Positions 1-64,000 of a stretch of DNA of 64,000 bases are shown one piece after another. The first letter of the stretch is position 1; every line of letters starts with the position of its first letter. The position numbers and the translations under genes were made by a program. Below the pieces are notes generated by a model. That model did no database searches, had not been told where the DNA came from, and saw only the letters and a program-made list of their open reading frames with translations. Source of the DNA: Acarospora socialis. Taxonomy: Eukaryota > Ascomycota > Lecanoromycetes > Acarosporales > Acarosporaceae. The stretch is from contig JAMYGW020000001.1 in NCBI GenBank assembly GCA_025617375.2, forward strand, positions 2,294,001 through 2,358,000. Direction: 5' to 3'.

Positions 1-727
1 CCTTGTAGTCAAACGCGCCTGGACCTGGAAGAGGATTCAGACTGGCGTGGTGGCCGTGGCCAATTCCCATGTTCCCACCTCTGCCAACCGAGGAGTTGGC
101 AGCTGCTAGCATCCCTAGGGTTGCGTTGTCGACATGACTGATAGTGTTCGCCCGAGGCCGCATGCCGGCAGCACCCACACCGCCGGAGCCTCCCACGCTG
201 CTGTTGGCAATCGAGTTTTTCCGCACCCGACCAGGTCCACTGGTTGCCGTGTTGCTCGAGCTTTCTCGCCTTCCACTTCTCGGCCGCGAGGACGGAGTCG
301 CGGTCATATGCAGTTTCTGCTGATGTCGAAGGAGCAGGTCACGTCTGGCGAAACACCTCGTGCATTCGGGGCATTCGAACGGTTTCTCTTTCGTGTGTGA
401 ACGTTCATGACGCTTTAGATGCTCGAGTCGAGCAAAAGACCGCGAGCAGGTCCCGCACACATGCGGTCTCGGTTTGTCCGTCTTTGGCGGCGGGAAGGTT
501 GGCACACCGGTCTGAGGGGTGTTGGCCGTCTTAGAGCCATTTTGGCGGGCTGCAAACGTCGTACTCAGTATCAGGCCCGTTCTCATCTGAAAGTGGACAG
601 GGGAAGGGAGTTGGGACGAGAACATACCGTTCCCATTGCCGGCAGTCGGTGATTCGTTGGCGGCATTGGTAGTCGCAGTTGTTGGAGTCATTGCAGGAGC
701 CTGTAGGATAAGGGTGTCCGGAAGCAT
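1..727 (-). CDS. C2H2 zinc-finger transcription factor, N-terminal part (runs off window)
   Basis: Likely a nuclear DNA-binding regulator. Exons read as 727..628 and 549..1, continuing beyond the window edge. The 78-nt intron has a GTATGT donor and TTTGCAG acceptor and keeps the frame. The visible 216 residues start with a Thr/Ala/Asn-rich leader. Two tandem C2H2 fingers follow at residues 65-85 (C-x2-C-x12-H-x3-H) and 93-114 (C-x2-C-x12-H-x4-H), joined by the canonical linker TKEKPFE. After the fingers comes a basic Ser/Arg-rich stretch ([11 protein letters not shown]) and a Gly/Asn-rich segment. Two adjacent fingers near the N-terminus are typical of fungal C2H2 factors that carry a fungal-specific regulatory domain further downstream, but that part is not visible here. 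The start at 727 is the first ATG; a second ATG 12 codons later is possible. Family assignment is firm, target genes are unknown. Confidence 0.85.
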
Positions 728-3716
728 GTCACTGTGAGTATGTACTTTGGGTATTGTGGCTTGAGGAAGACAGAGCTTCCATGAAAGACTATCGCCAGGA
801 GATGCGGGTGCGTAGCGAAATTCGCCGCTGGTATGGCGAGCCGCTTTTAAGGTTTCTTGAGGATATTGATAGACAGCTGTCTCTAAACCAGATGGTTTAT
901 CCAAGAGACTCTGAATATCAGATTGAAATTCAAGTCAAGTGTGTTGGGTGGTGGGATTGGCAAGAGGCGAGGCTCTCCGATGCCCGCGGGGCAGTTATCA
1001 AGAACGAATTGTTAGAAATGACGCCGTCGCAATGCTCCGTTCCCGTGAGTCTGTGGACCGAGCAATTCAACGAGTCTGCCACAGCGTGTTATGAGAGGCA
1101 GGAAGCCAGCAACTCGAAAGGTCGGGGCTTACCTGGGTAAGATGCTCGATGTTATGCGTGATAGGTCGAGTTATGCAAAAGCGGCCTGTTGCAGGCAACC
1201 GGTGCGAAAGGAAAACGACAGACAGTAAACGACAGATGTGGGATAGCGCAATTGATACTCGAGCGTCAATGCCTTTGTCTTTGTATGACAGCCTCGTCGC
1301 CCAGTTTCTCGGGTGCAGAGCGAGTGTGTTGTAGCAAGGCAGTAGATCTTACACTCCGTCCGGTAGGTTACGGTGGTTGCAGCCGAAGTTGAGCGTCAGA
1401 TGCTGCTAGGTGCTTTTAGACGACCAACCCCAAGAACTGGCCAAAGTATATGGGCGAGCAATGAAGTCTGGAGAAATGGATATAAGCGCTGCTTCGACCC
1501 AGGGTCCCTGAACTAGAGGATATGTGTAGTAGCGGACGGCTATTCCCACTCTAACTGTGAGTAGAGGATTGCTTTGGCCTTTGGGTGGGAGTGGGAGTCT
1601 GATCTCTGCTTTGAGAGCGCGGGCCTGGTTGCTCCAGAGTACTACCAGCTTAACGAGAACGAGAGTTCGCGCGGACAGCGGACACAGACCACCAGTTGAA
1701 GGTCCAACAATCCCTTTCGAAACTTGCAGTGATAATTATTGATATCGAAGTTGGAGCCTGCCTTCTGATTTATTAGGCTGGTGACCAGACACAAGAGGTC
1801 GAGGGCAGAGCAGTGTCTTCGCCGTTGAGCGTTGACGTTACCAGAAAGGCTGGGCTTTGGTTGTCAGACTTGAGCTGCGAGTTTCCGCCGCGGTCGAAGA
1901 TGGTTGGACGCTTGAGCTTTGTCCGACTGAGGGCCGCCTTCAATCGGTAAGGTAAGGTAAGGAAAGGAAAGGATAGTAAGAAGCAACAGCAGGGGAATGG
2001 CAATCGAAAAGGAAGATGGGATTGAGTAATGATCAATCAATTGATGAATAGAGATGATTTCGAATCATGAGCTGAGTCCGAATACCAGGTCCGATTCCAA
2101 GCACAAAGTCATCGGCATTTATTATTGCTACTGATACTGATGCTGAGACTGATATTGCCTGTCGTCGGTCGTTCCTGGTACAAGTACGCAATATTCAAAA
2201 CCTTACAATACCAAACCATACATCGGATACTAGGCCATGCGAAGTACAGCAGCAGCAAATGAGCCGGAGGAAGCTTTCTACAGTCTACTCCTTGTCCCAA
2301 TGGCCGCTACGGCATTGGGTCACCTGCTTCAGACTGCGCTGTGTTTTACTTCAGCACAGGACTCCCGTATCTACATGCACGATACCCATAATTTTACGGC
2401 AGGGAATATCCAACTAGGACTCCGTATCTGCTTTTCTATTCGAGCAGTTGCTGTGTTCATCACCATGATCTTTTGAATCGGGTCCGTTCCTTCGTCCCTT
2501 CGTTCGTTTGTTCGGTGCAGGTCCTGAAGACAGCCAAGAAAAAGCAGAACTCCGAGGGTGGGTCATCCACGCACGCAAGAGACAGCTTGGTACATTGCAG
2601 CAGTAGCGGCGGCGGCGAGTGGCAAGCATCAAGCCTTGATCGCGCAGAGACTTCGGTAGCCAGGCAAGTCAGCGAAGGCTTGAGAGCTGATTGGTATCGC
2701 TTACATGAGGCATCTGGTGGTGGTGGCGCGGTTAATTCTGCTCGGTCTGCGATCAACTCCACTCACATCGAATCAATCCCCAGCCGGTCTCATCTTGCGT
2801 GCAGAAGAAAGGCTGCTGAGCGTTGGCGTCGAAGGTTAAAAGGTTAAGCTTGCCTTAGCGGCAATTTAATCGGAGGTGTTCATCTGAACAGAACAGGCCC
2901 TTTGGTTCCTTTTCCTCGGCCGTTTGGATTGCTGTGATTGTGTTTCTGGGCAGGTATGAAATTCTAATCTCTGCTGCATGATGTTAGTCCGTCACCTAAA
3001 TCTTCGATGTCCAGCTGTATTTTTGATTTGTCGTACTCCGCACTGTTCCTGGGTGTAGAGAGCGCTTGAACCTTAGAGGCCTGTATGCTGCATAGGCATG
3101 TGTAGTTCATGTCGAATCTTCTATACTGCGTAAGGGGTGATGCAGGCCAGGGGGAGGGCAGGATTCCACGAGATCTGTGACGAAGCCGTTTTTTCTGCTG
3201 AATATCTGAAACGTGTGCAAATAGAGGTCAGTCTTGCATCAAATTGTGTATGTGTGATCAATCTCGGTGATAGTTGGACAGCTACTCTTCCCTTAGCACT
3301 TACCATCAAATATACGGAGTACAACGCCAGTACTCCGTAATATCTTCAAGGTTTCTGCGTCTATTTGGTCCTTTGCTCATCCTCATTTCGGTTGAGTGAC
3401 AATGTTATGGCCATCTTACCTGGGTAGACGGCGACGGGACCAGAGCTCTCGCTATGTTTCGGCAGCATAGATAGCCACACCGGTACGAGTAAGACTGCTC
3501 CTCCCATATAAGTACTTTTGTATGGAGTATATCAAATATACGGTTGAGATGCCACTGACCGCGGAACGCCATTTGTCACGGCAGCCACATGGGATTCTCA
3601 GCCTTCATCGGATCAGCACGCCGAATCATTAACCGCCACAGCCGCTGCTTCTTCGGCTGGTAACAGAGTACTCATCCTCCTATTTTTATACGTCTGTCAG
3701 CATCCTGGCTTTCAAC
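728..3716. other. Long region upstream of the C2H2 gene; no supported gene
   Basis: Nearly 3 kb without a credible gene. Open frames up to about 128 codons occur on both strands, but none shows a recognisable domain or spliced continuation. A purine microsatellite (ggtaag/gaaag units) lies near 1947-1975. The proximal part probably holds the promoter and a long 5' leader of the minus-strand C2H2 gene, as is common for fungal regulators; the distal part grades into the element-rich patch. Confidence 0.5.
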
Positions 3717-3718
3717 TA

Positions 3719-4157
3719 ACGTATTTCCCTGCTACTCGAGCCACCCACTTATTCGGACCACCTCAAAATCCCATACAAATTACAGAATTTCAAAATTCAA
3801 TAACTCCACAGCAGCTACATAAAATCTAAAAATTTAAGCTAAAATGAGATAGCAGTAAATATCTCTAATAGAATAGATACTTGAAGTACTATTAATTTCT
3901 ATAAAAAGTGAATTAGAAATACAGAGCACTGTAATTTACTGTATTTCTAAAGATATTCTGTATATTACTTTAGATAATAGACATAATCTCTTTAAAAATT
4001 TATATATAACAGAGCATATTGACTTATATTCTATATTTGAATTTCAGATAATCTCAATTTGATGTTATGATGTTATTGAATTTTGAAATTCTGTAATTTG
4101 TATGGGATTTTGAGGTGGTCCGAATAAGTGGGTGGCTCGAGTAGCAGGGAAATACGT
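3719..4157. mobile_element. MITE with perfect 86-bp terminal inverted repeats, TA target duplication
   Basis: A 439-bp non-coding element. Its first 86 bases (3719-3804) are the exact reverse complement of its last 86 (4072-4157). Both ends begin ACGTATTTCCCTG and are flanked by the dinucleotide TA (3717-3718 and 4158-4159), the target duplication of the Tc1/mariner/pogo superfamily. The interior is very AT-rich, with no ORF, so any movement would depend on a transposase from elsewhere. The 86/86 match means the arms have not diverged, which points to a recent insertion or to arms protected from mutation. Confidence 0.93.
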
Positions 4158-4252
4158 TAAACAAAATGCTCGAGAGCAACCGTCTGAGAGGTGATCTGCT
4201 CACTGTCAGCATTTGCTCTTGAGGATTTCAGAGGCTTATCAGAGCTTGAGTA

Positions 4253-4548
4253 CGGAGCCGTAGCCCACTAGTAATGCCCCACGCGCTAAATCTGCCTAAG
4301 GGGGACCCCAGAACACCATCAATTGTAAGTTATATTGTTTGAGCGACACAACTTTTGCGCTTTCATAGTATTGATTCTACTTCTTTGAAAGATATGTATT
4401 AGTCCTAGATTTTCTATTTTTTGATAGAGTTGAAGAAAATTATATTAACAGCAAACTATACTGTATGTTCATAATGAAAGATCCAAAAATCTTTGAGATC
4501 TTAGTCAGCTGTTAGCGCATGGGGCATTACTAGTGGGACACGGCTCCG
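4253..4548. mobile_element. Second TA-flanked MITE, imperfect 37-bp inverted repeats
   Basis: A 296-bp element flanked by TA (4251-4252 and 4549-4550). The left arm 4253-4289 and right arm 4512-4548 are inverted copies matching at 34 of 37 positions, both starting CGGAGCCGT. The interior is AT-rich and non-coding. Its termini differ from those of the neighbouring 439-bp element, so it belongs to another family, and its diverged arms suggest it is older. TA duplication and short arms fit a Tc1/mariner or Fot1/pogo-type MITE. Confidence 0.85.
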
Positions 4549-4550
4549 TA

Positions 4551-5138
4551 CCTGGCTTCGTATTTGAATTCACACCCAACTATCCACATACCGTAAGGCA
4601 GGCCGAGTCAAAGCGCGCATTGACCTGAAAATCCGGGGTCACGCCGGCTCGAATTCAATTCGAAAGCATGCTCAGGCAACCCTTGCCCATGACTGGCTTC
4701 GCTTACAGCCCACTTTCAACAGTGGGTGATGTAACTTACGGTATGCTTACAAGGCCCGTGTACTTTACCGGAATCTAGAACTTGTCACCAAATATGGTTT
4801 GATTGGAGTCCGCACATGACCAACCAACCTTCACACCAACGACAAAAAATATCAGCCAGAGGAGCGACCCGCCTTTAGCAGTAATTGACATTCAATCACA
4901 GTCCTCCAAGTATATAAGGTACGTTGTAAAGGGAATTCCAGGATCCCATATGCTTACGGAGTATGCCCGCTCTACTCTAGTTAGTTAAAGCCAGAGTCTG
5001 CCCTCCAAGCTACCGGTAATCACATTGATCCGACGAGCGAGCCCTTGGCAGTCTAGTCATCACCCAATTTCAGGCCGTTGAGCTACTACCGCTTCGTCGG
5101 TCAAGACAGGAAGCAGGATAGAGGAGCTACCACATGAG
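4551..5138. other. Non-coding flank of the MITE pair
   Basis: About 590 bases with only short open frames (longest 61 codons at 4803-4988). No further inverted repeats, RNA genes or domains were recognised. Confidence 0.4.
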
Positions 5139-6327
5139 ATGTCAGCTCACGATTGTGAGCATTCTGGGCAACAGCAGCAGCATCCTCCTCGAGTATCGTA
5201 TACAAAGCCTCCCATATCCAGTCTCGAACGCCACAAGTGGACAACGCTATTCAGATACTTTCGTACCATCAAATATGCGTATAAACAGTCTCATCACTAG
5301 AGACGTTTAAGAGCTGACAAACTTTCGCCAAGGTCCTTAACACATGGATGCTAGAGGTTGAGGAGGAATATACCGCGGCGCAAGCAACAGGTACGATCTT
5401 ACCCACTGCTACCGAGAGCCACCATTTCTGACCTATGTAGATTCGCCCTTTGACGAGAGCATCACCGCTCTGTTCCAGCCAAGCGTCAGTGCCACCTCTC
5501 TAGCGTGGCCACAACCCACTCACACCCAACGGTTCGCAGCGCTGGCAGCAGATCGCGCGGAAGCGGCTGTGCACGTATTGCTCTTCGGAACAGACTTGAC
5601 GCAAATGGCGTCCGCGGATCATTTGTCGGGTCTAGGTCTATTGGTCTCCCCTTCTTGGTCTACGAGGTATCTCATGAAGGGACTCCGACAACCAACAGCC
5701 CGCGGCGCTTCTCGATATAAATGGTACCGAGGTATCGCTGATCCTCGTGCAGAAAGTAAATCTCTTCTTCTAGGCTCAAATCACTCCGAGGAACTCCGTC
5801 GGGAGTCGAACATTCAGTCGGCGTTGCAACATCTAACGACGAGCCCTGTCTCTCAACTGGGCCCACACCGGAGAATGTTCGCAGAGTTCCGTCTCAGAGA
5901 GAAGGGTACCTTAGGGCTTTCAAGATCTTGGAACTTCTGGAACAGCTCGCTATGCATCCAAACCATGGATGGATATTCGTGCCGATGGACTACAGAGGAC
6001 ACTGCCGGTTTGTTGTTTGTCCGGAACGGTTGTCCTCATTTGTCATTCGAGAGAGTAACTCGGCAGAAGCCAGATACCTTAGTGCCTCAAACCTCAACGG
6101 CGGCGTGCTTCATCTGCAATGTTCTTGCTGAATCCCGTTTTGATTGCCCTGCAGGTGCATGTGCATGCAGTTGTGGTAAAGTACGTCATAGCGTGCTTGA
6201 ACATCCCACTTCGCGCGCTTCATATACGGCCCCACCTGCTCCATCGGGATTAGCTCCCATACAAGTGGCAATCGATAAAGAGCTGTTCGTTGAAAGTGAT
6301 GCCTCAGGTATCACGACGTGGAATTAG
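5139..6327 (+). CDS. Possible spliced gene of unknown function beside the MITEs
   Basis: Not recognised. The core is an uninterrupted reading frame from 5441 to 6327. A well-formed 50-nt intron (5391-5440, GTACG donor, TCTGAC branch site, ATGTAG acceptor) joins it in frame to an upstream piece at 5333-5390. A tentative first exon 5139-5192 with a 140-nt intron completes a 332-codon model. Visible features are a Gln-rich N-terminus, a Trp/Pro/Thr segment, and a Cys-rich patch near residue 285 (CACSCGK). No known domain is apparent. Competing frames on both strands are also fairly open (for example 5866..5672 on the minus strand), so this may be a decayed gene or chance. Its location next to two MITEs fits an accessory region. 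Confidence 0.3.
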
Positions 6328-7004
6328 TACGGGTAGAGAGGATCTTCACATACGTACGGTAGTGGGCGTTATCTTTAATCGTTGACAATTACTGTCGGAC
6401 TGCCTGCCGTACGATAGTTTCCCCCTTATACTCGAATTTTCTTCCGCCTCGGTTGATGCTTCAATCTTAAGAAACCCAATCGCATGGTAAATCGTGGACT
6501 ACTTCAGAACACCCAATTCTATGATCAGTACAAAGGTTTTCCCAAATCACAAGTCTTTTCAGCTTTCAATGACCAATTACACGAACGTCGTGAGAATGAG
6601 CACCATGTTCCGCTGTCCGATGGGACCTCATACATGCAGTTTCCACGTTTTGAGAATTCCTGCTCGGGCCTTGCGTATACACGCTTGAGTCTCTCTTATA
6701 TCAATATCACTGTGGGATACACTCTCCACATGCCTGATCCATCGATCCATCTGTTATTTCCAGCGATCAGATGACCTCGTTGCTGCAGCTCCTGGATCCA
6801 TAGTCGCTTACAAGACTACTATGGTTCGACATCATCCAATGCGGTCTCTACTGCTGATATTGGACAAGCTGAGGCAGCAGACATTCAACCCTTGATCGGG
6901 TCAAGGTTCAGAAGCAAGATGAGGTTTGAGATCTGAGCTAAAGAGATGCTGTCCGTACAGGTAGCCACTTCCGGTTTGTTGGCAAAACTGTTCTGCTGTG
7001 TCGA
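6328..7004. other. Intergenic, nothing recognised
   Basis: Only a 96-codon frame at 6484-6774 without recognisable features. Probably includes the 3' untranslated region of the minus-strand gene that ends at 7005. Confidence 0.4.
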
Positions 7005-7919
7005 TCACTCAGCCCTCCCAGAATCACCACTACCACTACCACTGCCAGAATTTCCACTCCCACTCCCACTCCCACTTCCACTTCCACTTCCACTTCCACT
7101 TCCACTTCCGCTGCTACTACTTGCAGCGCCCCCTCGGGCATTCCCTTCACCCGCTTTGGCGCTCTCACCAGCTCCAGGAGCAGCACCAGCCTCTCCTCCA
7201 GATCCTCCAAGGGCAACATCACCAGCATCCCCCTGAGCGTCACCTCCCACAGCTTCATCACCAGCAGCTTGAGCACTATCGTGGGCACCATCAGCACCTT
7301 CAACATTCCCCTTTCTCTTCTCTTCAGTCTTTTGCTTTCGTTTCTTCCCCTTCCTCGCCATCCCAAGACCGATTCTACTCCAAAACCCTACATTCTCTTT
7401 TTTTCTACCCTCGGCTTTCTTTCTCGTCTTCTCTTTCCACTCTCTCAACCCCTTTCCCGTCGGCGCGCGTCCCACTCCCCCTGCGAAAAACCAGATCACT
7501 TTTGGCACGCGTTCGTCGTCGCCTAAACGTCTCAAGCCCGCACCGCCGCGCAGATTCAGGCGCGGACGTACGTTGCGCTTCGTGGCTCGGGAGCAGGGTG
7601 TCGGGAGCTGCATTGGGCTATAGGAGTCGGTGTCCTCGTAGCTAGGAAGTTCATCATCTTCGTCGTCTCTTTCATTGGACCATTCCAGTCTACTCTCCGT
7701 CTCCCTCCAGTCGTCTCGCATCACTTCCCCACCACCACCATGACGACGATCATCACCGTCACCATCGCACACGTCTGCAATACACCCCCACGATCCCACC
7801 ATCGTCCGCTCACTCAAGTCGATATATTTCCCCTCGCCATCCAAATCAATCGTGTTCCGCAACAGCCAAAACCCGTCAGGGGTGTCAATATCCGTAGTAT
7901 GGCCTCCAGCTATATCCAT
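7005..7919 (-). CDS. Uncharacterised fungal protein with Gly-Ser repeat tail
   Basis: No catalytic domain is recognised. From the ATG at 7919 the protein has 304 residues. It begins MDIAGGHTTD and has a D/G-rich segment, an acidic stretch (RDDEDDELPSYEDTDSYSP) and a central basic block with a short hydrophobic core (VPKVIWFFAGGVGRAP). A Lys/Arg-rich, nuclear-localisation-like segment and an Ala/Gly-rich low-complexity region follow. The tail is about 17 Gly-Ser dipeptides. The reading frame stays open and protein-like upstream of the ATG to at least 8006 (SYTSTFRPSSQVSRTGSRSK), so a 5' exon is probably missing from this model. It lies in the same orientation as Rrb1. Coding status is good; function is unknown. 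Confidence 0.65.
   Translation of the reverse strand: MDIAGGHTTDIDTPDGFWLLRNTIDLDGEGKYIDLSERTMVGSWGCIADVCDGDGDDRRHGGGGEVMRDDWRETESRLEWSNERDDEDDELPSYEDTDSYSPMQLPTPCSRATKRNVRPRLNLRGGAGLRRLGDDERVPKVIWFFAGGVGRAPTGKGLREWKEKTRKKAEGRKKENVGFWSRIGLGMARKGKKRKQKTEEKRKGNVEGADGAHDSAQAAGDEAVGGDAQGDAGDVALGGSGGEAGAAPGAGESAKAGEGNARGGAASSSSGSGSGSGSGSGSGSGSGSGNSGSGSGSGDSGRAE
7020..7118. repeat. Hexanucleotide tandem repeat encoding Gly-Ser
   Basis: Imperfect tandem CCACTN hexamers; on the minus strand they encode alternating Gly-Ser at the C-terminus of the 7005-7919 gene. Length polymorphism by slippage is expected. Confidence 0.85.
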
Positions 7920-8006
7920 CACCGCTCTTAGGGTTTTCGATCTGCTTCCCGTCCTCGACACTTGGCTCGAGGGTCTGAATGTGGACGTATAGGAAACGAG
8001 GGGCAA

Positions 8007-8529
8007 ACTAGCGGGCGGAGGAGAGATTTGAAGATAAAGAGTAGGACAAGGATGCGTCTACTGGACCTTACAGAGGACGTGACCGGGCAGAGAATAAGAG
8101 GGTCGGTTGTTGTGGGCCCTGGGCTGTTTTTGTCTTGATTACGGTGTCGTTTGTGGGATGTATTACTGGTATGGCGCGCGGGAAGTGGGTGCGAGTGTGG
8201 ATACGCTTCTGTGTGCTTGGAGTGTTGGGAGCTTGGTGGAGAGGGACGGTGTTATAGGTTGAGGAAAAGGAACGGGGAGGAGTTGGTACGGACGAGTTCT
8301 CTGATAGAATGGCGGTCTAGTGTCACTGCCAATACCAAGACCGATCATGCGCGGGTGGTGAACTCAGTGTCTTGACAGCGAAGTGGTGTTTGCTAGCTAT
8401 GGCTCGATTCCCACTCCCTATCAATCTCCTGGTGGTGAATTGAACAGCCGTCTTCACTGTTACCACTCCCCTTGTCAGTGCCGTTACAATGTCGTGAATG
8501 CCACGCTCCCCTCCCCTCCGCTCCCCTCA
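8007..8529. other. Intergenic; likely 5' part of the downstream minus-strand gene
   Basis: Lies between the Rrb1 stop and the Gly-Ser protein gene. On the minus strand there is a possible donor (GTAAGG near 8092) and a CTAG acceptor near 8011 that could belong to a missing 5' exon. Nothing else is recognised. Confidence 0.35.
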
Positions 8530-10241
8530 TCAAACGCTGATCGTCTTAAACACCCTACCACCCAAACCCCAAAGTCAGTCACCCTCCCCACCATCACAGC
8601 AAGGGAAAACGGAAAATAGAACAACGTACCCAAACCCCATCCCCCCTGTCGCCATCACGACCCCTGGGATCTGCCGATGCCAATGACATTCCTTGACCAT
8701 CTCCATATAATGCACAAAGAGCAACTGCGGCGGCACGTCCGGCACACCGGCGGTATCGCGACTCTCCTCGTCGTCCAGCTCGACGGCCAGATCCCACAGC
8801 GTCAGCGTGTTGTCGCCCGCAGCCACGGCGACGATGCTGTCGTCCGTCGGGTGCCATTCGATGCTGGTGATTTGCTGGGTGTGGAAGGCGAAGGAGGCGA
8901 CGGGCTTGGACGTCGTCGTTACCGAGGACGCCGGGCCGTTGTTCGAAGTGGAAGTGGAGGAAGGCCTAGAGGCGGCTTTCCACTGCCGGAGATCCCAAAC
9001 CGCCCACTCGCCGTCCTCGGCGCCGGTGGCGAGTAGGTGCACCGTCTGCTGCGACCACGACATGACGTTGACGTCCGTGTTGCTGGCTTGGATGCTGAGG
9101 GCGGGTTTGTGCGATTTGGAGCGCACGTCCCAGACGCGCACCGTGCCGTCGCTGCTGGCGGACGCGAAGACATTGCGTTCGTTCGGCGACCATTGCAGGT
9201 CTTCGACGCTGCCGCTGTGGCCCGTGAAGGGCCGCGAGTCTGTGGCCCAGCCGCCGCCGTCGGTGCGCGTCGTGACGTAGATGGCGCCGTCGTTGTCGCC
9301 GGTTAAGAGCTTGCCTTGTGGGATTAGCGGCGACCAGTCGAGCGCGTAGCCTTCGGATTTGTGCATTCGGAGAGTCGAGATGGGTTTGGATTGTTGCGGG
9401 GTGATGATTGTGCCGGGATGGTCGAAGGAGGAGAGGTGCGGGGTGATGTCGTGGATTAGGACCTGGGCGGATTCGGTCATCGTAGCGGTTAGGGTTGTTG
9501 GGGGCTTGGACGAGTCCGTTGGTGGGGATTGATGGGCTCGTATTCGGTTCGTGGTGGAGTTTAGAGGTATTGATTTGGTCTCGAGGATGGGCTCTGCCGC
9601 TTCTTCGTCATCGTCGACATCGTCTTCGGAGTCGTCGTCCTCCCTTTCGCGCTCCATCCGGCTCAATCCGCCCAACTTCATCACCATGAGTTCGTTCTCT
9701 TTCTCTCGCCCGGATTCGGCTTGCGTTCCCGCAACGGCGTATACCGTAGCCGGATATGCCTTGCGATTATCCCCCAAATCATCGCGTACAATGTCAAAAG
9801 AAAGGCAAGGCCACGTCGTGGTCAGAGTATGTAGCATATCGTATGTAGATAGATCTGGCGTCAACGTCTCTCCCGCAACCAACTTACTCCGTCCGGGTAT
9901 AAAAGTCTGCTGATCTACCTCCATAGCATCTGCCCACAACCCATCAGCAACACGATCGTCAACGCGGACCGCGAGTATCGCACTATGCCACTGCTGCGTT
10001 TGAGACCTCGTCATGCCGGTGTGATCCACGTACCCCGACGCTCTTCGGCTTCTCGTTCTTCGTCAGGTCGTCCATCGACCCCTGCCTCGAAGATCTCATC
10101 CTCGCTCTCGTATTCGTCTTCGAATTCGTCTTCGAAATCTCCAACATCGTTGCCGTTCTCTTGCTCTTTCTTCTCCTCTCTCTCGCCAGCTTTCAATGAC
10201 ACGCCTTCAGTCTCTGAAGGGTCTGCAGGTCGTTTGCCCAT
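8530..10241 (-). CDS. RRB1: Ribosome assembly WD-repeat protein Rrb1 (GRWD1)
   Basis: Nuclear/nucleolar WD40 chaperone; yeast Rrb1 binds newly made Rpl3 and is needed for 60S subunit assembly. Exons read as 10241..10034, 9929..8630 and 8554..8530, giving 510 residues. Both introns (104 and 75 nt) have GTACG donors and restore the conserved text across the junctions (EERR-DAMEVDQQTFIPG and MGFG-GVFKTISV at the C-terminus). The N-terminus is acidic (FEDEFEDEYESEDEIFEAGVDGRPDEEREAEE), as in this family. The middle carries the conserved YDMLHTLTTTWPCLSFDIV segment and WD repeats with GHSGSVEDLQWSP, VRVWDVRS and LTLWDLAVE. Length and architecture match Rrb1/GRWD1. Being housekeeping, it anchors this region as core genome. 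Confidence 0.95.
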
Positions 10242-10782
10242 TGCGTATCATGCTCGACAGAAGACGTTGTTCGACAGGTTGCGCTGGAGGTGTTCCGTGT
10301 GGCATGGAGAAGTTGTCTTTGAACTTTTTAAAGATGCCGCTAGCCGTTTTTGGGATGTTTAGGCGAGTCGAGACATGCAATTGTCCCTCCACAACCGTGG
10401 GGACCTACCTTAGGTATGTCTTGAAGTCAATACCAACACCTCGAGTCCGTCCCACCGCGTTACAGCCTGTCTACGCTCATTCATTGACACATCCAGTCGG
10501 CATTGAGTGCATTTAGCCACTTGTTTGTCTACAACGACGCGGTTCATTCATTCCCTCAGTCACGCGGTTAAGGCTGAGCCTCTACTCTGCTACTCAGTGT
10601 TAAGAGTCTCTAACACATAAGACGTCGAGGTGTTACCAAGACCAGGGCTCTGGCTCATTAGTGTCTTTCGATCATAGAGTCCAACCTGTCAGTCGGACAT
10701 CGATTTGTGTCGGTAACCTTGAAGCGCTATTAGCAATCTCCCGCCGAACACCACTATCACCAAGTTCCCATTCTTTCCAGTC
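10242..10782. other. Divergent promoter region between Rrb1 and the septation GTPase
   Basis: 541 bases between the two start codons, which are transcribed away from each other, so both promoters must lie here. No credible ORF; specific promoter elements were not resolved. Confidence 0.5.
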
Positions 10783-11939
10783 ATGGACATGGACCCTCCG
10801 CATGACTCGATGTCTTTACCACCATTCGAGAACAACTATACATCGCATCATGGAAACGCACCTGATCAAGACATGGGCGGCACCGAAGACCATATGAGTG
10901 CCACGTCCGCTGGCGCCTACAGCAACGGTTACGGTAACGGCCAAGCACAGCATCCACCTCATCAAACGTCACAATCAGGCGAATACCCTTCACCACATCA
11001 GCCCTTTTCTCCACCACTTGAAGCAGATCCCAATGCTCGCTACCCATCTCCCAATATGTCATACCAACAGCAGCCAATGCAGGCCATGTCGAGGCCCTCG
11101 TCTGGACTGTCTGGTTCGGGAGAGAGATATGGATACTCGAATACATACCAAGAGCAGAACCAGCGTTCCTCACACCAGGCGGCAGAGGCAGCACGGAACA
11201 AGAACAGTGTGGTTATCAAGGTTGGCATGGTGGGTGATGCACAGATCGGCAAGACGAGCTTGATGGTCAAGTACGTGGAAGGAAGCTGGGATGAGGATTA
11301 CATCCAGACATTGGGTGAGCCGGCGGAGACTTGGGCTCAATTGACATGCTAACAAGTGTAAAGGTGTCAACTTCATGGAGAAGACCATTTCCATCCGCAA
11401 CACAGAGATTACTTTCTCAATCTGGGATCTCGGCGGTCAGCGAGAATTCGTCAATATGCTGCCACTGGTCTGTAATGACGCCGTTGCCATCCTCTTCATG
11501 TTCGACCTCACCCGCAAGAGTACCCTTAATTCGATCAAGGAGTGGTATCGGCAAGGAAGAGGCTTCAACAAGACAGCAATTCCTTTCCTTGTTGGAACAA
11601 AATACGACCACTTTGTAAACTTTCCGAGGGAGGATCAAGAAGAAATCTCGAACCAAGTCAGTGTTCCTGAAAAAGTCATCCTGATGTTTCCGTGCTGACA
11701 ACGATCTCAGGCCCGACGATTTGCGAAAGCCATGAGGGCGAGCCTGATCTTCAGTAGCACGAGTCATAGCATTAACGTGCAAAAAGTAAGAAAGTTCCTC
11801 TTCGTCCCACTTACTGTAAGACTAATAGAAGAATTAGATATTCAAGATCGTTCTTTCCAAAGCCTTCGACCTCAAGTGTACAATTCCCGAGATCGAGAAT
11901 GTGGGCGAACCTCTTCTGCTATACCAATCGGTCGTCTGA
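10783..11939 (+). CDS. Septation initiation GTPase Spg1/Tem1
   Basis: Small Ras-like GTPase that switches on the septation initiation / mitotic exit network at the spindle pole body. Exons read as 10783..11314, 11364..11656, 11711..11785 and 11838..11939 (333 residues). Introns are 49-54 nt with clear branch sites (TGCTAAC, TGCTGAC, GACTAAT). A Gln/Ser/Pro-rich N-terminal extension of about 140 residues precedes the GTPase fold. Fold motifs: G1 [10 protein letters not shown]3 WDLGGQRE, G4 with the Tem1/Spg1-type TKYD in place of NKxD, and G5 STSHS. The [14 protein letters not shown] and [27 protein letters not shown] segments are diagnostic of this subfamily. There is no C-terminal CaaX box, as expected. 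The neighbouring transglutaminase-like gene may share a role in cytokinesis. Confidence 0.95.
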
Positions 11940-12694
11940 GCTACTCATACACTTACCCGTTGTGAGTTCTAATGTCCTTGCCCGAGCAACATCCACGTGC
12001 TCATGGAGGAGTGTATCTTTCCACCGAGTTCAGAAAAGCGGATTCGAAAAAGCGTTAGCTTAGACAGTCGCTCTGGATGTGTCTCCGATCTTGCAGCTAG
12101 AATGTCTTCGGGGTTGTCTTCAGCGTGGTGCTTACGGAGCTATGGTGTAATCTGAGGGCTGTGCTGTGCTTACACTGGCTTTCGGAGCGATATGTACTTT
12201 AGTTCGAACACTGGATAGCTGTTGCAATGAAACTAACGGGAAACGGATCTACAGGCTTCTGTTAGTGTGTAGTAGAGAGTCAATCAATATTCGACGTGAT
12301 TCACAAGTAAAGACCGGATACCGAGTCTTATATCTCGGACGCTATTTAAGGCAGAGACCCAGGTCTCTCGTCAATGTTCGCCAACGAAGTACAAGGGGTA
12401 TTCTCCAAATACGCACTCCTTTAACAATCTAAAGAAGAGAAGATGAATGCGCTTGAGGCAAATGCACAGAAGATATCAGAGCTTGCACAGTCTTCGTTGG
12501 CCCCAGACCGGGCTCACGCACTTGTACTTCATGCATGATGGTCACGAGGCGGCGCAGCTCCAGTTGCTGTCACAGCCTCGCTCGCTGCTACTAACGAATT
12601 GTAATATGTACATGTCTTTAAGAGATTGATGCTTCCAACTTCCTGACTTACTGAGCAACGACGAGGATACCGATAACTGTTGTTTGGAGGAAAA
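11940..12694. other. Intergenic, nothing recognised
   Basis: 755 bases between two plus-strand genes: 3' untranslated region of the GTPase and promoter of the transglutaminase-like gene. Short frames only. Confidence 0.5.
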
Positions 12695-14710
12695 ATGGCA
12701 GAAGGAATTCCACAAACAACCTCCATACAAGCACGTATCGCAGCGTTGAACTTGAGTCAAGTCGGCAGAGCTCCAGGTACCTCGGAATCGTATCGACCAG
12801 TTTCAAATCCTAGAGTCGAGCAGCCTCCTCCGCTGCCTCCTAACAGACCATCAAATGATCACAGAAGAAACACTGCGACGGTTTCATCACATACTAATGG
12901 ATATGCTTCGAGAGGCAATGAACCAATTGGGCAAGAAAGCAACCATGTCCTCCCACCCCCAACTATTCAGCGAACTGGTCAACCAACCTTACCGAAACCC
13001 AAGCCTCCACAACCATGCTTGCCGGTTCGGAGACCTTCAGCTCAACCTTCTCCAGCCTTACCTTCCCGCACACCATTGGAACAGCTGAACCGGCGCGGAT
13101 CTGCAGGGTCCGTATCCTCTGTCACCTCCGGGGTCTCCTCAGTTTCTACGTTATCTACAGGCACAGCAAGCACCTCGACCTCGCGAGTTCCTTCTATAGA
13201 CGGTGGCAGAGTCCGGGCGCCGGTTTATGATTCTACAACTTTGCCTCCACCGTTTCCCAAGCGTCCCGAACAGAACAAAGACGGTGCAAGGATACCACTT
13301 AAAACCACCAAATCATCGCCGACGGTTGTGCCTCCAGATATTGCCCCTACACTGCCTCCTTCACTTCCTCCACGCTTGCCCCCTCGCAAAGCGCAAGCGG
13401 TGAACGTTAGGGAGCCATCCCAAAACCCAGCCTCCCAGGTGGCCAAAAAGTCCGCATTGTCATTCGGCTTAAACAGAGGAACCGCAGACCCACAGCTGCC
13501 GAACCATGGCCCAAATGATGCAATAAATGTGGATAGCCCTATTAGACCCGGTGAAGCGCCACCCCCCGTACCGCTAGCGTCTCGTCCCAATCTATCCCAA
13601 CTCCAAGCATTAAAGCCACGATCTTGCCAGCCACAGCCAACGACGAGCTGCCTGAAGTGTCGGGATTTTTCAGGCCCAGACAAACACGCAGCTTTGTTCC
13701 CTCGTCAGTCAGTCCCATCACTTGTCTGGCTGGCTTCTCAACTCACAACACCGTTTCCCTCACATACGGACAAAGCCCGTGCTATTTTCACCTGGCTACA
13801 TCACAACGTCGAGTACGACGTTGTCTCGTTCTTCAACAATGCTATCAAGCCTTCAACGCCATCGTCTACACTCTCAACAGGTCTAGCAGTATGTGAAGGT
13901 TACGCGGGTCTGTTCGCCGCTCTAGCTGTCAAAGCCGGCCTCGAGAGTATAGTGATCACGGGACATGGTATGGGGTTTGGCGAGGCACCAGTCCCTGCCG
14001 GTTGTCCTCTGCCACCAGAATCATCCAATCATGCCTGGAACGTCGTTAAGATTGATAATGGCGAATGGAAGCTCATTGACGCGTGCTGGGGCGCGGGAAA
14101 TATTGGAGGTAAGGGGCAACCCTACACGAAGCACTTCAAGCCGTCCTTTTTCACCATGGACAACAATGAGTTTGGCCTTCGCCACTTCCCGACAAACAAG
14201 AACCACTTCTTTCGCATTGACGGGAGACCTGGCATAAACTGGGAAGAATACATCATGGGCGATCCTGGCGGAGAACAGGCACAGATCTATACCGCAGCGA
14301 CCACCGAGCATTTCCTGAAGGAGACAGGGTTTCTGCCCAGGTACAAGCAGATCTCCGTCGATCCCCGTCAATACCCATCACCTGTCATTCGCTTCCAGTG
14401 TGAGAAAGTCTGCGAGCATTTCGACTTCGAGCGCAATGGCAATGGCAAACCCTATTGTTTCGTCCTACAAGTTCATAATCAGGACGGCAGGAAGAAGAAT
14501 GACTACATTCCCTTGGAGACGAACGGTCATTTTTGGTGGCTAGATGTGAGACCTGACTTTCTGGGCATACCGGGCGAGAGCATCATGCTTTGTAGTGTCG
14601 AGACGATTAACGGGAGGGATGCGAGAGGGCTTACGAAACAGGAGTATCTGGCTAAGAAGGGGAAGGTGTCTTCTTCTTTCGGCGGCATTGCGAGCTGGGA
14701 TCTGGTGTAG
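12695..14710 (+). CDS. Transglutaminase-like domain protein (Cyk3-like cytokinesis class)
   Basis: Intronless, 671 residues. The ATG at 12695 has an A-rich leader (aaaaATGG) and starts MAEGIPQTTSIQARIAALNL. The first 340 residues are disordered and Pro-rich, with many PPxPP and polyproline motifs that would bind SH3 domains. Residues about 340-480 form a transglutaminase-like cysteine-protease fold. The triad is readable: Cys400 in LAVCEGYAG, His446 in NHAWNVV and Asp462 in LIDACW. In fungi such proteins include Cyk3, where the domain supports septum formation; Cyk3 itself has an N-terminal SH3 domain, which is not seen here, so this may be a related subfamily. The triad is complete, so activity cannot be excluded. 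Adjacency to Spg1/Tem1 is suggestive. Confidence 0.85.
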   Translation: MAEGIPQTTSIQARIAALNLSQVGRAPGTSESYRPVSNPRVEQPPPLPPNRPSNDHRRNTATVSSHTNGYASRGNEPIGQESNHVLPPPTIQRTGQPTLPKPKPPQPCLPVRRPSAQPSPALPSRTPLEQLNRRGSAGSVSSVTSGVSSVSTLSTGTASTSTSRVPSIDGGRVRAPVYDSTTLPPPFPKRPEQNKDGARIPLKTTKSSPTVVPPDIAPTLPPSLPPRLPPRKAQAVNVREPSQNPASQVAKKSALSFGLNRGTADPQLPNHGPNDAINVDSPIRPGEAPPPVPLASRPNLSQLQALKPRSCQPQPTTSCLKCRDFSGPDKHAALFPRQSVPSLVWLASQLTTPFPSHTDKARAIFTWLHHNVEYDVVSFFNNAIKPSTPSSTLSTGLAVCEGYAGLFAALAVKAGLESIVITGHGMGFGEAPVPAGCPLPPESSNHAWNVVKIDNGEWKLIDACWGAGNIGGKGQPYTKHFKPSFFTMDNNEFGLRHFPTNKNHFFRIDGRPGINWEEYIMGDPGGEQAQIYTAATTEHFLKETGFLPRYKQISVDPRQYPSPVIRFQCEKVCEHFDFERNGNGKPYCFVLQVHNQDGRKKNDYIPLETNGHFWWLDVRPDFLGIPGESIMLCSVETINGRDARGLTKQEYLAKKGKVSSSFGGIASWDLV

Positions 14711-15263
14711 ATATAATTTCCTGGCATTGGCTTCTCCTATCAGAGTGTTTTGAAGATGTGGTAGAATATCATAAAGAGACTCTGCTGGAATGATGATTGT
14801 GGCCGACTACCAGTACTTCGGTAGAGGTAGGTGAGTTGGAGGGGAGGGCTCCGCGGAGTTAGCTGACTAAGGCACTTCGTACTCATTGGCCGATCACTCA
14901 CTTGGGCGCCCAACGTCATCCATCGCTTTAGTTACGGTTTGAAGAGAGCACACTTATTCAACGTTCGAACAGCGTAATCAGAGCATGAAGACCCCACCAG
15001 GCAACACTGTCGTTGTTGAGGTGTAACCTGGGCCTTGCAGATTAAGAGGGAGCTTCGATTACCCGGCGGCCGCTTGCGCTGATATGAGAAACTGAGCGAT
15101 GCTCCACCCATTACTTGCAGGAAGTGAAAGCTGGGAAATGATCTGGGCACTTGAAGCGGGATTGGTCTACAGCTATCGCAAGTCTTGCTAAGACGTCTTT
15201 ACTGGTGGCATGCTGCACACTGGGGACCTCGGGCCGCGCCAACTACTGTGGGCGACGCCCACG
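14711..15263. other. Intergenic, PalH promoter region
   Basis: About 550 bases without a gene. The PalH reading frame is open from 15210, where an alternative upstream ATG lies. No PacC-type site was confidently picked out. Confidence 0.45.
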
Positions 15264-17618
15264 ATGACGAGTAGTTCAATCGCAAGGCACTGTACACCGT
15301 TCACACTACCCAGCCATGGAGTTCTTACCATCGATCGTACATCGGTGATCACTCTCACCCAGAATGCTGTCTTCGAACCGCAATGCACAGGTGAAGCAGG
15401 TTGGGAACAGGACCCGACAGATACTGACCCTACGACAATCGCGGACCTCAGAGACCCGTTCTACGCTTCGACGTCACCTCAGATTTACGCCATTGCCGGA
15501 GCGACGGTGGTCAGCTATATGCTAGTCATCATGCTCTTCATCACTCCGCGCACATTTTTCATTGGAGGACCTGGTGGTGGTAGTGGCTTTCTTGGCAGGC
15601 GTGGAATGATCAGTGGCGCTTCCGGAAGTACTTCAGTCGTCGGAGTCGGAGGAAGACCATGGCTGCAGAAGGTAGCTGCATTGACCGTGGCAATCTCTCT
15701 GACCATCGCCACCGTGGACACATTCCAAGTTGCCGAACGCCAATATGAGATCGGATACATGGATGCCAACGCCCTGACGGATGAGGTGGTTGGAGGCGTC
15801 GAGCTCAGAGTCGTTCGGGTCATCTCGGATACATTCCTATGGCTGGCACAGGTGCAGACCTTGATTCGACTCTTTCCCCGTCACAAGGAGAAGGTCATCA
15901 TCAAATGGACCGGATTCGCTCTCATCGTCCTGGACACTGTGTTCAGTATCCTGAATAGCTTTGTCGCCAATGTCAACAGGGGCTCTGCTAGCAAGGTCAT
16001 TGCGGCAATCCCGGCTCTGACCTACCTGTTTGCGCTAGCACTAAGCATATTGTATGCTGCGTGTGTGCTGTTCTATTCTCTCTCGAAGCGGCGTTTCGCC
16101 TTCTTTCACCCCAAATTGCGCAATATCTGTCTCGTGGCTCTTCTCTCGCTGGTTGCTATTCTTATCCCAGTGGTATTCTTCGTCTTAGATGTCTCAAAAC
16201 CTAACATCACGGGATGGGGCGATTATGTTCGTTGGGTTGGCGCAGCAGCAGCGAGTGTTGTCGTCTGGGAATGGGTCGAGCGGATCGAAGCCCTAGAGCG
16301 AGATGAGCGGAAAGATGGCATTCTTGGCAGGGAGATCTTCGATTTGGATGAGATGCTCGAGGTTACGCCTTTTGAGGAGATAAACTGGCCGGGTAGCCGG
16401 CGACATAATCGACGAGATGGGAGAGGTGGTGGGGGGATGAGTACTGGCTGCAGTGGTACGACCAGTCAGGCTCTTCATATCCATAACACCGGGGCTTCCC
16501 CACACATTCCACCACACAACACGGATAGGGGTTTCAGTAACTCGGTGAATCGAGAGCTTAACGTGACTCCGTCCGTATCCCGGCCTGCAGCGTCGATGAA
16601 CTCTCCGCTTCACCCGGCACGAGCCGTTGCTACAACCCCCGTAAGTAGGGACAATACTACGAGTGCGGCAAGTACAGAGTACACAGTCCATTACCATCCA
16701 ATGACGCAGCCAACACCAGCAGTGTCGGAGGAGACGCCTAGACAGTCGGGTAGCCAAAACGATGTTGATCTTGGAGGTGTTCAGCGTCAGTTGGCGGAGG
16801 ACAATGACCGGCAAGCTCCACAGATCTCAACAAATAACAACATCAACCAAATCGAACGACCAAAGTCCCGGTGGCAGGCAACCAGAAACCCCTTTAAACG
16901 GCGGCGGGCTTCACCTCCATCCGAAGTTGCAGGTGCACCAGTTACCGCATCAACGCCAGCTTCATCAGACTCTGACACCGATCGCCCTCCAAACTTGAGA
17001 GCGAAAGTAGTCTCGCTTGCTGCCGTGCGAAAGGGAAAGAGGAGGACCAGAGCGAGTCGCCGAGAAGTGGAGGCTGCTCTCCCAGTTACGGTGATTCCAG
17101 CTCAGCCTCGAACAAGGGTTTGGCAACCAGCCGTTCAACAACCTGCTTCCAGTAGCGCTGTGGAACCGGATTTGGTCTTTCAGGGAACGACAGAAGGAAC
17201 AGAACACGGTGATGGCCAAGCCAGAGTAATCGAACGCTCCCGTGGGCCTACTGAGTGCGATGACTTTTCCGTTGCCCAGCAACGCCTTCACAGAATTTCG
17301 CCCGACAATAACAACAACCAGCGTCTATTGCAGCAAGGTGCTCTAGTAATATCAGAAGAGCGCTCGGTCCGAGGCTCATTACGTCCATCACCACTTGTCT
17401 CTTCCAACTCCGCGGCGAGCCAGTCATCCTACTTTGAAGGCCAGGAGATGCCTGGAACTGCAGATCCATCTCAGGCGCAAAAGACGACGCGAGATCTCCG
17501 TGACTCATTGCCAGTGGTTGAGGGATCCACAGCGGCCTCCGTCTCATTGAATCCTCCCATAGTGCAAGACCACTGTCCGAGCCGCTTCCCGGCCGCCATT
17601 CAGCAACGTGAAGAGTAG
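15264..17618 (+). CDS. palH: Ambient pH sensor PalH/Rim21
   Basis: Seven-transmembrane plasma-membrane receptor that senses alkaline pH and signals through the arrestin PalF and the ESCRT-linked Pal complex to activate PacC. Intronless; 784 residues from the ATG at 15264, which gives the family-typical MTSSSIARHCTPFTLPSHG start; an in-frame ATG at 15210 adds 18 residues. An N-terminal luminal part is followed by hydrophobic segments (SYMLVIMLFITP, VAALTVAISLTIATV, FALIVLDTVFSIL, ALTYLFALALSILYAACVLF, LVALLSLVAILIPVVFFVLD, AAAASVVVWEWV). The conserved loop DTFLWLAQVQTLIRLFPRHKEK and the post-helix box GREIFDLDEMLEVTPFEEINWPG are present. The long Ser/Thr/Pro-rich cytosolic tail (about residues 400-784) is the expected PalF-binding region. 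Well supported. Confidence 0.95.
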   Translation: MTSSSIARHCTPFTLPSHGVLTIDRTSVITLTQNAVFEPQCTGEAGWEQDPTDTDPTTIADLRDPFYASTSPQIYAIAGATVVSYMLVIMLFITPRTFFIGGPGGGSGFLGRRGMISGASGSTSVVGVGGRPWLQKVAALTVAISLTIATVDTFQVAERQYEIGYMDANALTDEVVGGVELRVVRVISDTFLWLAQVQTLIRLFPRHKEKVIIKWTGFALIVLDTVFSILNSFVANVNRGSASKVIAAIPALTYLFALALSILYAACVLFYSLSKRRFAFFHPKLRNICLVALLSLVAILIPVVFFVLDVSKPNITGWGDYVRWVGAAAASVVVWEWVERIEALERDERKDGILGREIFDLDEMLEVTPFEEINWPGSRRHNRRDGRGGGGMSTGCSGTTSQALHIHNTGASPHIPPHNTDRGFSNSVNRELNVTPSVSRPAASMNSPLHPARAVATTPVSRDNTTSAASTEYTVHYHPMTQPTPAVSEETPRQSGSQNDVDLGGVQRQLAEDNDRQAPQISTNNNINQIERPKSRWQATRNPFKRRRASPPSEVAGAPVTASTPASSDSDTDRPPNLRAKVVSLAAVRKGKRRTRASRREVEAALPVTVIPAQPRTRVWQPAVQQPASSSAVEPDLVFQGTTEGTEHGDGQARVIERSRGPTECDDFSVAQQRLHRISPDNNNNQRLLQQGALVISEERSVRGSLRPSPLVSSNSAASQSSYFEGQEMPGTADPSQAQKTTRDLRDSLPVVEGSTAASVSLNPPIVQDHCPSRFPAAIQQREE

Positions 17619-18323
17619 AGCGTTCTGTCCGCTCTGCGTAATTATCTATCAGCAACGTTCACGAGTATCAAAAGCGGCAAGATTTGCGGATAAGCGTTTG
17701 ATCATCGAGCAGCATTTCGCCTTATATTTGTCGACTTTACGGCGCGGTGGAGCGAAGGTCATGGATCATGGATTGGAGTTCGGAAAGTTGTTGAGGAGCG
17801 ACGAGGCGTTGTACAGGACGGGGTTGCAAAGCACTCAAAGCTTTGTGGGTACGGATACCCGAAACGCGTCTCTTTGGACGCGAGACATATGTCTGCTAAG
17901 TATAAATAATTAGGCAGCAGAGATCTCACAGTGATTATAGCTTCTCTAGATGCTATGAGTAGTGTTGGCAGTGTCTGGGTATTAGGCAGTGTTACATGAT
18001 CTCAGTCAACACCTGCCTTATGACGTTAAGATGCCCTTAAGATACCTGGGTAGGGTATCCTCAATCTCAACTTAGCAGTCCTTGAATTGAAAGCGAAGTT
18101 TTAGGTCAGATAGGTAGAGTGCCTTATGTGAGATAAGACTACAAGGTCCTCATCCGGATAATCAAGAGCCCGAAAAACTTTCTAGGTAGGTATAGCTGTA
18201 TAACTTTGCCGATAACTTTGTTATCTGAGGCGTGAACTCTCCTCCACATCTTGTAAATGACAACATCTTGTCTGTTGTATTTTCACATATCAGCTTCAAT
18301 AATAATTTGACGGCTTTGACAAC
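17619..18323. other. Intergenic, nothing recognised
   Basis: 705 bases between PalH and the F-box-like gene; short frames only. Confidence 0.5.
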
Positions 18324-20120
18324 ATGGCTACGGTGTTTAGCGGCGGTATATTCAACCACACCGTCAACGATATTGGCCCCGATAATGGAGAGCAGGTCGT
18401 TATGCTACCACTGAATCTAATAGCTCTGATCGTCTCATATGTATGCCTGCAATATCGCTCATGAGGCACGCTGGGCTTGATTGACGCGTGGGCGCAGCTT
18501 GATGATGTCGCAGATCTGGCACGAGTCTGCAGGACTTGTCGAGTGCTCCACTACATGACGCTCCCCCAGCTTTACTCTCGAGTCACGTTACGTTCTTATG
18601 CACACATTCGATATGGATCAGATGAACGACCGGAGGGTTGTGGCAGCGCGAGTCCGCTCGCAATGGGGCTGAATGGCCTTACCAGCAGGAACCTTGCCGG
18701 CCTAGTACGATCGTTCAAGATAATGGGGGAGTGGAAGGAATATGACTTGGAGGAGTTCACAAGGGTTGGGAGGATACCGGATAACTCAATGATGCTGAAT
18801 ATGGTCGTGCGGATGGCGGTCGAGAAGATGGAGAAGCTAGAGTCTTTCAAGTATTTTGCTACTCACCCGTTGTAGAGTTACGTCTCATGCTAATGTCTGG
18901 CCAGCTGGCAGCTCGATACAAAGATGCTTCAAACCGTATATCACGGGTTGGCGCAACGACCGACATTATCCTCATTGACTATCAAGTTCCCCCGGACACG
19001 TCTTCCTCGACCGGTGTTTCTGATACCACCAATACCCCGTCTGCAAACCCTTAAGGTCACTGATATCGATCCTCTATGCTACCCCGATGACATATCGCTC
19101 CTCATTCTCGGCTCAAAGGACTTGCGCGATTTGAGGCTTCATTGGAGTCCGCGGATGCGTGACGCGCTTGAGCTGAGCGTTCAGCTCAATTCGTATTTCG
19201 GGAGGTGTATGGCTGCAGGATATAAGATTCCCGTACAGCAGATCGCGTTTCAAAACTTGTACGCACAACAGACTGAAGATTTTGAGAAGATCTTTGACGC
19301 AGAGAGGGTTCGAGGAATAACCATGATCAACACAATGTCCGGAGCCGGTGACACCGCCGAGACCACGTTTGTGGACGATACCTGGCGTATGAAACCGCCC
19401 AAGTTCATTCGGAATATCAAATCGATGCGAATCGACAGGTGGTCAAGGGCACACTGTAAAATGCTAGGAATGCTCACTGGGCTCGAAAGCCTTTACTTGC
19501 TTGACGCGAGGAAGGAGACAAGAGAACAATCGAATGGGCCAATGAACGGGACTCGATCTCAAGGTGCATCTCCTGCTACACCGAGTACTCCAGCCAGTGC
19601 CAGCGGTTCTGCTGCCAGCGTGTCTCTTGGCAGAGATTACATCGAGGTCCTTTCAACGAACCATGGACAGACCCTGCGTCAGCTGCTATTAGCCCCACAG
19701 TGGAGACTTGGATCCGACGACATTGCCAAACTCGTTCGAAGCTGCCCCAATTTGGAGCAGCTAGGGCTCGGTATTGAGAGGTCCGACTTCGATCTATTTC
19801 GGCTCCTGATTCGCTTCCTCCCAAAGTTGTTTGCCTTCAGGATCTTAGATAACCCCGAGGCGCCAGCTTTCAGCCAGGAGCTGAAAGCATGCAGCGATGC
19901 AGAACATGAAAACAGCGCGGCGAGGAAGTCAAGTACATATGAGTATCGCGCCTTAAAGTGGGTGGGCATCTGCGACATGGTTTTCAGATTTGGCAGGCTT
20001 GTGCCCGCAGGCCACGACATTGAGACTGGCGAGGCATTGTTCACGAGGGTAGTGAAGAGGGTCTCCCCGGACATCGTGCAGGATATTGAAATCTGGGGAT
20101 TGGATTCATTGGAGATTTAG
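18324..20120 (+). CDS. F-box-like protein with leucine-rich-type C-terminus
   Basis: Probably an SCF substrate adaptor. Exons read as 18324..18440, 18498..18850 and 18905..20120 (561 residues). Intron 1 (57 nt) has a GTATGC donor, a TTGAC branch region and a GCGCAG acceptor; it joins LPLNLIALIVSY to LDDVADLARVCRTCRVLHYMTLPQLY, an F-box-like pattern. Intron 2 (54 nt) rejoins SFN-WQLDTKMLQTVYHGLAQRPTL. The rest shows degenerate LRR-like periodicity (LTIKFP, LQTLKVTDID, LRDLRLHWSPRM, LRQLLLAPQW, LEQLGLGI) interrupted by a Ser/Thr/Pro/Ala-rich insert. This architecture is common in filamentous ascomycetes. Substrate unknown. Confidence 0.8.
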
Positions 20121-21210
20121 GTGTGCGGGCGTATAGCTTCTGGCAGTCCAAGCTTGTATACCCATTTTTGGTCTCATGACTGCGCAAGGTTCTCTGCACG
20201 GTGAGGATGCAACACGAAATGATCACCTGCCTATCCAGGCTATCCCCATCCGGTTGTCCTTGTGTTTGCTCCCCTGTCGGTCAGGTTTGACCGAACAGGT
20301 GTTCAACTGGAAGGTTGTCTGCAGATGTTCACAGTACCTACCTAGGTATCTTACATACGCACGTCAAGAGGGGCAATCTCAGTACTGCATGCTGCTCCTG
20401 ATCGTGGAGATCTCTCAAAATCTCATGATATTTACGTTGTCGCTGTTGTAATACTCGATGGACCAATATACCCCACAAGTTACCCAGACAACCATAGATC
20501 TTTCGGCAGTCCTACTTTTCGGAGCGTAAGACCATCTTCAGTTGACTATTCCCTAAGGTATACCGACTGTCCGAGGTAAGCTCGAGAGTCTTGCAGGAAG
20601 GTCTTCACGGTGTAACTGAGGTACATGTACAAATACCTTTCCTGTGCATACATCGAGAGGACACCAAGACTCCGCAACGATTGTGACGATCACCGTTGCA
20701 GCTTCAGGGATGCCAGTCCCGCTTTTTCTACGTTAACATTCTGCAAAGCAATGGAAAGCAATCCATACCCAATCAATACAACATTTCTATTTTGACCTTT
20801 GACAAGGAAGTCATCAACTCTATCCCATAATGTATAATGTCACCTCAGCCGTATTGACCTGTTCGAGGTATGTACGAATACATCACGAGCACTCTTCCCC
20901 ACTCATCAGCGTCTGTTTTCTACCTATCCATCTGTATCTGGCAATGTCATTCAGTTCCTCGGGATGCGACAGCCCACCTTGAACCACCCCACTATACTGT
21001 ACTTCACGATCACTTCAGCTCATGCATGATTGGCCCTTATTCCTTCCCAGCTTCAGTTTACCCAGCTCGGTGTGACCTGCGCGTTAGGTCATCATGGGGT
21101 CACCCCTTTTTCATTAACCTAATTTTACGTTTCTATAAAGTTGATGTTATGCCCGGAGCAGCTATGGCTTTTGCAATATCAACCTCCTTACTTCATGGTC
21201 CTACATAACC
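20121..21210. other. Intergenic, promoter region of the GH127-type gene
   Basis: About 1.1 kb. A TACCTAGGTA palindrome sits near 20337-20348. An open frame at 20870-21208 has no recognisable features. No RNA gene seen. Confidence 0.45.
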
Positions 21211-23594
21211 ATGAAGTTCCTCTCCGGTCTCGCGAACATCGCAAGTATGGCCGCTGCTGTGGTAGCTGCGGAAGACGCGTGTGAGCAGCTCGAGCTCGAG
21301 AATAGCCGGCTGGACGGCTGACAGTATGCTGCAGTACTACCCTTCGTCTTCCAGCCGCTGCCTCTGGGCTCCATCAAACCTCAAGGATGGTCAGTAGCTT
21401 GGATGATGTACCGCTATCACACTGACTGCCGGCAGGCTTCGGGACCAGATGGTACTGATGGCAAATGGCTTAGCGGGTCACGAGCATGACTTCTACCGCT
21501 ATGTCCATTCGAGCTCGTGGCTCGGGGGAAACGAGGAATACAGCGCGTTAAACGAAGGGTTCCCGTACTGGTTTAACGGACTCGTTCCCTTAGCATATGG
21601 ACTCGATGACGGCCGGCTCAAGGCTCAGGTTCTGTCCGCTGCAGATTACATTATCACTCATGCCGCTCCAGACGGCTGGATCGGGCCCGAGCACTCTAAG
21701 GAGACTCGGAATTTCTGGGCACGTTATCCCGCCTTTTTAGGGCTGACCCAGCTGGTAGAGGCCGATCCGAGTCAAGCTACAACCATTATACCAGCCATGC
21801 ACAAGTTCTTTGGCCTCATGCACTCGATGCTTGCTGACAACTACACCGGCTACATCATGCATCCGGGCGACGTGTTTGACGCTCAATGGGGAAGGGCCAG
21901 GTTTCAGGATATGATCATCACGTTGCAATGGATGTACGAGAAATACCCGGAGAACAACACCCAGATGTTGCTGGAGAACATGAAATATCTTAACGATAAA
22001 GCCTTCGATTGGGCTGCGTGGTATGATCCGAATATGTTCATCAAGCAAGACCTGGATACCGTCTCGCTCGATATAACTGAGGCGAACTTTCCATTCGAGC
22101 ACGGAGTGAACGCTGGGCAAGGCTCGTAATTCTGGTACAATCTCCTGTCGGTATATAACAGCTGATAGACATCCTGCATAGGCTTGAAGGCGCCGAGCGT
22201 CGTCCGCCGATTTACACATAATGACACCCTACTTGAGAGTGCTCGCTCGGGAGTCAGTCTGACGTTTGGATATCATGGGGCAGCGTCCGGAACTATTCTC
22301 GCAGACGAGCAACTGGTTGGTCTTGAACCTAACAGAGGCTCCGAGCTGTGCACTGCCGTAGAGACGGTACGAACTGTCCAAATTTCTTGCAGATATTTCG
22401 AGCTGATTTTCCGCCAGATGTACTCATTGAGCTACCTCTATCAGACCATGGGTGACAACAACTTCGCTGACCGATGCGAACTCGCAGCGTTCAATGCCTT
22501 GCCGGTAATGGTATGCAACGTCAATCTACAGATGTTTCTGGTACTGGGCTGACTGCCTTATAGATTACGCCAGACTGGTGGGCACATCAGGTAACTCATG
22601 ACCCACCTGCACAGTCAGAGCGTCAATATAGCTGACATAAAACAAGTACATGGCAGAACCTAACTCGCCATACTCCCGGAACCTCACCGGTGGCCCTGCG
22701 CCATTCTGGAACGTCAATTCATTAGGTCAAACATACGGCCTCGAGCCCAACTATCCATGTTGTACGGTGAACCATCCCCAGGGATACCCTAAGTTTTTGT
22801 CCGCGTCTTTTGTTGGCGTCGGTCCAGGTGGTCTAGGACACGCCTTGCTGAGTCCGGCGAGTGTTTCGACCACTCTCGGAAGTGGTAACAAGGTCAGTAT
22901 AAGCTGTGACACGACATACCCGTTCGGAGGCACCCTTGTCTACACACTCAATGCAGATCAAGCCTTCGACTTCTACGTCCGGGTTCCCGAATGGTACATT
23001 CCAGGGACGTCTTCGATTTCTGTTGGCGGTCAGAGCCAGAGCCTCTCACCGGATGCTTCCACCGGCATGCACAAAGTCTCCGTCACAGCTGGTCAAAGCA
23101 CCATTACCTATTCCCTTGGCGCGAACATCGTTGTTCAGCCAAGAGCCAACGACACGGTAGCCGTCACGTACGGAGCTCTGCTCTACGGCCTCGAGATCGG
23201 GGAGTCGACAACCGCAGAGCCTCCTAAGGACTGGGGCAGCAAGACGCCCTATCCAGATGGCTATGCTCCACCCCAGGCGCACGACTACACCATCGAGAAC
23301 ACCGCCGTGTGGAGTGTAGCCATCGATCCTTCCACGTTGAAGGTACAGCAAGGGAACTCTACAGACGGCACGCCGCTACCGAACCCGATCTTCACCCTCG
23401 GCGCATCCCCGATCAGCATGAGCGTGCAGGCGTGCGAGATCGCATGGCCGTTGTGGAGAGGACTTCCGGATATCCCACCTAAGCTGGCAGATAGGAAATG
23501 TTTGGGGACGTCTTTTGAGGCTCGGTTAATTCCTTATGGCGCTGCTAAATTGCATATTGCGGAGTTTCCGACGTTGGATCTCAGCGGGCAATGA
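21211..23594 (+). CDS. Secreted GH127-type beta-L-arabinofuranosidase-like glycosidase
   Basis: Predicted secreted hydrolase of plant wall arabinan or arabinoside side chains (DUF1680/GH127 clan). Exons read as 21211..21280, 21335..21389, 21436..22121, 22182..22366, 22418..22510, 22564..22590 and 22647..23594, giving 687 residues. The N-terminus [20 protein letters not shown] is a signal peptide. Family text includes [35 protein letters not shown] and [15 protein letters not shown]. The Zn-cysteine active site is readable: Glu325 and Cys327 (ELC), and the Cys410-Cys411 pair ([10 protein letters not shown]), matching the Glu-x-Cys and Cys-Cys pattern of the characterised Bifidobacterium enzyme. 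Intron 3 has a GC donor rather than GT; only this GC-AG splice avoids a stop and restores QGLK. Exon 6 is a 27-nt micro-exon. Exact substrate is uncertain. Confidence 0.9.
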
Positions 23595-23914
23595 TGGTGC
23601 ATTCTGTCAGAGGCAATTTAGGATCAGGATGAGCAAATGAGGGAACGAATAATGAATACCTTTGTACCATACTGTATGTCGGAACTGTGGTCATACTTTA
23701 CGCAGAGCAAGCGCAACCATCCGGAACACCATGAAGAAACAACTCAGAGACGGGTCATGGATGCAGTAACTGGCAACAGAATGGTGCTCGTCATGCAGAT
23801 GCGGAACCATGAAGAAGTGGCTCTTGCTTGGAAGAGGTTACAATAAAAGCCTGCTGTTCAAACATCCCCTACTTCATCCTTCGGAACTCATATCGATGAT
23901 CCCTCTTCTTCCAC
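23595..23914. other. Convergent 3' intergenic region
   Basis: 320 bases between two convergent genes (glycosidase and SDR); holds both 3' untranslated regions. Nothing else seen. Confidence 0.5.
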
Positions 23915-24767
23915 TTAGAAAGGCACAATTCCGTCCTTATTGATAATCTTTCCCACGTCAGCATCCCTCTCCCCCTCCACCACACTCTTGAGCACCTTCC
24001 CACCAACGCTCGGATGCCCACCCCCCATTTCCTTCACCTTCTCCCGCATGTTTCCCAGATCCGTGGCCAAGAACCCAGGCCCAACACCCCAGACCTTCAC
24101 CCCATCCTCCTTCAACTTGTGATTCCAGTCCAGCATCAGCATGTTGAGTGCCGTCTTGCTGCAGCGGTAGGCGATCGTCTCGAAGTCCACCTTCTTGGGC
24201 CACCCGGCCGGCTGAGGCGGCGTGGGGAAGTACGCCTCGCTCGCCAGCGTCATGTGCGAGAGACCGGCGACGAAAATCAGGCGGGGGTCGGCCGACTCGA
24301 GCAACAGTGGCATGAACGTCCAGGTCATGACCTGCGTGCCGGCAACGTTCACGTCGTAGGCCTTGGTGAAGCAGTCGCGGAGAGAGATGTTGCCGGCGAC
24401 GAATTCGGGGTCGAAGCTGGCCCCTGGGGATGTTAAGTCGCGTGGGAACGTCATGGGGATATATGGAGGTGGTGTGCATACCAGCGTTGTTGATGAGGGC
24501 GTCGACGTGCCCTGGGCTGCCCTTGACTTGCTCAAAAGCCTTCTCGATCGACTCGTCGCTGGTGAGATCGACTTGGACCGCTTCCACGGTGTTGGTCGAT
24601 TCTGGACATTCCCTGTGGAGGCTCTCGATCGCAAGCTTGGCCTTCGCCAGAGAACGACTGCCGAGAAGAACGTGGTAGGCCTTGTCGGACCGCAGAAGCG
24701 CCTTGACGGTCTCGTAGCCGATGCCATTGTTGCCGCCGGTGACGAGAATAACCTTTGGGGACGCCAT
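23915..24767 (-). CDS. Short-chain dehydrogenase/reductase
   Basis: NAD(P)-dependent oxidoreductase of the classical SDR fold. Exons read as 24767..24482 and 24423..23915 (264 residues). The 58-nt intron (GTATGC donor, CCCCAG acceptor) falls inside the NNAG motif and restores the frame (INNAG-ASFDPEF). The cofactor motif TGGNNGIG is at residues 10-17, the structural NNAG near 93-96, and the catalytic YxxxK is YRCSK. The segment before it is unusual in having AGLSHM where the catalytic Ser sits. WGVGPGFLATDLGN is the usual post-catalytic P-G segment. Close relatives in fungi are annotated as carbonyl reductase-like proteins of unknown substrate. It lacks clustering partners that would indicate a pathway. 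Confidence 0.9.
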
Positions 24768-25384
24768 TGCTGTTAGTTGCTCTCAGTTCGTTGAGTCGTT
24801 GTCGGTTGTGTCTCGTTTGTCGAGTGACTTGAGCTGCTTATCCTGAAGTCGAGCATTCTGCCAGTGACCTGCCCCTCGTCTTTATATCATATTCATATTA
24901 TGTTTTCACCTCTAAAGGAAGTAGTCTGCGCGCATACCAGGCCTTGAACGGAGTCAGTGTGGACCATACCCCGAGCGACAGTGCGGAATTAAGCTCTGGC
25001 AGGTGGCTTACCTCCGCTTAACGCCATACCTAGGGTTAGCATCAAGTGTCCCAGGATCAACTCCTCCGGTAAGTTACTGCCAGACGGCCTGGTCTTGGAG
25101 ACAAGCAGAAAGATGTAGGTGGTTTTGTTCGAAACGTTGACACCAGTTCTGATGTGCGAATCGCGATGGCTTTAAGCAATAGGGCGCATTTCGGCTCGCT
25201 TTGATCAATTGGACTCGGCCACTAGTTGATTGAGGGTATGTAAGTACCTCCGTGGCAGCGGTGCGCTATGCCTAGTTGACTCCTTTACCTACATCCCATG
25301 CTTGTAAAACCGTTATACGTAGTAGCATTATACGCGTCCACCGACCAATGGCCATAAAGCTGACGGCATTGCGTGTTTTTGACA
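24768..25384. other. Divergent promoter region between SDR and ceramide synthase
   Basis: 617 bases separating divergent start codons; contains both promoters. No ORF of note. Confidence 0.5.
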
Positions 25385-26964
25385 ATGTCTTCCGGCCTGG
25401 AAACCTTCCCGGACTTATCATCTAGCCATTCGGCAGCCTCAAGCATCAGTCCACTATTAAAAGACAAGATGCAACGACCGAGGAGGAGATCAAGCGGATT
25501 GGGTGCAGACATAAGAGGAGACACGAGCGCACCGGCGGTGTCAACATTAGAACCTCTGCCAACAATTGTCTCACCACCACTGTCCCCAGTACGTAGCTTT
25601 TAAGATCCAGACTGAAATTCGCTGCTGACTCTTCTCCTGATCGCAGCGACCCTCCGAACCCAAGATTTCGAAATCCTACTCGAAAAGACGGAAAGCCCGA
25701 AGCTTCCTCCGACGATGGAAGAACCTCTCTTTCCGCCATACATGGGTAAATCCGCTCGTCCTCATCATCCTCATCCTCGCCTTGTACGCAATCAATCCCA
25801 AACCCTCGAATCCCCTGCACAGCGCCATTTTCCTTTCCTACCGCCTACCTCGAAAGACTTTCTCTTCCCCCTCGGACCCAGTACAATATGGCAAGGGGCG
25901 TCGCGATCTCGCGTTCGTGGCCTTCTATATCATCGTCCTCTCCTTCACCCGCGAGTTTCTTATGCAGCGCCTCATCCGCCCAATGGCAATTGCCTGTGGG
26001 ATCCGAGGACGGGCCAAACAGTCCCGCTTCATGGAACAGGTCTATACGGCCATGTATTTTGTCATATTTGGTCCGTTTGGATTATACGTCATGAGCCGGA
26101 CGCCGGTCTGGTACTTCAACACGACTGGCATGTTTGAGGCATACCCGCACAGAACATTGGAAGGGCTCTTTAAAGCATACTATCTGCTCCAAGCGAGCTA
26201 CTGGGCGCAACAGGCGATTGTTCTGATGTTGCAGTTGGAGAAACCGAGAAAAGACTTCAAAGAGCTGGTCGGACATCATATCATCACGTTGGCGCTCATT
26301 GGGTTGAGCTACCGATTCCATTTCACCCATATGGGTCTGGCGGTCTACATCACGCACGACATCAGCGATTTCTTCCTCGCCGTGAGTACCTTTTTCTGTG
26401 TCTCCTCCCCGTCCTTCAACTCAGACCCTACGCACTTTCGCTAACTAGAGCGACCGACAGACGTCCAAGACCCTCAACTACCTCGACCACTGGATCGTCG
26501 GCCCCTACTTCGCCTTCTTCATCCTCGTCTGGATCTACGCCCGACACTATCTCAACCTCCGCATCCTCTACGCCACCTTGACCGAATTCCGCACCGTCGG
26601 CCCATTCACATTGGACTGGGAAACGGAACAATACAAATCCGGTATCTCGCAGGTCATCACTTTCGCTCTCTTGGCCAGTCTACAAGCGGTCAATCTCTTC
26701 TGGTTGTTTTTAATCCTCCGGATTGCTCGGAACTATCTGAGTCAGAGCTTCTTCGCCGACGTCAGGAGTGATGATGAGGATGACGAAGACGAGGACGAAG
26801 ACGGCCAGGGTGATGAGGCGAGGAAAGGGGACCGCAAGGCGAAAGGCGTGGATAAACCGAAAGTGCTGGGCAACGGCGCCCCGGTGGTTGACAGCAGTGC
26901 AGCCAGGAAGGAAGGCGAGAGTTTTGCGGATGTGGTTCGGGATGAGCGGAAAAAGGAGCTGTAG
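25385..26964 (+). CDS. LAG1: Ceramide synthase (sphingosine N-acyltransferase) Lag1
   Basis: ER membrane enzyme joining fatty acyl-CoA to a sphingoid base. Exons read as 25385..25588, 25647..26381 and 26461..26964 (480 residues; all introns phase 0). The ATG at 25385 is the first in frame; a later ATG at residue 29 is possible. The TLC domain contains the Lag1 signature: GHHIITLALIGLSYRF, then GLAVYITHDISDFFLA, with TSKTLNYLDH across the last intron. The two adjacent catalytic His and the HD-SD motif are intact. Around seven hydrophobic segments are visible, including one near the N-terminus (NPLVLIILILALYAIN). The C-terminus is acidic (DDEDDEDEDEDGQGDE), typical of fungal Lag1/Lac1 with a casein-kinase-type tail. 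Choice between the Lag1 and Lac1 paralogue types is not possible by eye. Confidence 0.95.
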
Positions 26965-27385
26965 AGTCTATAGTGTACATTCGTTTCTTTCTTTCTTGTG
27001 TTACATAAAAGTACCCTTCTACATGTACGTACTTTACCACTGTCACAGCTTGGATTTGGCTCAGCGGGTTTCTTCAGTTTGCCTTTGGAGACATCTCCAC
27101 TTAAGGGGTGAACGTCAATGTGCAGCGGTACCACCACAGAGTTGTTGATGGCCGCATTTGTGCTTGATATTACGCATCAATAATAGCTCGTAGAGTCATA
27201 ATATGAATCTCCAGCCTCACATTCGGCGAATCAATCTTCCGTGGGGTAGTGCATCGATGTTGCACCAAGCTTGTTGCTTCAGATGTTTCAAACACTACAT
27301 TTCACGGTCAACACACAGAGGGCACTGTTCGAATGAGGACGTTACTTAGACCTTCAAATGGCTGGAGAGCCAAGCACCGGTCAAC
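26965..27385. other. Intergenic, nothing recognised
   Basis: 421 bases: 3' region of Lag1 and promoter of the Vps38-like gene. Confidence 0.5.
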
Positions 27386-29420
27386 ATGGAAGCTCGCCCT
27401 ACGCCGATTGGCACGGGACCCGGCGTGAGAGGCCATGGCTACTCCCATCCGTAAGCATACGCGTACCAAGCTGCAGCGGATGCAGTAAAGTCTAAACATG
27501 TGCGGATTGGGATGCTGACTCGAAGGCAGAACCGCAAACTCCGGCACTTGCAGGGCATTTGTCTTCGGAACCTGACTATCTCACTGCCTGCAGGTCGATC
27601 GAGGGGCAAAACTATTGACGATGAGTCTGTACCTTATGCATTCAAGTCCTCGGCGAAGCTGCTTGCGCAGCGCGAGACACACAAGCTTGAGCACTCCAGA
27701 TCATCGAGCGACATCAAGTCTCCACCACCAAAGGATGTCTACTCCAGGAAGGAATCACTCCGTGGATCGATGGATGGCTCGGCAGAGATTCGACCTCCAA
27801 TCGGCAGGCTGCGGAGGAGAAGCACGCTCAATTGGACCGGAGCAAGCCCGGCGGTCAGACAGAGGAAGCTCGAAGACGTGACGGGAGGCAGGATGGCGGA
27901 TACTTGGTTCTCATTGCATTGCAGGGGCGTCGAGGACCCAGTCTACGTGAGCGAGACGGTTGAAAGAGCCATGAACCCAGACTTCCGGTTTTTTGACCTC
28001 CACGCGTGGGGACCGTTAGTGACTCGCGTGGACGAGGTTACTGTCAGGTTTTGGGCAAAGACCGAGCAAATGAACGACTACCGATTGCTCATTGAGCTGG
28101 AATTACATCTTGGGTCGTTGCAATTCATTGGCAAATCGGTATGCGTTGTCCACATCGTCACGGGGAGCAGATGGGGCTGAAACTCGAGAATAGCTGGAGA
28201 ACTTTCACCATCCTTTACCATTAAACTGTATAGTCTTCCATCTATCTGATGGGGTGTACACCAGTTTCACGGATATGCCAGCTCAAGAACCAGCACCATC
28301 ACCGCTAAAGGCTTCGCGGGGCCTCGGTCATAACGTTCAGTCAACATCGTCGTTTGACGCTCTGATGCGTCTGTCCAATCTTGACGACTGCATTCAGGAT
28401 GCTCTGGCAACACGTGAGAAACTCGCTTCGCAGATCAGTTCGATCTTGCAAGAAAATCACGACTCCCTTAATACGATCAACGAAGCAAGCCAGTCGAAAG
28501 AATCTCTCGCGTCCGTCCAGCGCTCCGTAACCGCAGAGAAGAAGCAACTGCGAGCAGCAACGACAAGACGCCGAGAACTTCACGCAAGTCTCCATGCCAG
28601 ACGTCAAGCCATACAGGCAGGCTCTCAAGCCCAGCAAAATGCCCAAGAATATCTCAGCGGAGCGCAGAGCAAGTTGAAGGGATGCTACGCCCTCGTCTCC
28701 AGGAACCATGAAGAGATCCGAGGCCAAATTCAACGCATATGCGAAGATCTCTCACAAATATACTCCATCGACCCCATCGCACACAAACCCCTACTTTTCA
28801 CGATCCGAGCCCTCCCACTCCCAAACTCGAACTACTCCGACACCACGGCCGACGACGATGCCGCTATCGACGCCGCCCTCGGCTTCGTCTCCCACCTTGT
28901 CTACCTCCTCTCCTTCTACCTCTCCGCGCCCCTTCCCTACCCGATCCAACCGTACGCCTCGCAGTCCTTCATCAAGGACCCCATCTCCGTCCTCCCTTCC
29001 ACCCAACGCACCTTCCCGCTCCACCGCAAACCCAGCCTCGCGTATCGTTTCGACTACGCCGTTTTCTTGCTGAACAAGGATATCGAGCTCCTCATGGCGA
29101 GGCAAGGATTGAAGATGTTGGATGTGAGACATACGTTGCCGAATCTCAAGTATTTGCTTTACGTTTTGACGGCGGGGAGGAAGGAGGTGCCTGGGAGGAA
29201 GGCGGGTGGCGTGAGGGGCTTATTGAGAGGAGGGGATGGTGTGGAGACACCATTATCAATGTCGAGGAGCGAGAGTCAAGATAGTCTTGGTGCCGCCGAT
29301 GCATCACGGATACGGACGATCGTGGAGAACGTCGAAAAGGGAAAGGGAAAGGATCCTTTGCTTTCGGCGCCGTCGTTGAAGAATGGTACGGCAAGATGGA
29401 CCGAGATGGGAGTGTCATAG
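27386..29420 (+). CDS. Vps38/UVRAG-like subunit of the Vps34 PI3-kinase complex II
   Basis: Endosomal/vacuolar sorting and autophagy factor. Exons read as 27386..27450, 27526..28138 and 28194..29420 (634 residues). The first acceptor lies at CGAAG (27525), which restores HPQNRKLRHLQGICLRNL; the second intron (55 nt) restores IGKSLENFHHPLPLNCIVFHLSDGVYTSF, both characteristic of fungal UVRAG/Atg14-domain proteins. The N-terminal part resembles a C2-like lipid-binding region (VYVSETVERAMNPDFRFFDLH). It is followed by a coiled coil (residues about 270-370, rich in Gln/Glu/Arg) and a C-terminal BARA-like domain (IRALPLPNS, ALGFVSHLVYLLSFYLSAPLPYPI, YAVFLLNKDIELLM, LPNLKYLLYVLT). A short low-complexity tail ends the protein. 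Assignment to Vps38/UVRAG rather than Atg14 rests on the C2-like region and length. Confidence 0.85.
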
Positions 29421-30201
29421 TAGTTGGTCTACTACGTGTAGCTTGGTCTACAACGGTGACAGTCAGGGTGATGTTGAACTCGCCGACCTGTCTATCCGTA
29501 GATCACAGCATCTGGCACATGCTGTCGCTAAGATTACGTAGATAGCTCAACTGGGGTATGAAGGGAATGTCATGGTTATACCTGATGTCTGAACGAAACG
29601 CGTCTGCTGACGTAGTTGTGCGAAGTACGATCCGACGTGCTATCAGATCTAAATCGGTGGCCTTGTACGAGTGGTCTTACGTAGGTGTGGAACTATTAGT
29701 TAACTAATACTCGTGTGGTACGAGTAAGTTGTTGATTCATAAGTACAACGTAACGGTATCGAGACCATCCAATACGATCGCACCGCATGCGACCGCCTGT
29801 CATCTCAGCGCTTACCCATACAATCGGGAGCGGGCCACAATTGACCAATCGGTCATCGCCATAAGGCGCCAGTAAGGCGGACAACATCGCCATGACTCGG
29901 AGCGGTGGTGCAGGTGTGCGGCACGGGGTTTTATCTGTATGTGGTCCCCGTGCTACACACCTTCTTCGGTACCTTGCGCCGCATAACAACAGGACAGGAG
30001 GTGGAATTACCAAGCTCGAGCAAAAGCAGGACCAGAAGTCATTGTCGTGTTGAAACTCATCAGCGTCGTGCTAACAGCGCCTCCTTCTGAGGTTGGATCA
30101 CCCACTTGACCACCGGGCCCTCCTGAGTAAGGACTGGAGCTTTAGATCCGCCTGCAGGATTGTGTATGGTTCACCTTTAAAGGGCTCATCACAGTTATCA
30201 A
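29421..30201. other. Intergenic, nothing recognised
   Basis: 781 bases with short frames only; promoter side of the PLAC8 gene. Confidence 0.45.
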
Positions 30202-31340
30202 ATGGATATGGATCAATTACAGCAGCAGCGTTATCGCATCGAGCATTCAGGCCAAAGGTCCAATGATCGGTCAAGACAGGAACGAAGTCAGAGGAGTGAA
30301 GCCAATCCGGCCAATCCAAGATACTCCTATATGGATGGCCCGAACGAGTCAGAGATACCAAGTCTTACCTCTGTCTCGGCCAACACTAGATCCCAGACCT
30401 CACGCCCGGAGAATCTACCTACAATCTCACAAGAGCAACCACATTCTCCCTATCCAGTGGAGAAACCTTCAACAAATCTAGCTGTATCCCCATACAACTT
30501 CCCACCTCCACAGGAGACACACCCCGCTCACTTTGCGCCTTATGCCGACTCAACGCGGCCTCACAACGTTCACAGTGCCTTGAACCCATCTCAAGCTCCT
30601 CACTCAGCAAACCCGATGGTTTCGAAAGGTCAGCTGAGTTCTCCTGGACTGGTATCTACCACTGCGGACAGTACGGACGAGGCTCGCGCTGTTCTCGCAT
30701 CTCAGACCGGTCAAACAGGACGGGAATCTCAATGGAGTCTACCCCAGGCTACGCAGGCGCCTGTATACAACCCGGGCTCCCTGAGTGGGCCCAACGGCGT
30801 GACAGCTGCCAACCACCAGCCAGGACAGTCTGTGCACCCAAACATGGAACTCAACAATGGACAGTGGAGGCATGGCTTGTGCGGGTGTGAGACATCACTA
30901 TGTGCTCTCGGCATCTGTTGCCCCTGTGTGTTATACGGCAAGACAGAATATCGACTGTCTCGACGAGCGGCAAAGAAGGACCCTACGGATTTACTAGGCT
31001 ACCAAGCGAGCAATGGCGCATGCGGTCTGATGGCCGTAGCGTGCGGGTTTCAATGTGAGTGTATAGCTTTTGTGTCTTCAAGCTGTCTGTTAACCGAGTT
31101 CTAGGGATCCTGGCGGCGATAGAACGTACACGAATCCGTAAAGCATACTCTTTGGAAGGTAGCATAGGATCAGACTGCCTTACTTCTCTCTGTTGTTGCT
31201 GCTGCGTCTTGATGCAGAACGAGCGCGAAGTTCGAGATCGGGAAGAGTTGATCAGAAGATATGCTGGTCCCGCGACCGGTGCCGGTACTGCAGCCTATGT
31301 GGCTCCCAGCCCGATGGCATATGCGCCGCCGCCGCGATGA
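30202..31340 (+). CDS. PLAC8-family Cys-rich protein
   Basis: Exons read as 30202..31054 and 31105..31340 (362 residues). The 50-nt intron (GTGAGT donor, TTCTAG acceptor) completes a Trp codon (CGFQW-ILAAIERTRIRKAY). The first 215 residues are disordered and rich in Ser, Pro, Gln and Asn. The rest is the PLAC8 domain: WRHGLCGC, CALGICCPCVLYGKTEYRL, a hydrophobic Gly/Cys/Ala stretch, and C-terminal DCLTSLCCCCCVLMQNEREV, ending in a Pro/Ala tail. PLAC8 relatives are membrane-associated and include plant and fungal cadmium-resistance and cell-size proteins; in filamentous fungi the function is not established. Domain call firm, role unknown. Confidence 0.9.
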
Positions 31341-32325
31341 GTGGATCGTATGTCGCGGCTGCTCTCATCGACATTGTGCGCTCAGCCCTAAACAGCCGTG
31401 CAAGCAACTACCGACGTTGCTGAACAATAAGTGCCATAATCGAGGCAATCCTATCTCCATCGATGAAAGTTGCTGGATTTTCTACTTAACTTACTATTAC
31501 GGCGATCAAGCGCTGCGACAGGAAATGGGATTGAGATCTTGAGAAGTTCCACTGCTGTTGCAGCAATAACTCGTCCTTCAACCAATTTTCGCACGGATTG
31601 TATCACTGATGGGGCATACGCTACGAGATTGCAGCATCTACCTCAATGCAAGGTGCTTCCGCTGGGAGTGAGGAATAATCAGGCTAACCTGCGATACACC
31701 TCTCACATCATCGGCGATATAAAGGCGAGATACACTCAATGAGCAGTGCAAGTAGCCTGTTCAAACGTCTATAACTTTCATCGCGGGAGCCATGCAGTAC
31801 CTGGCACTCGCTCTGGTGAGGCCTGAATCCGGAAGAATGGGTACCCCAGTCGTACGTTGTGGCTTAACTGCGACGTTTTGCTTTTTCGGTGCTACGTCGC
31901 TAGTCACACCACTCAGGGACGAATAACCCCACACCCTCTACGTCTCTACGCCTGTTGCTAATAATAGCAATATTTTGGTGTTGGTACGGTCTAGATCTTA
32001 AGGGTGCAATTCGGACACAGCAATGCGTCATCGCACCTTAGGGCAGGGCAGTGCGTACCACGAGCCCTGTCATATACGCCATAGTGCAAGCCGGACGTGT
32101 TTCAGGACCTTGCATCGTTGCGCAAGCCTTCTTCACTGCCATTCTGCCTTGCGAACTGCTGCCTGGACCTGTACAACGGATTGACCGCTACACGATCTCT
32201 GCTTGTATATCTTATGTCAATCTTGTCCACGATGGCAAGCATAAATCAAGAGCGAGAAAGAACCACGAAGGATCACTCGGAACCGACCCAGTTCGACACG
32301 ATATCGGCCTCTCACCGTCTCCAAA
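31341..32325. other. Intergenic, nothing recognised
   Basis: 985 bases, promoter side of the T5orf172 gene. Several 60-110-codon frames on both strands lack recognisable features. An extra 5' exon of the next gene could start within it. Confidence 0.4.
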
Positions 32326-33654
32326 ATGCTCGTTCAAGTTACCATCGACACCCTCATCGGCAATTCCGCAATGGAATATTGCAAATGCATCGGCTTCAAA
32401 TTGACGGGAGCCCCATGCACCAGGGCTAACGCTGTAAAAGACGTCGTCAAAGCTTCCGAGTATACTAAAGCTGCATCCTTGCTCCATTGTTCTACATCAG
32501 AAGGTCGGACCGATCTTGAATGGCTAGCTGCACTTCTCCTCTGCAACAAGGACCATCAAAAGCACAGTTATGAAGTTATGGAAACCTGGCACAGTCAAGC
32601 AAAACAATGCCTAGCGGCAAATAAAGATAATACAGGATGTACGGGGAAAAGAGAGGAAAAGCATAACCCGTCATCCAAGGAAAAGTCATCAATCGAGAAT
32701 GGTGGATCGGATCAGAAGCCCGGAGATGTCTCAGACGGTGATGAAGGAGTGCGAAAAGTCAAGACTAACGTGCAGACCCGTTCGATGACCGCTCGAGCTG
32801 CCCGCAAGAGTTTGGAGGATGTCGAACAGGATATCAAGTCTAGAGAAGTCTCAGAATGCAAAGAGCAAGCAGAGAAGGTCAAGACCAACGTGCAAACTCG
32901 GTCGATGACCTCTCGAACAACCCAGACTTGTCCGGAGAGGCTGGATAGTCCACCCGAGTTCATTGAGCATCCGAAGTCAAAGCGTCATCTATCGGCAGTC
33001 AATGCGGAACTCATGAAACACATTCTCAATGAGTCGCGGTACAAACCAAACAGACGTCTCACCAAACACGACCTCAAGCCCGGATACATCTACGCTTTCA
33101 CTCGGCTTTCGAGTCCCGGATATGTGAAAATTGGACTGACCAAAAGGACAGTTCCTATACGTCTGAAAGATTGGGAGCGACAATGCAAATACTCGCCGCA
33201 CCAAGAGACGCCCGAGTGCGCACGAAAGATCCCATATGTCGCTCAGATCGAGAGACTGATCCTCGCCGAGCTCGCTCTCCACCGCCGGAAGGAATCTGTC
33301 TGCAACGGAGGCGCTGGGTGTCGCACTATACATCACGAATGGCTCGAAGTTGAACTGGACTTGGCGCTTGAAGTTATCGACCGCTGGTGTTCGTGGGCCG
33401 AGAAACGACCATACGACGGAAACGGAGTGCTCCGTGACGAATGGGAAGCTCATACCAAGGTACCTGTACGGCCTGCATCAAGGAACGAGCGCGAGCAGGG
33501 CAATCGTTGGCAGGAGTGGATCGATAGTTTTCCTACGACCTCTCCGCCCAGCTCCGCGAAAGACCCCGCCTCGACTTCGGCAAAGAGCGAGGAACAATTA
33601 ATTGCACCCAACAAGCAGAAGGCCAAGCAAGGGTCCAAGCTTTTGAAGCTGTGA
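32326..33654 (+). CDS. T5orf172 (GIY-YIG-related, MUG113-type) domain protein
   Basis: 442 residues, read as one exon from the ATG at 32326. An N-terminal Cys-containing segment (CKCIGFKLTGAPCTR) is followed by a charged linker. The linker carries a duplicated cassette, two copies of KVKTNVQTRSMT spaced 40 codons (about 32758 and 32878). The catalytic-type domain at about 250-350 opens GYIYAFTRLSSPGYVKIGLTKRTVPIRLKDWERQC, the standard T5orf172/GIY-YIG opening with the G-Y-(I/V)-Y and G-x-vKIG motifs. It continues with ERLILAELALHRRKE and a Cys/His patch (CNGGAGCRTIHHEW). These domains are frequent in filamentous fungi as multicopy proteins of unknown role, possibly nucleases related to mobile DNA. 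The tail is low-complexity Ser/Lys. An upstream exon cannot be excluded. Confidence 0.85.
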   Translation: MLVQVTIDTLIGNSAMEYCKCIGFKLTGAPCTRANAVKDVVKASEYTKAASLLHCSTSEGRTDLEWLAALLLCNKDHQKHSYEVMETWHSQAKQCLAANKDNTGCTGKREEKHNPSSKEKSSIENGGSDQKPGDVSDGDEGVRKVKTNVQTRSMTARAARKSLEDVEQDIKSREVSECKEQAEKVKTNVQTRSMTSRTTQTCPERLDSPPEFIEHPKSKRHLSAVNAELMKHILNESRYKPNRRLTKHDLKPGYIYAFTRLSSPGYVKIGLTKRTVPIRLKDWERQCKYSPHQETPECARKIPYVAQIERLILAELALHRRKESVCNGGAGCRTIHHEWLEVELDLALEVIDRWCSWAEKRPYDGNGVLRDEWEAHTKVPVRPASRNEREQGNRWQEWIDSFPTTSPPSSAKDPASTSAKSEEQLIAPNKQKAKQGSKLLKL

Positions 33655-34247
33655 TCGTCACCATCTGAAAGCCAGGCGATTGTACAATCTCTGGCTTCGA
33701 AGCCGGGAATGGTGCAAATTCAAGCGTCCGCCCGTCGTCACGACTGACTTGTTGATTTCTTCCCGATCAGTTGCCCTTGTTGCGGCATAGGGTAGGCTAG
33801 GCCGTCGTTGACGTTGTTTCTATTCACAGTTTGCTCCCTGAGTCTTGATACCCTTTTGCTCTGTCGCCTAGCCACTGTCTTTGATTGTTTATCTCTTGTT
33901 TTGGCGTTGGTCCTCGCGATGCTTCTTGATATCTCCCTAACCGCTGCTTTGAGCTGTCCTCTTCATCAACTTTTGTACAATACTCGCAATTCTATTACCC
34001 GAGTGAGGGAACTTGAGTTCTTGTGTACAAACTCCAATCGAACCTACTTTAGATATGTCAAATAATATAGGTATGACAGTTATCGGACTGCTAAGTGTAT
34101 TCATTGATTGACATACAATCGGCAGTACTAGGACGTCCTAGTATCAGTCACAGTAGACCACATGAATAATCACGTCCCAGCACCAGCCCCGTAGCCTTGA
34201 CGGATAATTCTAGATATGTTACAGTTCTATTACAAACGCAGCACCTT
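33655..34247. other. Convergent intergenic region
   Basis: 593 bases between convergent genes; a hydrophobic 85-codon frame at 33808-34065 lacks support. Nothing recognised. Confidence 0.45.
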
Positions 34248-35015
34248 CTACGCAGCCACCGCCTCCGCTCTCGGCTCCATCTCCGCTACCTCCACCCTCG
34301 GATCGGCCGCCGTATACCTCTCCGTCCTCAAATCCCCATGCACGACGCTGGCCGGCCACGTCTGTGCAAACTGCGCATCCAGTACGTTCGACCACGCGAT
34401 CCGCACGCCCTGCACGGCCCGCACCTCCCTTCCCTCCCCATCCCCCTTCAGCACCTCCCCTCTCCTCCTCCCCTTGCCCTTCCCCCTGTCTCCCTCCCCC
34501 TCCACCACCACCTCCCGAGCCTGCCCCAACAACACAGCCGCCATATCGGCCACACTATTCGCCTTCTGATCCATCAGCACCTTTGCCCTGCCCTTCCGCC
34601 CCATCAACGTCCCCCGATTCTTGCCCTCCGTCCGCGTGATCGCCGACACCGGATACGCCGTCTCGTGCAGTTTTCTGAACTCGCGTAGTTTTCGGTATGC
34701 TGTTAGGCCGAGAGACGGTGAAGGGAAGGTGAGGGTTGCGAGGGGGAGCCAGAGGTCTTTGCGGAGGGATGGAGGGATGGTTTTCTTGCCCAGGTTGGGG
34801 AGTTGGGCGAGGGAGGCGTTGTTCTGTGAAGGGACGAGGGTGGTTAGTGAGGGTTGTGACGGGGTGAAGGGCTAGAGGGTGAGGGTTGGGACAACGGAAG
34901 GGAGGGGTACGTTTAGGGTCCGGGTCAGGGAGTAGATGACTTGGTTGGTGCGGATGTTGTTGTAGACGAAGATGTGCTGGCCGTGTTGAAGTGCACGGGG
35001 AGAGAGTTGGGCCAT
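34248..35015 (-). CDS. MHR1: Mitochondrial recombination / large ribosomal subunit protein Mhr1 (mL67)
   Basis: Exons read as 35015..34911 and 34823..34248 (226 residues). The 87-nt intron has a GTACCC donor and CACAG acceptor and keeps the frame at TLN-NNASLAQLPNLGKK. Diagnostic family text is HGQHIFVYNNIRTNQVIYSLTRTLN, RKDLWLPLATLTFPSPSLGLTAYRKLREFRKLHE and SAITRTEGKNRGTLMGRKGRAKVLMDQKANSVADMA. Yeast Mhr1 catalyses strand pairing in mitochondrial DNA recombination and is also a component of the mitochondrial large ribosomal subunit. Residues 143-170 form a low-complexity Gly/Lys/Arg/Glu insert. The C-terminal WSNVLDAQFAQTWPASVVHGDL segment is conserved-like. A classical presequence is weak. 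Confidence 0.92.
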
Positions 35016-35332
35016 TGTCGATTGACTTGAGGTGGTCTGAGTTTTCTGGGGCGCTCTGGCTTGTCGCGGTTGAGGTTCGATGGCTGGTGTTCGCTAAGTG
35101 CGGGTTAGGTTTGCTTTGGTGACCGTATGTTCACATCTTCGAATACTCAGCTCGACGAGGAGGCGGTCACGTGGACGGAGCTACTGCAGTTCAATAAACG
35201 ACTGTCTGTGTGTTGAGATTGATACTCGGCGCTCTAGAATGCAGGTTCGCCGACATCTATGCGCGCCGGAGTCGACGCCACACAGCTCTCAAATGGATCC
35301 ATACAGATTCGATGACCTACAGTGGAAAGCTT
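35016..35332. other. Short intergenic, Mhr1 promoter
   Basis: 317 bases between two minus-strand genes; nothing specific seen. Confidence 0.45.
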
Positions 35333-36148
35333 CTAATTCGTTGCTAAGGTATCGAACGTCGTAGCATGAGCAGGCAAATCACCAAAGTCCCAGCTTGTGT
35401 AAAAGTGTCCGTTTTCACATAGCCTGATATTACTCACACGGTCGTAAGGCAGCTCCCAGTCCCCAAAGCTCTCAAACAGGTCATCTATCGTAGCTACCAT
35501 CTGATGGAAAACGCGGTCCGAATGCATGATCCCGTCCCTGCACCGGTCGTAACCTGGAATCCGATCCTCATCCGGGTCGGACGTGTCGATGACATTGAGC
35601 ACAAGCGTCTCAACCTCAAGCTTCCGCTCGCCCTTCGATTGAGACAAAAAGTCCGGCCCGCGCATCAAAAACCGACCCAGCAGCGCCCACAGTCTCCACA
35701 ACACCGGACTGGCGCCGTCGTTGTCCGCCTTCCAGTAATTCATATACCCGCGAGCATCCCCGTCCGGGTCTCCAAAAAGCCGCAAATCAACCTCCAACAC
35801 GCTGATGCGCGAACATGGAACAGGAACTGAAAGCCAGGTTGGATAGATGGCCTCCTCCTTGTACAGCATGCAGTCCAGCTTGTAGCGCAGAGGGCCCGAC
35901 TTCTTCGAACGTGCGACGCAGGGGGCGAACTCGGCGTGGATTTGGCGGTTTGTAAGGAGCAGCGCGGCGTTGGAGACGTGCATGCGAGGGGAGTAGTATA
36001 TTTTGCAGTCGTGATGGGGCTCGTCGTCCGCTTGCTGGCGCTTTCCGCTGTTGGTGGGAGATGAAGGCGGAGGATCGTCGGGTGCGTTGAGCACGAAGTT
36101 GTAGATGAGGTCGCGCAACTCGCGGCTTAGAGCGAGAAAGTTGGGCAT
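35333..36148 (-). CDS. Small F-box-like fungal protein
   Basis: Single-exon, 271 residues. It begins MPNFLALSRELRDLIYNFVLNAP, the L-x-ELRDLIY pattern of a large family of fungal F-box-like proteins of unknown function. It has ALLLTNRQIHAEF, another hallmark, then an alternating hydrophobic/charged region (RISVLEVDLRLFGD, LWRLWALLGRFL, ETLVLNVIDTSD, FHQMVATIDDLFESFGDWELPYDRVSNIRLCENG). No LRR is apparent. Dozens of paralogues per genome are usual, so this is likely a lineage-expanded member, possibly tied to SCF complexes. Confidence 0.8.
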   Translation of the reverse strand: MPNFLALSRELRDLIYNFVLNAPDDPPPSSPTNSGKRQQADDEPHHDCKIYYSPRMHVSNAALLLTNRQIHAEFAPCVARSKKSGPLRYKLDCMLYKEEAIYPTWLSVPVPCSRISVLEVDLRLFGDPDGDARGYMNYWKADNDGASPVLWRLWALLGRFLMRGPDFLSQSKGERKLEVETLVLNVIDTSDPDEDRIPGYDRCRDGIMHSDRVFHQMVATIDDLFESFGDWELPYDRVSNIRLCENGHFYTSWDFGDLPAHATTFDTLATN

Positions 36149-36854
36149 GTTGAACGCGATTGATTAAAGAGATGTTGTGCTGAGAGTAAATGATGTCGAG
36201 GTATCTTGCCTTGTAGAATGGCGTCGTAGATTTGGTAAGACTGCTTCCTCTGCTGTAAAGGGTATGTTAGGAGTATTTCGTGGCAGCTTGATCGATGAAC
36301 TTACAGTAGTGAGTCTGAGTAAGCTGGATTTAGTTCAGGACATAGTTCTTGGTTGTAGGTGAATGCCAATGATTTGATCCTGAAGTATTCGTACAGATCA
36401 ATGGCACCGAATAGAAGTTATAAGACAACTTTAGGGAGGTCTCCTTAACAGTCAAGACAAAGATATATCGTCTTCGGTGACGAGCCACAACGAAGTCCAT
36501 TTACGGCCTGGAGAACATACACGCTTGTGCAAGAGTGGCAGTATCAACTTCTTGCAAGAAAATATGGAACTAGGGCATTGTTGTCTGACTACGAACGCTT
36601 GGATTGAGACGCCCAAGGCTTCCATCTGGTCGTGAGCCTAGTATTAGATATAAACCATGGAGTAATGACGCGGTCAAACTGTCTATGAGGATCCACGAAA
36701 AGCCTTGATGGCGCCATGGATGGTTTGCAGTTTTGGATGAGTAGGTACATTATCAAAAGAAGACCAAGCCGACCAATACTGCAGCGACTATGAGAGGCCA
36801 TTGTAAAACTCGAACGTTGCGAAGTCAAGTGATCTATGTCCTTGCGGATTCGTT
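36149..36854. other. Intergenic, nothing recognised
   Basis: 706 bases, 3' side of the next minus-strand gene and promoter of the F-box-like gene. Confidence 0.45.
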
Positions 36855-38088
36855 TTATTTCTACGCGGTGGGTCAGTGGGACTGCCACGCACTTCAGGCT
36901 CTTGAGGAAGTGAAGCGGCATACCTGAGGCCGAGACGGATCGACGGTACCCTTTGACTTCGATGTTTCTGGAGTGCCCTCACCCTTCCTGCTCTTGTCCC
37001 GGTTGGTGGTGAGGTCGATTGAGTGCTTGGTGTCGGTGTTGCTAATGCCTTCTTGCTTGCCAGACATCTGGTTCTGACCCAGGGCCGGCTTGGATGAAGC
37101 AGCCTAGCCTTACTCAGCAGCGTTCAAAGAAGTCGCGGCCGAGAGAGGAACGCTCTCGAATGCACGGAGGGAGCATCAATGCAGCGCCAGAAAACACTGA
37201 TGTGCGTAGAATAGTACGAACCTTATCCTTGTGGCTTCCTTCGGCATCTCGCATGGGCTCCTTGTCGGCCACCCCTTGGCGCACGCCCTCATCACCTTCA
37301 ATCCTCTTTTTGTTGCCGCCCTTGGCATCAGGAATATGCTTCCTTACATCCCCACCTGTGCCTTCTTTAGTAGCTCCCTTGAACTGAACTCCTTCCACAT
37401 TGCCGCCGGGTCCGGTTCTATGCTCTTTGTCGATTGAGGACTCATCGTCCGAGGTATCGGGAGTGTCCTGCTGCTCTCCGTCCCCACCGTCAGAATCAGA
37501 CCCTTCGGAGTCGCTTTCCTTTTCATGATCTCCCTTATTCTGTGGCACAGGTTTATCTGGGGCCTCATCGCCCTTTAACTCGCTCTCATTGTCTCCATCT
37601 TTCCCTTCCGAAGATGCATCTGCTGCGTTTTCGCCCTCAGGAGCCTCTTCATGTTCCTCATGTTCCTCATGTTCCTCATGTTCTTCGCCTTCCTCATGCT
37701 CCTCATGCTCCTCGTGATCCTCGCCGTCCTCATGCTCGTCGTGCTCTGCGTGCTCTCCGTGACCTTCATCCCCATGACCATGCCCGTGATCTTTGTTCGC
37801 GCTAGGCTGCAGCAGATACGCACAAGACGGCACTGTGACCGTAACAGCACCAATGAGCCTACATCATGAATTCATCAACCCAAGCCGAGTAGGACACCAT
37901 CCAGATTGCGCCGGCACTTACCACGGCAAGTCTCCGCCAGCTTTCTTCGTTTCATGACCACCATGACTGGCATAAGTCCTTCGTCCGATCTGGCGGCATG
38001 GTCTTATGCGCGCCGTTGGTCGAGAAGCTCTCGCAGCTGGAGACCGCAGTACTGCTCGGAAGACATCTGCTCTGGGTAAAATCATCAT
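36855..38088 (-). CDS. Predicted mitochondrial protein with His/Glu-rich tract
   Basis: Exons read as 38088..37922, 37858..37222, 37073..36924 and 36860..36855 (319 residues). The last exon is only six bases (AAA TAA). The N-terminus MMILPRADVFRAVLRSPAARA plus ARIRPCRQIGRRTYASH is Arg-rich without acids and looks like a mitochondrial presequence. A short hydrophobic segment (LPWLIGAVTVTVPSCAYLL) could be a single membrane anchor. Then follow H-G-H repeats and many HEEHEE triplets, a long acidic Asp/Glu/Ser region and a conserved-looking C-terminus (QEGISNTDTKHS, TSKSKGTVDPSRPQK). Orthologues of this layout are recurrent uncharacterised proteins in ascomycetes. The His/Glu tract suggests metal binding, but that is inference. 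All introns restore the frame. Confidence 0.75.
37641..37790. repeat. Trinucleotide/nonanucleotide repeats encoding HEEHEE tract
   Basis: Tandem TCCTCATGT-like units; on the minus strand they encode repeated His-Glu-Glu in the mitochondrial protein gene. Slippage-prone. Confidence 0.8.
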
Positions 38089-38673
38089 CAATGTCAAAGG
38101 GGATGAATTAAAAGAAATGATGCTCTAATTGACAATCAGTTAATGATTGCCACTAGAAGACCGGTACAGCTCAGCTCTTGTAGGGTATATCAAGCTATGC
38201 CGATGATCGAATGATGAGGTTGGAGTATCCGTTACACTAACTATGTACATAACTGAAGTATCTCATTGGAGAATGGCGGAGCTCAAGCTTTCGGCAGCGT
38301 CATTTCTGCATCATTGGGCTTGATGGTCACCCCTACTTCACCTCCAACACCATTGCCCTATCACAAACAGTTCAGAATTGCTATGTTAGCAGCGTTCAAA
38401 TAGGGGTTGAGGAACGAACGAGAAAAAGATCTTACGCTGGGTTGCCAGAGTCTTCGTCCCTTCTGCGGTACACGATGCTACGGTGTTACGACTCACATGG
38501 ACATGGTAAGGTTCAGTATGCCATTCACGCCGTTGCCTAGACTGATCTGGTCCTATATCCACCGACTCTCAGATTTACCCTTTGTCAACAAAACACTCAT
38601 TTCGAAACACTCTGTGAAAAGTTCATGGTTGCTTGATCTCGAACATACCAGTTGACTGTCTTTAACCATCATC
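38089..38673. promoter_or_regulatory. Divergent promoter between the mitochondrial protein gene and CAND1
   Basis: 585 bases separate the divergent start codons at 38088 (minus) and 38674 (plus), so both promoters lie here. No individual element was resolved. Confidence 0.5.
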
Positions 38674-41600
38674 ATGACGGGCGTCATCCCTCCAAACCCC
38701 ACTTCGCAGACCGTGTCAGCGCTGCTGCCAAAGCTGCACGATCCGGACTCCGACTTTCGTTACATGTCGCTCAATGACCTGTTTAACACTCTGAGTGTGG
38801 GGCACCAGGGCTTCCTTCAGAACGACTACAATACATGTGCAAGGACTGTTGATGGGCTTCTGAAAACGTTAGACGACCAGAACGGCGAGGTTCAAAATCT
38901 GGCAGTGAAGTGGTATTACACCTACCAGTCATGTACTCTCACAGAATCTCTGCAGGGCTGACCATTAGCTGCTGCCAGTTTAGGACCGTTGGTGTTAAAA
39001 GTACCCGCAGAAATACTACTGCCTCTTATAGAGAAGCTATCGAATCTTACCACCCAGAACTCTGTTGACAACTCTATTACTGCAACCGCCCTCAGAACTG
39101 TCGTGACGAGCTTTCCACGTCCGGTACCTGGAGTACCTCCCTCAAAGACATGCCAGGACGCGTACTCCGCTATCAGCAAGGTTCTCATTCCTCGCTTGGT
39201 TGGCTACATAGTTATTCCACCTGGCATAAAGAACCATCCATTGCCACCATGCGGCATGCTTCAGGCTGATCCCCAGAAGGGGATAGATAGCGATGCTATT
39301 GACGTTCTGACCGAAGTTGCCAGATGCTTTGGGCCCATGCTTCAAGAGTTGGAGGTTCGCGCTTTGCAGAGGGCGTTAACTGGAATCTTAGAAGATAACA
39401 AGGCAGGTTCCGTTGTCAAGAAGAAGACTATAGTGGCAATATCCATTCTAGCAGCCTACTTCTCCGACGGACTGCTCAGCGCCTTTGTCTCCGAGCTCAT
39501 CGAGAGTTTCCGAAGCGCACACCTGACGCCAGCCAAGCGTCGGCTGCTCGTCAATACAGCGGGATCCTTGGCTAGATCTATTCCGCAGAGATTCGGCCCC
39601 TACTTGAAGACTATGGCGCCCTTTGTGCTGAGTGTCCTCAGCGAGCAGGAGCTGAATGATGCTACGGAATACATGGCCAACGCTGGCGAAGCCAATCCCG
39701 AGGTTGAAGAACTCCGAGAGGCTGCTTTGGTAGCCCTAGAAGGGTTTCTTGCCTCATGTAGCCATGATATGCGAGCCTACACACAGGAGTCGATCGACGC
39801 TGCGCTCCGCTATGTCAAATATGATCCCTACGTAGCTGATGGAGACGATGAAGAGATGGGCGGGACACAGAATGTTGATGATGACGATGACTTTGAAGCA
39901 GACGAAGCTGATGAAGGAGCTGATGATTTCGAGGAAGAGGACGCAATCAGTGACGACGATGACGTGAGCTGGAAGGTACGACGTTGTGCAGCGAAAGTCC
40001 TCTACACGATCATATCCACAAGAGGAAGCGGTGATCTCTTGGAGGACGGAACTTTGTATCTAAAGATCGCTCCCGTCCTTGTCAGTCGCTTCAATGACCG
40101 CGAAGAGAACGTAAGACTGGAGATCTTGGCGACACTGGGCAGTCTCGTCCGCAAAACTGGGGAGAGCTTGGAGCTTTCTACAACTACCTACATCGAGAAC
40201 GGTGCTCATTCGGCCTCCACAATACCTCCTTCTCGTAAGCGGAGAAGAGGCGGCAGCGACGCAAGCATGTTTGACACGCAGGCTGCCGTGTCTCTTTCCG
40301 CCGGTGTTATCTCGCCAGTAACACCTCCTTCCCCAACTTCAGGTCCGCGTGCCGATCTTGCGAAAATGAGCCCTGTACTGTTAGACGGAGTTGCAAAACT
40401 TCTCAAGGGTAGCTCTAGTCACACCAAGCAAGCAGTCGTCTCTTTATTGAAGGATTTTGTTAAGGTTCAGCATGGCGGTATCTCGGAATATCTCAACCAG
40501 ATCATTGGTCCCCTTATTGAAGCCATCGAGGCGTCAAATGCCCACGCCGGTGGCTCCACTGCCGTTTCGACCGGCACTATCGGAAGTGCAACAAATAGTA
40601 GTCTTCGGACGGATTCGTTGGCTCTTGTGAGCATCATCATTGAGACGCATGCATCAAGCGTAATGTTACCGTACCTCGACAAAGTCGTTCCTGTTGTGGT
40701 TAGTGCTGCCCAGGATAGATACTACAAGGTTTCAAGTGAAGCTCTTGGCGCGGCCGAGCAATTAGTGAAAGCACTCACACCGCCCCGGTCTGCGTTCGTG
40801 GATGAAAAGCATCGAAAGCTTCTCGAGAACCTTTATCAAGCCATCTTGGATCGGGTCACGGCTAGCGACGCCGATCTTGAGGTTCGGCAGCGAGCGATTC
40901 ATGCTCTGGGCGCGTTGTTAGCACGTACGTCAGGACAAGAAGGTGCTAGACTCATCCCGTCATCAGAGAGAATAGCTGCCCTGGATATTCTCCGCGACCG
41001 CCTGAGCAATGAAACCACTCGCCTTTCTGCCGTCCGTGCTATCGATACCGTGGCCGCTCTAGCATCGGATAGGAAGGACTTCAAGCCTCTATGGGTTCGA
41101 ACCGTGTCTCTCGAGCTTGGTGCGCAGTTACGCAAGGCCGACCGGACACTCAGAGGTACCAGTCTCGGGGCCTTGAAGAACCTGGCGGTGAATCCGGCCG
41201 GACATGCCAATCTAGACGATAAGACGACGCTCGCTTTGGTTGACGTTCTGACCCCTATTCTGAACACCACCGACCTGCACCTCCTCGGCCTTGCTCTCGT
41301 TATCCTTGCCAAATTAGTGCAGGGCAATGCAGAGAAAGTAGTTAGTGGCGAGTTAAACACCGCTTTATGCACAGTCGTCCTAGCTCCTTTGAGCGGGGCT
41401 GTCTTAGACGCCTTCCTCATCTTACTCAGGTCTATTGGGGAGACCGGTGTCGGAAAACCTCTGATGCAAGGCTTACTGAAAGATGTCGGTGTTGCTGGAG
41501 ACCCTGCCGTGGTCGGTAAAGCTATCGCGAACCTTTTAGTTTCTGGAGGCTCTTCGGTCGGCGTCAGCATCGACGATTTTATTGCGGAACTTCGGACCGC

Positions 41601-42918
41601 CCAAGATGATCAGCGAAAATGTCTTGCATTGTCTGTTTTAGGGGAAGCTGGCTTGCGCATGGGCGAGTCGTCCTCACTACAGCCGTCATTGTTCATGTCC
41701 CATTTCAAGTCGAAGTCGGATCATGTGCCCCTGGCCGCTGCCGTTGCACTCGGGCGTGCAGGTGCAGGCAACGTTGGCAAATTTCTCCCTGTCATCCTTG
41801 CAGCCATGGACGATGACAGCAACTCACAGTATCTGCTACTACACTCGGTCAAGGAGATTCTACAATACACTGGTGACACTCATGCAAGCGTGACAAGGCA
41901 CTCACAACAGCTCTGGGACAAGCTTCTTGCCGCTTCGCAAACCGAAGATAACAGAGCTGTAGGCGCTGAATGCCTCGGTCGACTGGCAATGGTTGATCCT
42001 AAGACCTACCTTCCAATGTTGAAAGTGAGTACTACCCAAAGCGCTTTCCGTTCATGCTAACTTATCCTTCCTTGTAGGACTATCTGCAAAACCCAAGTGC
42101 GTCAGTACGTGGAATGGTGATTCAAGCTATGCGATACACGTTTGCAGACAGTGACGAGACGTTCGACTACGTTCTGAAACCGGTCGTCATCGGTACGCTT
42201 GCGACTATGTTGAACGATCCAGACTTGGAGAACCGACGCCTAGCATTGACTGCTCTGAACGCGGCAACACACAATAAGCCAGAGATCATACTACCTCATT
42301 TACATCAGTTACTACCACTTGTGATGAAGGAATCCGTGGTTAGACCTGAGCTTGTACGTGAGGTTCAGATGGGTCCTTTCAAGCACAAAGTCGATGACGG
42401 ACTTGAGGTTCGCAAGGTATGTTCCCATTACACTCGCACACAATATCTTTTCGAATCAATACTGAAAACTTGTACAGAGTGCCTACGAGACACTTTACGC
42501 GCTTCTAGAGAATGCCTTCTCTCGCATCAATATTGTCGACTTTTTCGATCGAGTCATCGCTGGACTCGGAGATGAGCATGATATCCGCGTTCTTTGCAAT
42601 CTAATGCTGACGAAGCTTATGATTCTAAACCCCGAAGAGACGGTCCGGCGTCTGGATGCTATCGCAGAAAGGTTTCGAAGCATCCTCTCGTTCAAACCGA
42701 AAGAGAACGCAGTGAAGCAGGAAATTGAGAAAGCTCAAGAGGCTTCGAAAGGGGTTCTCAGGGTCTCGGTGCAGCTGAATAACGCTTTCCCTGCCGCCGT
42801 CGGTCCGGCAGCTTCTGGGCAACATCAGACATGGAAGAGCTACTGGGAGTGGGTAAAGAAGGAACACAACACTCAAATCCATTCAATTGAGCAGGAAGTA
42901 CGGAATCAGAGTATCTAA
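38674..42918 (+). CDS. Cullin-associated NEDD8-dissociated protein CAND1 (TIP120)
   Basis: Exchange factor that removes substrate receptors from unneddylated cullins. Exons read as 38674..38912, 38979..42024, 42078..42416 and 42478..42918 (1354 residues, somewhat longer than animal CAND1). Intron 1 completes a Cys codon in NLAVKC-LGPLV. HEAT repeats run throughout (SALLPKLHDPDSDFRYMSLNDL, LPLIEKLSNL, VSWKVRRCAAKVLYTII, ENVRLEILATLGSLV). The acidic loop expected between early repeats is at about residues 385-425. The C-terminal TIP120 domain is intact ([38 protein letters not shown]). All introns are short with GTATT/GTGAGT/GTATGT donors. Two F-box-like proteins in this window would feed the same SCF system. 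Confidence 0.96.
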
Positions 42919-45169
42919 GAGAAAAGGTTATAAGAGCTACACACCTCTTCGAGTCTGGAAGGATGAAAACCAGAGTCGAGCGTGCATTGTCTGCATTTGG
43001 ACGCATGATGAATGCGTAGGAGCGTTGCATAGCTAATCAGATATCCAAATCACAGCACGAATTGTCGTTTTCTTACCCATTGACAATTGAACTCGTCCAT
43101 GGTGACAGCACCTTATCGTCGACGGAGTCAATGTCTGCCTTATGGGGAGCCACGCCCTGTGACAGAGCGCGATCTAACAATTCGCAAAGGCTCAGATCCC
43201 TCCAAGTGTAAAGTGTCACAAGGACATGGTCCATATCTGCGAGCGTAGATTTTTGCCGTCATGCACCCCTGATTCGAACTTACGAAGTACAAAATGACTC
43301 TCTCCATTTGCTATCCAAGGATATTACATAACGTCGTCACGCATCACTGCCCTTTTCCGAGTCAGAGTGAGCTGCTGATTCTCATCTCTTGACAGCTTCG
43401 AGACGATCGGATGTTCACGATGTCTTTTTCGCAACCTTATCTCCTCGTCCTTCCGTCAAGTGGCCGCTTTTTTGACAGTATAGCCCGTCCTGTCATCTGA
43501 TTCATTGTGAGTGCAGGATATCTTTTCATGATACCCTTACCTCTTGTCATCTTTGCCCCTGCGACCATCATCTACATGTGCCGTGCCAGTGAACCAACGA
43601 AGGGCCCACTAAATCGACTGGGCTTGAGAAGGAGTGATCTTGAAAAATGGACTGTAGGGTTTTGGCAATGTAAACAGGGCTCGCTGATTGTCGACCAGAG
43701 GTTGAGATTACCCCACATTGAGAGATAAAACTCTGCTTTGTTTCTCAGTCACAGGAGAAGCTAAAGCTCGCAGACTTACTCGGTTGTGGGAAGGGAAAGA
43801 CCAACGTTTGGATTCTTGAAGTCTAATTGGTTGGTAAAAGTGTACATGAAGGCTTAGTGCGTTGAGAGGGGAGTGGAGAAGCATATAAGTGCCTGCATGG
43901 TATGTTGCTGGTTACTTCGTAAAAGGGGCATGCTGACCTTTCGTGTGAGTGGCGAGATAGGAATCAATTGCAGATTGGGAACCATCCATTGCATCACAGA
44001 GCTCAGAGGGAATACTCGTGGCTTGTGCTTTCGAGAAGATGCGAGAGAACTTATTAGATGATAGGAAGAGTTGAAAGAGCATACTACACGAACAGGAGCA
44101 TGCAGCCAAAGACATTGTGTGGACTTGTGACTTCTCAGCTACACGGCGAAGCACGCATCAAGAGTTCTTCTCTGCGGGATTCAGCTAAACATTTTCCGGA
44201 GACAATCCCGCGCCAACAGACATCAGGCAGGTGTTTCGGATCAAGATATTGGAGGTGTAGAATTCTTATATGACCGACAGAGCAACACCATTCTTTGATA
44301 TATGGAGGAACAACGCCTTGCATAACTGATCTGTCAAATTGCCAGCAGCTGGGGATGTCCACGTCTGAAGCTCACCCGACAGTTCGTCACTTTTTTTCGT
44401 GGGAAGAGCAACCAATGAGCTTTGTGATACCCAACCCTCTGTCTACAAGATGCGTTCGGGCCCCAAGTATCTCAAGTCCCATAAGCCCGAGTTTGGAGGC
44501 AGAAGCTCACGATGAGAAGCTATTCCAACCACGGGTACCCGCCATGATTAATAAAGTTGCTTTCGTTTGAGCTTGGAGGTTTATTTTGTGATAAGCGGTA
44601 GAAGATCAGTGTCTCTGAGATATTAAGTACGACTGGATCCAACTGCATTCCTTAGGAGCATCCAAGAACTAAAGCTACGGACATCGTCGTCACGAACTCC
44701 ACTCTGCATGGGAACGAGATGTGGAAACGTTGTTGGAGCCAGTGGGAACGAGCTCTCGCAATGGAGAACGCCCGTAACCGGCATCTTAGAACTGAGAAGC
44801 CCTAAACCAGAACATATAGTCTTCGATTGACTAACACTGACGGGCATCAACAGGCTCGTCCTCAATACTCCAGTACGGTGTATCAGAAGGGAATTGGAGT
44901 CTCTTGACACTTAACCCCTTTAACACATTCTAGAAAGCGGTCTCCTCAAAAGCGTTTAACACCCTCAATGGGGTGCATAAGCCATGATCTTAGTCAACGG
45001 TCTTTTTTCCTTCTACTCCATCTAGAACATACCGTCAAAGCTTTCTGAGCTAGAGCATTGAACTCCAATCTGGAAGATATTCAGTCATCTCTTTCTATCC
45101 TTCCCTGACGGAAAGAAGGTCAGGGCAAGAGACAGCAAGAACGCTTACAAACAGAAGACGTATTGCGAG
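42919..45169. other. Gene-poor 2.25-kb stretch
   Basis: Short frames on both strands (at most 95 codons) without domains or splice continuity. The frame is open from about 45063 to 45183 just upstream of the modelled start of the His/Arg-rich gene, so an additional 5' exon of that gene may lie near its end. No repeats or RNA genes recognised. Confidence 0.4.
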
Positions 45170-46447
45170 ATGTGGGCGGCCATGTAAGTGCTCTGCAATC
45201 TCTCTACTCCGCATATTGTCTCTAACTGTTTGCTAATACTTTAAATCAACAGAAAGTCGGTTGGCTGTGGGCTCTTAAACTTACCGGGTGAGGATCGACC
45301 GAAGGGTATGTTACAAGCACGCATCTATGTCCGCACCAACGCTATATGTGCTGGTGATATGCTCACGCTGTCTAGCCCCGTGGGAGGTAGCGCTGGATGC
45401 CTACGAAGCGAGGTGCGAGGCTCCAGGGTACGCCCACAACTTCCCTCTATATCGAGGCCATGGCAGGGCAAGACGCCACTACGACGTCGTAGAGGTGGAC
45501 TTTCCCCATCATCGCCATCCACCACGTCATGGTTCTGGCCATGACCATGACCACCATGGCGAAGACCGAGCAAGGCGTGAGCGGCAACACCGCAACGAGA
45601 TGGTCGTACAGCGCGAAGCGGAAGATGGTCGTCGCCGTCATCGTAATGATCGCGCACGCCGTGAGCAACTGGGACGTCGGGGAGAGTAGAAGATTCTCGT
45701 CGTCACCGCGACCATCATGAAGAACGTGTGACCCGTGAGGTACTTGATCCCCGACGCCAACGCCATCATCGCCAGCGAGATTCGGATCCTCGAGAGCATC
45801 GCCGTCATCATAGAGAGCAGGAATTGCCGACTCGTGAGCAACATCGAAGTAATCCTCCATTTGAGCTTCTTATCCGGGCAAGATGCTTATATATATTCGA
45901 CTAGCTCCGCGTGGCCACGAGCGTCAACGACAACACCACCGTCGAGAAGCCGAAATTGGCCCTCGAGAACATCATCAAGGTAAGATCACAACCCTTTTGC
46001 CCGCATGCGTTATTAACGCGTCCCGTAGCTCGACACCATTCCCGCCGCCGACACTTGAACGATTACAGCCTTGGAGATCGCCACTACTTCACGCCCCGCC
46101 GTGCCGCGCCATCTCCTCCTCCTCCACGCCATCGTGCACCAGCACCCGCACCCGCACCACCACGTCGTCGTCATCCTCCCCGCTCTTTGGTTGACTGGAG
46201 CTTCGACTATAACGCCGTCTTCAATCCCCGCCGGCCCGGTCCACTTCCTCCACGCCCACGTCCACGTCTAGCTCCTTCTGCTGCCCACCCCCAGGCCCCA
46301 GCTCCCGCACCCACTCCCGCACCTGCACCTGCACCTGCACCCGCACGCCGCCGTGCCATCCCTCGCAACTTCGACTTTTCAATCTTCTCCGAGCCAGACG
46401 ATTACTTCGTGCCCCGCCGCCCTGCTCCGCCAGCGATTCCACGCTGA
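45170..46447 (+). CDS. His/Arg-rich then Pro/Ala-rich protein with repeated aromatic-PRR motif
   Basis: Not recognised. A six-exon model 45170..45183, 45253..45287, 45376..45576, 45690..45833, 45905..45979 and 46029..46447 keeps one frame throughout (295 residues). All donors are GTAAG or GTGAG. The N-terminus reads MWAAIKSVGCGLLNLPAPWEVALDAYEARCEAPGYAHN. The middle is nearly all His, Arg, Glu and Asp, consisting of short charged exons. The C-terminal half is Pro/Ala/Arg-rich and contains three copies of an aromatic-rich motif ending in F-x-PRR: near residues 170, 210 and 275 (YFTPRR, VFNPRR, YFVPRR). The start is uncertain: the frame upstream of 45170 stays open to about 45063 and looks coding. 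The exons in the low-complexity part could be partly wrong. Confidence 0.5.
46300..46345. repeat. GCACCT/GCACCC hexamer repeat encoding Ala-Pro
   Basis: Tandem hexamers encoding (Ala-Pro)n inside the His/Arg-rich gene's last exon. Confidence 0.75.
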
Positions 46448-46970
46448 TCCGACTACATAGTGGAACATACGTATGCGTTCCCTTCCCTTCTCCTCGTGAT
46501 CAATGTAACTGACAGGAGGGAGCTGAAAGGACTGTGGATGTAGGCTCGGTATTCAGATGGTGCGAGTCCCCGTTTGAGAGTCGGTAGTGCTGGTTTGTTT
46601 GGTTTCAGCGGGTTAGGGCTGGAATAGAGTTTGAATTGGGGTAGAGGTTGGGTTCTCCTCAGGTTCCGGAAGACCAGGGTGCAGAAACGGCGGGATTCCC
46701 ACTCGAATGGCAAGCCGGAAGAAGTCCATAGATAAGACAATTAGAACATCATAACTGGTTGGATCTTGGATTAACGAAGTCGAACTCTGTCCTAAACAAG
46801 AAGACGCCCCACCATCTCGACATAAGGCTATGATACCCAGCTAGTATCAGCCCGGTCCTTGTTCCCGTGCCGGTCCCCAACCTCTTAACCGCTGCCATGC
46901 GCATGTCCCAGTCAGCGCTACCAGTCCAATGAAGAGTTCTCACCGCTACAGAGCCCATTCCTCCTGACCT
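46448..46970. other. Intergenic, nothing recognised
   Basis: 523 bases with no supported gene; a 95-codon minus-strand frame lacks recognisable features. Confidence 0.4.
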
Positions 46971-47471
46971 ATGTATTCCTTTCGCCACCATTTCCAACCC
47001 ATTTCCATATGTTCTGAGATTCCAATCTTCCGACTTCACCGGGGCCAAGCCGCATACCCGTCATCTCTACCCCCCCGCTTCCATTCCCTCTCCCTTCCTT
47101 CTCCCATCCAAACCATCACACTCCCCTCATCTCCATCTCCAACAGCAACCCCATCCGCCCAGCACACTTCCCTTACCCATCTCCACCAATTCCCCTCTCC
47201 TTCTAGCCTCCGACATACCACCTCGTCCTCATCCTCGTCCTCGTCCTCACCCTCCTATCCGAACGTTGGGTTTCACACAACATTCAAACCCTACCGCGAC
47301 TCTCCGCAGTCCCAACTCCCGCTCTCAGGCCAGGATCTGGTACCGAGTTTTCCATCGCAGAGCCCTTTACAAGGGGTGTCGGTGGATGGGCATGTTGTAA
47401 TGTGGGTTAGGAGGGGGGTTTGGGAGAAGGTATACACGGGATGGGATGGGATGGGGTTCGGGAGGCTATAA
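46971..47471 (+). CDS. Possible uncharacterised Ser-rich protein (first exon or whole gene)
   Basis: A 166-codon ATG-initiated frame. It has a basic N-terminus without acids (MYSFRHHFQ..., possibly a mitochondrial presequence), a long Ser/Pro/Thr-rich segment including a Ser9 run, and a conserved-looking end (VGFHTTFKPYRDSPQSQLPLSGQDL, VSVDGHVVMWVRRGVWEKVYTGWDGMGFGRL). A second protein-like stretch in another frame at about 47650-47760 (GDQMVVIWEDGETLCLRLEG) could be a following exon, but no convincing intron was found. Opposite-strand frames also exist. Low confidence. Confidence 0.4.
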   Translation: MYSFRHHFQPISICSEIPIFRLHRGQAAYPSSLPPRFHSLSLPSPIQTITLPSSPSPTATPSAQHTSLTHLHQFPSPSSLRHTTSSSSSSSSSPSYPNVGFHTTFKPYRDSPQSQLPLSGQDLVPSFPSQSPLQGVSVDGHVVMWVRRGVWEKVYTGWDGMGFGRL

Positions 47472-47895
47472 CTATGGTCAGGATGTATAATCCGTGTTAT
47501 TCTGGGTGGGAATCGGCTTGTGGTGGTGCGAAGGTGTGAAGAGGGAGGGAGCATGGGTTGCTTCTGGGGCGAGTGAGAGAGCGCAGAAGAGGGGGGGATG
47601 TGCTCGGTTGTGTTGTGTTGTGTTGTGCCGGGTCCGGTTCGATGGGCGGGGATCAGATGGTCGTGATTTGGGAGGACGGGGAGACGTTGTGTCTTCGTTT
47701 GGAGGGAAGAGATGGAGTACGTGTGGAGAAGTATAAGGTTCGGAGATTGGAGATCCACGTTCAAGTCGTTGGGATGCTCGTCACATATGAATTAGAAGGG
47801 TTATCTATCGATTCATTACTCGGATTTCTACACATCATAGTATCTACAGGAAGCATATCTGTCTATCGACCCATCTACAGCATCACCGACATGAT

Positions 47896-50800
47896 TCACA
47901 GGACCATCGCTCCAAGAAATATACACCCAACCAATACCCACCCGAATCCCAATGGTTTGCTTACAGAACTGTTCGCCGTACTCTTCGCCGTCGCCGTCGT
48001 TGACACTACTGATACCGATGTGGTTGATGTTGAAGTCGATGTCATCGAGTTTTTTGACGTTGATCTCGTCGTTGTCGACGTGATCGTTAAAATCGTCGAT
48101 GTCAATACCGCTGTTGGTGTGGGTTCATTGATAGGACCCAAGCCGGATAGAATCATAGCTCCAAGGCCACCTCCTGTAGTCGTTGTCAAAGGAATCGTAC
48201 TCCCACCAATAACAACCCCCGACGGGCCTAATGAGACGACCGTTCCCTGGATCGTGATGTCATTTCCACCCTGCATCAGCGTAGTCCCAGCGATTGAGAA
48301 AGCGGTAGGGTTGGCGGTGAAGGTGACGCTGCCGACAGTGAAGATTGACGTGGGAGTAGGAGACGAAGCGGGCAGAGGAATGGTGCTGCTACCGACGACA
48401 AGGGCGGTGGGACCTAAGGAGATGCGCGTTCCGGAGACTGTGATTGCTGGGGCTCCGGCTGTGAGGGTTGAGCCACCGATTATGACAACTCCTGGTGGCC
48501 ACGAAGTGATGATGGGAGAAGCCGGTAGAGGGATGGTGCTGGTGCCGATCACGAGGGCAGAAGATCCTATGGAGATGGGCGTGCCGGATATGGTGATTCC
48601 TGAAGCGCCGGGTGTGAGGGTCGAGCCATCTATAATCACAACTCCCGGTAGCCCAGAGGTCAGGATTTGCCCGGCCAAAGTGGGGGTAGGCGAAGGAGCA
48701 GGCAAATGCGAAATCTGAACGGTGCTACTACCCACGACTAGACCCACGTATCCGAGCGAGACGGGCGTCCCTGCCACGGTGATCGCAGCGGCACCGGGAG
48801 CCACAGTCTGACCTCCTACCATAAGGGCGCCGCCTGAATTGACAGAAACTGTTTGTCCTGCAACGACCACAGGAGCCGCTGCTTGGGTTTGAGTAGCCGC
48901 GCTCACGGGAACGAATGTCAATCCACCAATGACTGCAGCGCTGGGACTTTGCTGTTGTTGTTGCTGCTGTTGCTGGGACGGGGAAGTAAGCGTCGGTAAT
49001 GAAGCTGCATTTGTCCCAACGTAGACAGACCCGGCAGAATAACCGACAGCATTGCCTCCAATAGTAATAGCGGGGGAACCTTCTGATAATGTATGTCCTT
49101 GCACTACGACCGCCGGCGCGGCATTGTCACCTTTGTTAGTCGGCTGAACCGGCTGGAAGGTATAACCTTCAACAATTACCGGATTAGAATTTTGCTGCGG
49201 CTGATTGGGTCCCGACGTCGGTACAGGTGCTGCTGCATGAGTTCCAACCATTATCGAACCAGAGGAGTAGGCAACAGCAGTTCCTCCGATCGTGACTGCC
49301 GGACTGTTCTCTGCTACCGTCTGCCCCTGAACAACAACTGCGGGCACAGTTGCTACTCCTTGGCCACTCTGAGGCACCGGCGAGAAAGTAAAGCCGGCAA
49401 CGGAGAACGGACTTGGTGGCTGCTGCTGCTCCTGCTCTTGCTGTTGCTGAGAAGAGGCAGGCGAAGGTGCAGGGACGGGTGTAGGTGCTGGCGCTGCGGT
49501 GGAGCCAACATAGATCGAACCAGAAGAATAAACAACAGGTTTACCACCTATAGTTACCACCGGATCATTCTCTGCGATTGTATGTCCCTGAACAATGACC
49601 GCTGGCGCTGAACTTGGGACCTGTTGGTTGCTAGAGTCGGACGGATCGCCGGTTGGGCTGCTGCCGGGTCCTTGTGTGGCTGATCCTTGATTTACGGGTC
49701 CCTGAGTACTAGGACTCTGGCTGCCAGGCTGTTGATTGCCAGAATGCTGGTCTTTGGGTTTTGGAATAACATTTGGATCGCTTTCCGGTTGCTGGCTGCT
49801 AGGTTGTGGTAACACTGATGGATCCGTGCCTTGTTGTGGACTTCCACCCGGATTGCTGGGACTCGGTTCATTTGAACCGGGTGTCGGTTGCGGTTGCGGT
49901 TGCGGTTGTGGTTGCGGTTGCGGTTGTGGTTGTGGTTGCGGTTGCGGTTGCGGTTGTGGTTGCGGTTGCGGTTGCGGTTGTGAATTGTGATCGGGATCGG
50001 TATTGGAGTTGGGATTGCTTGGCGGTGTAGCCGGATTCCCACCATTGTTACTTGATGGGTCCTGAGTACCTATCGGAGGATCATGGCCTTGCTGAAAAAT
50101 AGGTGTGACGCTCGGCAAGGCGGTCTGCGAAGCAGTCACAGGCTGTGGAGTCGAACCTGGTGCCACTTTCGTAGGCGAGGGATCACCACCGATTGCGGTT
50201 GCTGGATCCAGTGCAGCGACACCTGTCATAGGGTGGGGAGGATCATAAAAACCACCTAACCGGCCGAAAGCACAAGATGCCCATGCCGGGTCTATCGACA
50301 GAACCCTCGACGGTACTGCAAGTAATGGATGACATGGGTCCTTTGCTGTTTTGGGCCCAGCCCAAGCATTATCAGGATTTTCGGGCATCCAAAAGTAGCC
50401 GGGGACCGTGGAGCAGTTTTGAGTCAGATCAGCAACGTCAATCATCTGCGGAGGCGGCCTTGTTTTGGCATCTGTGCTCAGATACGGCATCAAGGTTGAT
50501 ATTTCACCTGGTGCAAACCCCATCGTGGTGTTCACAAGCCTCGGGCCCACCGGCCCGCAGAGATCGTGAGCGTTGAGAGTTCGGAAGCCGATATATATGC
50601 TGGGAGATACGCTGAGAAGGTGTGAGAACAGAGCAGGTATCCTCGTCCGCTGGGGGGAGAACTCACAATGTAAAGCCAGCTTCGTTGACAGAGGAACGAA
50701 TCGCGTTGCTGTTGTTACCGGCGGCCGGTCTTCCCGTGGCGGATGCGCTTGGCGGCCAGTAAAAGAGATCAACGGTTGAAGCAACGATTGTGCAACTAGA

Positions 50801-51445
50801 ACACTGAAAAGCGCTGTTTATCAGTCAACTGTTGAGGCCTGCCAGATCTGTTGAATCTTACACAGGGAGGCGACGCATGACCGGGAAAGTCGCTGGGTAG
50901 GTTCTCGGTATAGGTGTACGTTGTCGGATAAAAGGATTGGATCGTGATGGAAGTCGGGATGCCCCGGCTATCGGTGGGCCCAAAACCTTCATAGAAAGTC
51001 CTGGCCGTTGTATAGGTCCCCGGGTTGGAAGTGGTCCACCATGCGAAATACTGGGCCGAGCAGTAGCTGCTGTACTGAGCCAAGGAGCCAGTGTACCCGG
51101 TATAATAATACTCCTTCGTTTGGTTGAAAGCACTTGATGTCGTTTGATTGAAATTGCTTGAAGTCGATGGCGAAGCGGCCGTTGATGAATCGATACTAGA
51201 TGCCGGCGTCGAATCAATGATGCTCGAGGCTGTTGACGACACTGTCCCATTCCCATAGTAGCCTGCTGGCCGAGACAACGGTCAGTATTCAGCTTGGCCG
51301 CTGGTGTAGACCCGAATGTCTGTGGATACTGACCGCTCAAACGAAAAGTGTTGGTAGGAACGAGAGTAGGCTGCGCAGTAACAGATCGAATAACAACAGT
51401 CACAAGCACCGAGAGCCATGAAAGTGACAATAATGAAAGATTCAT
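47896..51445 (-). CDS. Large GPI-type cell-surface protein with repeated beta motifs and Gln-Pro tract
   Basis: Predicted wall or surface protein, 1118 residues. Exons read as 51445..51334, 51265..50862, 50803..50667 and 50599..47896; introns have GTCAG, GTAAG and GTGAG donors. The start MNLSLLSLSWLSVLVTVVIRSVTAQ is a signal peptide. A Cys-containing N-terminal region follows (YSSYCSAQYFAWW, PPCCSSCTIVASTVDLFYWPP, FIYIGFRTLNAHDLCGPVG), a layout common in fungal surface proteins. Then come a low-complexity Ser/Asn/Pro region with about 17 Gln-Pro dipeptides and poly-Gln. At least seven repeats of the type VVVQGxTV-x-PAVTIGGxxVxYSSGSIxVG follow, shifting later to ITVSGTxISLGxxALVVGSSTIPLP. A Ser/Thr-rich stalk and a hydrophobic C-terminus (GFGWVLVGCIFLGAMVL) suggest a GPI anchor. 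The repeats look like beta-solenoid rungs. Role (adhesion or wall) is inferred. Confidence 0.85.
49885..49982. repeat. Hexanucleotide repeat (GGTTGC/GGTTGT) encoding Gln-Pro
   Basis: About 16-17 tandem hexamers, differing mainly at the last base; on the minus strand they encode the Gln-Pro tract of the surface protein. Likely length-variable. Confidence 0.9.
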
Positions 51446-53708
51446 GATCAACGACCCGAGAAACGAAAGACAGAATGAAACAGATTATCTGAACACGATA
51501 GATTATAGAAAATCTAAAGTTGAGCCCCCAACATAAACATTGAAGATGATTTCAAATTTGGCAGTTAGCGAAATCCTACAATTCCGCCTGCATGCCAAGG
51601 TGCAGAAGCGTGGGCGTCTCGCCGTGTGATTGGACCATCCTGTGCTTTCAGGGACAGCAGTTCCTTGATTGATTCGTTTTGGCCCCCAGTGCCATCCTCG
51701 GCCTGCATGAGGCTGAAGAAGTTTATCTGTACCTATATTGTACTTGGAACACATGGAGCGATTGCCAACAAGAATATGAGAACAATACACTTTTTCGTCG
51801 CTGGATGGACACATCCAACGGTATAGTGAACGGTGGTGGAGGGTAGGAGGTCGACATAACCTATGGAAGTACTCTGGGCAGCACCTGAAGCTGCGCAGTA
51901 GGTACTTGAGTCGCCTTGATATGAAAGTAGAGAAGGTACTGCAGTAAGGTAGATTACCTAGGACATATATCAATTTTGAACCCGTGGCGCCTTATAAACA
52001 GCCCGATCCTCATAAGTAAGTCAGCAGTACTGTGATTCGTAGTTACAGTTCAAGTCTTGCTTCCGTAGGAATGGCTTCCCTGTCAATTCCTTGGCTGGCG
52101 GTTGAAGCTGCTGGTAAAGAAACACCCAAACTCTGTACTCTACTCCTGAGTGTGAGAAACACGCGGAGCTGGCCAACACTGACCACCGGGGAAGTCAGGC
52201 TGCTCGGAGAGATATTACTATGTTCGTTGATCCGGGAGTAATGTATAAGCATATGTGGGATGTTGAATAACGTCAACTCTACTGTGGACACAACGAAAAA
52301 GCTTGGCAGTATGCCTCTATTCTTAGTAATATGCACGTGATCAGGTTGGTAGCCAGAGTGGAAGACCAATCATGGCTCATGCTGCTGGGTTGATAAGATA
52401 AGATAACTGCGCAGGATACGCATACATTGTGACCTCTAAGCCTTATGAATAACATTACTGTGCGGAGTACTTCAGTGTTTACCTTATTAAATGCTTCCCT
52501 TAGGCAATCTAAATGGCTGCTTACCATGTCGTAAAGCCGGGTAGTATCGGTCCTGATGCCTTTCGTAAGGTACAGAACAACTACAATCATTACTATTATT
52601 ATTTTTATGATTTTTTAATTCGTACTCGATCGACGTTACTGATCAGCCCTCGGCCATACCTTCCTTCGGAGTTATGCCCTAAACGAGCGACGATGCAACG
52701 TCAGTGCAGCACCTACGGTACTCAAGGATTTCTGATACGACCCCAGATTGAGTCACGAGTCACGAGCTAAGCAGTCATAAGGCTCGTGTTTCAGGTCGGG
52801 AAAATAGAAAGGCTTTGTTACTGTTTGCGACCGAAGCCGCATGCAGAGCAGCACCGAAGGTACGGTACCCGGGTTCTTGGACAACTCGATCTGAGAAGCT
52901 TAGCCGTACTGTACATGTATCCTCCCAGACGATACCAAGAGGTCGAGGTGCGAATATCCAACTCTGTCTTGACATCTCGGCAGCTGTTGCGCTTCCCCCA
53001 GATGCTAAGAAAGATGGGGATCGTCACTAAGGTACTTGCCCTAATCGTAGATGGAAAGATGCACAGATGGAAGCTGAAAGTCCGCCAACGGGTGCCGGCG
53101 ATCCGTTCGCGCCACTGCCGTTATGCCCGACACGGCTGGTTGCAGCCAATCGCTGCGGTGCGACTTTGATGAATTCGATGCGGGGAATTATTATACATAT
53201 ACACATACATGTGTCTTAAGCTTACCTCACAATGACGCATGTACGAGAACGACTACTCCAAGTACTACATCGGGCATTGAAAATGTGCAGTACGAGCACG
53301 ATGTTTCCTACGACTTATAACTACCTGGTACTCATACGTTACTAAGGTAGGTAAGGTACTGAACCTAAGTTAGCAGTCAATCATCGGGAGCTAGATGCTA
53401 AGCTTTATACCGTAGGCACAGTAAGTACTCGGGTAGCTTGTGACCATGCAACGGCAGGGAGACCTTTGACCGCTTTAGTGCAAGTCCGATTACGAGGTGT
53501 AACAGTATACCAGGTAGGTAGAGCAATAACAACCCCTCCTTCTTTATAATCTGCTACTACCCCCACTGTATGAGGATATTTGAATTCGCTTCTTCCATCT
53601 TCTTCTCTTTTATTGCTGAGGACGCCATAAGTTAAGCCGTCAAACATCACAGGCGGAATATACACATAATTAATACTTGACTTCTCTTTCTCCACCTCCA
53701 CCATCACA
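51446..53708. other. 2.26-kb intergenic region with no supported gene
   Basis: Divergent promoters of the surface-protein gene and the sugar transporter. A minus-strand frame of 43 codons at about 51710-51575 ends in a protein-like stretch and begins after an AG, but no partner exon was found. Short CTACCT/AGGTAG motifs cluster at 53320-53530. Confidence 0.4.
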
Positions 53709-55493
53709 ATGGCGGTGGGTAACATCTACCTCATCTCGGCCATCGCCATCATTGGCGGTGCCTTGTTTGGTTTCGATATCTCATCAATGTCTGCCATCAT
53801 CGGCACTCCTCAGTACCTCTGCTACTTCAACCAAGGCCCTCTGGGCCCTCCATACACCCAGGACACAAAATGTTCCGGCCCTCACCCAAACGTCCAGGGC
53901 GGCATTACTGCCTCGATGGCCGCGGGCTCCTGGCTCGGTGCTCTGATCTCGGGTTTCATCTCGGATATTATGGGTCGAAAGAAGTCGATCATGATTGGAG
54001 CCATCATCTGGTGAGCGCAACCCATTGTGAGAGCGTATACGATTTGGTGACTGATTGTTCTGTACAGGTGCATTGGCTCGATTTTGGTCTGTGCGTCGGT
54101 GAACATCGGCATGTTGGTCGTCGGCCGTATCATCAATGGCCTCTGTGTCGGCATTTGCTCCGCCCAAGTGCCTGTCTACATCTCGGAGTTGGCTCCTCCG
54201 ACCAAGCGTGGACGGCTGGTCGGTGGTCAGCAATGGGCTATCACCTGGGGTATCTTGATTATGTTCTAGTATGTCCCGCAACACTTTCCTCTGGTTTCAC
54301 CTTTTAACTTTTCATAGCATCTCTTACGGTTGTTCCTTCATCGACGGCACCGCCGCCTTCCGCCTCCCGTGGGGCCTTCAGATGATTCCTGCCATCATCC
54401 TCTTCGTGGGGATGCTGTTCCTGCCGGAGTCACCGCGTTGGTTGGCGCGCAAGGACCGATGGGAAGATTGCCATGCCGTCCTGACGCTCGTCCACGGTCA
54501 CGGTGATCCGAACTCGCCTTTCGTCATGCGCGAGTTGCAGGACATCAAAGACATGTGTGAATTCGAACGGAACAACTCCGACGTCACCTACCTCGAGCTC
54601 CTCAAGCCGAACATGATCAATCGCACCCATATCGGTATCTTCACTCAGATCTGGTCGCAGCTGACGGGAATGAACGTGATCAGTATGTGTTCTCAACATT
54701 CCGCGCAGAAAGCTTGACTGACCTGCATGATCAAGTGTACTACATCACCTACGTCTTTCGCATGGCCGGCCTTTCGGGAAATAACCTCCTCACGTCCTCG
54801 TCCATCGATTTCGTCATCAACGTCGTCATGACAGTCCCGGCGCTACTCTTCGTCGACCGCTGGGGCCGTCGTCCCACGCTTCTCGTCGGGGCTGCATTGA
54901 TGATGACCTGGCAATTTGCCGTCGGCGGTCTTCTCGCCTCCAAAGGAACGTATGCGGGCCCGCACGGCGTCGATGGGATCCCGGAAGCGTCATATTCCGT
55001 CTCCGGCCCCGCTTCCAAGGCGGTCATCGCCTGCTCGTACCTCTTCGTCGCGTCCTACGCACCCACATGGGGCCCAGTCAGCTGGATCTATCCGCCTGAG
55101 CTGTACCCTCTGCGAGTCCGCGGCAAGGCCGTCGCTCTCGCCACGTCCGCCAACTGGGCTTTCAACTTCGCACTCGGTTACTTTGTGCCTCCGGCGTTTG
55201 TGAACATCCAATGGAGGACATACATTATCTTTGGTTGCTTCTGTTTCGCCATGTTCGTCCACGTCTTCTTCCTGTTCCCCGAGACCGCGGGAAAGACGCT
55301 CGAAGAGGTCGAGGAACTTTTCACCGATCCGGCCGGGCCGAGAAACATTGGGACACCTGCTTGGAAAACTCACATCAGCACCAAACGTACCGCTCTTCTC
55401 GAGAAAGGCGGCGATGTGGAGAAGAACACGGCGTATCACGAGGACAGCAGTCCAGAGCGGACTCCTGCGCCGACGACGCATCACAAAGAATAA
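53709..55493 (+). CDS. MFS sugar (hexose/xylose-type) transporter
   Basis: Twelve-transmembrane plasma-membrane sugar:proton symporter type. Exons read as 53709..54010, 54068..54268, 54318..54682 and 54736..55493 (541 residues); each intron splits a codon and restores it (W, Y, M). Sugar-porter signatures are GALFGFDISSM in helix 1, SDIMGRKKSI in loop 2-3, GRIINGLCVGICSAQVPVYISELAPPTKRGRLVGGQQW, PESPRWLARKDR, QLTGMNVIMYYITYVF in helix 7, VDRWGRRPTLL, and FPETAGKTLEEVEELF at the end. The loop with Cys and Pro (CYFNQGPLGPPYTQDTKCSG) after helix 1 resembles high-affinity glucose carriers of filamentous fungi. The C-terminal tail is hydrophilic with Glu/Thr/His. Actual substrate is uncertain. Confidence 0.93.
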
Positions 55494-56030
55494 ACGGCGT
55501 GTTTTGCTGTTCTATTTTCCTTATGGTGTCGAATGAGCGATGGAACGGCAGGGATAGCACTGGCTTGAGCTGGTGCTACATTGGCTTCAAATTGGATGGT
55601 GCTGTGGGCTTTGGGAACGAATACATTGTAAATCGTGAATTGTAAATGCATGAAAGCAGTACTTATATCAAAACCTTGCATCTACCGCTTGCTTCACACG
55701 ATCAACTCTGCCGTTGTTCAGCTGAATGCCTTCTGACGTGTTGTGATCACGACCCTCGCGACAATGTGGCAGGGCACAGATTCGAGTACCTATACTCGTA
55801 TACTCAAAGTTCTATGGCTGTAGCTTACCTTCTGTTGCTATCCTTGTGCATCAAGGCGATAAACAATTACCTTGAGAGTCAAATTCTCAAACATCATTGC
55901 TGGGCGGTGGGGGTCAGCGTAAGCGGATTCGATCGGAAAGCGACCATCGCTGGAGCTGCCCGCTTTCCATCGGCGAAGCCGTCACAAACCGAATCAAAGC
56001 TCTCCAGTGATAACTTGCATTCCAGTATCG
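55494..56030. other. Intergenic, nothing recognised
   Basis: 537 bases between two plus-strand genes; no supported gene. Confidence 0.45.
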
Positions 56031-59000
56031 ATGTCTTTGGATGAGCCTGTCAACTTTCTTTCAAGCGCAAATCTAAATGAAAATGTAGCGCCTCCAAGTA
56101 CAGGTGCAGGCTCAACCGTCGGGCTCCCTCCACAACCCAATCACAAGCGCACATATCAAGTATGTGGCTCCCATGCTTACAGTACCGATTCTACTCCTCC
56201 ATGGCTAAAACCCTAGGCAGGCATGTATCCCATGTCGACGAAGAAAGGTCCGCTGTGATCTCGGACCGGTCGACAACCCTACCGATCCGCCTTGCGCACG
56301 ATGCCGACGTGAAGGCAAAGACTGCCATTTCTCCGCCACCCGTCGAAAGCGGAGCGGCGAGGACGACGACCTAGTCCATGATGACTACATCGCGCGAAAT
56401 GGCAGGAAGCGAGTGATGACTGGCGAGCGCGGCGAAGACACCTCTTCGGAGGGCTTTCACCGCGCTGGCTCCTTTGGTGACGGTCCTGGCGTGTCATATG
56501 CTGACGTGTCACCGTCTATCGTTGCTCATTCTCGATTCTCGAGTACTGCAGATGGTCACTCGCAATCGCCGGCCACCACTGCTTCCCTGCCATATACGAC
56601 ACTCTCTCAGCACCGATCAAGCGACAGTCGCAACGCCCAAGCGATCCCGCACCACAGTCATGACAGTGCCGTGTTCGACAATGCTGCTCTTCCACATCAC
56701 GAGTCCCAACATGTTACCAATGAAACAGCGGCGAAGTTTCTCTCCAAAGAGATCAATGGTCCCGGGGATGCCCTGCACTTACTGTTCGAGGCTGCCGGTC
56801 GAACAGGAGATCTCAATCGACACAGTATCGGCAGCCAGGCCAAGGCGGTGAAATCCTCGAGTCCCACCACCCGAACCCCACATCTCTCAACAACTGCCGG
56901 TGGGTCCAAGCCAGGAGTAGAGTACATTGACCCTGCAATCACGGGGAAGCCTAGCAGAAGCGATGACTATCATACAAGAACAGCCCCTGGGTATCAGGAT
57001 GCGATACGGGCGTGGTCGAGGCTTCGATTTGTTCGTGCGGGATGGTTCACTGCTCGAGAGGCGATGATGTACATGGAATAGTATGCAAAGTCTGCTCAGC
57101 TATCAGAAATCGCCATTGACCTGCGATCTTACAGTTTCTACAAATATCTAGCACCTCTGACACCACTATGTCCGCCAGACTTTCGCTCTCCCTCAACACA
57201 TACACGCCTTCTCTCTGAAGAACCGGTTCTCGCGGTCACTTTCCTAACTATCGCTTCTCGATACATGAAGCTTGAGGGGCTTGGCGGAACTTCAAGGTCC
57301 TTTACCGTCCATGAAATGCTGTGGCCGTACCTACGAGGGATGATTGAACGATTGATCTGGGGTCAAGAGCAGTTTGGTGGAGGATTTTGTGGCGCAGGTG
57401 CCGACAAGCCTGAGGTAATCGGACAAAAGGCTGTTGGATGTCTCCACGCGGGTTTGACGCGTGGAGGCCTTCGAACAGTAGGAACCGTTGAAAGGTGGGT
57501 TGACATTGACTTGTGGATATGTTAAATCTTGGTGCATGTGTCTGACGGTATCACTGCAGCCTTCTTCTTCTAACAGAATGGCATCCGCGGGCACTACATT
57601 TCCCTCCTAGTCATGAGGAGAATGAAATACTCGTCTCAGCCGCGGAGCCGGGAAGCAACAGTCCTATCGCTGACCCGGCCCTTGCTGGCTCACTTGGGGT
57701 TTCCGAAGGTCGTCCCGCACTGGCAGACTGGCTAGAGCCGGCGTGGAGGTCTGATCGGATGTGTTGGATGTTGCTTTTCGCCGCTCTGGGTCTCGCTTTC
57801 GAACTAGGTATGTTTGATGGGATGGACAGAACCTCTCCATACGGGTCCGAGACGGCCAACCCCGAGGTTAATGGAGCATCTGATCGTTTGCGAGTCAGTC
57901 GTGCACGGCGCCTGCTGTTCATATACGTCACCCAAACCGCCGGCAGATTGAATTGGACTTCTCCGTTACCAAGATACATGACCGATTCGGCACTCCTTAG
58001 AACACCTGAATACATGGCTCCTGGCCGCAAGGAGCCGCAATGGCATCGTTCCCAGGGCTCAGGGCACTTTGGAGGTACCGACTCCTCACATAGGGTTCCG
58101 GAGCAGGATATGCTCATGGACAAAGTCCACTCATGCTGGATGGAAATCACCACTCTGATGAAGAGGGCCAATGAGCTATTGTTCCCGTCTAGAGAGCAGA
58201 CGAGAGAAACGATCCGAAGTGGACGGTATTTAGGGTTACTCGAGACCTTTCAGCCGTTACTGCGAGGATGGCGGTCAGACTTTGACAAGCTCGACAGTGA
58301 GTCAGGACTCCGGTTAGTGATACAGCGCTGATGAGATCAATCAGTCCCGAAACACATGACTTGCATCCTCCTCATCGAATACGAGTATTCGCGTAAGTCC
58401 AGATGCTGATGACACAGGTGCTCACAGCTGACACTCTGCATGTTAGGTCTCTACATCAACTCCCTGGCCCTCCAAGCCGTGGTTGAACGCTGGACCAGCA
58501 CTGCAGGTACCAGCGCGCAGCGAAACCGTGCACTTTCCATTAGAGGTGGTGCTCCCAACGGCATCGTCTCGATGGCTACCCTTCTGGATCTTTATCGTGG
58601 CAACGAAGAGTACATCGGCGAAGTCATCGACGCAAGCCGGAATATTCTTCGAGTTGTAGTCGACGGTCTCCTTCCCGATGACTACCTAAAGCACACTCCG
58701 GTCCGAACATACTTCCGTGTCCTCTCTGCCGCCATGTTCTTACTCAAGGTTCGTCAGACCTCCGTCTACAAAAGTATTGACGCACTACTGACGATCTTCC
58801 TAGACATTCGCCCTCGGTGCCAAAGAAGACGATGTCGCCCTCTCCCTCAGCCTCATGGACCGGACCATCGTTGCTCTGCGCACCTGCATCGTCGACGACG
58901 TCCATTTGAGTATCCGTATCGCCGACCTCCTCGACACCCTCACCTCCAGCATTCGCACTAAGTTCGTCCGTCTAGCGGCCAACAACAACAACCCCACAAA

Positions 59001-59583
59001 CAACAACTACAACGTTCCAAGCCGCAGCCGCACCCCGATGCCAACGACCAGCACTGGCCAGTCCCCGCATCCCAACCCGCCGGATCAGCAGGGCCAGTAT
59101 CTGAACCCCAACGGCAACGCCTACGCCTACAACCCCAGCTTCGCCGGCCGTCCCGCAGCCGACGCTCTCGCCGGTATCGCCACCGAATCCATCGACCCGG
59201 CAGACACCACCGTCATTTTCATGCCGCCTCCCGACTTTTCCTCCAGCAACGCTTACTACGACACCTCCACCAACAACAACAATACCGGTGACGAAGCCAA
59301 CACCACCCCCTTCCCCAACGACGACGGCGGCAACGGCCCCGCGGCCGGATACATGCCCGACTGGCTCGCCCTCCCGCTCGACCCCTTACTCAACGTCAAC
59401 GTCAACAGTGCTGCCATCGCTGCTGGGGGTGGGGTCGGTGGGTTCGGGCAGGGAGGAGGGGGTGGAGCGGGAGGTGGAGGTGCTGGTGCTGGTGCGTTCT
59501 TCGGGCCGGATGTGGGGAGTTTCGACATGTTGGATATTTTGCTGAATGATGCTTTTGAGTTTGAGGGGCGGGGGTGGAGGTAG
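56031..59583 (+). CDS. Zn2Cys6 transcription factor, Aro80/ARCA-like
   Basis: Nuclear fungal-type regulator, 1071 residues. Exons read as 56031..56159, 56221..57080, 57135..57494, 57560..58296, 58345..58392, 58447..58748 and 58804..59583, all frame-consistent. The binuclear zinc cluster is complete: Cys45, 48, 55, 68, 71 and 78 (C-x2-C-x6-C-x12-C-x2-C-x6-C), with the RRRKVRC core. It is followed by a basic ATRRKR stretch. The fungal_trans-type middle region reads [36 protein letters not shown] and [16 protein letters not shown]. The loop [12 protein letters not shown] is characteristic of the Aro80/ARCA group of aromatic amino-acid or amino-acid catabolism regulators; this assignment is from remembered family resemblance. 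The C-terminus has Asn-rich, Gly-rich and [10 protein letters not shown] acidic-hydrophobic segments that may activate. Exon 5 is only 48 nt. Confidence 0.85.
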
Positions 59584-60540
59584 GAGAGATGAAGGCCCGG
59601 TTGGATTGGGATGGGTTATGAGGGCATGAAGTTTATGTAGGTTGACGGGCAATGCAACGGAGACTCTCAGTCATGATGTGGTTCTGCGGTTGTGATATTC
59701 CTTGGTTACATAGGTGGGTGGACGTATTGAGGGACGGGCGGGTATCTCTGTCTTTGTCTTTGGAGTTTCGCGGTGCTGTTGATGAGGTGTACTGTAGGCC
59801 TTCCATATGAGGCTACGTGGAGTGATGGCCATGTCTTGTATCCTTGGCTATTTATCGTGAGCTATCGGGGACTCAAGAGAGATCAATCTAGATTGCAGAT
59901 GTGTTGAGAACAGCTGGAAGAGGTCGGATGCAGGGTAGGGTAGTAGAAGATCGTACCGAGTGGCAGTTGAGGCATCTTTCGGCTTCCGTACCTGGCCCCG
60001 TGGCTCTCAGGGCAACAAACCGCCGCCACGCGGATTTCTAGGACTCGAGTATCCCACATGTGAACCAAGTTCAGCACAGATATGTGGTTGAGGAATTCCA
60101 TCAATGTATCGCTTCTATGGACGAATACATACGTCAATAGTCGATTTACTACTCGAGTTTTCTTTTATGTGGCGACAGTTTCTCACCCTGAGCCTCGCCT
60201 CGCCCCTCACTGTGGTTTCAGACTTCAAAGCGACAATCGTTTCCTGAAGATATGTGGTCCATCACCAAGCTGTTGTGTAAGCCTATGTTTGCACTCACAC
60301 GTCCAGTAACACTGTATTTGCAGGGACAAGCATAGGATTAGGCTGAAGTAGCACATAAAAGTGACATTGAGCGATGCCTCAACACAGGCTTAGGTTTGGG
60401 GCCTTCATTATGGTCTAGGTGTCAAGTTTGATTCAGCTTGACATCCCTCAAATCATGCACGGTTGACATCAGTCTCTACTCTTCCCTTCAAAAGAATCAA
60501 ACCTCTGCAAAGTTCCCTGCTGTCTGGTTGAACTACAAGC
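59584..60540. other. Intergenic, nothing recognised
   Basis: 957 bases between the Zn2Cys6 gene and the pseudogene; no supported gene. Confidence 0.45.
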
Positions 60541-63021
60541 ATGGTTGCTCGGCGGCAATCAATCCCTCTTGCATCCCTGGACGATTCGAGCGCTGAGCGG
60601 TATGTCAAAAAACCTTCCTTCAAAGATCGTCGCTAACAAGCGTGGGGCAGCCCAGGAATAAATCAAAAACCTCTTCCTCAACTGCCCTATAGCTGGACAC
60701 GCAACTTTTGCACCTAATCTACTTTCGTACAAGGGACATTATGAGCTTAGGTTTTCATCCTTGTAAGGTTTCCTAAGGTATGGACTGAAGAGAAGTTCTG
60801 CTTAGCATAGCTGGTTCAGTGTAAGAATAATAATAATAATAATAATAATAGCTGGACACGAGTACGTCACGAAACGAGCTCGTTCATCCGAAGCACCGGC
60901 CTTGGTATCATCGTCAATACCTTTTCGGGCCTCAGGAAAGACTACACCGAGCCAACAAAAGTTGCTGTGACCAAGAACCGAGTCATCGCTCTTCTGAGGT
61001 CATTGGTTCACATCGTCCCGGTTGCGATTGCTCTAACGGAGATCATCATCAACTGGAGTGGACGTTATGTCGATACAGATTTTGATGAACAAGCGTACTA
61101 TCAGTTAGCTGCGAAAGTGCATGAAGTTACCATACACGCCTCATTGGCAACGGTGGTTCTATCATATATCCGGCACGCGCTTGTGTCTGATAATGGATTA
61201 CCGTTTGGGGCCCTTCTTGGTGGATCGCAGTTCCTTCAGTTCAGCTACTTGTGGTCAACTGAATTTTTGTCATCAATCAGCTCAATCGATGTTCCTTTGA
61301 GGAAAAGATTATCTCTGCTCGTTGTGATTGTCACTTGTGGCCTGTTAGCTGCTACAGTTGGCCCATCCAGCGCAACGTTACTTATCCCACGACAGGTGGT
61401 CTAGCCTTTACCAACTTCGCGCTTCTCCATAAGCGGACAATTTCAAGATGTCTGGCCCGATCAAGTCGATAGCACGAAGGTTCTTGAAAGTTGTTTGATG
61501 TTGCAAAGTTCGGACACCAGATCGCGGTGTCCTGCGGGTGACTGGCCCGAGATCCGCAGTATGTTCAACAGCACTGCGCCATCTGATACGCGGGACACCA
61601 ACAACAGTATCGAACCGGTTGTCTGGACCCTTGATGATGCCGGGTCTGGGGCGAACAAAATGTCGCAATACCAAGTGTGTCAAAGCAGTCAGCAAGATCA
61701 GATTTGTGGCACCACTGGGCAATCAATAGTTTTGGAAGCGACTTACGGAAGTTTTATGGACCACGAAGCTCGAGTTAACTGGGATTGGACTACTCATGGC
61801 CATGGGTATGGAATCAAAGCTGGTTATTTTCAGCCGTATACTCTGGCCAGCTGTGTGTCTGATACAGTTACGGAGTCCACCAAAGAACTTCGTTTCCCTC
61901 GCATATCCGAAACGGAGTCAGAGCTTAGGCAGGATCGAGTGATCATTCCTGTTCCCAAATATACAAAGACACAGGTACTTCAGACTCTGGGCAACCCCTC
62001 TGAGTATCGCTTACAGTGGTTGAAACTACCTCAAGATCTTTTCGATGATAAACTTATCGGAGCACTGCTGTTACACCCTCAAAAGTCAACCTCCGGACTG
62101 CCGCTCAATATAACGACCTGTACTCTGGGTGCAGGCTGGGGTAGTTCAGCCGTGGTGAGAAATCCAACCACTGAGGTTCCAATGGTGTTCTCCAGTCAGA
62201 TGGCCGACACGCCAAAATCATGGCCTGTCCATAACATGAAAACATTGGACACAATTAATAGCAGTCCTGACTACGCAAATTTGTCTGGGTTCAGTTACCC
62301 TCAACGCCGAGTTGATATCTCAACTAATTGGGCAGAGTTCCTCAATCCAATCATAATAGGGAACAACCATTACAACTCGACGGCCATAAATCCAGTACTC
62401 GCTGCAACCTCAGAACCATTGCGTGAAGCCAAAATCGCACAGGTTCTGACTACAATGCTCACCACTGGTTTGGCAAGAAACGGTATGGAACTTGACTGGC
62501 AAGGTACTCTACTTCACAGCTTGCAAATTTCACTTATGATGACTTGCTGACTTAGTTCAGTTATCCAGGGCAACTCACGCCATGTGATGGCTGCTTAGTG
62601 TTTGAGGTAGAGCACTCTACTTCAGGCTTCGCATACACCCTTCAGGAAACCACCACTAAACTGGCAATCGCTGTTATGATCACGTACTGTGCCCTCGCCC
62701 TTGCACACATTCTCTACCTCACGATCTTGGGTGTCAGCAGCAATGCCTGGGACACGACTACTGAAATTGTGGCGCTAGCAATGAACTCTTCGCCCACAAC
62801 ACATCTTCAGAACACTTGCGCTGGTATATTCGGCATCCAAAACATTTCGAACCCCTGTTCAAATCCTAGTGACGAGTAAGGGCAGCGGTAAGGACGAGCA
62901 TCTGGAGTTGGTCTTCGGTGACGTCGAGGCAGGGGTTATGGGAGGAAGGTCACGACTGGGAATGAATGAAGAGTATGGAACGCTAAATACTGCTGAAGGA
63001 CAACATGGCAAGAGGGAATGA
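60541..63021 (+). pseudogene. Disrupted multi-pass membrane protein gene (insertion, stop and frameshift)
   Basis: Ancestral exons read as 60541..60599, 60651..62503 and 62569..63021. Intron 1 (51 nt) has a CGCTAAC branch site and GGGGCAG acceptor; intron 2 (65 nt) has TGCTGAC. The encoded product has a hydrophobic N-terminal domain (LVHIVPVAIALTEIIINW, LAATVGPSSATLLIPR), a large outer domain, and a C-terminal helix (AIAVMITYCALALAHILYL). This layout recurs in uncharacterised ascomycete membrane proteins. Three lesions are seen. A 146-bp insertion plus 13-bp duplication splits exon 2 at SWTR and brings a TAA at 60715. A TAG at 61402-61404 interrupts an otherwise continuous frame between QVV and PLPTSRF, where Trp is expected. 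Near 62838-62845 the frame shifts by one before KTFRTPVQILVTSKG; a 46-nt intron (62824-62869) is an alternative reading. Function unknown. Confidence 0.8.
60702..60847 (+). mobile_element. Retroposon-like insertion with 13-bp target duplication and (AAT)n tail
   Basis: 146 bases inserted in the coding exon, flanked by identical 13-mers ATAGCTGGACACG at 60689-60701 and 60848-60860. The insert ends in about eight AAT units (60826-60849). A target duplication of this size and a short-repeat tail are hallmarks of target-primed reverse transcription, so this is either a SINE or a 5'-truncated LINE end. A tRNA A-box-like 12-mer (TAGCATAGCTGG, 60803-60814) lies near the 3' end, not at the 5' end as in a standard tRNA-derived SINE. 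Removing the insert and one repeat copy rejoins YSWTR to VRHETSS in frame. Confidence 0.7.
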
Positions 63022-64000
63022 GCGAGAGCATCGGACCTGAAAATCCGGCATCGCCCCCCGGAAACCCCTTGGCTCTACGGTAATTGTAACATTCTGGACC
63101 ACGCAGCATTCGGTTCAGTGTTGATCATCACCTTCCCTGCACAGATGCTCACCTCTCTCTTCTCCTTGCAAACATGACGGAGCACTCTCAGCTGGCTGAG
63201 ACGTCGTCATTCACGGTCAAACACCTGCTGCTATCTGTACCCCTACTACGAACATCCCCTACCATGGTCATGATTCCGATTTGCGCAAAGTTATTTGTAT
63301 ACGGCGTTTCGGACCAAATCCGTGTCCAGCTTCTGTCCAGAGCACGTGGAGTGGACCGAACTGGCGCCTAAAATCCAACACCGAGATACTTTTGTCATGA
63401 AGGTGTAGAGCAGTTTCGCTTTAGTTTGCCATGATATGGTGGATGGGACGCTCAGAGAAAAACTTAGAAGCAAAGTCTCCTGTTCAACTCATAGTAGCGT
63501 GTGGGATCTAAATTGTATGCAATGCTACCAATCACGTCGGCTCCCTGCGCCCATCTTTGAATATGAGTCGAAAAGAAGGCGTAGATGGAGATGATAAAGC
63601 ATCGCGCGTTTAACTCAGCTGGGTGAGGATAGAGGGCTGCGGAGCTGCAGTGCTGCTAGGAGAGGGGGCCAGGCGGTGCGAGTGGAAGGGCTTGCGAAAG
63701 ACTTGTGTACCTCCAAGGTGTGGATGCTCAGCTACACGAGTACTGTGATTGGGAGTTGAAGTTCACGGGGAATTGATGGAAGGTGTGAGAATAGAAAAGG
63801 TCGAGGTAGGTTGCTTTGGTGAGACGGAAAGAAGGATGAGAGGGGACAATAGTGTACCACCGTAGTTCGATAATCAAGTCCGGATCAGCGCCGAGTTCCA
63901 TCACCTCGCTAAGATGAACAGTTGATTCGAACTAGGTATGCCCGCGCCAAGAGGCACGGCGCAGGGCCTGGCTAACGGCTCCAAAAAAGAACAGTTTGAT
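63022..64000. other. Terminal intergenic stretch, nothing recognised
   Basis: 979 bases to the window edge with one 65-codon frame of no recognisable content. May include the start of the next gene outside the window. Confidence 0.4.

What the first reader, a model, noticed from the sequence alone, without database searches (positions are those of the whole stretch)
60689..60860. Retroposon-like insertion that duplicated 13 coding bases inside an exon
A 146-bp segment ending in (AAT)8 sits between two copies of a 13-mer. The upstream copy ends an exon that otherwise reads straight into the sequence after the downstream copy. Insert plus one repeat is 159 nt, a multiple of three, but carries a stop after four codons. 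This records a target-primed retroposition event at base resolution. The downstream repeat also ends an AATAG that could serve as a new splice acceptor, since joining it to exon 1 keeps the frame; cryptic rescue is possible.
Basis: partly seen in the sequence, partly recalled or inferred. Interest (0 to 1): 0.78.

Follow-up and report, generated by a model that had tools for sequence, protein, structure and literature searches.

The report
Retrotransposon tail stuck in fungal gene
A short tail fragment of a fungal jumping gene landed inside a gene and kept its original spelling, while the related copies compared with it elsewhere in the genome have been heavily mutated by what looks like a genome-defence process.

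Summary
146 bp at 60702-60847, ending in (AAT)8, lie between two exact 13-mers, interrupt an exon that is continuous in a paralogue, and bring a stop after four codons. The 34 examined all continue upstream and four reach about 4.8 kb, so this is a 5'-truncated 3' end of a LINE; decayed copies keep endonuclease and reverse-transcriptase traces. Of these 35 only the exon copy is unmutated. That is RIP-like mutation in an unusual context; a review reports CpG and CpC for Coccidioides, so it is not new in kind. Escape through shortness is my first choice but rests on one copy. Rescue by the new acceptor keeps frame but is unlikely; a second stop follows at 61402.

The parts
60541..60599 (+). exon 1 (predicted) of the interrupted gene, phase 2 at its end
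   Evidence: ATG frame MVARRQSIPLASLDDSSAER reads on into exon 2 with acceptor 60650; predicted, no RNA data
60600..60650 (+). predicted intron 1, GTATGT...CTAAC...CAG
   Evidence: donor at 60600, CTRAY at 60633, AG at 60649-60650
60651..60701 (+). exon 2, part upstream of the insert, ending in the left copy of the target-site duplication
   Evidence: reads PGINQKPLPQLPYSWTR; QKPLPQLPYSW against paralogue RKPLPRLPRGW 7 of 11 identical
60689..60701 (+). left copy of the 13-bp target-site duplication
60702..60847 (+). inserted 146-bp 5'-truncated 3' end of a LINE family, in sense with the gene
   Evidence: homologous to 35 other copies that share this 3' end
60826..60849 (+). (AAT)8 tail; its last AT coincides with the first two bases of the right repeat
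   Evidence: sequence
60848..60860 (+). right copy of the 13-bp target-site duplication
60861..61404 (+). exon 2 resumed, homologous to paralogue L074, ending at an in-frame TAG (61402-61404)
   Evidence: tblastn alignment runs in one frame from 60853 to 62514, through one TAG
61405..62514 (+). rest of the region homologous to the paralogue, same frame, after the TAG
   Evidence: tblastn with L074, 245 of 561 aligned columns identical over the whole match

Best explanation
The insert is the last 146 bp (3' untranslated end and AAT tail) of an approximately 4.8-kb LINE. A LINE RNA was copied into a nick in exon 2 by target-primed reverse transcription that stopped early, which gave a 5'-truncated copy and duplicated 11-13 bp of exon. 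The gene was thereby cut by a stop four codons into the insert. A RIP-like C-to-T hypermutation ran over the repeat family and removed nearly every CpC and CpG in the 34 other copies examined, but the exon copy was spared, most likely because 146 bp is too short to be recognised as a repeat. It therefore preserves the unmutated sequence of the LINE's 3' end. Shown here: duplication, family, shared 3' end, differing 5' ends, endonuclease and RT traces, uninterrupted paralogue, mutation pattern. Inferred: the TPRT steps, the order of events, and shortness as the reason for escape.
For: 13-bp duplication. 36 places with the 3' 22-mer at up to 3 mismatches, 0 for the reversed control. All 34 copies examined continue upstream of window 60698; 8 of 34 end at eight different points between 296 and 1013 bp from the 3' end; four copies reach about 4.81 kb; 30 of 34 places found with the first 709 bp, the query's own included, start within its first 7 bp. 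Endonuclease PF14529 in L078, E 4.6e-6, in the same frame as its stop-poor runs; profile comparison of read-through ORF2 of 3 copies with an EN+RT LINE of this genome: probability 97.3, E 1.8e-11 over the RT. Duplications also flank L009 and L024, scoring above all 156 mismatched pairings. The paralogue is uninterrupted. 544 of 574 differences between the window insert and 34 copies are C>T or G>A; CpC kept in 4 of 340, CpG 0 of 34, CpA 392 of 510, CpT 629 of 748 doublets.
Against: A target-site duplication could not be found for 9 of the 12 other copies tested and is borderline for a tenth (L041, 7 of 156 mismatched pairings as high); the one at L024 is AT-rich and partly tail. Pfam's RVT_1 matched none of the five copies scanned, PDB search with the ORF2 profile found nothing, and the endonuclease score in L078 is just below Pfam's cut-off and was found in 1 of the 4 copies that span it. 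Shortness as the cause of escape rests on a single unmutated copy; the fully mutated copies of 296-408 bp lie in or at the edge of hypermutated blocks, so leakage cannot be excluded. No empty allele of the same locus was available, only a paralogue.
Confidence: 0.9

Rival explanations
1. The exon copy is unmutated because it is young (inserted after the other copies were mutated, from a source copy not in this assembly), not because it is too short.
For: The two 13-mers are identical. At each of the nine positions where the window copy differs from 30 or more of the 34 copies, the difference is C to T or G to A seen from the window, so the window copy shows no private change of its own. A far less mutated LINE with long open frames exists in the same genome.
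Against: It needs an unmutated source copy; none of the 34 other copies examined is unmutated and the nearest is 93% identical. The non-RIP differences are few for most copies (18 of 34 have none; L041 has 6, L029p and L038 4 each), so the other copies are not clearly much older.
Confidence: 0.35
2. The insert is an introner-like element or a normal intron that is spliced out.
For: Length 146 bp and an AG at 60850-60851 that keeps the frame with exon 1.
Against: The other 34 copies examined are 3' ends of a longer element, 33 of 34 with 3' flanks of only 17-29% G+C; no GT begins the insert and the duplicated 13-mer holds an AG but no GT (sequence); the paralogue is open there.
Confidence: 0.03
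3. A SINE or other short non-autonomous retroposon of about 150 bp.
For: Short, with a simple-repeat tail and a duplication.
Against: Each of the 34 other copies examined runs on upstream with related sequence, four of them to a common 5' end at about 4.8 kb.
Confidence: 0.02
4. The gene still works through the new acceptor at 60851.
For: Splicing 60599 to 60852 keeps the frame.
Against: No CTRAY within 100 nt upstream of that AG, native branch point and acceptor are intact, and an in-frame TAG at 61402 remains.
Confidence: 0.03

Closest known systems
Fungal LINEs (non-LTR retrotransposons with endonuclease and RT)
   Same: Shared 3' end with simple-repeat tail, variable 5' truncation, target-site duplication, ORF2 with endonuclease and RT traces
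   Different: The long copies examined are dead; the clade (Tad1-like by a recalled look at motifs) was not tested
Repeat-induced point mutation (RIP) of Neurospora and relatives
   Same: C-to-T on both strands in a repeat family, all 34 copies compared affected; N. crassa needs at least 400 bp (PMC10294615, passage), in line with a 146-bp copy being spared
   Different: Here CpC and CpG go nearly to completion and CpA largely survives; the N. crassa order is CpA>CpT>CpG>CpC (PMC5496416, passage) and a survey of 1,239 fungi describes a shared preference for CpA (PMC12543289, passages). Copies of 296-408 bp, under or near the N. crassa limit, are mutated here
Repeat mutation in Coccidioides
   Same: [quoted passage not shown] LINEs there average 28-31% G+C (PMC5872316, passages)
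   Different: The species of this genome is not known to me; saturation was not stated in the passages I saw
CpG-biased hypermutation in other fungi (Rhizoctonia, Microbotryum, Tuber)
   Same: C-to-T with CpG among the targets (PMC4014442, passages; PMC4352252, passages)
   Different: CpC is not named as a main target in the passages seen
Other LINE of the same genome (L045 and like loci)
   Same: Homologous RT by profile comparison; its apparent 3' end in L093 also has AAGAATAA plus a simple repeat
   Different: Long open frames, CpG-poor but not CpC-poor; tail AAAT rather than AAT

Membership tests
LINE / non-LTR retrotransposon | ORF with endonuclease and reverse transcriptase | tested here: met
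   In long relatives of the insert, not in the insert itself: PF14529 in L078, 1 of the 4 copies spanning that region (not L079, L080, L091); hhalign probability 97.3 to an EN+RT LINE. RVT_1 itself was not hit in five copies.
LINE / non-LTR retrotransposon | Common 3' end, variable 5' truncation | tested here: met
   8 of 34 copies truncated within 1.1 kb at eight points, L081 and L092 further up, window copy 146 bp
LINE / non-LTR retrotransposon | Poly(A) or simple-repeat 3' tail | tested here: met
   AAT-type repeats, some imperfect, at the 3' end of the copies
LINE / non-LTR retrotransposon | Target-site duplication | tested here: met
   13 bp in the window; L009 and L024 above all 156 mismatched pairings; L041 borderline; none found in 9 of 12 others
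LINE / non-LTR retrotransposon | No long terminal repeats | not tested
   No dedicated search for terminal repeats was run
RIP | C-to-T transitions on both strands in repeats | tested here: met
   544 of 574 differences
RIP | CpA preference | tested here: not met
   CpA kept 392 of 510, CpC kept 4 of 340, CpG 0 of 34
RIP | RID/Masc1-type methyltransferase homologue | tested here: inconclusive
   Three regions with PF00145 in the genome; the one at C2:1420221 has no BAH hit in the 665 residues scanned; no phylogeny made
RIP | Acts before meiosis on duplications | not testable with these tools
   Needs crosses
Introner-like element | Copies are spliced introns with GT-AG ends in genes | tested here: not met
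   Copies examined are ends of a longer element, mostly beside AT-rich DNA, no GT at the 5' end, paralogue open there; no RNA data

The most novel reading that the evidence does not exclude
This fungus runs a repeat-directed hypermutation that reads the base after the cytosine as C or G, goes nearly to completion at those sites, and fails to see repeats of about 150 bp; short retroposon fragments in genes are then natural archives of the unmutated elements, and the length limit (between 146 and about 300 bp here) can be measured from one genome.
Probability: 0.4. Interest if true: 0.55.

Novelty: new member of a known kind. Interest (0 to 1): 0.42.

Why it matters
The insertion is a clean, base-resolved LINE event inside a gene. 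Its wider use is as an internal control: the one unmutated copy gives a starting sequence from which the mutation context of 34 relatives can be read site by site, which shows near-complete loss of CpC and CpG and sparing of most CpA, unlike textbook RIP. If short copies in general escape, the length limit of repeat recognition in a fungus can be measured from assembled genomes without crosses.

Tried and rejected
Rfam on 60500-61100: no match at E up to 1. Pfam on the host gene pieces and on two paralogues: nothing over threshold, so the host gene is unnamed; a recalled DUF3176 resemblance was not borne out. RVT_1 directly in the LINE copies: none; RT homology came from profile comparison. 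PDB search with the ORF2 profile: none. tblastn of the other LINE's protein against four long copies: nothing significant, best E 0.29. Microhomology at the 5' junction (CACG): the family reads CACT in most copies, so the base next to the junction does not match; dropped. An attempt to name the fungus through chitinases did not succeed. Own-genome search with window 3250-3600, around the other 13-mer repeat: single copy. Paper searches; of the papers only search listings and the passages named were seen. I did not count TGA against TAA/TAG stops in the RT table.

Full report
Observation. The 13-mer ATAGCTGGACACG stands at 60689-60701 and 60848-60860 and nowhere else in the window. It is the only 13-mer in 64 kb repeated at spacing 159, and one of two non-simple 13-mers repeated within about 100-400 bp. 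The 146 bp between the copies end in (AAT)8, whose last AT overlaps the right repeat, so the duplication is 11-13 bp. With exon 1 at 60541-60599 (phase 2), donor 60600 and acceptor AG at 60649-60650, all predicted, the frame reads PGINQKPLPQLPYSWTR up to the insert, then NFCT and a stop.

Empty site. A protein search of the own genome with the downstream part of the exon finds four relatives. The closest, L074, is an open frame of 595 residues. BLAST alignment with the window starts at its W26 and runs in one frame to 62514, 245 of 561 columns identical. The residues before that, RKPLPRLPRGW, match QKPLPQLPYSW of the window in 7 of 11 positions; the window residues lie upstream of the insert. 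The paralogue therefore has no interruption where the window has 159 bp more. The window gene also has a TAG at 61402-61404 in that frame, so it has at least two lesions; which came first is unknown. No Pfam family was found for the gene pieces or for two paralogues.

Family. A DNA search of the own genome (31.15 Mb, 38 contigs, source unnamed) gives 34 further long matches, and a 22-mer scan with up to 3 mismatches gives 36 places including the window, against 0 for the reversed control. I fetched the 34 with 1-kb flanks (36 hits before two duplicates were dropped). The 36th place was fetched later (L090); it matches the insert at 83% over 133 bp and runs on upstream for about 1 kb, but it is not in the counts on 34. 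In all 34 the similarity runs on upstream of the window copy. Eight of 34 stop at eight different points 296-1013 bp from the 3' end. Four long copies share about 4.81 kb, and a search with the first 709 bp of one finds 34 places, itself included, 30 of which begin within its first 7 bp. This is a 4.8-kb element with a fixed 3' end and variable 5' truncation.

What the element is. Read through its stops, L078 shows the endonuclease domain PF14529 at E 4.6e-6, just under Pfam's cut-off; L079, L080 and L091, which span the same region, do not. The endonuclease frame is also the frame with the fewest TAA and TAG over 1691-4600 in L078 (21 against 43 and 45), L079 (23 against 51 and 40) and, narrowly, L091 (18 against 30 and 22), but not in L080. 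RVT_1 was not hit in any of five copies scanned. A profile of that frame from three copies matches the RT of an EN+RT LINE of the same genome with probability 97.3 and E 1.8e-11, and its majority line holds a FADD box (motif name recalled). The insert is thus the 3' end of a LINE, in sense with the host gene. Duplications were tested allowing transitions: window, L009 and L024 score above all 156 mismatched pairings, L041 ties with 7 of 156, and nine show nothing. Missing duplications in AT-rich, heavily mutated DNA are not surprising, but they are missing.

Mutation pattern. Over the 122-bp core, 544 of 574 differences between the window copy and the 34 others are C>T or G>A seen from the window. 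Doublets of the window copy that survive in the others: CpC 4 of 340, CpG 0 of 34 (one site), CpA 392 of 510, CpT 629 of 748. Three 4.8-kb copies have 0 CpG and 0-2 CpC on both strands against 593-684 CpA; a fourth, L091, has 2 CpG and 3 CpC in 4,811 bp. Four copies of another repeat family with decayed RT (L086-L089, mutually 83-86% identical, no match to this element) have 0 CpG and 7-42 CpC against 418-444 CpA. So in what was examined CpG is nearly absent and CpC loss is graded. At GGG 33 of 34 copies have lost GG, by several different end states, which argues for independent mutation of the copies. At 60813 all 34 share one change in a CpA context, which is better read as inherited from a common source; so not every difference need be an independent event.

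Why the exon copy is clean. It is by far the shortest (146 bp; next 296, 361, 408), and the only one of the 35 with normal DNA on both sides: 187 and 212 CpC plus CpG per kb beside it, while none of the 34 exceeds 70 per kb on both sides. Position is thus confounded with length. RIP in N. crassa needs at least 400 bp (PMC10294615, passage). Shortness is my first choice, youth the rival; one copy cannot decide. L014 (361 bp) is fully stripped although CpC and CpG return within 100 bp of its 3' end, but its 5' side lies in largely mutated DNA.

Prior work. RIP surveys describe CpA, CpT and CpG signatures (PMC4352252, passages) and a shared CpA preference over 1,239 fungi (PMC12543289, passages). 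The N. crassa order is CpA>CpT>CpG>CpC (PMC5496416, passage). A review of Coccidioides mentions CpG and CpC (PMC9409882, passage), so the context is in print for that genus. Searches for CpC contexts were.

Splice rescue. The AG at 60850-60851 keeps the frame. Against use: the native branch-point-like CTAAC (60633) and acceptor stay in place, the only other CTRAY lies at 60714, about 130 nt before the new AG, and the TAG at 61402 would still end the protein.

Verdict. A confirmed, ordinary LINE insertion at base resolution, made more useful by being the one unmutated member among 35 compared copies of a family stripped of CpC and CpG.

Noticed in passing
L078, L079, L080, L091; L086-L089: Two repeat families almost empty of CpG and (to varying degree) CpC while CpA is kept, an unusual context for RIP-like mutation.
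   Followed up: partly
L044-L072; L093 440-461: 29 RT loci, 21 of them without a stop in the matched RT, with CpG observed/expected 0.02-0.09 but CpC 0.48-0.84: little mutated beside the dead family. The apparent 3' end of this LINE in L093 reads AAGAATAA then AAAT repeats; the window element has AAGAATAA (60823-60830) then AAT repeats.
   Followed up: partly
window 61402-61404: In-frame TAG in the resumed exon, a second lesion in the host gene.
   Followed up: yes
window 3305-3317 and 3531-3543: Another exact 13-mer repeat, ATCAAATATACGG, around a 213-bp stretch; TACGGAGTA straddles its left edge and TACTCCGTA lies inside. Single copy in the genome.
   Followed up: partly
L082-L085 (G000 C3:855595, C2:1420221, C8:614409): Three cytosine DNA methyltransferase-like regions; the first has a sub-threshold BAH hit and matches PDB 9bap at 642 bits, the second has no BAH hit in the part scanned.
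   Followed up: partly
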